Shown here: positions 1 to 64,000 of the stretch, piece by piece | Position numbering within the stretch: position 1 is the first letter of the stretch | How the letters are laid out: the number at the start of each line of letters is the position of its first letter | Origin: Halichondria panicea | Lineage: Eukaryota > Porifera > Demospongiae > Suberitida > Halichondriidae | Assembly (NCBI RefSeq): GCF_963675165.1 | Contig: NC_087380.1 | Span: 1,231,803-1,295,802, forward strand | Direction of reading: 5' to 3' | DNA length: 64,000 bases | Position numbers and translations under genes: made by a program | The notes under the pieces: generated by a model | What the model saw: the letters and a program-made list of their open reading frames with translations, nothing else | Databases searched by the model: none | Told to the model about the DNA's origin: nothing

Positions 1-1500
1 CACTGTGCTGGCCACTATGACCCCACCCTTATAGAGTCACTGTGGAGGGACATCATCGATAGTGGTGGGTGTGAAGTGGGTGGAGTTACTCGGAATTTTT
101 GTTACCCATTGTTAACAATTACCTAATTTTAATTAAGATCATCCTCTCTGAAATGCTAGGTCATAATTTAAACAACAACTCCAGTCCATCTGATTCGTGT
201 ATCTTTCTTATACTTTACCAACTACCGTACGGGTAGAAAATTTCGAGGTGTTTTTAATTTCGCGTTTTTCGTGGGTGGCTGCAGAACACGAAAATTAAAA
301 CCCGCGAAAGGCTTTGTTTACGCATGCGAGATAGTGACACACCCTAACTCCACGAAATTTACTACCCGCGAAATTTTCCAAATAAGACAGAATATTGAAT
401 TGCACGAAAATGTACACCCTCGAAATTTTCTACCCGTACGGTACCTCAATCAGCATAATATTTTCTCCCCTCCTCCAGTCCTGCGAGTTGGCCCACCCAC
501 TGCCCCGGCTCAGATGCAAGCTATCCGCACCAAACTCATGCAACTAGGCCCTCTCTACTCGGCCAGCGAGCGTTTCTTTCCCCTACGGTATCTGGTGGTC
601 AGTCTGGAGAAGCACGCCTGTCAGAGGGGGTGGGAGAGGGGATTCCCCCACCAGCTGCTACTGGAGATTGGAGTCTCACTCAAATCTCTGTTCCTAGTCT
701 ACGACGAAATGTACAAAGCAAAGGTGAGTGGGCATTGCTTATTGATTTCCTGCACATGTAGCTTAGTTACGTAAAACTTTGGCATTCAATACCAGACAGT
801 GTAATGTTGTATCATGGACCTTATCGTGTGTATGTGTGTGTTTCTACTACAGGACGCTTACTGGGCGTCTGTTGGCTCACCCCTCTATGTTCTGGTTGCC
901 ATGGCTTCTGTTGTGGACTCTTACCTGCAGAGGCCCTCTATGGTCACCATCTATGAGAAGTGTGTATAGTAGTGTGTTGCCGTGCCTGCATGTGTTGTTT
1001 GTATGTCAGGCGCCTGTACAGTGTTGCCCCCCTCCTCAACCTACCTATTATATCAGTAGTCTGTCTATCAGTAGTTTTATTGTCAAAAATAGGTAAGCAT
1101 AAATTGAGCAGTGTTAGTTTTAGGTGCATGGTGAGTCATTTGTGTGCTCTGTGCATCTGACCTTTGTTATAATTAGCTTCTTGATTGCCACCCTCTAGGT
1201 TGGCACGTGTAAAGCATTATTTATAACATTCATATTGTCTATAATTGCAATTGTTTGTCAGTATATATAGTGGTATGATTGATTGTTTATAATTATAATA
1301 TTAAATTTTACATAATGACTTTGTAGTGTCTGTTATGACCTCCTCCTCCCTGTAGACCCACCTTCACCGCCTCAGTACAGGACGCCCTCAATCGCTACCT
1401 GGTGGAGCTGGGCACTCTCAGCCCAAGCACTCCACACTATCGAGAAATATCCTCCAAACTTAGAGACCAACAAACTAGACTGCAGAGAATGACTCTTTAG
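1..1500 (+). CDS. NUP155: Nucleoporin Nup155, C-terminal exons (5' part outside window)
   Basis: Structural scaffold subunit of the nuclear pore inner ring. Four exons are visible: <1-64, 479-723, 853-959 and 1356-1500. All have GT donors and AG acceptors, and codon phases match at each join. The stop is TAG at 1498-1500. The joined frame gives an alpha-helical segment with motifs such as FPLRYLVVSLEKHA, LLEIGVSLKSLFLVYDEMYK and ALNRYLVELGTL. These match, from memory, the end of animal Nup155, where a LEIG...YD..YK..D block is followed by a YLVEL block and the terminal helix. The gene enters from the left edge, so only about the last 185 codons are here. It converges on CBE6, whose stop is 294 bp away. 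The first intron carries a TA-flanked MITE. Nup155 identity is confident. Confidence 0.88.
223..443. mobile_element. MITE, TA target site, CCGTA terminal inverted repeats
   Basis: A 221-bp element in the first visible NUP155 intron. The left end CCGTACGGGTAGAAAATTTC is mirrored at the right end, and both ends are flanked by TA. There is no coding capacity. It is related to the copies at 30831, 32292 and 52618, which share CCGTATAGCGGG-like ends and internal TTTCGAGG/TTTCGCGG motifs. The TA duplication suggests mobilisation by a Tc1/mariner-type transposase (inference). Confidence 0.8.
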
Positions 1501-1793
1501 TTAATATTCAATTAGTAAAATTATCTTTGTGTACTCTATTTGTTTATTTACATACTTGTAACTCTGCTGTACATGACATGTCTTGTTGATTTAATGTTGA
1601 AACTATATACAATGACAATATTAATTGTTAGAGAATTAAGACAGAAAACGAATTAATGTTAGAGAATTAAGACAGAAAAACGAATAATTAAATCAGGTAT
1701 AAGATCACAATAGACATTTTAGATAAAGTTTGTATATTATATTTAGTAAGTTTGCATGAGCTACTTCTCTGTGCGGTGGACTGTGAACTCTCG

Positions 1794-4400
1794 TCATCCC
1801 GCTCTTGAATGTCTACCCTTCCTCTTGTTTGTTTTCTTTGGCCTAGTTGATTCGGTGGGCAGGGTGGACTTGTCCTCATCACTGGAGCTTCTGCTCCTTG
1901 ACCTAGCTGATTCGGTGGGCAGGGTGGACTCGTCCTCATTACTGGAGCTTCTGCTCCTTGACCTAGCTGATTCGATGGGCAGGGTGGACTCGTCCTCATC
2001 ACTGGAGCTTCTCCTCCTTGACTTCCCTGACCTAGCTGATTCGATGGGCATGGTGGACTCGTCCTCATCACTGGAGCTTCTGCTCCTTGACTTCCCTGAC
2101 CTAGCTGATTCGGTGGGCAGGGTGGACTCGTCCTCATCACTGGAGCTTCTCCTCCTTGACTTCCCTGACCTAGCTGATTCGGTGGGCAGGGTGGACTCGT
2201 CCTCATCACTGGAGCTTCTGCTCCTTGACTTCCTTGACCTAGCTGATTCGGTGGGCAGGGTGGACTCGTCCTCATTACTGGAGCTTCTGCTCCTTGACCT
2301 AGCTGATTCGATGGGCAGGGTGGACTCGTCCTCATCACTGGAGCTTCTCCTCCTTGACTTCCCTGACCTAGCTGATTCGATGGGCATGGTGGACTCGTCC
2401 TCATCACTGGAGCTTCTGCTCCTTGACTTCCCTGACCTAGCTGATTCGGTGGGCAGGGTGGACTCGTCCTCATCACTGGAGCTTCTCCTCCTTGACTTCC
2501 CTGACCTAGCTGATTCGATGGGCATGGTGGACTCGTCCTCATCACTGGAGCTTCTGCTCCTTGACTTCCCTGACCTAGCTGATTCGGTGGGCAGGGTGGA
2601 CTCGTCCTCATCACTGGAGCTTCTGCTCCTTGACTTCCCTGACCTAGCTGATTCGGTGGGCAGGGTGGACTCGTCCTCATCACTGGAGCTTCTGCTCCTT
2701 GACTTCCCTGACCTAGCTGATTCGGTGGGCAGGGTGGACTCGTCCTCATCACTGGAGCTTCTGCTCCTTGACTTCCCTGACCTAGCTGATTCGGTGGGCA
2801 GGGTGGATAATTATAAGTAGTTGCCTTAAATGCAGCTATTGAGGATATAATAGCTAGGCGTGGAACACTGTGACTCATTAACATTAATAGCAGCCTAAGT
2901 AATTATGCTGTTGGGCACACACACCATCATTATCCTGAATGTTCACCATAGCATCAGTTATAGCACCCAATTGCAGTCCTAGTTGGCTCTCGTCCATTGA
3001 TAAAGACAGTGGAAAATACTCAACTCCTTCTAGAATCTGGTCCTCATTAACTTGGAATGAGAATGGGACCTCCTCATCTTCAGGTTGGAATTCTAATTCA
3101 GTCATACTTGAAGCCGAGAAATCGATCCCTGTCAAGCAAGTTGTATAAGTGCCACTAATAGCATACCGCATAGCTAGAAATTTCTGTGGCCCAAAAATTC
3201 TGTAAATAACTGTAAAACGACCTTCTGGGGATAATATTTATGCGAATTAAACTTTCAACTGTTAAATTAGGCGTGGTTAATAAGCATTTGCAGATAATAT
3301 TTCTGCATTTACTCATTAATTCATTCGCAGATAATATTTCTGCATTTACTCATTAATTCATTCGCATAATTTGTATCATTTTTGGGCCGCAGTAGTTGTA
3401 CGGTAGGTCATACAATTACTGTATAATTATAGCCGGTAATTTTCGTTGGTGAACATTGAACATTTTCGTACATACTATACCCAGTTACATACTAAATGTT
3501 CATAGGCCTACAGCTCAAAAACTGTGCCGTAAGACCTATTGTGCAGCAGATTAATGCTCTACATAATTATAGGAACAATTTGCACCATACAAATATCATC
3601 CGCTATACATTATAACACACCCATATCAGCTGAACCAGATGTAGCCATGACGAGGATTTTAAGCACCTGCTCAGACTTCACATTGCCGTCCTTCACGATA
3701 AACACGAGGTCGTCAACCAGCCCATTTTGTTCGATTGTTTCGTACACTGGTAGAGCAAATCCAATACTGATGGCTGCATGCACATGCAAAACACTGTCAC
3801 ATAAAACGTCTGGATACCTTTACACAGTCAAACTCACGATCATTATCTTTGATTATAACAAGAGCTAATCCACTCCTCTCAATTGTCATATCATCTCGAT
3901 TCTGCACCTCAATCAAAAGCCAGAAACCCTCATCCTTTTCGTTTACAACATCGTCAAAAAGAGATATTTCAACAGAGAAAACTGTTGTTCCAGTATCAAC
4001 TTTGAATGAGGGCAAGATAATTTCGGCCTTGTTGAACATGAAGTCCTCAACTATATACATACATAATTATAAGAATTATGAGTCTATCTATACGTACCCT
4101 CTGCTGGATCTGGGAGGGAATCCGGGGTATATTCAGAGGGCAGTTGGCCGGTGAATTCACTGAAGGTGATTGGCGTAACTGTTATACTGATGGCCCTTGC
4201 CCTCTGTCCAGTTATACTAACGTGGATTTCTCCAGCATCATTTTCACGAATAATTTTTTGCCTCTCATCAAATTGAATCATCACATGTCCTGCATACATA
4301 GAGAGATGGTATAAAAACTATATAGAGAGGAGTACATATTATAGTCACCTTCGTTGAAATGAAGGAGAAGTAGAGAGAGCAAAACAATATACATGGCCAT
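1794..4400 (-). CDS. CBE6: secreted two-Calx-beta protein with expanded Ser/Arg/Asp-rich repeat tail
   Basis: Six exons are predicted on the minus strand: 4349-4400, 4098-4289, 3838-4050, 3621-3773, 2925-3128 and 1794-2785. They sum to 1806 nt, or 601 aa. Residues 1-17 form a signal peptide (MAMYIVLLSLLLLHF). Residues 18-152 and 153-271 are two Calx-beta domains, each split over two exons and each ending in a DND-type calcium-binding motif. Unlike its paralogs it has no EGF exon: the second Calx-beta joins directly to a 330-residue tail of about 14 repeats of the type SARSGKSRSRSSSDEDESTL. The frame was chosen because it continues phase 1 from the Calx-beta exon at the acceptor CAG|CTAGG (2786-2787) and resembles the Ser-rich tails of CBE1-3. 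It is probably an extracellular matrix or adhesion protein. The tail acceptor is the least certain part. Confidence 0.72.
1851..2800. repeat. Minisatellite of 60- and 69-bp units encoding the CBE6 tail
   Basis: About 14 head-to-tail units, each containing GTCCTCATCACTGGAGCTTC (plus strand) or a one-base variant. Most units are 69 bp; some are 60 bp, lacking the 9 bp that encode GKS. All unit lengths are multiples of three. As a result several reading frames stay open across the array on both strands, which produces spurious long ORFs. Confidence 0.93.
3184..3392. mobile_element. Short inverted-repeat element in a CBE6 intron
   Basis: CTGTGGCCCAAAAAT at 3184-3198 is mirrored, with one mismatch, by ATTTTTGGGCCGCAG at 3378-3392. 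This gives a 209-bp MITE-like unit between the Calx-beta exons at 2925-3128 and 3621-3773. Inside it, a 37-bp sequence beginning CAGATAATATTTCTGCATTT is tandemly duplicated (about 3291-3364). There is no coding capacity. Confidence 0.65.
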
Positions 4401-4439
4401 CGCAACTATAGCTATAATAATGCAAATTACAAATTAAGT

Positions 4440-4448
4440 CTTTATATA
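4440..4448 (-). promoter_or_regulatory. Predicted TATA box of CBE6
   Basis: TATATAAAG on the minus strand, 40 bp upstream of the CBE6 ATG. The same motif stands at a similar distance before the ATG of CBE2, CBE3 and CBE4. That spacing implies a very short 5' UTR. Confidence 0.55.
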
Positions 4449-5874
4449 CCAGCTATAAAAAAAATTATATACTGTTACATAATTTCTGAGATTGTTAGCC
4501 AGAAATCTCTGAGTACCTTCAACGCCCTTACCAAAATATAGAAATATACCCAAGCCAAGTATAAGTGCACATCAGCCTTTACTCTTCTTGCTCCAGACAT
4601 CATGACTCTTGCTGAGTGGAACATTTCTTGGCAGACAATAATACCAGCCAGCCAAACACCCATCGACACTCCATGTTATACATGCCATGTTATACATGCA
4701 AGCTCATGCACAGTGGCATGTAGATCTACTACTTATTTGCATAACCATGAATATCAGTGCCAAATTTCATAAGTACTGAAGCAATGTTGCTAAGTGCACA
4801 GAGATCATGGTATGCATAGTCTCAAACAAACAAACTAGCTATGCTTGGTTTCTGCATGCAGCATGTCTTGAAACTATGACATTGGGGGGAACTGAATATC
4901 ATAATTTATGGCCTGAAGTAAGATCTAGACTTAATAAGTTTTATACCACAGAATTAGTGCGTAAACGGTCAGTCTGTAGATCTATTAATAGTATGGCTAA
5001 GAGTGCAATATGGGATTAATAGCACGAGTAACAAGCAATGGCTAATTGCACGAGGTGTAGCCGAGTGCTATTAACCTTGCCAGTGCTTGTTATGAGTGCT
5101 ATGTATTAGTTATTGCCCAGCCAGAGTGCAACATGCCATATATTGCACGAGGGCGCCTGCTTGTTGCCCAATGACGTTAAACTCGTCTGACTGGTCATAT
5201 AAATCGTAATAAAAGACATGTGTTTTCAAGGAATTTAGTGTATTTATTAGTTTTGCTGAATTCCATAGTAAATTTGTAGGTTTTCTTCCCACTAAAAGTA
5301 GTAGCCTATAAAAGGGACCATTGGGTGGGTTGGTGGGGCATAAGTCCCAAATATGCTCAGCCCAAGCACTCCGCAATATCGAAATATCCTCCAAACTTAG
5401 AGATCAACCACCTAGATTTACAGCTCGTAAATAATCCTTGTGTACTTCATTTGATATACGTACTTGTAAATGGCCAGGTAAATGAAATGAGACATAGATC
5501 TTAATGATAACTCGAGACTAAGTGCTTGGGCTGCACTTCAGCACTCATTCACTACTCACTCCCCTCCAGACATTATGACTCTTGCTGAGAGGACAGTTCA
5601 ATCCAACCACCCACCATGCAGCATTCAGTGAGGATGCCTATTGTAATTCTGAGTGCCAAGTACAGAGATCATGTTGCATTTATTTGCAATTGTCAAACAA
5701 ACACTATATACCACATATAGATATAATTACAGCTATACTTGGCTTCTGCATGCATGCATGTCTCGAAACTATATATGACATTCGACTTATCATAAACTAA
5801 GGTATATATTAAACACATGCAGCATAAGTTTTGCAAAGTCAGTGCATGCACATGCACAATTGGTGCAGTAATTG
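4449..5874. other. Spacer between CBE6 and CBE5
   Basis: No gene seen apart from a decayed NUP155 fragment at 5354-5470. Parts match the upstream blocks of CBE4 and CBE2: a CCAGACATCATGACTCTTGC motif near 4595-4615 (CCAGACATTATGACTCTTGC near 5570), plus a GCATGCATG-rich stretch. Bases 5040-5160 hold low-complexity GCACGAG/GTGCTATTAA motifs of unknown origin. Confidence 0.6.
5354..5470 (+). pseudogene. Relic of the NUP155 last exon and 3' flank
   Basis: About 117 bp closely resembling the end of NUP155 near 1415-1560. Shared strings include CTCAGCCCAAGCACTCC, GAAATATCCTCCAAACTTAG and TTGTGTACT. It lies just past the 3' end of CBE5 in the same tail-to-tail geometry as NUP155 and CBE6, so the ancestral duplicated block apparently included the NUP155 end. 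There is no open reading frame. Confidence 0.78.
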
Positions 5875-8800
5875 TCAGTCTGTATAGTTAACTAGAACTA
5901 TACTTGAACCACTTCTACTGGATGAAGAACGTGAACGTGAACTTGAACTGCTTGAACTACTGGATGAAGAACTTGAGCTTGAACTACTTGAACTACTTGT
6001 ACTGGTGGACTCTGAACTCTCGTCATTCTGATCTCTGTTCCCACGTCCATTCCTCCATGTTGACCTTGTTGACCTTGTTAACTCTGTTGACTCTGTTGAC
6101 TCGTCTTCATCATTTGCATCATTGGCACCCTTCCTCTTCTTGCTCTTTCTTGACTTCAAACTACTTCTGCTACAAGGGATGGCCTCATCTGTAGAAATAC
6201 ACACACATCACTCAATCATTTACACAGACCTATATAAAGATTATAATGACAGGCTACAACACTCACCTCGAACACATTGGTAGCTACCAGGAGTGTTGAC
6301 ACATTGCCTCTGTGAGCCACATATAGTTGGGTAGGCAACACATTCATTTTTGTCTGTTGTGAGAAAACGTAGTAACTTGTATGCTATAATTATATTGGTG
6401 GGTCTTTACCTTCACACTCAAATCTCGAACTCCCTCTTCTGAAGCCTGTGTTACATCGACACAAGTAAGTACCCAGAGTGTTGAGACAGGTAGAGTCATC
6501 ACCACACTCGTCCGTCCCAGCTGTACACTCGTCGATATCTGTGTGTGTGTGTGCGTGTGTCTACATTATAGCTAGCAGAAACATAGAAGCTACAGTGCCT
6601 GTAACCTAGGGAGTAGAATACCACATTTTGGTACATAAATGTGAATATCTTGATCTTAAAACATTTCTAAGAAATTTTGATGATACCAAACTGTAGGTGA
6701 ATGCTTGAGCTTCAACACATTCAAAAATGTTTCCATGGTAACCTAAGGTGGTGGGTATGTGGTTGCTTTTACAACAGCAACAAATTATTATAGTGAGCAA
6801 AAGCTTAGGGAGGAAAAACACCAACCGTTGTCGGCTAAGGTCTGGAACTCTGACATTAACATCAGTGGATAGTTGAGCTAACATATGCATGAATTAAAAT
6901 CGGTTACATAAGTACACACGCTGTTTTGTACTCCATTATGTGTGTTTTTGGGTGCCTTTTCGCTTAGGGAGAGATTTCAAGTAAATTTTTCGGCTAAGGT
7001 CTAATTTTTTTACACATGTAATTTTTAATAAATTGTCTATCTTTTGGTAGAAGCAATTTTTCTAGAAACATTTTACTTCCAGAGATAATTGATGTTACAT
7101 ACATTTTTTACAATCATCCCCGTTTTCACCTAAATGATTTTCCACTATAACAATGTTTTAGAGAAATATTTTTGAATATGTTTGTAGCTTATTCATTCAC
7201 CTACACAATGGTATCAGCATTATTTCTTAGAAATGTTCCAAACTCAAGATACACTTAAGTACAAATGTTGTATTCTACTCCCTAGGTTACAGGCACTGTG
7301 TAGAGAATAATTCCTAGAAAGCATATAAGGTCCTCTTAATATCGCTGATTGCACATAATTATTGTGAATAATAGGGCACAGCTATATATAATAGACGTAT
7401 AGGATTGATATAGTATAGTCGGACATACCAGGACATGTTTGTCCATCTCCCGAGAAACCATCGTTGCAGATACAGGTGGTACCAAAGGGCCCGTTTTGAC
7501 AAGAGGCCCGGTCACCGCAGTCACTGTCCACCATACACTCTCCAGGGGAGGAGGTGGGGGCGGAGGTTGTGGGGGCAGGGGTGGTGGGAGGTTCTAGAAC
7601 ATAGGGAAATAAAATAATCACAACAGATAATGACAAGGAAGGAGATGCAACAGTATGCATGATAGTGACAGTAAATGGTTGGTCTTACCTTCACAGATTC
7701 TTCCATCTCCAATTAACCCAGGGAGTCAAGAGCAGGTGAAACTGCCAGGTAGGTTGCTACACTCGGCAGTAGAGGAGCAATCGTTCAGTATATCCAATAA
7801 GCACTCGTTAATGTCTAGAAAACAAGATACAGTGTATTAGTATGTGTTTATACAATCAGAGTTGCCCCCACACTCGTCCGTCCCAGCTGTACACTCGTCA
7901 ATATCTGCCATTAATCATACACTACTCATATCAGTTATACAACACGTACAGTACATACCAGTACATGTTTGACCATCTCCAGAGAAACCATTGTTACAGA
8001 TACAGGTTCTATTTTGACAGGAGGCCCGGTCACCACAGTCACTGTCTCGAGAGCACATTTCCTCATCTGAAGTTGTACCAAAACAATTTTGAACGGCTAT
8101 TGAGTATTAGAATGCAGCTATTGAGGATATTATAGCTAGACTATAATTATAGGCGTGGACAACATGAAAATAGCAGCCTATAATTATAAGTCTAAGATTT
8201 GGCATAGTATTGCAGTAAATGTTATACAAATGACAATGTTTACTGCCGGTAATGGTAATCGCACTGTATATACTATACACTTAGTTTTGGATCATCACAC
8301 TCATTAATATCTGCAAGAGGTTGGTTTTGGGAAGCATTAATTGTCGGGTACACAAAGTTACCATCATTATCCTGAATGTTCACCATAGCATCAGATATAG
8401 CACTCAATTGCAGTCCTGGCTGGATCTCATCCATTAATAAAAACAGTGGAAAATACTCAACTCCTTCTGTAATATTATCCTCATTAACTTGGAATGGGAA
8501 TGACATTGCCACATCTTCAGGTTGAAACACTATCTCTATCATAGTTTGTGCCGAGAAGTCATCCCCTATAAATTGAATGCCACTATAATATAGTATAGGT
8601 CAATTATACCTATATATAGGCGGGTATACTTTTCGCCGTTGGTGCAAGTTTTCGTATCAGTAAACTATTCTGTATATACAGCTCAAAATTGTGACGTAGG
8701 ACCTATTGCCCATGCATGACTAATGCTCTAAATACGAAAAAATAAGCACCATACGAAAACAACGTATCTGCTACTGCATGTCGCATGCACAGAAGATAAG

Positions 8801-9537
8801 CAGGCCTGTCTCCATAATAATTATGATACGGTATATAACTCACCCATATCAACTGAGCCAGATGCAGTCAGGACAATGACTTTAAGCATCTGCTCAGACT
8901 TCACATTGCCGTCCTTCATGATAAACACGAGGTCGTCAACCAGCCCATTTTGTTCCATTGTTTCGTACACTGGTAGAGAAAATCCAATACTGATGGCTGC
9001 ACACCAAAAACACCATGACATAAAACGTCTGAATACCTTTACACAGTCAAACTCACGATCATTATCTTCGATTATAACAAGAGCTAATCCACTCCTCTCA
9101 AATTCAATTGTCATCTCATCTTCATTCTGTACTTCAATCAAAAGCCAGAAACCCTCATTCCTTTCGTTTACATCATCGTCAATTAGAGATGATATGTCAA
9201 CAGTGAAAACTCCATCATTGAATGTTGGGATAATAGCATCGTGGTTGAAGTCCTCAACTATGCATGAATTATAGCAAGAGTTCATTATGAACTCTTGATT
9301 ATAGAAAACACAATAATAAATTAGAATTGTGAGTCTACCTATACGTACCCTCTGCTGGATCTGGGAGGGATTCCGAATATTCAGAGGGCAGTTGGCCGGT
9401 GAATTCACTGAAGGTAATTGGTCTAACTGTAAATCTGATGACCCTTGCCCTCTGTCCAGTTATCCTAACATGGATTTCTCCAACATCATTTTCACGAATG
9501 GTTGTATTCCTCTCATCAAATTGAATCGTTACACGTC
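5875..9537 (-). pseudogene. CBE5: 5'-truncated chimeric Calx-beta/EGF pseudogene
   Basis: Recognisable exons are 9349-9537, 9057-9257, 8844-8996 and 8362-8565 (two Calx-beta domains). A truncated EGF exon follows from 8310. Further EGF exons are 7959-8066, 7904 (broken), 7689-7814, 7429-7593, 6410-6538 and 6267-6353. The Ser-rich tail is 5875-6188 (about 104 codons, intact, with a run of about 20 Ser). The signal-peptide exon is missing: homology to the paralogs stops at about 9549. The EGF exon at 7689-7814 has TGA (7726-7728) where CBE1 has a Cys codon. The exon beginning at 7904 loses homology near 7845, where CBE2-type sequence jumps to CBE1-type intron. A 708-bp transposon sits in one intron. 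The 3' half alone could still be transcribed, but no complete product is possible. Confidence 0.75.
6591..7298. mobile_element. 708-bp non-autonomous DNA transposon in a CBE5 intron
   Basis: The ends CAGTGCCTGTAACCTAGGGA and its reverse complement form near-perfect inverted repeats of about 38 bp. CBE1 retains the empty site near 22585 (GAAGCTATAGAAAAGAATTCC). No transposase frame is seen. Target-site duplication, if any, is only 2-3 bp, so the superfamily is uncertain. Confidence 0.85.
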
Positions 9538-9809
9538 CTGCATACATACGTTCAATAAGATTAAATACTGTATTAATTGTTTAACAAGATAAAATACGGT
9601 ATTAATTGGAGGAATAAAGAAAGAAATAGAGGTTTCTTAACTGTACGCCCATTTCTTTCTTTGCTGCCTCATTTCGTCTATTCTTTTTTGCCTACCTTCT
9701 ATTTATGCACAACAATGACAACAGTAAGAAAAAGTAAGGCCTGGGAACGAGGCTACAGCCAGCACTGGCTGGTATACGTATACGGAATAGCGAGTGGCCG
9801 TACTAGCTT

Positions 9810-10003
9810 CGAGACCAGCCGTTTGTTATCTGAAAGAATGCAACTCGTCTAGCTGAGTCAGCGTTTTACAGCATCATAATGATATTCATGGGTAATACAC
9901 CTTGTGCGGGCAATTGTCGGTCCAGAAATTCCTGGACCAATTAGACAAGTTGTACATTGGAACTTGACCAGGCGTTCTTTCAGATAACGAACGGCTGATC
10001 TCG
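9810..10003. repeat. Fold-back repeat
   Basis: CGAGACCAGCCGTTTGTTAT continuing to 9841 is mirrored by about 32 bp ending at 10003, with roughly three mismatches. The arms are separated by about 130 bp. It is probably a degraded MITE. Confidence 0.6.
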
Positions 10004-10329
10004 ATCGAGGCTATGGCTGTACTTCAGGGTGAGTTTTGTGCAGTAGCTATCATTCCGTGCCAAGCCAAATGGCCGGTATATCGAGGTGGCCATACTTCAG
10101 AAAGCTGGAATAGCGAGAGTCTACTGTATCGCAAAGGGTCAAATTTTCTGCTGATTTGGCTCATTCCCAAAGGGTTTTTTTCACCCGCAAAATATTCGGT
10201 ATTATCAGGACTAGGAGTGCATGAATAGGAGTAAGCAACTACATGTACACATAAAATCGTTATTATCTCACTACGTCACAAACACTAGTAGACTAAGTAG
10301 TAATGTAAACTGTGGTTACCTTGTGTACA

Positions 10330-10580
10330 CATGACCATGTCAACTATCCCATTTTGTTTGATTGTTTCGACACTGGTAGAGCAAATCCAATACTGATGGC
10401 TGCATGCACATAATTATAAAGAACAAAAACACCATGACATATTATACATGCACAGTCAAACTCACCTGGATTATAACAAGAGCTAATCCGCTTCTCTCAA
10501 TTGTCACATCATCTCGATTCTGCACCTCAATCAAAAGCTAGAAACCCTCATCCTACATCATCGTCAATAATTAGAGATGA
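10330..10580 (-). pseudogene. Relic Calx-beta exon fragments of a lost CBE copy
   Basis: 10335-10405 matches part of the third Calx-beta exon of the paralogs (plus-strand GCAAATCCAATACTGATGGC). 10460-10575 matches part of the preceding exon, around AACAAGAGCTAATCCGCTTC and AAACCCTCATCCT. Internal deletions and frame breaks mean no product. It is evidence for a further ancient copy in the array. Confidence 0.72.
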
Positions 10581-11274
10581 TAAAACACCCTCATAACAAG
10601 ATAAGCAATGATCACCGACCTCACTGGCAGAAAATACACCCTCATAAGATTAGCAAGCACCATCACTGGCAGAAAGTATAATTAGAAAGCAACATCACTG
10701 GCAGAAAGTACACCTTCATTATATTAGCAAGCACCCTCACTGGCACCCTCATAAGATTAAAAAGCACCCTCAATGTATGAAAACACACCCTCATTGAAAT
10801 ATTGCAATCACCTTAATTTTGACACTAATATCACACCATATAGAATGCAGGCCTCATGAACATGGTAGTTAGTTCAATACTGTTAAGCTTTAAATACTAC
10901 ACACAATTTTTGAATTTTATTGCGTGCGTACCAAATTTTGTCAAGATACATCATCATATCAATTCGAGGAAGTAGAATAGTGCCTGGGGAAAGTAATTAT
11001 TACTGGACATCACCTAGGATACTGAGTGAATCAGTAAATAATAACATTTAATTATACCTCTTCTAATATTTTTGAGTGAAAGCAAAACAACGGCGAGAGG
11101 CATTAGCACAGCGCAGTTTACACCACTCGTATTATTTGGTTCTACAATGCAGCTTGAACACGTTAAACACAGCATAAGTTTGTACAAATTTAAGTCCGTG
11201 CACAATTGGTGCAGTAAATTGTCAGTCTGTATTATAAAGTTAACTGAAACTACTTGAACTCCTTCTACTGGGTT

Positions 11275-14200
11275 TTAAGAACGTGAACTTGAACTCCTTG
11301 ATGTACTGGAGGAAGAACTTGTCAATGAGCTTAAACTTCTTCTCCTGGTAGAACTTGAGATTGTAGTGGTGGACTCGGAACTCTCTTCATTGGTCCATCC
11401 TCGTACTCTTACTCTTCCGGCTCTTCCTCCTTTTCTTGTTTGGTCGGCTACGAGGGGTGGCCTCATCTGCAGAAATGCACACACCATGCAATCATTATAT
11501 ATACATGCACTGAAATAAATTAATGATTCGTGTACTGCATGCTATAAACTATATACAACACTCACTCAGGACACGGCATTCGTAGCTACCAGGAGTGTTG
11601 ACACATTGCTCAGTGTTCTCACATATATTAGGGTATATAGCACATTCATCTTTGTCTGTTGGGGGAAACATTCAGTAATTACGTATGCATGATTGTGTAT
11701 ACTATATATTTGTGGGTACTTTACCTTCACACTCAAAGTTGGAACTCCCTAATTTGAACCCTGTGTTACATCGACACATGTAAGAGCCCAGAGTGTTTAT
11801 ACAATCAGAGTTGTCCCCACACTCGTCCGTCCCAGCTGTACACTCGTCAATATCTGCCAGTAACCTACTCACATCAGTTATATACAACACGTACAATACA
11901 TACCAGTACATGTTCGTCCATCTCCAGAGAAACCATCGTTACAGACACATCTGCCAAGGGGCCTGTTTTGGCAGGAGGCACGGTCAACACAGTCACTGTC
12001 TCGAGAACACATTTCCTTATCTGAAACTGTATATCAAAGAAATTTTAATGGCTATAAAGTATTATAATTATACTGCCTGAGGCTAAACGTACTACACCGA
12101 TTATCTCCAGGAGGGCAGGTGCACTTGAAGCTCCCTGGAGTGTTGACACATAGGTTGGCTGGAGTGCAGCTATTAAGGATAGGTGTGGAGCACTCATCAA
12201 CATCTAAAGTGGGGGAATTTGGCTCAGTAACATAGTACTAATGACCCTGTTTACTGTAATGAACTGCAGGGTTTTTTCTTTAATGGACTTACCAACACAA
12301 ACAACCATTGGAAACCCAACAAATCCAGGAGGGCATGAACAGACGTGACCATCACTAGTACGCTCACACAAGGCATTTGGGGCACAGTCATTAAGTCTTG
12401 TATCATCACACTCATTACCTGCAAGAGGGTGGTTTTAGGAAACTAGCTATATAATTATTATACTTTTGGGCAAACAAACCATTATTATCCTGAATTTTCA
12501 CCATAGTATCAGATAGGGCACTCAATTGCAGTCCTGGTTGGCTCTCATCCAATGATAAAAACAGTGGAAAATGCTCAACTCCTTCTGGAATCTGATCCTC
12601 ATACAAGTGGAATGGAAATGGGACTGCCTCATCTTCAGGTTGGAACTAGCCTCGACTCAAGGCCGCTTGAAAAAGGCGGCCTGGTATACCTTGTATGCGC
12701 ATGCGTGTACATTACCCCAAAAAGGGGGTAATCCGTGTATTTGTGGATACTGTCAGTAAAATAAACCGTATACTATTTGTATTCTGATTTTACAGTCCGT
12801 TACATAGAATATTGTGCAAAGATGACCGAGTTCTTACGCCCTTTATTGTATCAAGCCAAGTCTCTACTTAACGACACCCTACACTGTAAGGCTACAGATG
12901 TTATAGGAAAGGCATGATGTGTTCCTGTGGGTCCCCTGATGAGGCTGTGGTAATATAGACCAGGCAAGTCTTCTGCTACTAAATCTTGCCTTTATGTTCG
13001 ACAAGAAGTCATTGCTGAAGATAAAGAAGCTAATGATTACTCCTGAAAGCTTTTCATAAGCTTTAACTCGACACTCAGGAAGTTATTCACTCAAGATCTA
13101 CTGATGTATTAAAGAGTCCACCACTCTTCCTAGCTGGCAGCTCTAGCTGTCTGGGAGGCTTTCTTGAACTGTCTCTTTGATAAACAGAGCTAGAAGAAGC
13201 AACACTGCTGCAGCATAATTATTCTACTTTGATTAGTGTCTCTGAAAGTTGCCATTGTGGTCACATTGTCATACGTATTATTCCCTTTTGTAACTTTGTC
13301 CGTTTTTTTACAATTTGATGAAATTGTTGTCAATTATTTCGCGCATGCGCATACAAGGTATACCAGGCCGCCTTTTTCATGCGGCCTTGAGTCGAGGCTA
13401 GTTGGAACACTAACTCAGTCAGACGTAAAGCCGAGAAGTCGACCCCTATAAATTATATAATTGCCACTATAACAGGTAAATTTTGCTGGTGCAGATTTTC
13501 GTACAAACTACCCAATTAATATTTGTACAGCTCAAAATTGTGACGTAGGACCTATTGCCCAGAATTAATGCTAAATTACGAAAAATAACCAGCGCTATAC
13601 GGTATAACTCACCCATATCAGCTGAACCAGATGTAGCCATGACGAGGATTTTAAGCACCTGCTCAGACTTCACATTGCCGTCCTTCACGACAAACACGAG
13701 GTCGTCAACTATCCCATTTTGTTCCATTGTTTCGTACAACACTGGTAGAGCAAATCCAATACTAATGGCTGCATGCACATGCAAAACACCGTGACATAAA
13801 ACGTCTGAATACCTTTACACAGTCAAACTCACGATCATTGTCCTTAATTATAACAAGAGCTAATCCGCTCCTCTCAATTGTCACATGATCTTCATTCTGC
13901 ACTTCAATCAAAAGCCAGAAACCTTCATTCCTTTCGTTTACATCATCGTCAATTAGAGATGATATGTCAACAGTAAAAACTGTAGCTCCAGCACCACCAT
14001 TGAATGAGGGCAAGGTAATAGCACCATGGTTGAAGTCTTCAACTACATAATTATATACATGCATGCATTATCAGTATAAGAATTATGAGTCTACCTATAC
14101 GTACCCTCTGCTGGATCTGGGAGGGATTCCGGAGGATATTCAGAAGGCAGTTGGCCGGTGAATTCACTGAAGGTAATTGGCCTAACTGTTATACAAAGGG

Positions 14201-14408
14201 CCCTTGCCCTCTGTCCAGTTATGCTAACATGGATTTCTCCACAATCATTTTCACGAATGGTTGTTTGCCTCTCATCAAATTTAATAGTTACACGTCCTGC
14301 ATACATAGAGAGAGATGGTATAATAGCTATAGAGAGGTGTACATATTATAGTCTACCTTCGTTGAAGTGAATGAGAAGTAGAGAGAGCAAAACAATATAT
14401 GTGGACAT
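11275..14408 (-). pseudogene. CBE4: Calx-beta/EGF gene disrupted by a transposon and a tail frameshift
   Basis: Exons are 14357-14408 (signal peptide MSTYIVLLSLLLIHF), 14105-14296, 13833-14042 and 13613-13768. The fourth Calx-beta exon is split into 13409-13445 and 12480-12646 by an inserted element. EGF exons follow at 12293-12418, 12093-12203, 11904-12020, 11725-11853 and 11566-11655. The tail exon starts at 11466. In frame, the tail meets TGA at 11387-11389. The Ser-rich sequence continues to 11275 in another frame, so there is also an indel in the tail. Architecture is otherwise that of CBE2: two Calx-beta, five EGF, tail. Removing the element and one copy of its 8-bp duplication leaves exactly 204 bp, the length of this exon in CBE1, CBE2, CBE5 and CBE6. 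The gene was therefore intact shortly before insertion. Confidence 0.82.
12647..13400. mobile_element. 754-bp TIR transposon inserted in a CBE4 coding exon
   Basis: The ends TAGCCTCGACTCAAGGCCGC and its reverse complement extend for about 60 bp, to the GCGCATGCG motif. They are flanked by a perfect 8-bp duplication GTTGGAAC at 12639-12646 and 13401-13408. An 8-bp duplication fits hAT- or P-type integration (family knowledge). There is no transposase; a short frame from about 12822 (MTEFLRPLLYQAK) ends after about 30 codons. Related copies are at 53239, 53761 and 61998. Confidence 0.9.
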
Positions 14409-14456
14409 TTCGCTAAGATTGCAGAGTCTACTACATAATGCGACTTAAAATTGAGC

Positions 14457-14467
14457 CTTTATATATA
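14457..14467 (-). promoter_or_regulatory. Predicted TATA box of CBE4
   Basis: TATATATAAAG on the minus strand, 49 bp upstream of the CBE4 ATG, in a block nearly identical to the CBE2 upstream region. Confidence 0.5.
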
Positions 14468-15103
14468 CCCCAGCTATAAAAATTGTTGCATAATTTCTGA
14501 GATTGCTAGCCAAGAAACCTCTCTGTACCACCTTCAACACCCGAACTAAAAATACAATACTGGACCGATCTAGGGAGCAGGAGAAGTGACCTTGAATGTT
14601 ATTTTAAACGCAGGAAACAGCAACTAAAACCAAACATTGTTTAGTGGCCAAATGGTACATTAGCTAAATGGAAATGAGACATAGATCTTCTCGAGACTAT
14701 AAGTGCATGGGCTGCACTTCAACACCCACCCACTCACTCCCCTAATACTCCAGACATCATGACTCTTGCTGAGAGTATAGTCCCTTAATTGGCAGTTTCA
14801 ATCCAACCACCCACCATGCAGCATACATAATTATAGGAGGATGTATTGTTAATTGGTCAAAGTCTGAGTGCCACAGAGATCATGCATGTTGCATTTATTT
14901 GCAATTGTCAAACAAACACACTACTATGGCTTCTGCATGCATGTCTCGAAACTATATATGACATTCAAATTAAGATATAATATTATATTAAACACAGCAT
15001 AAGTTTTGTAAAGTTAATGCACAATTGGTGCAGTAATTGTCAGTCTGTATTATAAAGTTAACTTGAACTGCTTGAACTACTTAATTGATGAAGAACGTGA
15101 GCC
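14468..15103. other. Upstream region of CBE4 / downstream of CBE3
   Basis: No gene seen. The block is closely similar to the CBE2 upstream region (21383-21978), including ACCGATCT, AAACATTGTTTAGTGGCCAA, CCAGACATCATGACTCTTGC and GCACAATTGGTGCAGTAA. It is therefore part of the duplicated unit. Confidence 0.65.
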
Positions 15104-16725
15104 TTAACTACTTGAACTTCTTGTACTGGTGGACTCTAAACTCTCGTCATTCTGATCTCTGTTCCTCGTACCAGATCTTCCACGTCCACTCCTTCGTGTT
15201 GACCTTGTTGACCCCGTTGACTCTATTAACTCGTCCTCATCATTGGCATCATTGGCATCATTGGCACCATTGGCATTCTTCCTCTTTATCCTCTTCGTGT
15301 GTTTCGTCCTTCTGCTACGAGGGGTGGCTTCATCTGCAGAAATACACACATGCGCTCAATCATTTACACAGACCTATAAACGACAGGCTACAACACTCAC
15401 CCCGGACACATTGGTAGCTACCAGGAGTGTTGACACATTGCCTCTGTGAGCCACATATAGTTGGGTAGGCAACACATTCATTTTTGTCTGTTGTGGGAAA
15501 CATTCAGTAACTTGTATGCTATAATTATATTGGTGGGTCTTTACCTTCACACTCAAATCTCGAGCTCCCTTTTTTGAACCCTCTGTTACATCGGCACAAG
15601 TAAGTACCCAGATTGTTGAGGCAGGTAGAGTCATCACCACACTCGTCCGTCCCAGCTGTACACTCGTCGATATCTGTGTGTGTGTGGGTGTGTGTGTCTA
15701 AGTATGCAGTAATGTATATAGCTACAGAGACATAAAAGCCAGAGAGAATCCCATAGGGCAGGATAGGGATCATATAGGCCTCTTAATACAGCACATTGTG
15801 AATAAGGGCACAGTTACGTTAGACATGCAGATAGGATGGAAAAGTGGCCAGACATACCGATGCATGTTGTCCATCTCCATAGAAACCATTGTTGCAGATA
15901 CAGGTGGTACCAAAGGGCCCGTCTTGACAAGAGGCCCGGTCACCGCAGTCACTGTCCATCATACACTCTCCAGGGGAGGATGTGGGGGCGGAGGTTGTGG
16001 GGGTAGGGGTGGTGGGAGGTTCTAGAACATGGGATAGCAATACAATACAATGCGTGCAAACAACTGCAGATGATAATCACCAAAAAGATGAAACAGCCGT
16101 TAAATCAAGCTGTTTACTAACGTATACCTTCACAGGTTCTTCCATCTCCAATTAACCCAGGGAGACAAGAGCAGGTGAAACTGCCAGGTAGGTTGCTACA
16201 CTCGGCAGTAGAGGAGCAATCGTTCAGTATATCCCACAAGCACTCGTTAATGTCTAGAAACAAGACATATGTGTGCATGCATATGTGTGCATGCATGTGT
16301 TGTTAATGCAGACATGTATGCAGACAGATGGAGGATACACCATGTAATTCTCACCATTACAGCCAAATCTGTCAAAACTGGAAAAGTATCCATTCGGACA
16401 CATACAACTATAGCTCCCGATGTTATTAACACACGTGGAAATTGTAGTACAGAGATTAAGAGATGGATCCAGACACTCATTGCGATCTGTATATGGTTAG
16501 AGCTATAGCTCTGTATTATATAGTGATTGGATGCTTACCTGTACAAGTACTTCCATCTCCAGTGAACCCAGGAGGACAGGAACAGGTGAAGCTACCGTCT
16601 GTGTTGACACACATCGCAATGGAGGCACATGGGCTTTGTGCACACTCATTGATATCTGTAGAAATTGTTTTAGTATGACTGTTGTATACATACATATAAT
16701 ATATACAGTTGTTAGAGTGTGTGTC

Positions 16726-16796
<71 letters not shown>

Positions 16797-18606
16797 GTTC
16801 ATGTACCAGCTGGTTATTCGTGATACTATAAGGAGTCGACTCACCCACACACAAGTTGCCTTGCATAATAAAACCAGTTGTACAGGTACAGGTAAAAGAT
16901 CCAGGTATGTTATTACACTCAGAGTTGTCAGGGCAGTTGTTGAGAATGTCTAGGGCACACTCGTCTAAATCTGTAGTGAGGGGCAATACAAATAACACAT
17001 AAGGAAACAGAAACTGGAAATATTACCCCATCAACCGGCTTTTAGAATAAACTCTTTGAGTATAGCTGAATAGATTAACATTGCAGCTATTAAATATAAT
17101 TCATCAGGAGAAATTTATACTCGTTTCTCACCCTGACAGTCAACTGTGGGTTCACCAACAAAGCCGAGGGGACAAGAGCAGTCAAAGCCTCCTGGTGAGT
17201 TGATACACATGGCGTTGGAGGAACAGCTGTTGAGGCTTGGATCAGCACACTCGTTAACATCTGCATCTGCACGAGTGTGGTATTGGAAAAAAACATGAGT
17301 ATTTTGGGTACACAAACCATCATTATCCTGAATTATCACCACAGCAACATCCAAATACAGTCCTGGTTGGCTCTCATTCAACAATAAAAACAGTGGAAAA
17401 TTCTCTACTTCTTCTAGAATCAGATCCTCATACAAGTGGAATGGGAATGAGACCGCCTCATCTTCAGGTTGGAACACCAACTCAGTCAGACGTGAAGTCA
17501 AGAAGTCGACCCCTATATAAATTAAGCAAGTTGTAAATGTATAGGTGACATATTTTCGCGAGTATTAATTTTTGCTTTTTCTTCGAATGAAAGTAAAATC
17601 ACAAAAATTTGTACTAGCAGATAATTGGATGAAACCAACCACTTGCGAGTAATTGAAACATTATAATTTCACAAACTTGAGCAAGTTCGCAAAATTCAAT
17701 ACCACCAAAATGAGCTAAACAGTGAAATCACAAACAAATCTACCTGTGAAAATATGTCACCATATAAGGTATACCACTATAGTAATTATTTAACTCACCC
17801 ATATCAGCTGAACCAGATGTAGCCATGACGATGACTTTAAGCACCTGCTCAGACTTCACATTGCCGTCCTTCACGATAAACACGAGGTCGTCAACCAGCC
17901 CATTTTGTTCGATTGTTTCGTACACTGGTAGAGCAAATCCAATACTGATGGCTGCATGCACATAAAAAACTTCATACAATGTTCTGGATTCGTTTACACT
18001 GTCAAACTCACGATCATTATCTTTGATTATAACAAGAGCTAATCCACTCCTCTCAATTGTTATATTATGTTGATTCTGCACCTCAATCAAAAGCCAGAAA
18101 CCCTCATCCCTTTCGTTTACATCATCATCGATTAGAGAGATGTCAACAGGGAAAACTCCAGTACCACCATTGAATTCGAATGTGGGCAAGGTGATAGCAT
18201 CCTGGCTGAAGTCCTCAACTATAATATATACATGCATGCAGCATAATAATTGTAGAAAACACAAAATTATGAGTCTATAACTATAATTATACGTACCCTC
18301 TGCTGGATCTGGGAGGGATTCTGAGAGAAATTCCGAGGGTAGAGGATCAGTGAATTTACTGAAGGTAATTGGCGTAACTGTAATACTGATGGCCTCTGGC
18401 CTCCGTCCAGTTATCCTAACATGGATTTCTCCAGCATCATTTTCACGAATGGTTGTTTGGCTCTCATCAAATTTAATCGTTACAAGTCCTGCATACATAG
18501 AGAGATGGTATAATAGCTATAGAGAGGTGTACATATTATAGTCACCTTTGTTGAAGTGAATGAGAAGTAGAGAGAGCAAAACAATTGCTGCAATATACGT
18601 GGCCAT
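15104..18606 (-). CDS. CBE3: secreted protein with two Calx-beta and eight EGF exons (frame break in one EGF)
   Basis: Fourteen exons: 18546-18606 (signal peptide MATYIAAIVLLSLLLIHF), 18297-18488, 18012-18218, 17799-17951, 17318-17512, 17132-17260, 16845-16970, 16539-16655, 16355-16486, 16128-16253, 15858-16021, 15545-15673, 15401-15487 and 15104-15333. The order is two Calx-beta domains, eight EGF modules (several with DINEC/DLDEC calcium-binding starts) and a 76-residue charged tail with NDAND repeats and a short Ser run. Every exon is phase 1-1 except 15858-16021, which is 164 nt where 165 is expected. One A is missing relative to CBE1 (CAACATG against CAAACATG). This shifts the frame and removes the last EGF cysteine. 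It is either a real lesion, an assembly error, or bypassed by an alternative donor 4 nt downstream (GTCTGG). Confidence 0.75.
16729..16790. repeat. (GT)n microsatellite
   Basis: About 30 GT dinucleotides in a CBE3 intron between EGF exons. The CV/HT-rich ORFs across it are artefacts. Confidence 0.95.
17544..17761. mobile_element. MITE-like inverted repeat in a CBE3 intron
   Basis: GGTGACATATTTTC at 17544 is mirrored by GAAAATATGTCACC ending at 17761. This 218-bp element has no coding capacity. It lies between the Calx-beta exons at 17318-17512 and 17799-17951 and has no counterpart in the equivalent CBE2 intron. Confidence 0.72.
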
Positions 18607-18660
18607 TTCTATACGAGCTAGGTATAATTATACTATATACCGGTAACATGCACAATTATT

Positions 18661-18670
18661 TCTTATATAG
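18661..18670 (-). promoter_or_regulatory. Predicted TATA box of CBE3
   Basis: CTATATAAGA on the minus strand, 55 bp upstream of the ATG. Surrounding sequence differs from the other CBE promoters. Confidence 0.45.
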
Positions 18671-19059
18671 ACTATCTATATTATAGTTGGGAATCACCCG
18701 GGGAATCACCCGGGAAATCACCCGAGGGGACGAAGCAAACATTATAATCAGCTGCAGCCAATAGGCCTTGTCTCCAAATACTGAGGGGAAAGCCAGCAAA
18801 CCCATCAACCTCAAATTGGCATATACACCATAATTATGCTCAATTAAGATGCCATTGACAAAATCCCCAGGGACTAATTTCAGTGTGACGTACAATAAAA
18901 GTTACAATCATGTACATTCCATTTTTCGTCTACATTACATTCTATGTTAAACACAGCTTATAAGTTTTGTAAATTCAGCTTTATGTTAGTGCATAGTTGG
19001 TGCAGTAATTTTGAGTTTGTATAGTTAACTTAAACTACTTGAACTCCTTCTATACTGGG
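18671..19059. other. Spacer between CBE3 and CBE2
   Basis: No gene seen. It contains a short tandem repeat of GGGAATCACCC-type units at about 18688-18726 and the GTTGGTGCAGTAATT motif found past the 3' end of several paralogs. Confidence 0.6.
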
Positions 19060-21327
19060 TTAAGAACGTGAACGTGAACTTGAACTCCTTGAACTACTGG
19101 AGGAAGAACTTGAGCTTGAACTACTCTCTTCATTGTTCCTTGTATCATATCTATTCTTATTTTTCCGGCCCTTGCTCTTTGTCTTGTTGAATCTGCTACG
19201 AGGGGTGGCCTCATCTGCAGAAATACACACACACCTAATCATTATACACTGTATTTAATGAATCTTGTATACAACACTCACTCAGGAGGACACATTCGTA
19301 GCTACCAGGAGTGTTGACACATTGCTCAGTGTTCTCACATATATTAGGGTATACAGCACATTCATCTTTGTCTGTTGGGGGAAACATTCAGTAATTACGT
19401 ATGCATGTGTATGCATGGGTATTACCTTCACACTCAAATATCGAACTCCCTCTTTTGAACCCTTTGTTACATGGACACATGTAAGAGCCCATGGTGTTGA
19501 TACAGGTAGAGTTGCTCCCACACTCGTCCGTCCCAGCTGTACACTCGTCAATATCTACCAGTAACTTACTCACATCAGTTATATACAACACGTACAACAT
19601 ACCAGTACATGTTCGTCCATCTCCAGAGAAACCATCGTTACAGACACATCTGCCAAGGGGCCTGTTTTGGCAGGAGGCACGGTCACCACAGTCACTGTCT
19701 CGAGAACACATTTCCTTATCTGAAACTGTATATCAAAGAAATTTTAATGGCTATAAAGTATTATAATTATACTGCCTGAGGCTAAACGTACTACACTGGT
19801 TATCTCCAGGAGGACAGGTGCACGTGAAGCTCCCTGGAGTGTTGACACATAGGTTGGCTGGAGTGCAGCTATTAAGGATAGGTGTGGAGCACTCATCAAC
19901 ATCTAAAGTGGGGAATTTGGCTCAGTAGCATAGTACTAATGACCCTGTTTACTGTAATGAACTGCAGGGTTTTTTAATGGACTTACCAACACAAACAACC
20001 ATTGGAAACCCAACAAATCCAGGAGGGCATGAACAGACGTGACCATCACTAGTACGCTCACACAAGGCATTTGGGGCACAGTCATTAAGTCTTGTATCAT
20101 CACACTCGTTACCTGCAAGAGGGTGGTTTTGGGAAACTATATAATTATTATACTTTTGGGCAAACAAACCATCATTATCCTGAATTTTCACCATAGCATC
20201 AGATAGGGCACTCAATTGCAGTCCTTGTTGGCTCTCATCCAATGATAAAAACAGTGGAAAATACTCAACTCCTTCTGGAATCTGATCCTCATACAAGTAG
20301 AATGGGAATGGGACTGCCTCATCTTCAGGTTGGAACACCAACTCAGTCAGACGTAAAGCCGAGAAGTCGACCCCTATAAATTATATAAATGCCACTAACA
20401 GGTAAATTTTGCTGGTGCAGATTTTCGTACAAACTACCCAGTTAATATTTGTACAGCTCAAAATTGTGACGCATGACCTATTGCCCAATTAATGTATTAA
20501 ATTACGAAAAATAACCAGCGCTATACGGTATAACTCACCCATATCAGCTGAACCAGATGTAGCCATGACGAGGATTTTAAGCACCTGCTCAGACTTCACA
20601 TTGCCGTCCTTCACGATAAACACGAGGTCGTCAATCAGCCTATTTTGTTCGATTGTTTCGTACACTGGTAGAGCAAATCCAATACTGATGGCTGCACACA
20701 CACAAACACTGTGACATAAAACGTCTGAATACCTTTACACAGTCAAACTCACGATCATTATCCTTAATTATAACAAGAGCTAATCCGCTCCTCTCAATTG
20801 TCACATCATCTTCATTCTGCACTTCAATCAAAAGCCAGAAACCTTCATTCCTTTCGTTTACATCATCGTCAATTAGAGATGATATGTCAACAGTAAAAAC
20901 TGTAGCTCCAGCACCACCATTGAATGAGGGCAAGGTAATAGCATCATGGCTGAAGTCCTCAACTACATAATTATATACATGCATGCATTATCAGTATAAG
21001 AATTATGAGTCTACCTATACGTACCCTCTGCTGGATCTGGGAGGGATTCCAGGGGATATTCAGAGGGAAGTTGGCCGGTGAATTCACTGAAGGTGATTGA
21101 CCTAACTGTTATACAAACGGCCCTTGCCCTCTGTCCAGTTATGCTAACGTGGATTTCTCCACAATCATTTTCACGAATGGTTGTTTGCCTCTCATCAAAT
21201 TTAATAGTTACACGTCCTGCATACATAGAGAGAGATGGTATAATAGCTATAGAGAGGTGTACATATTATAGTCACCTTCGTTGAAGTGAAGGAGAAGTAG
21301 AGAGAGCAAAACAATATATGTGGCCAT
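19060..21327 (-). CDS. CBE2: secreted protein with two Calx-beta, five EGF and a Ser/Arg tail
   Basis: Eleven exons: 21276-21327, 21025-21216, 20753-20962, 20539-20691, 20170-20373, 19987-20112, 19792-19902, 19603-19719, 19426-19554, 19282-19371 and 19060-19214. They total 1539 nt, or 512 aa. Residues 1-17 are a signal peptide (MATYIVLLSLLLLHF). Residues 18-151 and 152-270 are Calx-beta domains with acidic loops such as DDDVNERNEGFW and terminal DND motifs. Residues 271-461 hold five Cys-rich EGF modules, including DVDEC, DIDEC and DKDEC starts. The tail (462-512) is basic and then poly-Ser/Arg. All internal exons are phase 1-1, and the reading frame is uninterrupted. No transmembrane helix is seen, so a secreted matrix or adhesion protein is the best guess. 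Sponge aggregation-factor proteins also use Calx-beta domains, but their Wreath domain is absent here. Confidence 0.85.
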
Positions 21328-21373
21328 TTTGCAGATTGCAGAGTCTACTACATAATGCGACTTAAAATTGAGT

Positions 21374-21382
21374 CTTTATATA
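21374..21382 (-). promoter_or_regulatory. Predicted TATA box of CBE2
   Basis: TATATAAAG on the minus strand, 47 bp before the ATG. It is conserved in position with CBE4 and CBE6. Confidence 0.55.
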
Positions 21383-21978
21383 CCCCAGCTATAAAAATTG
21401 TTGCATAATTTCTCTGAGGTTGCTAGCCAAGAAACCTCTCTGTACCACCTTCAACATCCGAACTAAAAATACAATACTGGACCGATCTGGGGGGGGGCAG
21501 GAGACGTGACCTTGAATGTCATTTTAAAAGCAGGAAACAGCAACTAAAATCAAACATTGTTTAGTGGCCAAATGGTACATTAGCAATGGAAATGAGACAT
21601 AGATCTTCTAGAGACTATAAGTGCATGGGCTGCACTTCAACACCCACTCACTCCCCTATACTCCAGACATCATGACTCTTGCTGAGAGGAAAGTTTCTTT
21701 ATTGGCAGTTTCAATCCAACCACCCACCATGCAGCATACATGCATATAATAATTATAATTATGCCATTTAATATTTAGTGAGGATGTCTATTGTTAAGTC
21801 AGAGATCATGTTGCATTTGTCAAACAAACACACTACCATATAGCTACTGGCTTCTGCATGCATGTCTCGAAACTATATGACATTCATGACTTATCATAAA
21901 TTAAGGTATATATTAAACACATGCAGCATAAGTTTTACAAAGTTAATGCACAATTGGTGCAGTAAATTGTCAGTCTGG
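21383..21978. other. Spacer between CBE2 and CBE1
   Basis: No gene seen. It is nearly the same sequence as the CBE4 upstream block, so the promoter regions duplicated with the genes. Confidence 0.65.
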
Positions 21979-24900
21979 TTAACTTGAACTACTTGAACCA
22001 CTTCTACTGGATGAAGAACGTGAACGTGAACTTGAACTGCTTGAACTACTGGATGAAGAACTTGAGCTTGAACTACTTGAACTTCTTGTACTGGTGGACT
22101 CTGAACTCTCGTCATTCTGATCTCTGTTCCTCGTACCACCACCCTTCTTTGTCTTCTTGCCCCTGCTCCTTGACTTTGAACCTCTGCTACGAGGGGTGGC
22201 CTCATCTGTAGAAATACACACACTCAATTATACACAGACCTATAAACGACAGGCTACAACACTCACCCTGGACACATTGGTAGCTACCAGGAGTGTTGAC
22301 ACATTGCCTCTGTGAGCCACATATAGTTGGGTAGGCAACACATTCATTTTTGTCTGTTGTGGGAAACATTCAGTAACTTGTATGCTATAATTATATTGGT
22401 GGGTCTTTACCTTCACACTCAAATCTCGAGCTCCCTCTTTTGAACCCTCTGTTACATCGACACAAGTAAGTACCCAGAGTGTTGAGACAGGTAGAGTCAT
22501 CACCACACTCGTCCGTCCCAGCTGTACACTCGTCGATATCTGTGTGTGTGCGTGTGTCTACATTATAGCAGAAACATAGAAGCTATAGAAAAGAATTCCT
22601 AGAAAGCATATAAGGTCCTCTTAATATCGCTGATTGCACATAATTATGTACTTTGTGAATAATAGGGCACAGCTATATATAATAGACGTATAGGATTGAT
22701 ATAGTATAGTCGGACATACCAGGACATGTTTGTCCGTCTCCCGAGAAACCATCGTTGCAGATACAGGTGGTACCAAAGGGCCCGTTTTGACAAGAGGCCC
22801 GGTCACCGCAGTCACTGTCCACCATACACTCTCCAGGGGAGGATGTGGGGACGGGAGTTGTAGGGGCGGAGGTTGTGGGGGCGGAGGTGGTGGGAGGTTC
22901 TAGAACATGGGGAAATAAAATAATCACAACAGATATCTATACGACAATGACAAGGAAGGAGATGCAACAGTATGCATGATAGTGACAGTAAATGGTTGGT
23001 CTTACCTTCACAGATTCTTCCATCTCCAATTAACCCAGGGAGACAAGAGCAGGTGAAACTGCCAGGTAGGTTGCTACATTCGGCAGTAGAGGAGCAATCG
23101 TTCAGTATATCCAATAAGCACTCGTTAATGTCTAGAAAACAAGATGCAGTGTGTTAGTATGCAGGCATGCGTGTGTTGTAGTTAATGCAGACATGTGTGT
23201 TAGTTAATGCAGACACGTGTTAGTCAATGCAGACATATGTTAGTTAATGCAGACACGTGTTAGTCAATGCAGACATGTGTGTTAGTTAATGCAGACACGT
23301 GTTAGTTAATGCAGACAGATGCAGGTTACACCATTTCTCACCATTACAGCCAAATCCGTCAAAGCTGGAAATGTACCCGTCTGGACACATACAAATGAAG
23401 CTCCCGATGTTATTAACACACGTGGCAATTGTGGTACAGAGATTAAGAGATGGATCCAGGCACTCATTGCGATCTGTCAGAGAGGCAGCATTAAATTATG
23501 CATGGTTATAGCGAGCTCTGTATTAGTGATTGTATGAGACGCTTACCATCACAGACCATTCCATCTCCAGTGAACCCAGGAGGACAAGAACAGGTGAAGC
23601 TACCCTCTGTGTTGACACATATCGCAATGGAGGCACATGGACTTTGTGCACACTCATTCGTATCTGCAGAAAAAAGCATGCACCGTATATCTTCTAATTT
23701 ATCGGACAGCAAAAAATAATTATTTTGGAAATTGTCCGGGTATAATTGGAACAGAGCATGCGAAGTGTCCGGAATAATTAGAACAAGCAAGCAGCTGCAT
23801 GCGAGCTAGCTAAGTTTAATAGAACAAGGTACGACTGAATAGTTGCACTAACTATCTAAAACTAGCTACTCAAAGCTATCTAACTGCAGCACTCCAAGTC
23901 TTACTTGCCGTCTATGAATGGTAACTCAACTTTTCAAGGTATTGTCCGGATATTTAGAACAAATGTAATATTAAAGTACTGGAGTGTCCGTTGTATTAGA
24001 ACAACGAAAATTGCCCAAAAGAGTGTCCGGGTAATTAGAAGTGTCCGATAAATTAGAAGATATACGGTATGTATATATATAATTATATATATATATAATT
24101 ATATACGTTCAGTTGTTGTGCACTATACATACAGTGTGCACAGAATGCATGTATAAAATTATAGGTACTCAGTATATATATATAAGGAGTCTCACCTTGA
24201 CACACGCTGCCTTCCATAGCAAAGCCATTTGTGCAGGTACAGATAAAAGATCCAGGTGTGTTAGTACACTCAGAGTTCTCAGGGCAGTTGTTGAGAATAT
24301 CTATGAGACACTCATCCACATCTGCAGAAAGAGTATAATTATTATGTATATAGGTTGTGTATTCACACAAGTGTGTGTACTTGTGCGTGTGTTCATGTAC
24401 CATCATGCAGCTGGTTATTCGTGATACTAAGGAGTCGACTCACCTACACACAAGTTGCCTTGCATAATAAAACCAGTTGTACAGGTACAGGTAAAAGATC
24501 CAGGTATGTTATTACACTCAGAGTTGTCAGGGCAGTTGTTGAGAATGTCTAGGGCACACTCGTCTAAATCTGTAGTGAGGGGCAACACAAATAACACATG
24601 AGGAAACAGAAATTGGAAATACTATACCCCCTCAACTGGCTTTTAAAATGAACTTTTTGAGTAGCTATATAGAATAAATAACACTGCTATTATATGATTT
24701 GACTGGAAGAAAATTTAATTTATCTTCTATAGTTTGTTTCTCACCCTGACAGTCAACTGTGGGTTCACCAACAAAGCCGGGGGGACAAGAGCAGTCAAAG
24801 CCTCCTGGTGAGTTGATACACATGGCGTTGGAGGCACAGTTGTTGAGGCTTGGATCAGCACACTCATTACGGTCTGCAGTGATGCAAGAGGAGAAGGGGC

Positions 24901-27715
24901 ATCACAGCAAGAAATAATGAATATTCAATTTTTAAATTATAGCTAGATCAGTGAACATAATTTTTATACAGAAAGCATATAATTATACTAATTATGTCAC
25001 GAGGCTGCAATTATGTATATATATAAAGACCCACCTGTGCAAGTTGGTGCACTGCCACTCCATGTTCCGTCTGATTGACAAGTCCTGGTTATACTTCCAT
25101 CGGGGAAGTATCCACTGTTGCAGACGTAGGTGGCTACTGTGTTCTCTGGCCGGCTATCTGTGGATCCAAGACTGTAAATGATGCTGCCCAGATCGGGAAG
25201 AGGTAAATCAATGCAGGGATTATCTGAAGGGTGGAAAATGTACAGAGCATAAAAGTGTTATACCTTGCTTGCATCCAATAGTCAATGACACAGTTGATGC
25301 AATTTTACTGAAAACATGAAACAATCCTTGAGCGTTCAAAACACTTATTATAACAGGTATAGCTAGAGATTTATTTTATACATGTTACTTATATTTACCA
25401 TCATCTAGTATAGTGATGTTGACGCTGGTTTGTGGAAAGATAACATTGATTGGATTTTCACTGTCCGGAAATATGTTGAACATGAACATTTCGACATCTT
25501 CTTGTATTATATTATCGATAATATTCACAGGGAAGCACATCTCCACAGTGGTATCAAATAAAGAGAAATCATTCGAAGAGAAGGTAGTGAAATAGTCAAC
25601 AAACTCTGGGCAAAAAAAAACACAAATAAATTGCTGAAGGAGAGAAAACACATAACACAGAATTCAGAAGGTCTGTATATATAGTATTATTAAACTTTAA
25701 TGTATATATATATAGCATGATAATAATATGATCTTTGTTTCACATGTTATATGTAAAATACTGTAGTACCTACCTATTGCTGATCCAGGGGTAGTTCCGA
25801 CTTGCCCAAAAATGGCTAGATCTCCTAACGAAGTGAGACCAGGAGGGCTCGAGATGACCAGACATACATCAACTGGCCCCTCCCCTTCCGTTACAGTGTA
25901 CGAGGACTGGTTGAAGGAAATGGTGATTACTGTAGCAACAAAGGTTATATGTTGTAGTTAATATAGGACCCAACTTTTGCTACCACATTGAATGGCTGCA
26001 CTATAGAAGGTAGTCTGCTAGCACAACTTCAAATAAATAACCTGGCTGTATTATAAAGAGTGGCCTGCTTATGATAGGGTATATATACATATACATGCAT
26101 TGCATGACACTCACTGCATGTACATACCGGCTAAAATTGAATTACTTGTATTTCCATTAGCCGAACAATTCCAAAACATGCATACAATCAACGCCCCTCT
26201 AAGGTTTTCTCATTGTACCTTCATCGTCCAGGATGTTGACGATGGTGCTGGTGTTGGTGCCGGGCAGCAGTCCTTGCTGGGTCTCGTTGATGGACAGCAA
26301 AAGGACAAAATTTTCTGCAGATTCTAACACTTGATCATCGATTAGTTGGAATGAGTATGGTAGCATCTCGTCCTCAGGTTGAAACACTAACTCGGTGAGC
26401 GTTGGAGCGTTGAAGTCCTCTCCTGTAAGTATGGTACATGGTGCCAATAATTAATTGTGTGTAAACATTAGGTACAAGCCAAAGGAAGTTATAATAGTAT
26501 TAATAGGGAGACAGTCGCACTTATGAACATGTGCAGTACTATATCATGCATGGCATGGGTAGAGCTCAAATATAATTATGAGTATACTGGTAAGCAAAGG
26601 AAGCTCTACAAAATGAAATCATCATTACGGATGTATACTCACCTCTTGTAGCTGGATTGGGGACAACCTCTACTAGTATTTTCAGCACCTGCTCAGATAC
26701 TACATCGTTCTCCTTGGCGATAAACACGAGGTCATCAACCGTGGCATCTTGTTCCATTATATTGTACTCTCGCTCAACAAATGTCAGGGAAATGGCTAAA
26801 CAGTGAGGAGAGAGAAAATCATAAAAGTCATAATTATACACAATAGCTGTACAACTTCAACATAATTATCGATGTGTGTAATTCTTATGCACAATTCACA
26901 AAATGTCACAACACAGAAGCCATTCAAATCTTTGGTGGTTTATTGCAGCCTCGTGTTTCCTCTTGCATGCAAGATCATTGTACTAATTAGGAAGAGTAGT
27001 TTTGTTATACAAGTATATATAGGAATATAGATGGAGATAAAGCAGATCTCTATAATATAGCAAACAATTCTTACGATCATTGTCTCCAATGGTGATGAGT
27101 GCCAACCCATTTCTGTCTAACAACGCAGTCTCGTTGTTGGTAGGGTCCAGTTCTATCAGGAGAAAGAAGCCTTCGTTAAGCTCATTGATCAGGTCGTCAA
27201 CAAGGTTAATGTCAACTTGGAACTCTTGCTGGGCACTACTCGGAGGAAATACAAACTCAAGATCTTGAGGTTTCACAAAATCTTCTCTCCCACTCTCGAC
27301 TACAGCAAAACGATAATAATAATTGTACAACAGTGCTGCATGGAACGCTATATATAATTATAATGGCCTACATTAATATAACCATGCACACTCACACTCT
27401 GCAGGGTCTGGAAGGTCAGCGAATGTCATTGAAGTTGGTAATGTGCCAGTGAACTCATCATATCTCAGTGCTCTAACAGTCACTCTTAACGGTGAAGTGT
27501 TGGTTCCAATTTTTGACAAGGAGATGGTCCCAGCTGCGTCCTCCGTGATTTTTCTGTCCTCCTCTGCAAAGCCGACAGTCAGCACCTGACCTAAATACAC
27601 ACAGAGATGAAAAGAAGTGATTGTGCTATAATTATACTGCTATAAGTTGCGTTATACCTTTGCAGCATTGAAGTAGAAGCAAGGAGAGTGCAACGAAGCA
27701 CAGTGAAGTTCTCAT
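21979..27715 (-). CDS. CBE1: secreted mosaic with three Calx-beta, one Sushi, nine EGF and a poly-Ser tail
   Basis: Eighteen exons: 27658-27715, 27396-27590, 27075-27299, 26643-26795, 26219-26422, 25774-25929, 25399-25605, 25035-25223, 24745-24873, 24444-24569, 24196-24321, 23547-23663, 23342-23473, 23006-23131, 22720-22899, 22411-22539, 22267-22353 and 21979-22205. They total 2766 nt, or 921 aa. Residues 1-19 are a signal peptide (MRTSLCFVALSLLLLQCCK). Three Calx-beta domains cover about 20-399, each over two exons. A Sushi domain at 400-462 ends WSGSAPTCT. Nine EGF modules cover 463-846, one preceded by a Pro/Thr linker. The tail is 847-921 (RSRG...KKTKKGGG, then about 20 consecutive Ser). 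All internal exons are phase 1-1. This is the longest and least lesioned member, and its Calx-beta sequence is the most divergent of the six, suggesting it is the oldest copy. Confidence 0.86.
23178..23318. repeat. Minisatellite in a CBE1 intron
   Basis: About seven tandem units of roughly 20 bp, of the form GTTAGTTAATGCAGACAYGT, between EGF exons. There is no spacer diversity, so this is not a CRISPR array. Confidence 0.9.
23683..24067. mobile_element. 385-bp MITE with iterated GTGTCCGG...ATTAGAAC motifs
   Basis: The inverted-repeat ends CCGTATATCTTCTAATTTAT...GG continue through TCGGACA at both sides. Internal GTCCGG/ATTAGAACAA motifs recur at least five times at varied spacing. It sits in a CBE1 intron. 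There is no coding capacity. Iterated subterminal motifs are a typical transposase-binding arrangement (inference). Confidence 0.8.
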
Positions 27716-27755
27716 GATGTATGAAATCTATGGACCTGAACAAATGCACCATTAG

Positions 27756-27762
27756 CTTTATA
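27756..27762 (-). promoter_or_regulatory. Possible TATA box of CBE1
   Basis: TATAAAG on the minus strand, about 41 bp before the ATG. Position agrees with the paralogs, but the flanking sequence is different. Confidence 0.4.
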
Positions 27763-28254
27763 GATATAGCTATAAGACTATACTCAGCCATACCTTTATC
27801 CTGACTGTAACCTGGTCTACACACATGCTTTAGAGCCAGCTAGCCATTCTGGCTTTAAATACGCAATGCACTGTTATACAGCTTCAGGATGTGATGACTC
27901 ATTTGGCAGAGCTTATCATCTTCCTCCCAATGACCACAACATTCTTTAGAGGGGTTGCAATAGGAACATGAGGTGCACCATTATAGAAATTGATTTCAAC
28001 AATATACCTTATAGAAGTGAACATGCTTTGGTAGCCAATTAATTTTCATGTTGTTCTTTCATTTGATACCCTCCCCCCCTCCCCCGCATGCATACTTTTG
28101 GCTATCACGTTTATACATACAGTGCATCATCAGATAATAATAAATTGCAGAGTATAGCAGCTAATATAGAGGAAACACAAATACAGTAAATTGTGACAAT
28201 GATACAAAATTCACGAGATGGCTAATGAATTGAGGAATTGTACGTACAACAATC
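27763..28254. other. Spacer between CBE1 and membralin
   Basis: No gene seen. It is AT-rich with a poly-C tract near 28070-28085. It should contain the CBE1 promoter and the 3' UTR of membralin. Confidence 0.6.
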
Positions 28255-31200
28255 TCATTGATCTATATACGGTGAATTAAGGTCCTCTTCGACACTAGTT
28301 CTCTCAAAACGACTCAATCTTGCAGCTCGAATATTCTCCCTCGTAAAAGCTTCCTGTCGTAATGTCGATTGAGACGGCAATAGATCGTCCCCTGGGTCTT
28401 GACAGTTTGTTAAATCGTTGGCATGTCTTCTTGCGGGTACAGTTATAGAGCTCCCACTAACGAACTCCGACGGTCCCCTCGGATCCACCTCTTCCGCTAA
28501 AGTAGCCTCGTCCACAACTGCGGACACATTCCTTCTTCGTAGCGTGCCCTCCTCAGTGCGAGCAGTTGCTTGGCTAGTCGGTAGGCGAGTAGCCGAATCA
28601 TCCCGTACGTTAGTGTTCTCCTGGGGTATAATTGGAGGCTCTGGTTGATTAGCCCCGTCTTGAGGTGGGGGTGGTGGATTGCCTGGGGCATTTCCAACGA
28701 TATGTTGTACCTCAACGTTGGGCTGCTGGCCTCTAAATCGCACGTTGAACCTCATAACTTGCTGAGCCGGTATCAGCTCCGGCTGTAAACCTAAGAAATG
28801 AGGGAGGACAACGGGAGCGTGGGGGAGCCGAACATTTATTTGATGTCCTCTCCTTTGCCGATTCATGGGGAGCTCGAAATGATTGATGAAGAATAGCATC
28901 GCATGCTACATGCATGTGTGTGTGTGGGGGGTGGAAAAACACATTTTTTTTAGCACTTACACATTATAACCTAAAGGATTGAGTTCCTAAGGAGGGACCA
29001 CACCAAAAACCACACACAGGTCTGATGAAAGGCTGTGATGCTTGGAGATTGGACTCAGTTAATGGGGCATCTACCACTCCCAAACCACACCAACACTTAA
29101 AACAAACACTTAAAAAAGGTGTCACCCAATTTAGGCAAGTGCTAAAGGTCATTTAGTAATCACACCATTTGAATAGGTGCTTTGTAAGACAGCAGATGGG
29201 GTCTGACATGCCGTGCACGAACCACTACAAGTGCTAGTGTATTTGGCCAGCCTGGATGTTATCACGTAACCACAACGACATCAATGCACTAGTGATTCGT
29301 GCACGCATGTCGGGCCTCCTCTGGTAAGACAGATACTGGCTAGAGGATACACCCAGGAAGTAACAGTTAGCTCATACAGCCCACACAATGTAGATACCTA
29401 TTGCATGCCTAAATGATGATTATTAACTAACACACGTACGTACAAAATGGATTTGGGTAATCGGGTAATCACTAGCAAATAAGGGCAAAAACGTGCAGAG
29501 GTAACCTTACAAAACTTGTCCTATGCACTTTCTAGTAACTACAGCTCATATATTTCGTATTCCATTATGCAACAAATAAAAGCCGTACTCTTCCCCCTAC
29601 CACCCACCCACACACACCAGTAGCTCACCTGAGTCATGAGCCAGTGGAACAGGAACGGGAGGAACCAAAATTGACCGTTGAACCGGACAAAGTACGCATA
29701 CGGCAGAAAGTGATATAGAAAGAAAAACCTACACAGGAGAGTGTGTCACACGTATGGTTAGGTATACACGTAGTCTGAATGCCTCAGTGTTGATGCTTAT
29801 AAAATAGGGCTATGTTGACTAGAAAACAAATAAAATATGCAGGCATAAAGGGAAATTCCCCACCGCCCACTCACCAGGGAAAATACATCTTGGAGGTGTC
29901 TTGACGACAGTAGATTGAGTAGAACTGGTCCACCTCCCACACCGTGGCAACCATGAGCACTGAGAACATACTGTCATCACTCAGGGCCTCACTCATGACT
30001 ATGATGAGACCTGGGGGAGGAGACAAAGAACAAGAGAGTGGGTGGAGGAAACTAAGAACAAAAGGAAGCGTTTGCATACGTGTAGTACACATAAAGGACA
30101 TGGCGGCAAATTGGGTACTCAATTTTCAATTAGTTTCACAAATTAGTGACCAAGTTGAACAATTATCTACGTATGCCTGCCCATCCTTCAAACTAATATG
30201 CTCAACAAAAAGACTGTTGGCAGCTTTTTAGGACAATTAAAGAAGCTGCGTGGGCGGTGGTGTCATAATCAATCCTCCCTTGTTGCCGAGGTGCCAAATC
30301 TTGACTGAACTCTATGACAAGGAGACACACTACATTATACCACAGTGAATGGCCAGTGGGAGAGAGGGGGAGAGTGCCAAATGCATCCAGCCAGGGGTGT
30401 GTTTAGTCTGGCAGTGATGCACTGTATATAACTACACTATCAACAAATTGTATGAACTATATTGGCTCTGTTGTTGGCCTCAAGGTTGAACACTAACTTC
30501 CAACAATAATACGTTTATTACAGGGCAAGTTAGTGGAACTGTTGGTGCAATTTATACTCTAGCAGCCTAGCCTTGTCCTCTGGCTGACTATAGCACACTA
30601 CTGACATGTACGTGCATGTAGGGGAGGGGGGGGGGGAAGGGAAGTTTGATGATTCTGTGTGCCCAACGACGTACCTATTGCAGCGTAGGTGACAATGAGG
30701 AAAGGGATCTGAGCTCCGGTCTGAACTGGCATGGGGATCCCTTGGTTGAGCAGGTTACGGAAATGTGCTATAAAAAGGAGAGGGGTGTTAGAAATATGAG
30801 TATTTCATGCATGATGTACTATTGTACGACTACCGTATAGAGGGGAATTTTCGTGGGGTAAAATATTCGTGGTTTTCGTGGTTGAAGGTCTGAACAAATA
30901 TTTTACCCACGAATGAAGCGACCTTGCTTACCTTTACCTGCAGTGCAAGCTCCAACAACGAAAATATTATCCACGAAATGTCTCAATATTGCTGAACCAC
31001 GAATATTTTGTCCCCCAAAAATTACCCGCTATACGGTACTAACTGCGTACATGTAGTGTTTCCATAGCGACTTACTGAGGAACTTGAAGACATGGTAGTG
31101 GACTTGTCTCAATAGGACAGAGGCTACCAGCGTCTGTAGTGGTAGTATAATATGGCTAGTGAAGTAATGTATAGTGGGTATGTTTCGAGGGTATATACTT

Positions 31201-34200
31201 TCGCGGAATGACCGTTAGAAGTTTAAAAGTGGAAGCAACTTACAGGGCATCTGTTTACGTGCATAGCATAATAGACACTAGTTGATAAGATCTACATAGG
31301 AAGTACATGGGAAAAGTGCCTCAGAGCAGGTATACTAGATGGGACTTAGAATACCTGCTATTTACGCTCGGGATACCAAATCAGTGCCTTTGGGCTTCTA
31401 AATCCCATAGACACCTCCAAAACAGTGTCTAACTATTATTTAGTGTACTGCAATGTGGGTGTTCTCACACTCTGACTGAGTACAAGAGTTACTGACTCAC
31501 AAAGAACATGGCTGGTAGAACACCGGCAAGGTAGCGCCACTTGCCCATCCACTGAACCTTGTAGTAGTACTGACTACCAGTGAGCAGGTCCTTCACATAA
31601 CCCGAGCCTGTGTGTGGAGTTGGTCCTTACAGTGTGTGAGAGTCATGTGTGTGGTTGCTAAAGTTCTGGTCATTCAAATTAGAAGGAATTCTTTCACATG
31701 GAATGCTCAAATTTCAAATTTGAAACGGGCCAAAATTTCCCATTCTCTGATTAGGAACCAGCCTTTATAATAATACACAATCTGAAATACCTCTTTCAGA
31801 AAATCTTTAAATGATTGTGATTGGACCAACGTAACTAGAGTTATGTACACAATTAGTTACAGAGTCGGTGTTAAATGAAGCATATTATTTGAATGGCCAT
31901 AACTTTAGTTCCATTGGTCCAATCATAATTATTATACTAAGCACACACCCACCCCACACCCACACCCACACACCCATACGCACAGGCTGCCAATGGCTTA
32001 CCAACTTTCTCTGGCAACAGATTCTTGAAGCTTGATATAATCATCACTTCGTAACCGAGGAAGTACTTGGTGAGGACCTTACCAAACCGCCCCCCAAAAC
32101 AGTTAGTCTTGTCAGGATCTGGGGGGAGATCAATAATAATATGACCAGCTGTACATACATGTATCACATGAGATTGTGAGTTTGGAATTATTATGATATG
32201 TATGACCTAACAAAAAATTTTGACATCTCACGCTATCAATAATAATATTTTTAAATTGGACAATTTTATATATATGGCAGGTAGCTTGCACTACCGTATA
32301 GCGGGTATATTTCGAGGGTATAAATTTTCGCGGATGTGCCTTTAGAAAGGTTTTCGCGGATTTAATTTTCGTGGAATAGCGCCTTTTTTGCAGCATGCAT
32401 GCATGAAATATTAAATTCGCGGTTATAAATGTTCGCGGTTCATGCCTAATCCGCGAAAACCACGAACATTTATACCCTCGAAATATACTCTCTATACGGT
32501 ATAATTATATCCACAGTATATACAATGATGTACTAGTAAAGTCAGCAGCAGAGATATTAACTTACCAACATAGATCTTGACCACTGAGATGTTTAGCCTT
32601 GCTCTGGTGGCCGAGGTGAGGCTGAGGTAACCAGTCTCACGAGTGAACTCTAACAGAGAATAGTCCAGAGCCAGTAGCTTGAGTGCTAGAGGGAGAGGGG
32701 GGGTGGTATAGTTGCCTTATGTAAGAGCTCTTTCTCTAAGCGTTCAGAATACCATGAAATCATTACCAAAACTAAAGTTAGAGTTCATTGTACAGTCTAT
32801 TGGGGTTGCGTACTCTTCCTAACGAACCCTTGGTACAATACATGTACAGTGTATGTACACGTAGAAACAGTCTGAATACAATTCCTACCACAAGCTTAAA
32901 TACATGTACAGTTAACTAAGTTAATCACACTCACTGTAGAAGTCAATGAGCTCGTAGAGTGTCTTGTTCTCAGCCACGAGGGCAGCCAGTAGTTCTAGAT
33001 CATCCTGTGGCATGGTTGTCATGCCAACGCCACTCTCAGATGGCTGGCGGATATCAGTATCTGTCTCGAGATCATTTTTGTCGTCATTCTGACTTCCTAT
33101 AGATGCTGAGTCAGCAATATTGAGGCTACTAGCTTCATCAGTGCTTGCAGCTACCTCTCCATTATCATCATCAGTAGTAGTAGTAGTAGTACTTGAAATA
33201 TCTCCACTTGGACTTGCCGTATCTTCACCAATATTCAGGCTCAGTGGATCTCTACTACTGTCTTCACTGTCAGTTCCATTACTGTTCAAATCATCACCGC
33301 CGCCGCTGTCTAAATCTTCCTCCATTACACCAGAAGATCCCTCGTGAGTATTGTTGACCTTTTGCTCCAGCCACTCATCCTTGAGGTCCTTCCATCCCTC
33401 TTCAATCCTCTCCACCACTGCCTCACACACTGGCTGCACGTACAACAACTCCATTAGAGAATAATTGCAATAATTCGTCCATGCTCTGTTCTCTAAAACT
33501 TCAATTGCGTCCGAACCACCCTCCGTCTCGTTGCCATGACGATACGCATCTTGTTCCTTCTGTCTCATGATTATGAATTCTTGTAGTGCCCTGTTTCGTG
33601 CCTCCCACAAGTACGAATGATTCGAATACACCTCCACTTGAAGTATGACGTCAGCGGGAAATGGGCGCTGTGTTATGTCAGCGAGGCAATCAGTCGGGTG
33701 AATGATGTACGTGTTGTGGACGTAGCCCCAAACACACAGTGTGAGGAGTGCCTGTGTGTGTGGTGTGGGTGTGTGGGAGTGGGAGGGATTCAAATAATAA
33801 ATATATAATTATAGAGAAGCGTGGGAATGCGGCCTCGGTGATGGGCACAATGCATAGACCCGCAGACCCTCTCCCTTAGAACACTGGAACTATGAATCAT
33901 TATATCGTTGTGTACACTGTATGAATTACCTGCACTGTACATGTTATTAGTTAGCTAATTATAGAGAAACCAAAAATCAGTTGTGAAACCAACCTCAGGT
34001 ATGTAAGTGATTGCGTGGGTGTGAATACAATGCCAGCCAGTAGTAAAGGTCACCCTTACAGCTAGCTATGAATATAGGCATGTCCTCAATGGAAACACTC
34101 AAGAGAGGAGGTACGACAACATCACGTGCGTGGACTGTGGAATGTCAATTAACTTGCAAAGATGCTGATGGTGGGCGTGGCCGTCATCATGCAGACCACA

Positions 34201-34615
34201 CCCACACTACTTTTTGCTGCTGTCGATTAAAATTCCATTAAAATTCCATAGTCTACGCGCGCACGTGATGTTGTTGCACCTCCTCATTGGAAACACTACT
34301 GTTCCTGTTGTTTAGTAATGACTGTAATACACAAAAAGCATAGTTGAAAATTGAAAATTATTATTATTATATTTGTTTATCTGTATCCTAGTAAAGAGAG
34401 CATTCCGTTGCTGTTAGGGAGGGTGTACTTAGGACGGCCAGTGCTACGAATGTGGGGGAGGGAGGGGTGTGGTTTTAACTCACTGTAAATAAGATGAAGT
34501 ACTCAAAGGTCAAGCGGAGTAAGTGTGGGACCCAGTGGGAGTACACATCCAGAGAGTACACGTATATGAGGTGGAACACGGCCACTCTACGTTGGTTGAC
34601 ATCGTTGTCCATCAT
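28255..34615 (-). CDS. TMEM259: Membralin (TMEM259)
   Basis: Polytopic ER membrane protein. In mammals it is linked to ER-associated degradation and motor-neuron survival (family knowledge). Ten exons: 34484-34615, 32935-33751, 32566-32685, 32002-32118, 31501-31607, 31076-31133, 30675-30767, 29875-30010, 29629-29728 and 28255-28905. They total 2331 nt, or 776 aa. Visible family motifs include GFGGRF-type FGGRFGKVLTKYFLGYE, GYVKDLLTGSQYYYKVQWM, VASVLLRQVHYHVFKF, VWEVDQFYSIYC and LFFINHFELP. Together these make up the membralin core with its membrane helices. Human membralin is about 620 aa. The extra length here is an acidic, Ser/Thr/Asp-rich insertion in the large loop encoded by exon 2 and a long Pro/Arg-rich C-terminus. 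The start was chosen at tandem ATG codons (34615); exon 1 is the least certain part. Confidence 0.88.
29202..29312. repeat. Inverted repeat in the last membralin intron
   Basis: GACATGCCGTGCACGAACCAC at 29202 is mirrored by GATTCGTGCACGCATGTCGG ending near 29312. It is a probable short MITE. The rest of intron 28906-29628 shows nothing recognisable. Confidence 0.6.
30831..31038. mobile_element. MITE, TA target site, CCGTATAG ends
   Basis: A TA-flanked 208-bp element in a membralin intron, with ends CCGTATAGAGGGG and CCCGCTATACGG. It belongs to the same family as 223-443, 32292-32501 and 52618-52848. A half-copy with TTTCGAGGGTATA and TTTCGCGGAATG lies near 31183-31225. Confidence 0.82.
32292..32501. 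mobile_element. MITE, TA target site, CCGTATAGCGGG ends
   Basis: A TA-flanked 210-bp element in a membralin intron. The left end CCGTATAGCGGGTATATTTC is mirrored on the right with a 1-2 bp difference. Internal ATTTTCGCGG/CCGCGAAAA arms also pair. Confidence 0.85.
34103..34287. repeat. Inverted repeat in membralin intron 1
   Basis: GAGGAGGTACGACAACATCA at about 34106 is mirrored by TGATGTTGTTGCACCTCCTC ending at 34287, with GGAAACACT outside both arms. It is a probable fold-back element. The rest of intron 33752-34483 shows nothing recognisable. Confidence 0.65.
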
Positions 34616-34962
34616 GGCTATGAGAACGATACGAGTACAAGGGCAGTAATAATAATAACAGTTCGCTTCAATACGTATCTCGATCTCGTGTGTGTGTGTG
34701 CGTGCGTGTGTGTGCGTGCGTGTGTGTGTGTGTGTGTGTGTGCGTGCGTGCGTGCGTGTGTGCGTGCGTGCGTGTGTGCGTGCGTGCGTGTGTGTGTGTG
34801 TGCGTGTGTGCGTGTGTGTGTCAAATTGGCCTAAATTGGAAGCTATTTATATGATAAATGGTACTCATTATATTCTTCTTACCACAATCCCTGGGGTGTG
34901 CTTCAGGTTGAGAGTGTGTAGTCCACAAGACACCGGTTTAGAAGAGCTTACAGTGTCTGGGT
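34616..34962. other. Divergent intergenic region between membralin and the Nudix gene
   Basis: About 350 bp between two head-to-head predicted starts, so it may act as a shared promoter region. Most of it is the GT/CGTG microsatellite at 34690-34821. No TATA box was recognised. Confidence 0.55.
34690..34821. repeat. (GT)n / (CGTG)n microsatellite
   Basis: About 130 bp of mixed GTGT and CGTG units. The Cys/Val-, His/Thr- and Arg/Val-rich ORFs across it are artefacts. Confidence 0.95.
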
Positions 34963-37470
34963 ATGTTCCCATGTGTTGTTCCAGATTGTAACACTATAAG
35001 CCTCGGCTACGTCTCGAGTGGCATCAAAGATACAGTAATGGCCGTCTTGGAAGAAGGTTGGGCAAAGGAGATACTGTGCATTGCGGCCAAGTGCGACTCA
35101 TGGAGGTCTAGTCCAGGTGAGGGTGAGGGCGGTCTACTGTGTCTGAGTAGAGAGCATTGCATGAGCCTTTGGTAAACGCTGAGGGGTGGTAGGCTTGTGT
35201 TGCTAGAACAAGAAATGTGTGTGCGTGTGGGGGGGGGGGGTGAGAACAAAAACTGTGTGTGTGAGATCTAGCTATAATTAAATCTCAACATCAACCCTTC
35301 ATGTGCTTTGAAGGAGATAGTCCCTAAAAGTCAAAGCTTCAGTAAGGTCTGGCTACGTTGCTTGCAAGTACATAAATCTATAGTACATGCTGAGGTCTGT
35401 AAAGCTTGTTGGGAAATGGGAAAACCCCTAGCTGAGGTCTGCTTTACAAATGGGAAAATCCCTAACTAAATATTCATCGAATCTTTGTGCTGCGTTGTGT
35501 TTTATGCATTATACTTCCATCGATGCAGACCACGGGAGCAGTGTGCCATTGATCTGCGATGATGTCCGTGCTGGACTGATCAAAGGCCACGTTGCCACGA
35601 CCCTCGTCCAATACCCTCACGTCTTCCAGGGCGTGTACGGGGGAGGCGGTGGGTTGGAGAGCGTGAGGATTGTCGAGGGACTGAGGACTGTCGAGGAGAG
35701 AACAGCTGCTCTGAATGGAGTGTTTGGAGACCTCAGGGACAAGGGGACCTACCCCTGCCTGAGGGGATGGAGGAACGAGGTAACCATTATGTCCATGTCT
35801 GTGTAACCTTTATTGATGATTAAAATTATTTCCCTGTAGAAAAAAGTTCTATCTCTTAGTAGAAACTTAGTTCACCTGTTTTTAACTGGCCAATTTGTTT
35901 CCCATCCCCCTTCCCTCCCTTCCCTGTAGAACTACTCAGTTGGTGAGAGCTTCAGTAGCAAGACCGTGTTGTTCCACTGTGAGAGATCCGCTGCAAGTAA
36001 GTCAATAACTCAAGTGCTGCGCTACTTTCAACCCCACCCCCGCCCTCAGAGTTGCTGGGTATGAAACAGTACGGAGTGCATATTAATGGGTATGTGCGTG
36101 AGGCTAGTGGGGAGATCAAGATGTGGATTGGCAAGAGGAGTGACAATAAACAGACCTACCCTGGACTACTTGATAATACAGTGCGTGCCGTGTTTAATTG
36201 GTTACAGCTGTTAGGCTTGTAGTACATATCAATACTGGCTTAGTTGTGTTCATTGTTTAGGCTTGTAGTACATATCAATACTGGTTTAGTGTGTTCATTG
36301 TTTACAATTAGAAAGGCTTGTACATGGCTATACAATGATATTCACATTGCAAATGTTTTTCGATGAAGTATGGGCAACAAGAATTTGCGTTACATACGTA
36401 CATGGCTTGCAGTAAATGTGCCGAGCTAATAGAATATAGAATATAGATATACAATAGCTGTACGATTGTTCCAATAGACCACGCCCCCTCCCAGGTGGCT
36501 GGTGGTATAGCTGCTGGGGACAGTCCCCTGGAGACAGTGGTCAAGGAATGCAATGAGGAGGCCTCCATACCACCGGCCATTGCTACCATGGCAACACCCG
36601 TCGGCACTATCAGGTACTACTACACTACAAGTGGAGAGACTACATTTTGCCTGTTGTAAGATAACTTGTGTTGGGAATGTCCAATTTCAAAGCTAAAAAA
36701 TGCATTTAGTAGCTCTTTGATTGTGTTACAATTATGTGTGTTTAGATAGCAATTTATAAATTTTTGTGCTGGCCCTAGCTGTTATGTATTTGTAAAGACT
36801 AATTAATTCCATGCCCTCTTACAGTTATTGTCACGATGCTGTCGATGGTGTTGAGCCTGAGACAGAGTTCATGTACGACCTCCAGCTACCGTTGGACTTT
36901 GCACCCACCCCCCTCGACGGAGAGGTCAGCCAGTACTACCTCTGGGGGATGAACAAGGTGGGAGAGTGTGTTGTGCTAAAAATATATTTCAAATGGTATC
37001 ACCCATGTTCATAAATCATAATCCATGTTCATAATTATTTTGGGACAGTAGCACCCTCTCCTTGCTAGTGTCCCTGTGGCTATACCCCCCACAGTGGCTA
37101 TGCAGGGGTGCTGAAACTAAGTGAGTATTTTGGGCATTGTACCAGAGACGTGGTGTCAGTGTTATTGGGTCTCACACAATATTTGCACGTTTACACACAA
37201 TGCATGCTATACTGTTAGTATACTGTTGAACACATGCTATCTCTTTCCTGTATAGATCAAAGAAGAAATAGCTAATGGCCACTTCAAGCCCAACAGTGCT
37301 CTTGTGTGTCTCAAGTTTATGATACGACACGGACTCATCACACCAGAAACAGGTGAGAGCATTAATTTTATAGACAGTCCGAGTGATTGTTTATTCCCAT
37401 TCCCATTCCCCATACAGAGCCACTGTACGAACACCTGTCCTGCTGTTCCCATATCAACCACTACCAGTGA
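34963..37470 (+). CDS. Nudix hydrolase with N-terminal DUF4743 domain
   Basis: Eight exons: 34963-35116, 35529-35779, 35930-35996, 36050-36180, 36495-36613, 36825-36957, 37256-37352 and 37418-37470. They total 1005 nt, or 334 aa, and phases agree at every join. Residues 1-160 resemble the DUF4743 region found before the Nudix fold in fungal and plant thiamine-pyrophosphate-related hydrolases. The Nudix box is [20 protein letters not shown] (positions about 203-222). It follows the GX5EX7REUXEEXGU pattern with the REU arginine replaced by lysine, as is common in this subfamily. Downstream [12 protein letters not shown] and [19 protein letters not shown] match the family C-terminus. The likely role is hydrolysis of a nucleoside-diphosphate derivative in the cytosol; the substrate is unknown. 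The start at 34963 is provisional; an upstream exon is possible. Confidence 0.8.
36213..36303. repeat. 45-bp tandem duplication in a Nudix intron
   Basis: AGGCTTGTAGTACATATCAA and its following 25 bp occur twice back to back with two differences. It is intronic and non-coding. Confidence 0.93.
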
Positions 37471-37646
37471 TCTATATGGACACTTGACATTGTAGCGTCT
37501 TTTTTAATGAGTTTTGTGCACTCCTTAATTATACATCACGTGGATTTGGTCTGTAACAGGCATGAAATGCCGCGTGGATTTTCGGCTGTATATTGATAAT
37601 GCACAATGTTTATCTTTGTTTCCCTCCCTAAGGCTGGTCTGCTGAG

Positions 37647-38129
37647 AGACATTCAACTGCATCGTGTGTCAGGAGGTGGTCTACCAGCCCATCACTACCA
37701 CCTGCAGCCACAACATCTGTAAGGTGGGGAACCACAGGTCCTTTGTGTGGCTTCATAACATTGCTGACAATGCAGCTGAAGCTTTTTTAAGTAGCTATCT
37801 TTGTATCAGGAGCACTCAGTCTCTTGATTGCATCTATATAATTATTATAGATATAAATGCATAAAATTCTCCATGATTATATAGTCAAATGGTTTTGCTT
37901 TCAATGAATATTTTATGTACACTATCCCACTGCGTCCCTCAGTCTTATCTCCCCCTCCCCACACACACACTAGATGTGTCTGAGTCGCTCCTTCAAGGTG
38001 GATGTGTACAGCTGCCCCAACTGTCGTCATGACCTGGGCAAGGACTATGCCATGACAGTCAACAAGTCCCTACAGGCAGTACTATTGGACCTGTTCCCTG
38101 GATACAATGGAGAGATACACACTAACTGA
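37647..38129 (+). pseudogene. Orphan UHRF1-type C-terminal RING exons
   Basis: Two exons, 37647-37723 and 37974-38129. They encode 77 residues with a C3HC4 [39 protein letters not shown] and [10 protein letters not shown], ending [12 protein letters not shown] and a stop at 38127. This matches, from memory, the last two exons of UHRF1 (CICCQELVFRP...FSCPACR.DLG...LFPGY). The ubiquitin-like, tandem Tudor, PHD and SRA domains of UHRF1 are nowhere in the window, and a frame stop (TGA, 37643-37645) lies just before the exon. All zinc ligands look intact. It could be a duplicated 3' fragment, or it could be expressed as an alternative terminal exon of the Nudix gene, because the phase matches exon 7 of that gene. 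Its functional status is unknown. Confidence 0.7.
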
Positions 38130-38268
38130 TGGGACTACTGAACAGTATTTAGAACTGCAATGAGGCATGTCATGTGCACCTTCCTATTGAGCAATGTGCT
38201 TTCATCATGAATCTACTTATAATTGGTTATTTATTTGAGCAATATCAGCTAACCTTGTTCATTATAGG

Positions 38269-41200
38269 ATGAATAATGAACTCTTGGCTACAAGAATAAT
38301 GAGAATGTTCCCCTCAAGGTTATTTCTCTGCTGTCTGCTGGGAAGTGCTTCTCTTGTGTATGGACAGCCTTTGAGTGAGTTGATATAGATCATGCATAGA
38401 TACTATCATGCAGTCAGCTATAATTATGGTTAAGCTAATACTAACCTGTGCTATTGGATAGTAGATGAAACAAGTATTATAGGTTTGGTATCAGAGCATC
38501 GATTATTGTATTATGGCATACAGCTCGACTGGCAGCATCCCATGAGCCCGATGTCACTAACCACACTGGAGAAATCATCTCATTCTCTGATGTTGGATCA
38601 GGAGCTAGGGGTAATCCACGCCCCTGGATTTGCTACACCGAACACACTGATAGTGTATTGTGGCTGTTCCCCAATGGGAGTGCATTGCAATTTGAAAGTA
38701 GATTTGAGGCATTTGAGGACGAAGTGTTCATCAGAGATATTACTAATTTTGGCGTTGCTCTGTATCGTGGTCCCACACACTTCAGTCCTCATGGAGAACA
38801 CTGCTGTGTGAGGAGGACTGATGGTGTGGACGTTCATAGGAAATGTGTCACCTTCAGTGAGTGCTGACTATATTGTCTATATCCAATACTAACCCCCACC
38901 CCCACAGCTCCCTGCCCCACACTGATTCCCCTGTCTAATGGAATGATCTCATACAACCCAACCACCAACATAGCCACCTACACCTGTGACACTGGGTACA
39001 CCATCAATGGAGCTACTCCGATAACTTGTATGAGTGATGATACTAGTACTGGTACCTGGTATCCACTACCTACAGTTACTTGTACACGTGAGTACTGTAT
39101 ATACCGTCTTCTGATTATAGCGCCATGCACCATAATAGAAGTGCCAATTACTACAAAATGTTTTACTCTAATCGAGCGTTAAGTTCTGGAATTACTTTTT
39201 GCTGGCATTTAGAAAAGAAACGCTGAAATCGAGGCTATATATACATACGATTCATCTAAAGGAACAACTCCGTGGAACAGCTATTATTACTTTACATTGT
39301 ATCGCTAAACACCACTCGAAGCAGCAAAACTTGTTCTATTTGTGTGCCACTGAAAATTATAATTAATTTGTGTGGCTGCAATTAGAAGAAAGACTGTATA
39401 TAGTACTGCAAGCTGCATTCGAGCAATGCAAGCATACATTATTACACTTCTACTAGCTGTAATATCATTCTACTCTCAGCTGTGGATTGTGGCTCCCCAC
39501 CCACCATTGGCAATGGATCTGCTGGAGCACCCTCACCTGACACAACTCTTGGAGGGATGGTGACCTACACCTGTGGCAGTGGATATGAGGTCTCCACTGG
39601 AGTCACCACAGCAACGGCTACCTGTATGGCTAATAGGATGTGGGAGACTGTACCAACTTGTCAACGTATGTGAAGTTGATGCTGTCACTGATAATAGCTA
39701 CTGCATTGACCGTGTTCACCCACTCAGCTGTGGATTGTGGCCCCCCCTCCATTGGCAATGGATCTCTTGGCATATCCACTCCTGGTACAACTCTTGGAGG
39801 GATGGTGAACTACACTTGTTTCAGTGGGTATGAGGTCTCCAATGGAGTCACCACAGCAATGGCTACCTGTATGGCTAGTGGGACTTGGGAGCCTGTACCA
39901 ACTTGTGTGGGTAAGTCGTACAATTGTCCATATATGTAAATGTCATCAATTGCATCTCCCCACAGCTGTTGACTGTGGTCCCCTGAACCCCCCCTCCAAT
40001 GGAGCAGTGGACACATCCTCTGGAACCACCTTCATGATGACTGCTACCTACACCTGTAACACTGGATACAACATTGTTGGATCAGACACTCGGACTTGTG
40101 GTGAAGATAAAACATGGACTCCAGATGCCCCCACCTGTACACGTGAGTAGCATGACTGACTGTGTACACTGTATCCACTGTGTTCATAATTCACAGCTGT
40201 TGACTGTGGTCCCCTCACTGTTCCTACCGGACAAGTCAGTACATCCTCTGGAACCACCTTCATGAACACTGCCACCTACACATGTGATCATGGATACACT
40301 CTCAATGGTACATCAGATAGAATCTGTCAAGCTAATGGAACCTGGAGCCTAGCAGCACCTACCTGTGATCGTGAGTGCTTTAAACAAAACGTACACGGCA
40401 GCTATAACTTATTTTCTTATATGTTTTATTAGTCGTTGACTGTGGTCCCCTAAACGACACTGCCAATCGACAAGTCAGTACACCCTTTGGAACCACCTTC
40501 ATGATGACTGCTACCTACACCTGTAACACTGGATACAACATTGTTGGTAGTGAGAGCAGAACTTGTGGAGCAAGTGGAGTGTGGTCAGGAGAAGCTCCAG
40601 TGTGCAACTGTAAGATTAACGTTAACTGACAATCATATTGTGATTTGACCATTCTCTCCCAATCCAGTGATTCCTTTGAGCAATGGATCAATGAATATCA
40701 TTGCCAACAACTCTATCTTATCACTGGCGGCCATTGGATCCTCTGCCCTCACCTGTCGCACTGAGCTATCCACCTGCTGCAGAGGAGAGGACAACAACGG
40801 CAATGCTCTCGGAGGGTGGAGAGGACCAAATGGTGACAGCATTCCTGACTCAAACACTGATGGATTCTATGTGTCACGAGGTATGAGCTCCATTAGTCTG
40901 AACTATGCTGAGGGATCCAGTGAAGTAGCTGGTACCTACTGTTGTCAAGTGCCCAGGGAGAGTGGGGCAACCACTACACATTGTGTCATGGTTACTGGTG
41001 AGTGTGGTTGAATTATGCAACCACACTCACTCACAATTTTCTATATAAATCCCCAGTCTCTTCCCCTGTCCCTGTTGCTGCTATTGGTGGGGCTGTCGGT
41101 GCTATAGTGGTGGTGATTCTGGTGATCCTGCTCATCATATTCCTAGTGGTATTCCTAAGGTAAGCCATGCAGATGGTATATACAGTCATGTGCATTCATT

Positions 41201-44200
41201 GTCGATCAAGCTACAAAACAATTGTGTATCCCCAACAACCCGACAGCCTGTTCATCGTGTATGCAGTACCAGAATATAGCTTATATAGACACTGAATTTA
41301 ACAACGCAAAACTGATATTATTTCCATAGACACTCACGGAAGAAACAGTATGAACCTGCTGTAAAAAACTCTGTTCTCACTACTGCATATACCAAACATA
41401 GCGATGCCAGTGATGGGGGCGTGGCTACCATATCAAAAGATCAAAGTCAGTGCTGTTGATTAGCCTGGTGTGATGAATTTCACCACTTAAGACCTGTGTA
41501 TAATTTGTTAATATGTGCAGAGCCTACCATCACTGGCTTCTCAAGTGAGAGCAGGGCTAATGAAGGGGAGGAGGTGGTCATTAAGCCCAAGGTAGGAGGT
41601 CACCCTCCACCCAGTCTCACCTGGTACCACGATGGTAGGAAGGTGACTACAGACTATGCCACAGAACTGGACCAGGATGGTGGATTATCCTTCCCTAGTG
41701 TGGAGGCTAAGCATGCTGGTGAGTACAGGCTAGCGCTATACACAAGGTCTTATGATTGACCACAGCTGGGAATGTGTACAACTCTCTCTATTGTTAAAGT
41801 ATTCGGTATTGACCATAGCTGTGAAGTTCTAAATGTAATATTGAAAATAAAGTCTGGTTTGCTATTGATAACAACTTCTGGCGACTTATGGAGCGTGAGT
41901 ATATCCAGATGTAGTAGCAATATTACTCAAGCGGGAGATTTTCAACTAAAGTACCACCCACCCACTCAAAAGAACGCGGAAAGAATTATAACCACAGTTA
42001 TAAGTAGGTCATGACGTCATTCCCTCGTGCTGCATGTATGTACAGCTAACACAGCTCGACCTCTATGATTAGTAGACTACATTTGATGATATTCATATAC
42101 CTATGTTGATACGCAAGTAACCACAAATAGTGTTTTTATAAAGGATGCAAGTCCAGGTGAAACCGCCTGCTTGGGCGTGCTACAACATCCTGATATGACA
42201 TCGGAAATATTAAAGCCTTTGATGTGGTCTGCCAGTAGGCTATAAACTATGTTATATAGGAATGCTAGACATAATTGGAATATATAATGCAGTCTGGGTG
42301 TGTGTGTGGGTTAGACACACCACTAACTATTTTCCATTCTTCTGTGTGTGTGTGTACAGGTGTGTATAAGCTGGTGGCCAGTGGACCCTCTGGCACAGCT
42401 GAGAAAGAACTCCAGTTGATAGTGGCACTAGAGGGAGGGGGGGAAGAAGAGGTGACAGATAAGGTGGACCTCACTCCTATACCAGTGGATGGGTTTGGAG
42501 CGTATGTCACTGAGCAGCATGCTAATGGCAATAAGAAGTTTGCCAGTAACTATTTGGTGGGTTTAATACACGTGTTGATTCTACCAGCGTCTTAATGTGC
42601 TGTGTTGATTCCCTCCTCCACACCAGCTTAATATAATCTTGACTCCACACACTGCACAGGGTCTCGGTGGCAAGGAAGGAGAACACTCAACAGCAACTGC
42701 CAAACAGCACAAGGAGGAAAATAGATTTGGAAACATTCTTGTGTGTAAGTTCCTGATTTGATTATACTTCCTTATATTGTGGGTTCAAGCACACACACAC
42801 ACTGGTTTCCTGCAGATGATGACAACCTCATTATCCTAGACCCCATTCCTGGACAAGAGGACTGTCAGAGTGACTACATCAATGCCTGCTATGTAGACGT
42901 GAGTGTGTGTGATTTATTCATGATAACTAATGTTAGCTATGTATGTTCATCATGTTACCTTCAAATGTTGTTACCCTCTTGTCTGCAGGGTTTTGTCAAG
43001 CGAAAGAAGTTCATTGCTTCTCAAGGTATCAGTTTCATATATTTCACTAGAGCATAACTGTACAAACAAGACTATAAGTATGCACACTTGCTGTGTGCTT
43101 GCTTTTACAATCATATAACTACTGTTAAATGCTTCATTGCCTGTTTTCAATATGTCTATCCCTCCTCCCCACACAAAGGACCACTACCCAATACCCTGGT
43201 GGACTTCTGGCGCATGATGTGGCAGGAGAAACCACCCATAATAGTCATGCTCACCAACCTCGAGGAGAACAACAAGATCAAGTGTCAACAGTACTGGCCT
43301 GACAGTGGCAGTGTGAGCTATGGCCCCTTCACAGTCACCATCACAGACCAGCAGGTCCTGGCTGACTACACTGTCAGAAACCTACTACTTGCAGTAAGTA
43401 CACATTATGATGGCACATGTTGACATTTTAGGATTTTAGGATTGTGTTTCACATTGAGATGTTTTTTTGTCACAGATGAAAGGGGAAAGTGGGAAACCTT
43501 TCAAGACGACTCAGTTTCACTTTACGACGTGGCCTGATCACGGTGTGCCTGACTATGCCACGCCCATTCTTGCATTCCATCGTCGGGTTAAGTCCCAACA
43601 CAAGCCATCCAGAGGTCCCCTCCTGGTCCACTGCAGTGCTGGTGTGGGACGCACAGGCACTTACATTGCCATTGATAATGTCCTCGATCAGATCGCAACC
43701 GAGGGTATCGTCGATATTTCCGGGACAATTGTCAAATCTCGCAACCAGAGGATGAAAATGGTCCAGACCCAGGTAAGCACTATAGACAAGCTTACACAGT
43801 TAAAAGAATGTGTAGGGAACATTTGTACACAGTATTGTAAAGTAGTATTAATTTTTTATAATGTGTTTTGCCCCCACGCCCAATTCCTTTGAGAGCACAT
43901 GCGCTAACCATTAGCCAGATACCAGCTAATGCAGGATAACAATGTCCAGTCTAAGTGCCCTACAGTACATTATATATCAGTTGTCTGAATCGTATCAGGA
44001 ATGTTGTTAAGTGGCAGTCTGTAAAAGCTAGACATAATATGCTAATGTGTTGTCAGGTATATACAATATAAGTTCTTTTTAATTATGCCAACACTAAAAA
44101 TTGTTACCCGAGGCATGCGTGGGCGGCCACGGGCATAGTAGTTCGTTGGTTGTTTGTTTGTTTGTTTGTCTGTTTGTCAGATCTGAGTCTACTCACCTGG

Positions 44201-47200
44201 ATGCCACAGCATTTACAGCGTAGATAGCCTCAACACAACAAGTTCTTATAATATTGGCAGAGCTTTGTTGTCGAATACTAAGAAGCTTTTGCTCGTTGCA
44301 GCTAGCTAACTGCACGCAGCCTTTAGCCCTGTTTACACGCAAAGTAATGCGCATTGTAATCCAGATTAGATAATGCGCATTAGTGCGTTTACACAGCCAC
44401 GAAGCCAGTTGTGGTTTTATGCTGTGTAAACAGTCTGAACCGGATTAGTAACCTCTTGCAAAGTGCTTCAATTGGAAAAGAAGTAAGAATCTTGGAAAGA
44501 GGACCTTATGTAACAGTTTGGAGTGATCTGATGGCTCACAATAATAAAGTAAGTCAGTATGATAGTAGATCTAATGCCTGAGGCCTCCTGTGTTCTGAGC
44601 ATGCCTATATAGTAAGGCCTATTCATTGCTGAGTTACCAAATCCTGCTCATAAGCCTATATGCTTTGCTTTGCTTGCTATTATGGATGTTGTTATTGTAT
44701 CTGTTGGTTATTTAATGATGACAAGAAGTACTATGCTTAGACAACAAGCTGTAATTAAAAGTAAAAAGAATTCAGCAAGAAGAAGAACTCGTTTTTATGA
44801 GAGACAGGCTCAAGAACGTTTGCTGTTTGCTATGACAATGTCTTTAGCAACAGCCAGAATGTCCTCAACACCAAGAACTATCTGGACAAGAGAAAGAAGT
44901 TCTCAGTGGTGGGAGCGGGTTGTAATGGAAACGTTTACCCATCAAGACTGGATGCACAATTTCCGAATGAGCCGAGAGACGTTTTTATTCGTCTGCCAGG
45001 AATTAAAATCTATTGAAAAAAGAAATACCTCGATGAGGAAAGCCATTCCACTCCAAAAAAGGGTTTCTATCGCTCTATGGTTTCTCTCCACCAATTCTGA
45101 TTTTAGAACGATTAGCCATTTGTTTGGTGTCTCTAAAGCATCGGTTTGCCTCATAACCAAAGATGTGTATGTGCATTGTTGACCATCTACTTCCTAAGTA
45201 TATCCGTATGCCTTGTGGTGATGCATTGAAGCAAGTGGTGGCTGGGTTTAAAGAGAAATTGGGGTTTCCACAGTGCGTTGGAGCAATTGACGGTACACAT
45301 ATACCTATAATCTCACCACAAGAGTGCCCAGCCGACTATTACAACAGAAAAGGTTGGCATTCTATCATTCTCCAAGGATTGGTCGATCACAATGGTCTTT
45401 TCATGGACATTTACGTTGGCTGGCCAGGACGAGTCCACGATGCAAGAGTTTTCTCCAATTCCTCACTGTTCAGAAAAGGTCAAGAAGGATCATTGGTACC
45501 CACTTTGACGGAGATGATAGAGCAGTGTGAAATTCCACTCGTGATTCTAGGTGATCCTGCATATCCACTTTTAAAGTGGCTCATGAAGGCCTATCCCGAC
45601 ACAGGACGTCTCACCCTTGAACAGAAGACTTTCAACTATCTCCTTAGTAAAGCTCGAGTGGTTGTTGAGCATGCGTATGGTCGTTTGAAGGCTCGATGGA
45701 GATGTTTGATGAAGCGTAATGACACCAATATTTGTGATATACCTAACATTGTCTCAGCTTGCTGTGTTTTGCACAACATCTGTGAACTTCGAGGGGAATC
45801 ATTTGATGACGAGTGGATTGAGAGTGACTCATCATTTAGTATGATTAGACAGTCGGCATCTGACTCAGTAGATATTAGTGGTGACCAGATAAGGAGTGCA
45901 TTAACACAATATTTCAGTACATGATATTAATGTGACGTATAATTATAATTATATGTAATAAGGACTGTAATACTATGATTATAATTATAACGTTTGATGA
46001 TTGAAGTTAGTAATTCGAGTCTTGGTTAAATGATTGTGATGGTGGCGGGAAGTACTGTCTTGGCTGCTGTATCATCTGTCCAAGCATTTGCATCATCTGT
46101 AGTTGATGTGCCTGTTCCTCCTTTCTTCTCACGTCTTCTAATTTTCTCTCTTTATCCCATCTTTCTTCCTCTCTTTTTTCAAATCTTTCCTCTGCTTCTC
46201 TCTGGTAGCTTAAGAATGTCTCCGTCTGCCTCTCCATAGCCTTTTCTGTCTTGTTTTTTCTGGGGTTTTTTGTTTTAGGGGGAGCACCTGTGTGTGTAGA
46301 TTTTAAGTGTGTGCACTTGTATGTTTTCTATGAACTTACATTCATCTGTTTTCTCCTTTTCAGATGTACTGGCCTCTCCTAAGTATCAAGTGTATCATTA
46401 TAATTATTGTACCGTCTGTATCCTCCACAATCTTATCCACCCTTTCCTCCATCTCAGAGCTTGTGTCAACGAGGAAAGATGGAGCGGAGGCTGGTCGGTG
46501 CCCCAGAATCCTATCCAGCTCGTCATAAAACTTACATGTTTTCCTCCTTTCCCCAGTCTTGTTATTGCTATCCTTTACTTTTTTGTAGTTTGTTTTTAAG
46601 TTTTTAATTTTTATCCTACATTGCGTCCAGTCTCTTTCATATTCCTTTTTCTTCATTTCTTGTGCTATTTTTTCGTAAATTACTTTATTTCTTACAGCTC
46701 CGTCCAGTTGCTGCTGCAAGTCACTAGCTCCCCAGATAGCTATTAGTGCCTTCATTTCATTGTCACTCCAGTATGTGCCTCTGTTCATTGTCTTCTCTTC
46801 TTATAGGACTTCTTATGCCACAAATGAATTCTTTGCATTCCTTTAATGCGCTTGCAGCTGTTTACACTACTGTCTAAACCGCATTGATCCGGCTTCAAAC
46901 CACATCAGGTAGGCGGTTTACGTAAGCCGGTTTTGATAGCGCATTAGTGCGTTTAGACTAGACCTCGTTAGTAGTAATGCGCTTTACAATGCGCATTAGA
47001 TGCTGTGTGTAAACAGGGCTTTTGTTCAAGGAAGACTATATATTTACAGCTGAAGTGATCCCGTACCAGGAACAATGGAACAGGGTTACTAAAGTAGAAA
47101 GTTAGAATTATGATTTTGGCAGAGAATACTCCACAGCTACACCTCGCTTGCGCATGCGGACCGAGGCAGGAGCCATAAATTATTTAGGCTTATTTGCTGC

Positions 47201-50200
47201 CTTTGCTGTGATTCTGTTCCACATCTATAATTATACTAAAACTCCAACCCTCTAGCTCTTGTTATTTGCTGCTTATTGCACATTTATCATTGTTACACTC
47301 TTTTGTTCCTGTAGATCATGTCAACAGACATAACAATTTAATAATAATATAGGAGTGGCTATTTTAAGCTTACCTTTGCTTGCTTACTAGCCTGGCATAG
47401 CCAAAGAGAGCTAGCTGTGTTGTTTTTTCTGGCTGGTTCAGTGCTGCAGTACTAGGTGGAGGGAGGGGCTGACTAATTGCACAGAGAGGGGGAGTGGCTC
47501 TGTACCGGTTGCTTGGAGGGAGGGGCTGGCTGCTCATAATATTATTCTATCGCAAGGCTTTGAGTGTGGACTGGAGCCCTGCATGGTACGTGGTGTGGAC
47601 GAGCTCTCTTCTTCCTAGTTGTCTTCTTGTTTGAATAGTGTTGCTATGTGGTAGCCATGCAAGCTTATATAGCTGGATGCATAGCAACCAGTCAGCCAAT
47701 CAGATGAGACATATATCAGTTAATGCACAGTGCCTCGGGGTTTATGACAGTAAACCACACCTCTCAAGACATCATTCAAGGATGCCCTCACTAGTACTGC
47801 CCTCACTAGTACTGACAGCAATCAAGGAGCAAGCAGCTCTGGAGCAATCCCGAACAATGTGTTTCAAAACTGCAATGTGCATGTGTACCAAGCTCCAGTG
47901 AATTATGTACAACCTTCTATACAACCACCACAAACAGTAGCTGTTAATGCAGAGCTAGACTCTCTGCTTGATTTCGTTGCTGAAGACGTGCTTCCTTTTT
48001 AATCATTAATTTATGGTATGCACATACTGCTTATTATTTAATCATGCTTAATCATTATTTTTCTTTGTTTATTTTCCTTATCACACAATCATGTTAAATA
48101 TGTATTTAAACACGTGAAAAACATCCATTGTACATCTGTATTAACATTTTCCCTAACCACAGGGATCTGTATATGATTCCCAATCATTCCTATGTAATAG
48201 CAGGTTCTGTATCACAGTTATAAACCATTGTATACCTTAGCAACCACATAGCAACGGGCAAGAATTTAATTATCAATTACAAATTATCATGTCAACAGTC
48301 GAGGGTTAGCACTTTAGTGCTCTAGTTATCTTTAAGATCACGTGTATAGGTAGTCATTTATCTGCCTTTCTTGGGGAATTCTTTGGTGGTCCGAATCGTA
48401 TCAGGAATGTTGTGATGAACTTAAAGGCTAGACATAATAATTATGCTAATGTGCTGCAGGTATATATACAATATAAGTTCTTCTTAATTATGCCAACACT
48501 AAAAATTGTTACCCGAGGCGCGCGTGGGTGGCCACGGGTATAGTAGTCCATTGGTTTGTTTGTTTGTTTGCTTGTCTATTTGTCAGATCTGCATGAGTCT
48601 ACTCACCTAGATGCCACATCACTGCTCAAACAACCATTAATTATTATAATATTAACAGATTTTGCTTCGTTGTCGAATAAAAGCGAGCAAAAGCTAAGAA
48701 GTTTGAACTTGCACGTTGCAGCTAGCTAACTACACGCGGCCTTTATTCGAGGTAAACTATGTATTTACAGCTGAATTGATCCCGTATACCAGGAACAATG
48801 GAACAGGGTCACTAAAGTAGAAAGCAAGAATCATGACTTTGTGGTTGTTGCTTCTTAGCCCCAGAGCATACTCCACTCGCTTGCGCATGCAAACCGAGGC
48901 ATAATTAGCTAGGGGCCATATTATTTCTAAGACTCCAGGCTTTATTGCTGCCTTTGGCTGTGATTCTATTCCACCACAATGCATATTCTGATTATACTAA
49001 CTCCAACCTCTAGGTCCTGTTATTTGCTGCTTATTGCACATTTATCATTGTTACACTCTTTTGTTCCTGTAGATCATGTCAACAGTCGAGGGTTAGCACT
49101 TTAGTGCTCTAAGATCACGTGTATATAGGTAGTCATTTATCTGCCTTTCTTGCGGAATTCTTTACCATATAGAATATGTAAGCACAATGTACGGCATTTT
49201 TGGTTTTAATTTGTTTGAGTTGGTTGTTGTTGTTGTCTATATATATATAGCTTTTTGGTTTGTTTGTTTGTTTGTTTGTTTTTGTTTTGTTGTTGTTGGT
49301 GTCATTGGGGAGTACAGTATAAGCGACATGTGCATTATGCACAACCCTAGCCTTTCTCTCTTTGAGATAAAAACTGTTACAGTGAAACAGCTCACACACT
49401 GCCATTTTGATTCTACTGAGCATGCTCATTGCCCCAACCCCTCTTCCTATAGGACCAATATGTGTTCATCCACGATGCTATCCTGGAGTCAGTGACGTGT
49501 GGAGACACTCAGATCAGTGCTGCAGATCTGCGCAGACAGATACAGAAGATGTCATCAGTGGCCCCGGGAAAAGCTATCACAGACTTCCAATACCAATTCC
49601 AAATTCTGGAACAGGTATCTCCAAATCCGAATGAGGTCAACTGCAGTAGTGCATTGAGACACAAGAACCTGAACAGGGGAATACAGTACCTACCAAGTAA
49701 GTTTTTTAGATTTTAGAATAAACGATCTTTACCTGATTATATGTAAACTACCCTTTACCAACTCCACAGTTGAGAATCACCGTGTGTTCCTGAAAGGGGA
49801 GGACCCTGGCCGTGACTATATCAATGCCGTCTTTGTCAATGTAATACTAAATGTGTTTGTAAAGTGTGTTTGCAGAGCTACAGCACACTTTTTAATTGGA
49901 CTTTCGCAACACAAGTTAAATATAGATAACTTGTGTTAAGATATCTCTGGAAAAAACCACTTATACCCACACGCTTTTTGTCATAAAAATGGACAATTTG
50001 GACTCAAAATAAATCACTGATCCAATCACGCCATAATTATTGTAACACTCTATAATTACGTTGTTCAGTGTTCCCCCCTCCCTCCAGGGCTACAAGCACC
50101 AGAAGGCATACATCATTGCCCAGAATCCACTGAACTCAACTGTGCGTAACTTCTGGAAGATGATCTATGACAGGAAGTGTGCGGCTGTTGTGATGTTGAC

Positions 50201-51082
50201 TCCTCTCAGTGAGAATGGGAAGGTAAGAGATGGTCTCCATTAGAGGTTCTCCTTGTTGAGTGTGTGTGTGTGTGTAGGAGGCATGCTCCCAGTACTGGCC
50301 AGAGAGTGGCAATGTCACCTCCTTCGGTGAGTTTACCATCGATAACTTGGGGGAGGAAACCAACACTGGGTTCGTTATGAGGCAACTGAGCGTACTTAAC
50401 AAGAAGGTGTGTTATTCATAATAATCTTCAGTTGTTTCTTTATCGTTCCTTAATTTTTTTCTCCAGACAAAGCAAACTCTGCAAATAATTCAAATCCAAA
50501 TTCTTGATTGGAAGTCGACTGGTGCATGTGCAAACTTCAAGATTATAACTGACGTCAATGAGGAAGTTGTAAAGGTTCAAAGGAGGACTGGAAACAAGGC
50601 AATTGTGGTCCACTGCAGGTGTGTATTTTTTGTTACATAATAATGTGTTTAATATTGTGTTGTTTCCAGTGACACTGCGACCCGCTCTGGTATCTACTGC
50701 TCTGTAGCTACTACCATTGACCGTTGCAAAACAGAGGGAGTAGTGGATGTGTTCCAGGTGGTCAAGGCTCTCAGGGTCCACAAGCCAGGGGCAGTACCCT
50801 CAGTCGTGAGTTCATCTGCTGCTTAGAGCTATTATGAAGCCTGTACCACTTAATTACAAGCCAGACCTCTCAGCTAGCTGTAGAGAGAGGGCTATTATTT
50901 CACCATGCATTGCAATAGCTGTACATTACTTGTATTTCCTACCACACACTATACAGTCATTGTGTGTGTGCAGTGTATGGGTATTAATGTGCCACTCCCC
51001 CTCACAGGACAACTACAAGGATGTTTTCGAGGCCTTGTTGGTCTACTTGGACTCCTTTGATACTTACGCAAACTTTCTCTAA
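38269..51082 (+). CDS. PTP-A: receptor-type tyrosine phosphatase with Sushi and Ig-like ectodomain
   Basis: 25 exons: 38269-38374, 38524-38856, 38908-39087, 39480-39665, 39728-39910, 39966-40142, 40197-40370, 40433-40609, 40668-40997, 41057-41159, 41330-41445, 41521-41718, 42360-42556, 42660-42744, 42816-42898, 42989-43025, 43179-43393, 43476-43772, 49453-49696, 49770-49840, 50088-50222, 50278-50406, 50467-50618, 50670-50805 and 51008-51082. They total 4119 nt, or 1372 aa. The order is signal peptide (possibly starting at the ATG at 38305); Ig-like module with GEHCCVR (36-146); six Sushi domains (147-505); second Ig-like module (YCCQVP, 506-615); transmembrane helix (about 622-648); cytoplasmic I-set Ig lacking Cys (689-785); D1 (about 800-1059) with [18 protein letters not shown] and the MVQTQ Q-loop; D2 (1060-1372) with degenerate [11 protein letters not shown]1 should be active and D2 not. 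Long intron 43773-49452 hosts several insertions. Confidence 0.88.
43970..44335. repeat. Intronic repeat module, copy 1, left part
   Basis: The module begins TCGTATCAGGAATGTTG and includes AAAATTGTTACCCGAGGC, a (TTTG)n tract and TGCACGCAGCCTTTA. It is interrupted by the Harbinger element and resumes at 47023-47327. Further copies are 48393-49068 and 61340-61997. It is non-coding and of unknown origin. Confidence 0.8.
44670..45924 (+). pseudogene. Harbinger transposase (HARBI1-like DDE nuclease), frameshifted
   Basis: Two overlapping frames, 44670-45182 and 45163-45924, together cover a full-length transposase of about 415 codons. The first holds the basic N-terminus and a helix-turn-helix ([20 protein letters not shown]...GVSKASVCL). 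The second holds the DDE_4 nuclease: first Asp in [10 protein letters not shown], second in [12 protein letters not shown], Glu in [14 protein letters not shown]. The frame changes by one position around 45163-45182, where a stop ends the first part. The catalytic residues remain, but a complete protein needs either an unseen splice or repair of that indel, so this copy is probably inactive. Confidence 0.85.
46007..46788 (-). CDS. Harbinger Myb/SANT-like DNA-binding protein
   Basis: Two exons, 46413-46788 and 46007-46287, joined in phase 1 (657 nt, 218 aa). Residues 1-95 form a trihelix Myb/SANT-like domain starting [20 protein letters not shown], with [20 protein letters not shown]. Residues 145-195 form a charged coiled coil ([20 protein letters not shown]). 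The C-terminus is Gln/Pro-rich. In this superfamily the Myb-like partner delivers the transposase to the nucleus and the transposon ends (family knowledge). The frame is intact, unlike that of the transposase. Confidence 0.82.
47328..48285. mobile_element. 958-bp insertion flanked by 13-bp direct repeats
   Basis: ATCATGTCAACAG occurs at 47315-47327 and 48286-48298 and only once in the equivalent position of the second intronic copy (49069). The segment between looks inserted. It has no clear inverted ends. A long, variable target duplication suggests retrotransposition (inference). Near its centre an open stretch, about 47780-48002, ends in [18 protein letters not shown] and a stop, like the end of a captured coding exon. 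It is not otherwise recognised. Confidence 0.6.
48393..49165. repeat. Intronic repeat module, copy 2 (tandem duplicate)
   Basis: Repeats the module of 43970-44335 plus 47023-47327 without the insertions. It is followed by a second copy (49069-49165) of the 48286-48390 flank, beginning CATGTCAACAGTCGAGGG. It arose by local tandem duplication inside the PTP-A intron. It is non-coding. Confidence 0.82.
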
Positions 51083-52617
51083 AACTAAAAATGGAAAATA
51101 GAACTGGGCGGCAGCTTTTGTTACTCTCACAATTTTGGAGGGGAAGCTTCGAATATAATGTGCACATGTTTAAAGTTAGACGTAGGATTTTAGTTTTGTG
51201 TATTGCCACAATGTCCTTTTAATTTAACTTGTCTTTTCAGTGATGAATCAATTTTGGGAAGATTTGGACGAGGGTCGCCTAACAGCCATGCAATAACTTC
51301 AATTAAATAGTAATAATAGATTGTGTCTTTTGTGGCGGCCGGTCATGTCAGTGGTTCAAGTTGTTAATTATTATATTACTGATGGCTTGTCATACAGCCA
51401 CATACCATTGCTGATGAATGCAGCTCAAGATTGAGTTTAATAGCTACCTTGTACTTGTACCCTACTCCTGCTTGTATCTATTGACCTTTTATTAAAGCCA
51501 ACATGCTCGTTTAAGGTTATGGGCAACAGTTGCACCCACACATAAATTTCACTATGAATCTAATTATAAAACCTGTAAAGCCCACAAAGACACTCTCACA
51601 ATGGTGGTCCAATAGTTCTGCGTCAGTTTATGAAGCACCGACAGTCAGAGGAGGTATGACATCCGCGTGTCATCCGTGTGTCATCCGCGTGTTTTAAACA
51701 CACACATTCTTGAACTTTGACAACATGTACCTAATTAAATATTCATAAACATTGTTTCCCATAACCTTAATTAGTGTTTTCCTTTATCAGAAGCAAGCAT
51801 ACACACATGCATTATTGGATCGAATCAGTGGCCGTAATTATTAGTTCCATTACGATTTTTGAAACTTATAGAGTGAGCCCTTTCAGATGGCATGCTTATA
51901 GATCAAAGTCTTTGTTAGAGTATTATTTTACCTCTCTCCTATACAGGGCCCTTACTTGTACGTATGACTGCCCCAAGACAGGGGGTAGTGCTCGGAAGTG
52001 GACAAACGGCAAACCAGTGGAGTGGTACGGAACTACAAGGGACGGAAGAGTTAGGTCCAGCACTACTTCTCGTTCACCTTTTTCTTTATGCGAGGCGCTC
52101 GATCCCCTATTTGACCATCAACTTGCATGTGTTTCGATACAATAATAATGCATTTGAATGAGACTTTTCTTTCCACCAGGGAGGACCAGCACCGAAACAC
52201 ATAGTGTATAATTACAAGAGTGCATGAATAGCACTCCTGAATTTGAGACTCTACAGATGAGCCCTGCCCACCAAAACTCGAAGTAGTGCTGGACCCAACT
52301 GTTAAAGATCGTAAAGATTGAGCCCCACTCCCAACTAGTTGGAGCATGCAAAGACTATACCAACCCACAATCTTGTTTTCGAACTTTTTGTTACTTCAAT
52401 GCACATGCATGCTCTTCCAACCCTACTCTTCCCCATTTTTTCAAAAATGTTTTTTGCACTTGTTTGCAAACTTTTTTCACTGCATGCATGCATAGAGTGG
52501 TCCTGGGAGGCCACGTAACTAATCACGTTTTGTTAATGGGCGGTTTTTTTTAGGGTTTCCCATCTTATGCACTCCAACTTTTTGGTTTGAACAGTTTATC
52601 CAACATGCAACAATAGA

Positions 52618-52848
52618 TACCGTATAGCGCGAAATTTTCGAGGCACTTATATTTCATGGATTGGCCTCTAAAAGCATTTCGTTGCACAATGTTCGCGAAA
52701 TGACTGCTTACCGGAAGCCACGCCTTTGCACGTTATAGCAGGTAATTCTAATTAAAGAAAAATTTTCATGGACTTAATTTTTGTGTATGATGCTAACCCA
52801 CGAAATCCGTGAAAATTAAGCCCCTCGAAAATTTCGCGCTATACGGTA
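52618..52848. mobile_element. MITE, TA target site, CCGTATAGCGCG ends
   Basis: A TA-flanked 231-bp element. The end CCGTATAGCGCGAAATTTTC and its mirror ending CGCTATACGG are nearly perfect over 26 bp. It is the fourth copy of this family in the window. Confidence 0.87.
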
Positions 52849-53073
52849 GTCTACTTCTCACCATTATTTTTTTCACAAATACACTTGTTTGTACACTTTT
52901 TTCTTACTAGCACATAGATTCTATGATGCTACCTAGATCAAATATCTTCAGTGGTGGAATTACCATACAGTACTATGATAAAAAAAGAAGGCTGCTACAG
53001 CTGCTAGATCTAGCTAGCTAGCTGTAGGCTGATCGAATTTTTATTTGCACTGTTGCAGTGTCTGTCATGATAA

Positions 53074-53176
53074 TTATCATAAAGTTCTTGGTCTTGTATA
53101 TAGATGCATGCAATAATCATAAGCCATAATTATGATTATTGCATGCATCTCTGCAAGACCAAGAACTTTATGATAA
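53074..53176. repeat. Near-perfect 103-bp hairpin
   Basis: TTATCATAAAGTTCTTGGTC...ATGCATGCAATAATCAT folds onto its complement with almost no loop, differing at a few bases. It is a probable short palindromic MITE. Confidence 0.85.
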
Positions 53177-53238
53177 CTTAAATTTATGATAAGGGGCAGA
53201 ATAAAAGCTGCTCAGATAAGAGCTTGTGTCAACTTAAC

Positions 53239-53307
53239 TAGCCTCCTTCACCGGCGCGGCCGTCTAAGAGTGATTCCCTGATGAAGTGCGGCCTGGGATC
53301 GAGGCTA
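53239..53307. mobile_element. Minimal TAGCC...GGCTA element
   Basis: A 69-bp sequence starting TAGCCTCCTTCACC and ending GGCCTGGGATCGAGGCTA. The ends match those of the 53761 element, so it is a deletion derivative or an unrelated short element with similar ends. Confidence 0.5.
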
Positions 53308-53760
53308 GCAAGGAGCATTAACTGGAGCGGTAAGAATCGACAGTGCAAAACACTACTGTTGCTATAGTAGAGATGTCAGACCGGAAGTAGTGTGTGGGCG
53401 TATTTTCATACAGTAATTCAATGGTAAAAAACGGGACCAGAAAGTGAGTGAACAAGAAGGGCTTTCCGCAAGCCCTGGAAGAGTCTAGCAAACAACAGCT
53501 GTTCCCAGGGGTAAAAAATAGCGTAGAATTTGATTTTTATAACAGTTTTTTATGATTTTAGTATTTGATGCTTGTTTTGTGCGTGATTTTTTTCTCAAAG
53601 GTGATCATCATTTTAGCAACCAAACATGAAAATGAACAAAAACACAAGTGAGCATGTCTTTCATCTCTAACTCTCTCCAAATTATGCAAAAAGTTGCTAC
53701 AATAAGCTTTTATTTCTTGCGGAATCACATATTGCATGGATAGATGGGTGGAGCTGAGAA

Positions 53761-54855
53761 TAGCCTCGATCCCAGGCCGAGTTTTCGTTTTTATAACGGC
53801 TAGGCGAACAACTGGGCCTGGTACTAGTTGTCTGCGCATGCGTCAAATTATCATTGTATATTTGTGGTCGGCAAAAATATTTAATAAATCAATAATGGAA
53901 ATTTGTACACAGAAAATGCACAGAGTGAGTACACAAAAGATGCACATAGGGAGCTGCTTCACAAAGGCCTGGGGAGTTGCCAGTTGTGCTGCAGCACAAT
54001 TACAGTGACCCAGGGCAACTTCAGGATGATTGAATGCCTTCAAATTACGTTTCAAAAAGATTTAGCAGGCTGCTGGACTTCTCTGATTCTAGGCCCCAAC
54101 TTGTAACTCATTGCTTGAGAAAACGTAGATTCTCTTGATATCTCTGAGCTACCCAGCAACGCTCGAATGAGCAGGTCATACTCCAGTCCTGTGTCTGTGA
54201 GTATAGGACAATATTAAAAGAAACCAAAGACGGTTAAACCCTTACCTCAAACTGTCCAGTCTCGTCCGTTAGTATAGCCAAGAGGAGCACTGTTGGGATA
54301 GCTGGATATTAGCCATTGCTCCTGTACAGAGAAGTAGACATTTTAAATACGTGTAGATCTATACATATTAAATTTCTCGGTTATAGTGTCATTGTCGACG
54401 AGCTGATGATGGCAGCACCAAGTTCTCTAGCTCACACTCTTCACTTGATCCACCATATTAATGATGAAACTATAGTCTACCTACATTCGATATTCTTGCC
54501 AAACATGAACAAGACTTGATAGCATAGCCGGCCATAGGGCCCACACAAAAATATCTGACCTTAACAAGCTTGACAAAGCTTTATACCTTTTCCCTTGTTG
54601 TTCAGTCTTCAGAATAAGCTTCAGAGAAGAGAGAAGCTTTAGCTAAGAGCCATTCCAATCGATTCCAATAATGATAAAACGGGAACTGACTTCTAGTACA
54701 CGATAGTACACGAATATAAATGTCACGAAAGTGAACGAGAATATCTATTTGTCAGAATCTGACGAACGATTGACGCATGCGCAGACAACTAGTACCAGGC
54801 CCAGTTGTTCGCCTAACCGTTATAAAAGCAAAAACTCGGCCTGGGATCGAGGCTA
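53761..54855. mobile_element. 1.1-kb DNA transposon with about 85-bp inverted repeats
   Basis: TAGCCTCGATCCCAGGCCGA and the following 65 bp, reaching GCGCATGCGTCAA, are mirrored at the right end (54770-54855) with a few differences. There is no transposase frame. No target duplication is visible. It shares the TAGCCTCGA...GCGCATGCG layout with the CBE4 insertion and lies just before PTP-B. Confidence 0.85.
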
Positions 54856-57800
54856 GTTTAATTGGTGACGCCCACTCCATCACTGATTGATCAACAGTGA
54901 ACATTGCTAGCTAGCTAGCCAGCTAAACTTTTAATGCTAGCTTTTAGAACTAGAGAATGGCTACTGTAACTCCATTTCTCTGCTGTCTGCTGGGAAGTGT
55001 TTCTCTTGTATATGGGCAAACTTTGTGTGAGTTGATATATGCAGTGCAACTAAATACTGCAAACTAGAATAATAGGCTCTAGCAATAACCTGTAATCTAG
55101 ATCTAAATTAGATTTGGTACCAGACCATCAATCATTGCATACAGTTCGACTGGCATTACCCCCCGGCACTGATCATGACCGCACTGGAAAGATCATCTCG
55201 TTCTCTGATTTTGGATCAGGAGCTGCTAGTGATCCACCTGTCTTGTACTGCTACAATAACAACAATGCTGGTGTAGGGTGGCTATTCCCGGGGGGTACAG
55301 TGCCCACAATTTTCGATAGGGCTGCAGTTAATGACGAACTGTTCATCAGTGCTGCTTTTGGAGCTGTTGTTCTGCATCGTGGTCCCACACACTTCAGTCC
55401 TGATGGAGAACACTGCTGTGTGAGGAATAATGACAATGAACATAAGATATGTGTCACCTTCAGTGAGTATTGACTATAATATTGTCTGTGTCCAATACTA
55501 ACTCCTACCCCCCACAGCTCCGTGCCCCCCTGCCCCACACTGAGTCCACTGTCTAATGGAATGATCTCATACAATGCAGCCACCAACATAGCCACCTACA
55601 CCTGTGACACTGGGTACACCATCAGTGGAGCTGCTACTCCGGTAACTTGTATGAGTAATGGTACTAGTGCTGGTACCTGGTCTCCATCACAACCTGCAGT
55701 TATTTGTACAAGTAAGACTAGAGTAATAAGTAGTTCATTGTGTGTATAAGCTATGGCTTCCCAACACAGTCGTCACCTGCCCTGTCCTAACCCCCCTACC
55801 AATGGAACCTTGTCCACCACTAGTCGGGACTACCTCACTGTTGTTACATACAGCTGTGATACTGGCTATATCCTCACTGGTAATAGTGGTAGTGCTAGAA
55901 TATGTCAAGATACTGGTCTGTGGTCAGGAGTGGCACCAACTTGTCCACGTGAGTTAGCAATGGTGGGTTGGAAGTAATGGTGATCAAGCATCTCCCCACA
56001 GCTGTTGACTGTGGACCACTGACTATTGCCAATAGAACAGTGAACACATCCTCTGGAACTACCTTCATGATGACTGCTACCTACACCTGTAACACTGGAT
56101 ACCTACTCATTGGTGATACTAGTCGGACTTGTCAAGCTACTGGGTGGAGCGACAGTGCACCAACCTGTCTATGTGAGTAGCTTTCGACAACATTATGAAA
56201 TGGTCATTCATATTTTCTTTCACTGCAAGAACAACTCTTAAGTATAGTGTAAATTATTAATAAGTTTGTCTTTCTCTTTTGCACAGTAATTTGCCCAACC
56301 CTCTCTAATCCAACAAATGGAGTCATTCAATACAGTGACTCCTCTGTCCCCCGAGCAACAGCCTCCACCGCCAGATACAATTGCATAGCTGGCTACCAAA
56401 TCAGTGGGACAGTAGTGAGGATGTGTACTACCAGTGGATGGAGTAATAGCACGACTCCTACTTGTACAGGTCTGTTGTTTGAGTCACTGTCATACGTACA
56501 TGAGATTCTTTATTTCTGTACAGCCACTTGTAATGACCTCACTGTACCAGCCAATGGAATGATCAGCTACAGTCCAGCTACCACTCCCAGATTGCAGGGA
56601 GCCGTGGCCAACTACACCTGTGGCACTGGGTACGATATCTTTGGTCCCAGAACAAGTACATGTCAATCAGTCAATACCTGGAGTGGAGGAGATATTGTCT
56701 GTCAAGGTATCTTCCTTTATTGCTTGTCCCTTTAGTGTACATGACTTCTCTTACAGCAAGCTGTCATGCTCTCACTCTATCAAATGGTGACATCACTTAC
56801 ATCATGGACACCTCTCCTATTCCAGTGGATACGGTGGCTACCCATACCTGTAACGTCATGTTTGTGCTCTCCGGTGATGCTACCAGGACATGTACTAAAA
56901 GTGCTAGTGGAGGAGTGTGGAGTGGATCAATGCTAACATGTATTGGTAAGCATCTGTTATCAATTAAAGTTCCTATAACTATGGTATCCTTACAGGGACA
57001 TGTGAGGATCTACCCAATATCACCAATGGAGTGATTGTCTATTCATCAACCTCTCCACGTACTAATGGGAGTACTGCCACTTACTCTTGTGGGATGATGC
57101 TTATGTTGAGTGAAGACAGTATAAGAACATGTCAACCAGACCGTAACTGGACTGAGGCTGAGCCATTCTGTCAAAGTCAGTTCCCATATTATACATGTGT
57201 GTTACGTATAAGTGTTGATGTCATCTTTTATCACAGGAGTGTTCCTTCAATTCGGAGTGTTCACATTGGTAGCTGAGGCCAGTTCTCAAGTGCAGCTTGA
57301 CACCATTGGAGAGGGGGAGAGAGGACTGGTGTGCAGGACTGACCACCAACAATGCTGTAACGAGACCTCTAATGCTTCGTGGCTTAATCCCAATGGCACT
57401 GTTGTCCCTTCAACTTCAATTCGTGGAGACTCTAACTTCTATACAGACACTGGTGATGGGTTCATACGCCTCAACCTCATCAGAAACACCACCACTGCAA
57501 CTGGTGAATATTGCTGCCAAGTGCCAGTGGAGGGAGGAACTATCGAGAGATTTTGTGCACAACTATTCCTGCCTGCACCTCAAGGTATAGCTCAAAAACA
57601 ATACAAAACCGGTAACCATTAATTTTGTCTTATTCGCAGGCTTCTCTATTGCTGCTGTTGCTGGTGGGGCAGTTGGTGCTATAGTGGTGGTGATTCTGGT
57701 GATCCTGCTCATCATATTCATAGTGGTATTCCTAAGGTAAGCCATGCATATGGTATATACAGTCATACATTCATAGCTACAAAACAATTGTGTATCCCCA

Positions 57801-60800
57801 ACAACCCTGTTCATTGTGTATATGCAGCACCAGAATATAGCTTATATAGACACTGGCTTTAACAACACAACTGTTATTATTTCCATAGACGCTCACGGGA
57901 AAAAAAGTATGAACCTGCTGTCAAAAACTCTGGTCTCTCTACTGTATATACTAAACACAGCGATGATAGTGATGGGGGCGTGGCCACCATATCAAAAGAT
58001 TTAGGTCAGTGTCGCTGATGTAATGAACTTTACTACTTAAGACCTGTGTATAATTTATGTGTTAATATGTGTAGAGCCTACCATCACTGGCTTCCCCAGT
58101 GAGAGCAGAGGTAATGAAGGGGAGGAGGTGGTCATTAAGCCCAAGGTGGGAGGTCACACTCCACCCAGTCTCACCTGGTACCACGATGGTAGGAAGGTGA
58201 CTGCAGACTATGCCACAGAACTGGACCAGGACGGTGGATTATCCTTCCCTAGTGTGGAGACTAAGCATGCTGGTGAGTACAGGCTATACACAAGGTCTTA
58301 TGATTGACCACAGCTGGGAATGTGTACAACTCTCTCTATTGTTAAAGTATTCGGTATTGACCACAGCTGGGAAGTTCTAAATGTAATATTGAAAATAAAG
58401 TCTGGTTTGCTATTGATAACAGCTACAAAGGCTTTATGGAGCATGATCTTTCCAGTATATCCAGATGTAGTAGCAATATTACCCAAGCGGGAGATTTTCA
58501 ACTAAAGTACCACCCACCACTCAAAAGAACGCAGAAAGAATTATAACCGCAGTTATAAGTAGGTCATGACGTCGTGCCCTCATGCTGCATGTACGTACAA
58601 CTAATACAGCTCGACACGTTCTATGATTAGTAGACCACATTTGATGATATTCATATACCTATGTTGATACGCAAATAACCACAAATAGTGTTTTTATAAA
58701 GGATGCAAGTCCAGGTGAAATCAATCGCCTGGTTGGGCGTGCTACAACATCCTGATATGACATCGGAAATATCATGTTCCTTAAAGCCTTTGATGTCAGT
58801 AGGCTATAAACTATGTTATAATTATAGGGAATGCCCATATATGCATACAGCCCGGGTGTGTGTGTGGATTAGACACACCACTAGCTGTTGTCCATTCCTC
58901 TGCATGTGTGCATGTGTTTGTGCATGTGTGTGTGTGCAGGTGTGTATAAGCTGGTGGCGAGTGGACCCTCTGGCACAGCTGAGAAAGAGATCCAGTTGAT
59001 AGTGGTACCAGAGGGAGGGGAAGCAGAGGTGACAGATGAGGTGGACCTCACTCCTATACCAGTGGATGGGTTTGGAGCATATGTCACTGAGCAGCATGCT
59101 AATGGCAATAAGAAGTTTGCCAGTAACTATTTGGTGGGTTTAATACACGTGTTGATTCTACCACAGCGTCTTAATGTGCTGTATTGATGTATTGATTCCC
59201 TCCTCCATACCAACTTATATATTGACTCCACACATTGTACAGGGTCTCGGTGGCAAGGAAGGTGAACACTCAACAGCAATTGCCAAACAGCACAAGGAGG
59301 AAAATAGATTTGGAAACATTCTTGTGTGTAAGTTCTATACTTCCTTATAATTATTGTGGATTCAAGCACACACACACTACTATCTATTTATTTTGACTAA
59401 TGCTTTGTGCTAACCAAAATTAGAGGTTAATGATTGTTTTGTGCTTGCCACCTAGAAGAACCACATAGACCCATCCCATTATCAGATACTACCACCACAA
59501 AACCTAGCCCAGACAATACAGGCCTGTACCTTATAAATTAGGCCTCCCTCAAGGTCAGATTTAGTTTACACGAGTACACAGCCATGCACAAGCTAAGTTG
59601 AAGTATTACAGCAGCCAATATCAAGTCTAAGATAAGTTCTATACTTATGTCAGCATTACCTCAAATGTGAATATAGCTTACAATCAGCATGGCCCCAAGT
59701 GAATAGCTTCCAATAATTATTCAGTATACTAGTTGTTCTGAATGCAACAGATGAATGGGGAGGGTTGGTGCACCGTTAAAGACTCTTTAACCCATCATTC
59801 TCGGCTCTCAAGGCCGGGCATCTGTTTGCTTTTTTTGTTCCTGTTTGATTTCTTTCCGTTCTATATGTGTGTTTCACACATACACTTATTTACCTTTAGT
59901 GACACATATTATGACAGACATATACATGTGTGAATACCCATTTGCAACCTAGAAGGAGGTAAACAAACCATGCTGAGTAATTATAATGGATGAAGGCTGG
60001 ATTCCAACCATCGTATATATATTTTTATTAGAAGCTTTCCGTTTGATTGGGAGGGTGTGCGACTGATAATCCCTGCCCACCCCAATACCTTTTGTATACA
60101 CTTTAATCAAACACACACACACTGATTTCCTGCAGATGATGACAACCTCATTATCCTAGACCCCATCCATGGACAAGAGGACTGTCAGAGTGACTACATC
60201 AATGCCTGCTATGTAGACGTGAGTGTGTTTTTGTGATTTATTCATGATAACCAATGTTATAGCTACCATGCATGTGTTTTTATGTTCATTATGTTACCTT
60301 CAAATGCTGTTACCCTCTCGTCTGCAGGGTTTTGTCGAGCGAAAGAAGTTCATTGCTTCTCAAGGTATCAGTTTCATATATTTCACTAGAACATAATTAA
60401 CTGTACACACAAGACAGTAACTATGCACATTTGCTGTGTGCTTGCTTTTACAATCATAACTATTGTTAAATGCTTCATTGCTTGTTTTCAATATGTCTAT
60501 TGCCTCCCTCCCCACACAAAGGACCACTACCCAATACCCTGGTGGACTTCTGGCGCATGATGTGGCAGGAGAAACCACCCATAGTAGTCATGCTCACCAA
60601 CCTCGAGGAGAACAACAAAATCAAGTGTGAACAGTACTGGCCTGACAGTGGCAGTGTGAGCTATGGCCCCTTCACAGTCACCATCACAGACCAGCAGGTC
60701 CTGGCTGACTACACTGTCAGAAACCTACTACTTGCAGTAAGTACACATTATGATGGCACATGTTGACATTTTAGGATTGTGTTTCACATTGAGATGTTTC

Positions 60801-61339
60801 TTTGTCACAGGTGAAAGGGGAAAGTGGGAAACCTTTCAAGACCACTCAGTTTCACTTTACGACGTGGCCTGATCACGGTGTGCCTGCTGACTATGCCACG
60901 CCCATTCTTGGGTTCCACCGTTGGGTTAAGTCCCAACACAAGCCGTCCAGAGGTCCCCTCCTGGTCCACTGCAGTGCTGGTGTGGGACGCACAGGCACTT
61001 ACATTGCCATTGATAATATCCTCGATCAGATCGCAGCCGAGGGTCTCGTCGATATTTCCGGGACAATTCGCAACCAGAGGATGAAAATGGTCCAGACCCA
61101 GGTAAGTACTATATAGACACAGAAGCTTACACAGTTTAATAAGAATGTGTAGTATCGTAGTCACATGCATGCAGGGAAACATTTGTGCACAGTATTGTAA
61201 AGTGGTATTAAATTTTCAGTTATAATGTGTTTTGCCCCCACGCCCACTTTCTTTGAGAGCACATGCGCTAACCATTAGCCAGATACCAGCTAATGCAAGA
61301 TACAATGTCCAGTCTAAGTGCCCTACAGTACATTATATA

Positions 61340-61997
61340 TCAGTAGTCCGAATCGTATTAGGAATGTTGTGATGAACCTAAGTGGCAGTCTGTAAAAGCT
61401 AGACATAATATGCTAATGTGCTGTCAGGTAATCCCCGTATGTATACAAGATAAATTCTTTTTAATTATGCCAACACTAAAAATTGTTACCCGAGGCACGC
61501 ATGGGCGGCCACGGGCATAGTAGTCCGTTGGTTGGTTGTTTGGTTGTTTGTTTGTTTGTCTGTTTGTCTGTTTGTCAGATCTGAGTCTACTCACCTGGAT
61601 GCCACAGCGTTTACAGCATAGATAGCCTCAACACAACAAGTTCTTATAATATTGGCAGAGCTTTGTTTAGTCGGGCACCGCCGTCTCTACTGTTGCCCGG
61701 AAAGAGGTCGGGAATCAAGCCTATCCACAGTTTAGTAATTGTGGATAGGCTTGATTCCCGACCTCCTTCAAGGAGGGCGGCGGCGCTCGACTAAGCTTTG
61801 TTGTCAAATACTAAGAAGCTTTTGCTCGTTGCAGCTAGCTAACTGCACGCAGCCTTTATTCGAGGAGGACTATATATTTACAGCTGAAGTGATCCCGTAC
61901 CAGGAACAATGGAACAGGGTCACTAAAGTAGAAAGTTAGAATTATGATTTTGTGTGCAGAGAATACTCCACAGCTATACCTCGCTTGCGCATGCGGA
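61340..61997. repeat. Intronic repeat module, PTP-B copy
   Basis: Counterpart of the modules at 43970 and 48393 in PTP-A, duplicated with the gene. It preserves the empty site for the Harbinger insertion and is itself interrupted by a 128-bp element. Confidence 0.8.
61667..61794. mobile_element. 128-bp fold-back MITE with 7-bp target duplication
   Basis: The ends TTAGTCG and CGACTAA enclose long arms around GGTCGGGAATCAAGCCTATC. The 7-bp GCTTTGT is duplicated at 61660-61666 and 61795-61801. PTP-A lacks the insertion at the matching place (about 44263-44270). Confidence 0.88.
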
Positions 61998-62120
61998 CCT
62001 TTTTGTAACTTTGTCCGGTTTTTTACAATTTGTATGATGAAATTGTTATTAATTATTTCGCGCATGCGCATACAAAGTATACCAGGCCGCCTTTCTCTTC
62101 GCGGCCTGGAATCGAGGCTA
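61998..62120. mobile_element. Truncated right end of the CBE4-type TIR transposon
   Basis: 123 bp matching 13288-13400 (TTTTGTAACTTTGTCCG, GCGCATGCGCATACAA, ending ATCGAGGCTA). The left end is missing. Confidence 0.78.
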
Positions 62121-63071
62121 AGTATATATAAGCGACATGTACATTATGTACAACCCTAACCTTTCTCTCTTTGAGATAAAAACTGTTACAACAGTGAAAC
62201 AGCTCACACATGCACTGCCATATTGATTCTACTGAGCGCATGCTCATTGTCCCTCTCCCTATAGGACCAATATGTGTTCATCCACGATGCTATCCTGGAG
62301 TCAGTGACGTGTGGAGACACTCAGATCAGTGCTGCAGATCTGCGCAGACAGATACAGAAGATGCCATCAGTGGCCCCGGGAAAAGCTATCACAGAATTCC
62401 AATACCAATTCCAAATTCTGGAACAGGTCTCTCCGAATCCAAATGAGGTAAACTGCAGTAGTGCATTGAGACACAAGAACCTGAACAGGGGAATACAGTA
62501 CCTACCAAGTAAGTTTTTAGATTTTAGAATAAGTGCCTTTACCTGATTACATATAAACGACCCTTTATCAACTCCACAGTTGAGAATCACCGTGTGTTCC
62601 TGAAAGGGGAGGACCCTGGCCGTGACTACATCAATGCCGTCTTTGTCAATGTAATACTACGCACATGCATGCTAAGTGCATGTGCTGCAGAGCTACTGCA
62701 CACTTTTTAATTAGACTTTCGCCACACAAGTTAAATATTAACTTGTGTTAAGGAAACATGCAGGCCTGAAAAAACACCCACTTATATAGCTCATGCTTTT
62801 TGTCCATAAAAATGGACAATTTGGACCCAAAATAAATCACTGATCCAATCACACTGTAATTATTATAACACTATAATTTCAGTGGTCCCCCTCCCTCCCT
62901 CCAGGGCTACAAGCACCAGAAGGCATACATCATTGCCCAGAATCCACTGGACTCAACTGTGCGTAACTTCTGGAAGCTATGACAGGAAGTGTGCGGCTGT
63001 TGTGATGTTGACTCCACTCAGTGAGAATGGGAAGGTAAGAGATGGTCTCCATTAGAGGTCCTCCCTATTGA

Positions 63072-63073
<2 letters not shown>

Positions 63074-63125
<52 letters not shown>

Positions 63126-63126
63126 G

Positions 63127-63165
<39 letters not shown>

Positions 63166-63166
63166 A
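63074..63166. repeat. (GT)n (CGTG)n microsatellite in a PTP-B intron
   Basis: About 90 bp of GT followed by CGTG units directly before the acceptor of exon 63174-63302. The matching PTP-A intron has only a short GT run (50260-50275). Confidence 0.95.
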
Positions 63167-64000
63167 TGTGTAGGAGGCATGCTCCCAGTACTGGCCAGAG
63201 AGTGGCAATGTCATCTCCTTCGGTGAGTTCACCATTGATAACTTGGGGGAGGAAACCAACACTGGGTTCGTTTTGAGGCAACTGAGCGTACTTAATAAGA
63301 AGGTGTGTTATTCATAATAATCTTCAGTTGTTTCTTTATCGTTTCTTAATTTTTTCTCCAGACAAAGCAAACTCTGCAAATAATTCAAATCCAAATTCTC
63401 GATTGGAAGTCGACTGGTGCATGTGCAAACTTCAAGATTGTAACTGATGTCAATGAGGAGGTTGTAAAGGTTCAAAGGAGGACTGGAAACAAGGCGATTG
63501 TGGTCCACTGCAGGTGTGTATTTTTGTGAGTAATTATGTGTTTAATGATTAGTTGTTTCCAGTGACACTGCGACCCGCTCTGGTATGTACTGCTCCATAG
63601 CTACTACCATTGACCGTTGCAAGACAGAGGGAGTGGTGGATGTGTTCCAGGTGGTCAAGGCTCTCAGGGTCCACAAGCCAGGGGCAGTACCCTCAGTCGT
63701 GAGTTCATCTGCTTAAAGCTAGAGCCTGTATCCCTTAATTACAAGCCAGACCTCTCAGCTAGCTGTAGAGAGGGCTATTATTGCACCATGCATTGCTATA
63801 GCCGTGCATTACTTGTATTTCCTACCACACACTATACAGTCATTGTGTGTCTGCAGGTATTAATATGCCACTCCCCCTCACAGGACAACTACAAGGATGT
63901 TTTTGAGGCCTTGTTGGTCTACTTGGACTCCTTCGATACTTACGCAAACTTTCTCTAAAACTAAAATGGAAACTAGAACTGGGCGGCAGCTTTTGGGAGA

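Follow-up and report, generated by a model that had tools for sequence, protein, structure and literature searches.

Immunoglobulin (Ig) domains of receptors are usually taken as ligand-binding parts located outside the cell. In the receptor protein tyrosine phosphatases (RPTPs) LAR, PTPRS and PTPRD (type R2A) they are extracellular, carry both canonical cysteines and are followed by fibronectin type III (FN3) domains (compare the LAR-like receptor L045 below). I-set domains also occur in the cytosol, in titin, obscurin, palladin and myosin-binding protein C, where they often lack the disulphide; these are soluble muscle or cytoskeletal proteins, many of them with long Ig/FN3 arrays. Here we describe a 64,000-nucleotide stretch of the genome of the sponge Halichondria panicea (hereafter the window, C4:1231803-1295802), carrying two RPTP genes, PTP-A and PTP-B, in which an I-set domain is encoded between the transmembrane (TM) segment and the first phosphatase domain (D1). 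Specifically, PTP-A resembles the R2A receptors in its single TM, its tandem D1 and D2 domains and the presence of an I-set in the same protein, but this I-set is Cys-less and predicted to be cytosolic, and the ectodomain consists of six sushi repeats and two domains without a Pfam match, with no Pfam match to FN3 in the protein, in place of the Ig and FN3 domains of type R2A. With the titin group PTP-A shares an I-set fold in the cytosol, whereas its composition (one I-set, one TM and two PTP domains) is that of a membrane receptor phosphatase and not that of a titin-like giant, a soluble multi-Ig/FN3 array.

A further likeness is offered by AjNLR-new of the sea cucumber Apostichopus japonicus, which, according to the accessible part of PMC13133943, is likewise a membrane receptor with an intracellular Ig; it differs in being a NACHT-domain protein with two TM segments and not a phosphatase, and no homology is claimed. 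The preliminary description of this DNA knew of no described RPTP with the order TM-Ig-PTP, and our search agrees with it: none of the papers listed in full-text searches of an open-access library describes such a receptor by title or abstract. The layout is also absent from the treatment of R3 RPTPs, Amphimedon included, in the accessible part of PMC5336234. The word "phosphatase" does not occur in the main text of PMC5450542, on sponge grafting, or of PMC7385117, on the Ephydatia genome, and PMC6208332 holds one listing of a tyrosine phosphatase. A scan of a viral collection with the D1 exon gave a single marginal match of 12 residues.

PTP-A was re-modelled from the raw sequence as 25 exons on the plus strand (38299-51082), with GT-AG at the internal junctions, consistent phases and no internal stop. 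The predicted protein has 1,362 aa from the ATG at 38299 (an in-frame ATG at 38269 would add 10 aa) and is organised as signal peptide, Cys-containing domain, six sushi repeats, Ig-like domain, TM, basic linker, I-set, D1 and degenerate D2; Pfam recovered the six sushi repeats, two PTP domains and one I-set. Exon 1 (38299..38374) encodes the signal peptide, which was called by eye and stays under a hydropathy of 1.6, and exon 2 (38524..38856) an N-terminal extracellular Cys-containing domain matching no Pfam family. Exons 3-8 (38908..40609) encode the sushi (CCP) repeats (PF00084, six stretches, E 8.1e-43), and exon 9 (40668..40997) an extracellular Cys-rich domain, Ig-like by eye and again without any Pfam family. 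Domains of the exon 9 type were also observed in array I, the C1 copies, the C12 gene and cluster II genes, at 31-56% identity.

The TM segment is encoded by exon 10 (41057..41159), the sole hydropathy peak of the protein (maximum 3.9), and is directly followed by RHSRKKQYE and by the basic juxtamembrane segment of exon 11 (41330..41445; no Cys, no sequon). Strands A-E of the I-set are encoded by exon 12 (41521..41718) and strands F-G by the 5' part of exon 13 (42360..42424), while the 3' part of exon 13 (42473..42556) encodes a 28-residue linker ahead of D1, which we take to resemble the helix-turn-helix wedge of RPTPs. These boundaries of exons 10-13 bear out the TM-before-Ig order of the preliminary description, and the Ig strings it quoted were both found, the 16-residue one crossing the 41718/42360 join. 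Its Ig interval, 41521..42556, holds for the location of the domain at exons 12-13 and has to be shortened by the pre-D1 linker, 42473-42556. The intron 3' of exon 12 opens in frame (41719-41757), giving 13 residues that mimic an Ig F strand and then a stop; this is a coincidence at the donor site, and retention of the intron would truncate the protein.

D1 is encoded by exons 14-18 (42660..43772; PF00102), with WPDHG and the catalytic 10-residue motif, and the end of D1 together with D2 by exons 19-25 (49453..51082; PF00102 and splice model); the PF00102 match has an E-value of 1.6e-139. With its single TM and a cytosolic PTP domain carrying WPD and HC(X)5R(S/T), PTP-A has the features of an RPTP, and D1, whose catalytic residues are in place, is predicted to be an active phosphatase. 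D2 carries a 10-residue motif of its own and lacks WPD, the usual pseudophosphatase state of RPTP D2 domains, and is a predicted pseudophosphatase. The closest solved relatives of D1 are PTPRS (the best), PTPRA and LAR. A PIF/Harbinger-type DNA transposon lies within the D1/D2 intron, at about 44326-47020, and Pfam scans identified its DDE_Tnp_4 ORF (45157-45924, plus strand) and its Myb/SANT ORF (46360-46800, minus strand); inverted ends were seen by eye, and a repeat search with a 30-nt minimum returned none.

The second gene, PTP-B, spans about 54970-63958 on the plus strand and repeats the order claimed for it. Its TM exon (57643..57736 for the aligned part; alignment to PTP-A and TM scan) precedes Ig exon 12 (58075..58272; 95.5% identical to PTP-A, gapless) and exon 13, with strands F-G and the linker (58940..59133; 94.4%, one 3-nt gap). 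Exons 14-18 of D1 follow at 59243..61101, where gaps relative to PTP-A are multiples of three, and then the end of D1 and D2 (exons 19-25, 62265..63958, from alignment to PTP-A). Exon 21 of D2 (62905-63034) is 5 nt shorter than its PTP-A counterpart, so that D2 of PTP-B is either frame-shifted by a real lesion or misassembled. When the two genes were compared, PTP-A exons 4, 5 and 9 had no DNA match in PTP-B. Elsewhere in the window, positions 1-28000 carry on the minus strand one or more long genes with repeated Calx-beta-like and EGF-like exons, several of them near-copies by eye; one of the two ORFs scanned there passed the Calx-beta cut-off. In addition, a tandem repeat at 1688-2902 is open on both strands, with SSSDEDESTLPTESARSGKSRSR-type units and no Pfam match in the one frame scanned.

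Searching the genome (131.5 Mb, 39 contigs) with exon 12 gave 51 matches at E <=1, of which 37 are strong (E <=1.1e-27, 72-100% identity). Thirty-five of these copies lie on C4, in clusters of 18 (332-482 kb), 8 (533-771 kb) and 9 (1273-1377 kb), and two on C1. The exon-12 frame is open in all 37, and each of these loci also has an exon 13 match, that at L030 spanning only residues 27-65 and two further ones beginning at residue 4. The picture is that of about 35 clustered receptor phosphatase genes on C4 and two on C1, which diverge in the ectodomain and are homogenised in the Ig exons; we regard the clustered array as a candidate recognition receptor family.

Two divergent RPTPs outside the array share the same order. 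The gene on C3 encodes a TM, a basic juxtamembrane exon, a whole I-set in one exon, D1 and D2, with an ectodomain that by eye is FN3-like and Ser/Thr-rich; on the minus strand at 2490326-2490040, its Ig part shares 34% identity with PTP-A exon 12 and 30-38% with the array Igs. The second, at C4:519.8-524 kb (hereafter C4:520k), encodes a TM (519794-519919), an I-set and D1. Since the best 150 of 848 I-set candidates and the best 150 of 361 PTP candidates were scored, more such receptors may exist. Another RPTP group was noticed at C4:2.1-2.6 Mb, with about a dozen loci; L050 (C4:2092300-2095800), taken from this group, carries its Ig-like domains extracellularly and lacks a cytosolic one. In conclusion, the finding is larger than first noted: as read from the genome sequence, it is a predicted architectural variant of RPTPs present at 39 loci of one genome.

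The identity of the domain was assessed by profile search. The PTP-A I-set (residues 680-766, encoded by exon 12 and the first part of exon 13) matches PF07679 from end to end (profile 1-90 of 90) with 48.9 bits and an E-value of 6.9e-13, against a cut-off of 23.7; PTP-A stands here for array III, and the same cut-off is exceeded by an array I member (52.6 bits, 1-86), by C3 (52.9, 1-90) and by C4:520k (63.8, 8-90). The strand C Trp and the strand F Tyr of the I-set core are found as LTWY and GVYKL in PTP-A, IDWF and GIYDF in C3, and VTWT and GEYVV in C4:520k; the Tyr motif is altered in array copies L033 and L034, given the exon placement used. As the preliminary description had stated, both canonical cysteines are absent from the PTP-A domain, the alignment placing Pro at the strand B position and Leu at the strand F position. 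The strand B Cys is missing in 37 of 37 array Igs and the strand F Cys in all 36 assessed, 34 of which have the Leu of YKL; C3 lacks both, and C4:520k retains the strand B Cys and has Val on strand F. The cysteines of the B-F disulphide are usual for an I-set and not required. Among solved chains, titin comes first by sequence for the PTP-A Ig as well as for the C3 Ig, with the extracellular Igs of DSCAM, Roundabout, sidekick and LAR ranking close behind; the titin chain score adds up several Ig domains and the match is not specific. An AlphaFold2 run from single sequence on the exon-12 read-through piece (strands A-F, 78 aa) returned a poor model (pLDDT 60).

The side of the membrane on which the Ig lies follows from the position of the TM. 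In PTP-A, 19-residue windows with a hydropathy above 1.6 start at residues 601-626 only, and no second TM follows, the hydropathy maximum beyond the TM being 0.92. The 589-residue ectodomain contains 34 Cys and 10 N-X-S/T sequons, and the 179 aa of juxtamembrane segment, Ig and linker contain none of either; the counts are 5 Cys without a sequon for D1 and 7 Cys with 3 sequons for D2, so that sequons, present in the cytosolic D2, are no clean topology marker. Across the genome, a first scan found a TM-like segment (best 21-residue hydropathy 3.27-3.74) 5' of the Ig in 38 of 39 loci, and at the 39th (L037) the TM likewise lies upstream, about 1.2 kb away, in longer sequence; as a control, 600 random 1.3-kb pieces were drawn from the window outside its two known TM regions, and 10 of them reach 3.25. 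In 36 of the 37 array loci the TM and the Ig exon 3' of it are 257-888 nt apart, and three TM types can be distinguished. These observations bear on a possible misreading of the topology, in which the TM exon would be skipped or would not span the membrane, leaving the Ig extracellular or the protein soluble. Exons 10 and 11 together measure 219 nt and could be skipped in frame, which would yield a predicted TM-less isoform; skipping of exon 10 alone (103 nt, phase 1 in, 2 out), however, would shift the frame. With the TM preceding the Ig in 39 of 39 loci (37 in the array, C3 and C4:520k), no later TM in PTP-A and an Ig free of Cys and sequons, we consider such a misreading very improbable. 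Provided that the TM exon is retained, the PTP-A Ig thus faces the cytosol, and the proposal of a cytosolic Ig between membrane and D1 is supported.

By comparison, we read six RPTPs of the same genome that lack this domain: C12 (L044), the LAR-like L045, L047, L048, L049 and L050. No Ig was found between TM and D1 in any of them, either in the translations or with a profile built from ten Ig domains, which scans frames of at least 20 residues and could miss an Ig split into small exons. The profile hits in L050 (E 0.0098 and 0.058) both lie upstream of its TM, and those in L044 (0.95) and L045 (0.2) are antisense. L045 has three I-set matches 5' of its TM, recovered by this profile as well, with both Cys in each, which is the placement and the Cys content that a LAR-type receptor should have. 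In C12, D1 is preceded by VPVSQFGEFVSQHHAQRNKKFNDNF, a stretch with 48% identity to the latter half of PTP-A exon 13 (query 40-64). The pre-D1 linker is thus common to the array and C12, so the Ig-bearing and Ig-less forms differ by an insertion or deletion just 5' of it, and the Ig sits where the other RPTPs read here carry a juxtamembrane linker.

An Ig domain is about 4 nm long, and the cytosolic Ig might be a rigid spacer only, holding D1-D2 off the membrane with no partner bound. The difference by a juxtamembrane insertion or deletion ahead of a shared linker would suit this explanation, as would the absence of the Ig from six RPTPs; a bare spacer, however, should tolerate truncation or replacement, whereas all 37 copies keep an open exon-12 frame, including those where exon 13 is partial (L030) or starts at residue 4 (two copies). 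We therefore regard a spacer-only role as rather unlikely.

The history of the domain was approached through a tree of D1 sequences with 11 rows, of which three are half-length. In it, the array forms a group with C3 and C12 at support 100/99, the sole starred fork; C12 with the array (94/90) and the two array types (93/92) both fall just below the starred level, and C4:520k lies outside, near LAR and PTPRA without a resolved place. As C12 groups with the array and yet has no Ig, the Ig is not essential for this phosphatase type. The simplest reading suggests that the Ig was gained before the C3/C12/array split and lost in C12; alternatively, two gains may have occurred within the group. Searched against the genome, the C3 Ig finds array Igs first (E 1.5e-9; best other Ig 2.1e-5), several array III Igs matching it no better than non-array Igs do, and for PTP-A exon 12 the best match beyond the array is C3, narrowly ahead of the next (4.8e-5 vs 1.1e-4). 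The C4:520k Ig finds the Igs of a C9 gene first (E 7.4e-9), and none of its 11 matches at 1e-4 is an array or C3 Ig. Both Cys are present in each of the four C9 Igs that were read over their full length; because the C4:520k Ig is nearest to these Cys-bearing domains, it probably represents a separate gain, and Cys was probably lost repeatedly among the cytosolic Igs.

Within the array, the sameness of the Ig exons has to be read with caution. Using exons taken from BLAST matches (the ectodomain exon in 13 of 18 array I copies), mean dS in array I is 0.283 for exon 9 and 0.06-0.14 for D1 exons 15, 17 and 18, against 0.015 for exon 12 and 0.021 for exon 13, the lowest among the 11 exons measured. 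Between array I and III, dS ranges from 0.055 (exon 15) up to about 1 (exon 13). Mean omega in array I is 0.56 for exon 9, 0.17-0.19 for the D1 exons, 0.61 for exon 12 and 0.63 for exon 13; between array I and III it is 0.40-0.43 for the Ig exons and 0.19-0.25 for D1, and within array III (three copies) 0.28-0.43 and 0.20-0.45, respectively. Positions 41600-41719 are 97-100% identical per 30-nt window to one array I gene, whereas the flanks (41300-41599 and 41720-41989) are 17-70% identical; correspondingly, codons 26-65 of exon 12 differ from that gene by 1 synonymous and 3 non-synonymous changes, and codons 1-25 by 13 and 19. The simplest reading of this near identity over about 120 nt between array types is that it is due at least partly to gene conversion, so that little can be concluded about function from how alike the 37 copies are in their Ig core. 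Conservation of exon 12 as a proof of function is ruled out by this conversion-like tract.

The same data bring in the possibility that the Ig is a functionless passenger, an exon pair that entered the juxtamembrane region and spread by duplication and gene conversion. The lowest dS of array I falling on exons 12 and 13, the tract linking the array types and an omega higher in the Ig exons than in D1 would all agree with it. On the other hand, the C3 gene retains its Ig at 30-38% identity to the array Igs, C4:520k retains a still more distant one, and both score above the I-set cut-off; we judge the passenger explanation improbable. Between array types, the per-site rate of change in exon 12 is lower at non-synonymous than at synonymous sites (one pair compared, Fisher p 0.017). 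The case for a function of the Ig rests on the open frames, an omega below 1 between types and the intact, diverged domains of C3 and C4:520k.

On balance, we lean towards the view that PTP-A and PTP-B are single-pass RPTPs of a tandem array, in which a disulphide-free, titin-type cytosolic I-set serves as a docking and spacing module. The extracellular sushi/Ig-like part would bind a ligand and D1 would dephosphorylate substrates, while the Ig would fold between the TM with its basic linker and the pre-D1 wedge, where it may bind a cytosolic partner (scaffold or cytoskeleton) and so place or group the phosphatase under the membrane. Cytosolic I-sets of titin, palladin and their relatives are protein-binding modules that need no disulphide. 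According to the accessible part of PMC13133943, the intracellular Ig of the Apostichopus japonicus membrane receptor recruits fidgetin and binds actin. By analogy with these two cases, docking combined with spacing appears the most likely role of the domain, and it is the least certain step of the explanation.

A broader and more speculative proposal, which we put forward as doubtful, is that the class has two or more origins and expanded to about 37 genes; their diversifying ectodomains and converted Ig-phosphatase parts would make them recognition receptors, the Ig docking a common signalling partner. If true, this would be a family for self/non-self or microbe recognition that reports via one shared output. 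In either case, the sponge genome presents a receptor family in which the Ig is predicted to lie inside the cell, its disulphide lost, beside an enzyme, in at least two RPTP lineages of one genome. The array allows the reuse of an Ig as a cytosolic receptor module to be put to the test and, with variable ectodomains joined to uniform cytoplasmic Ig exons, is a candidate recognition system in an early-branching animal.
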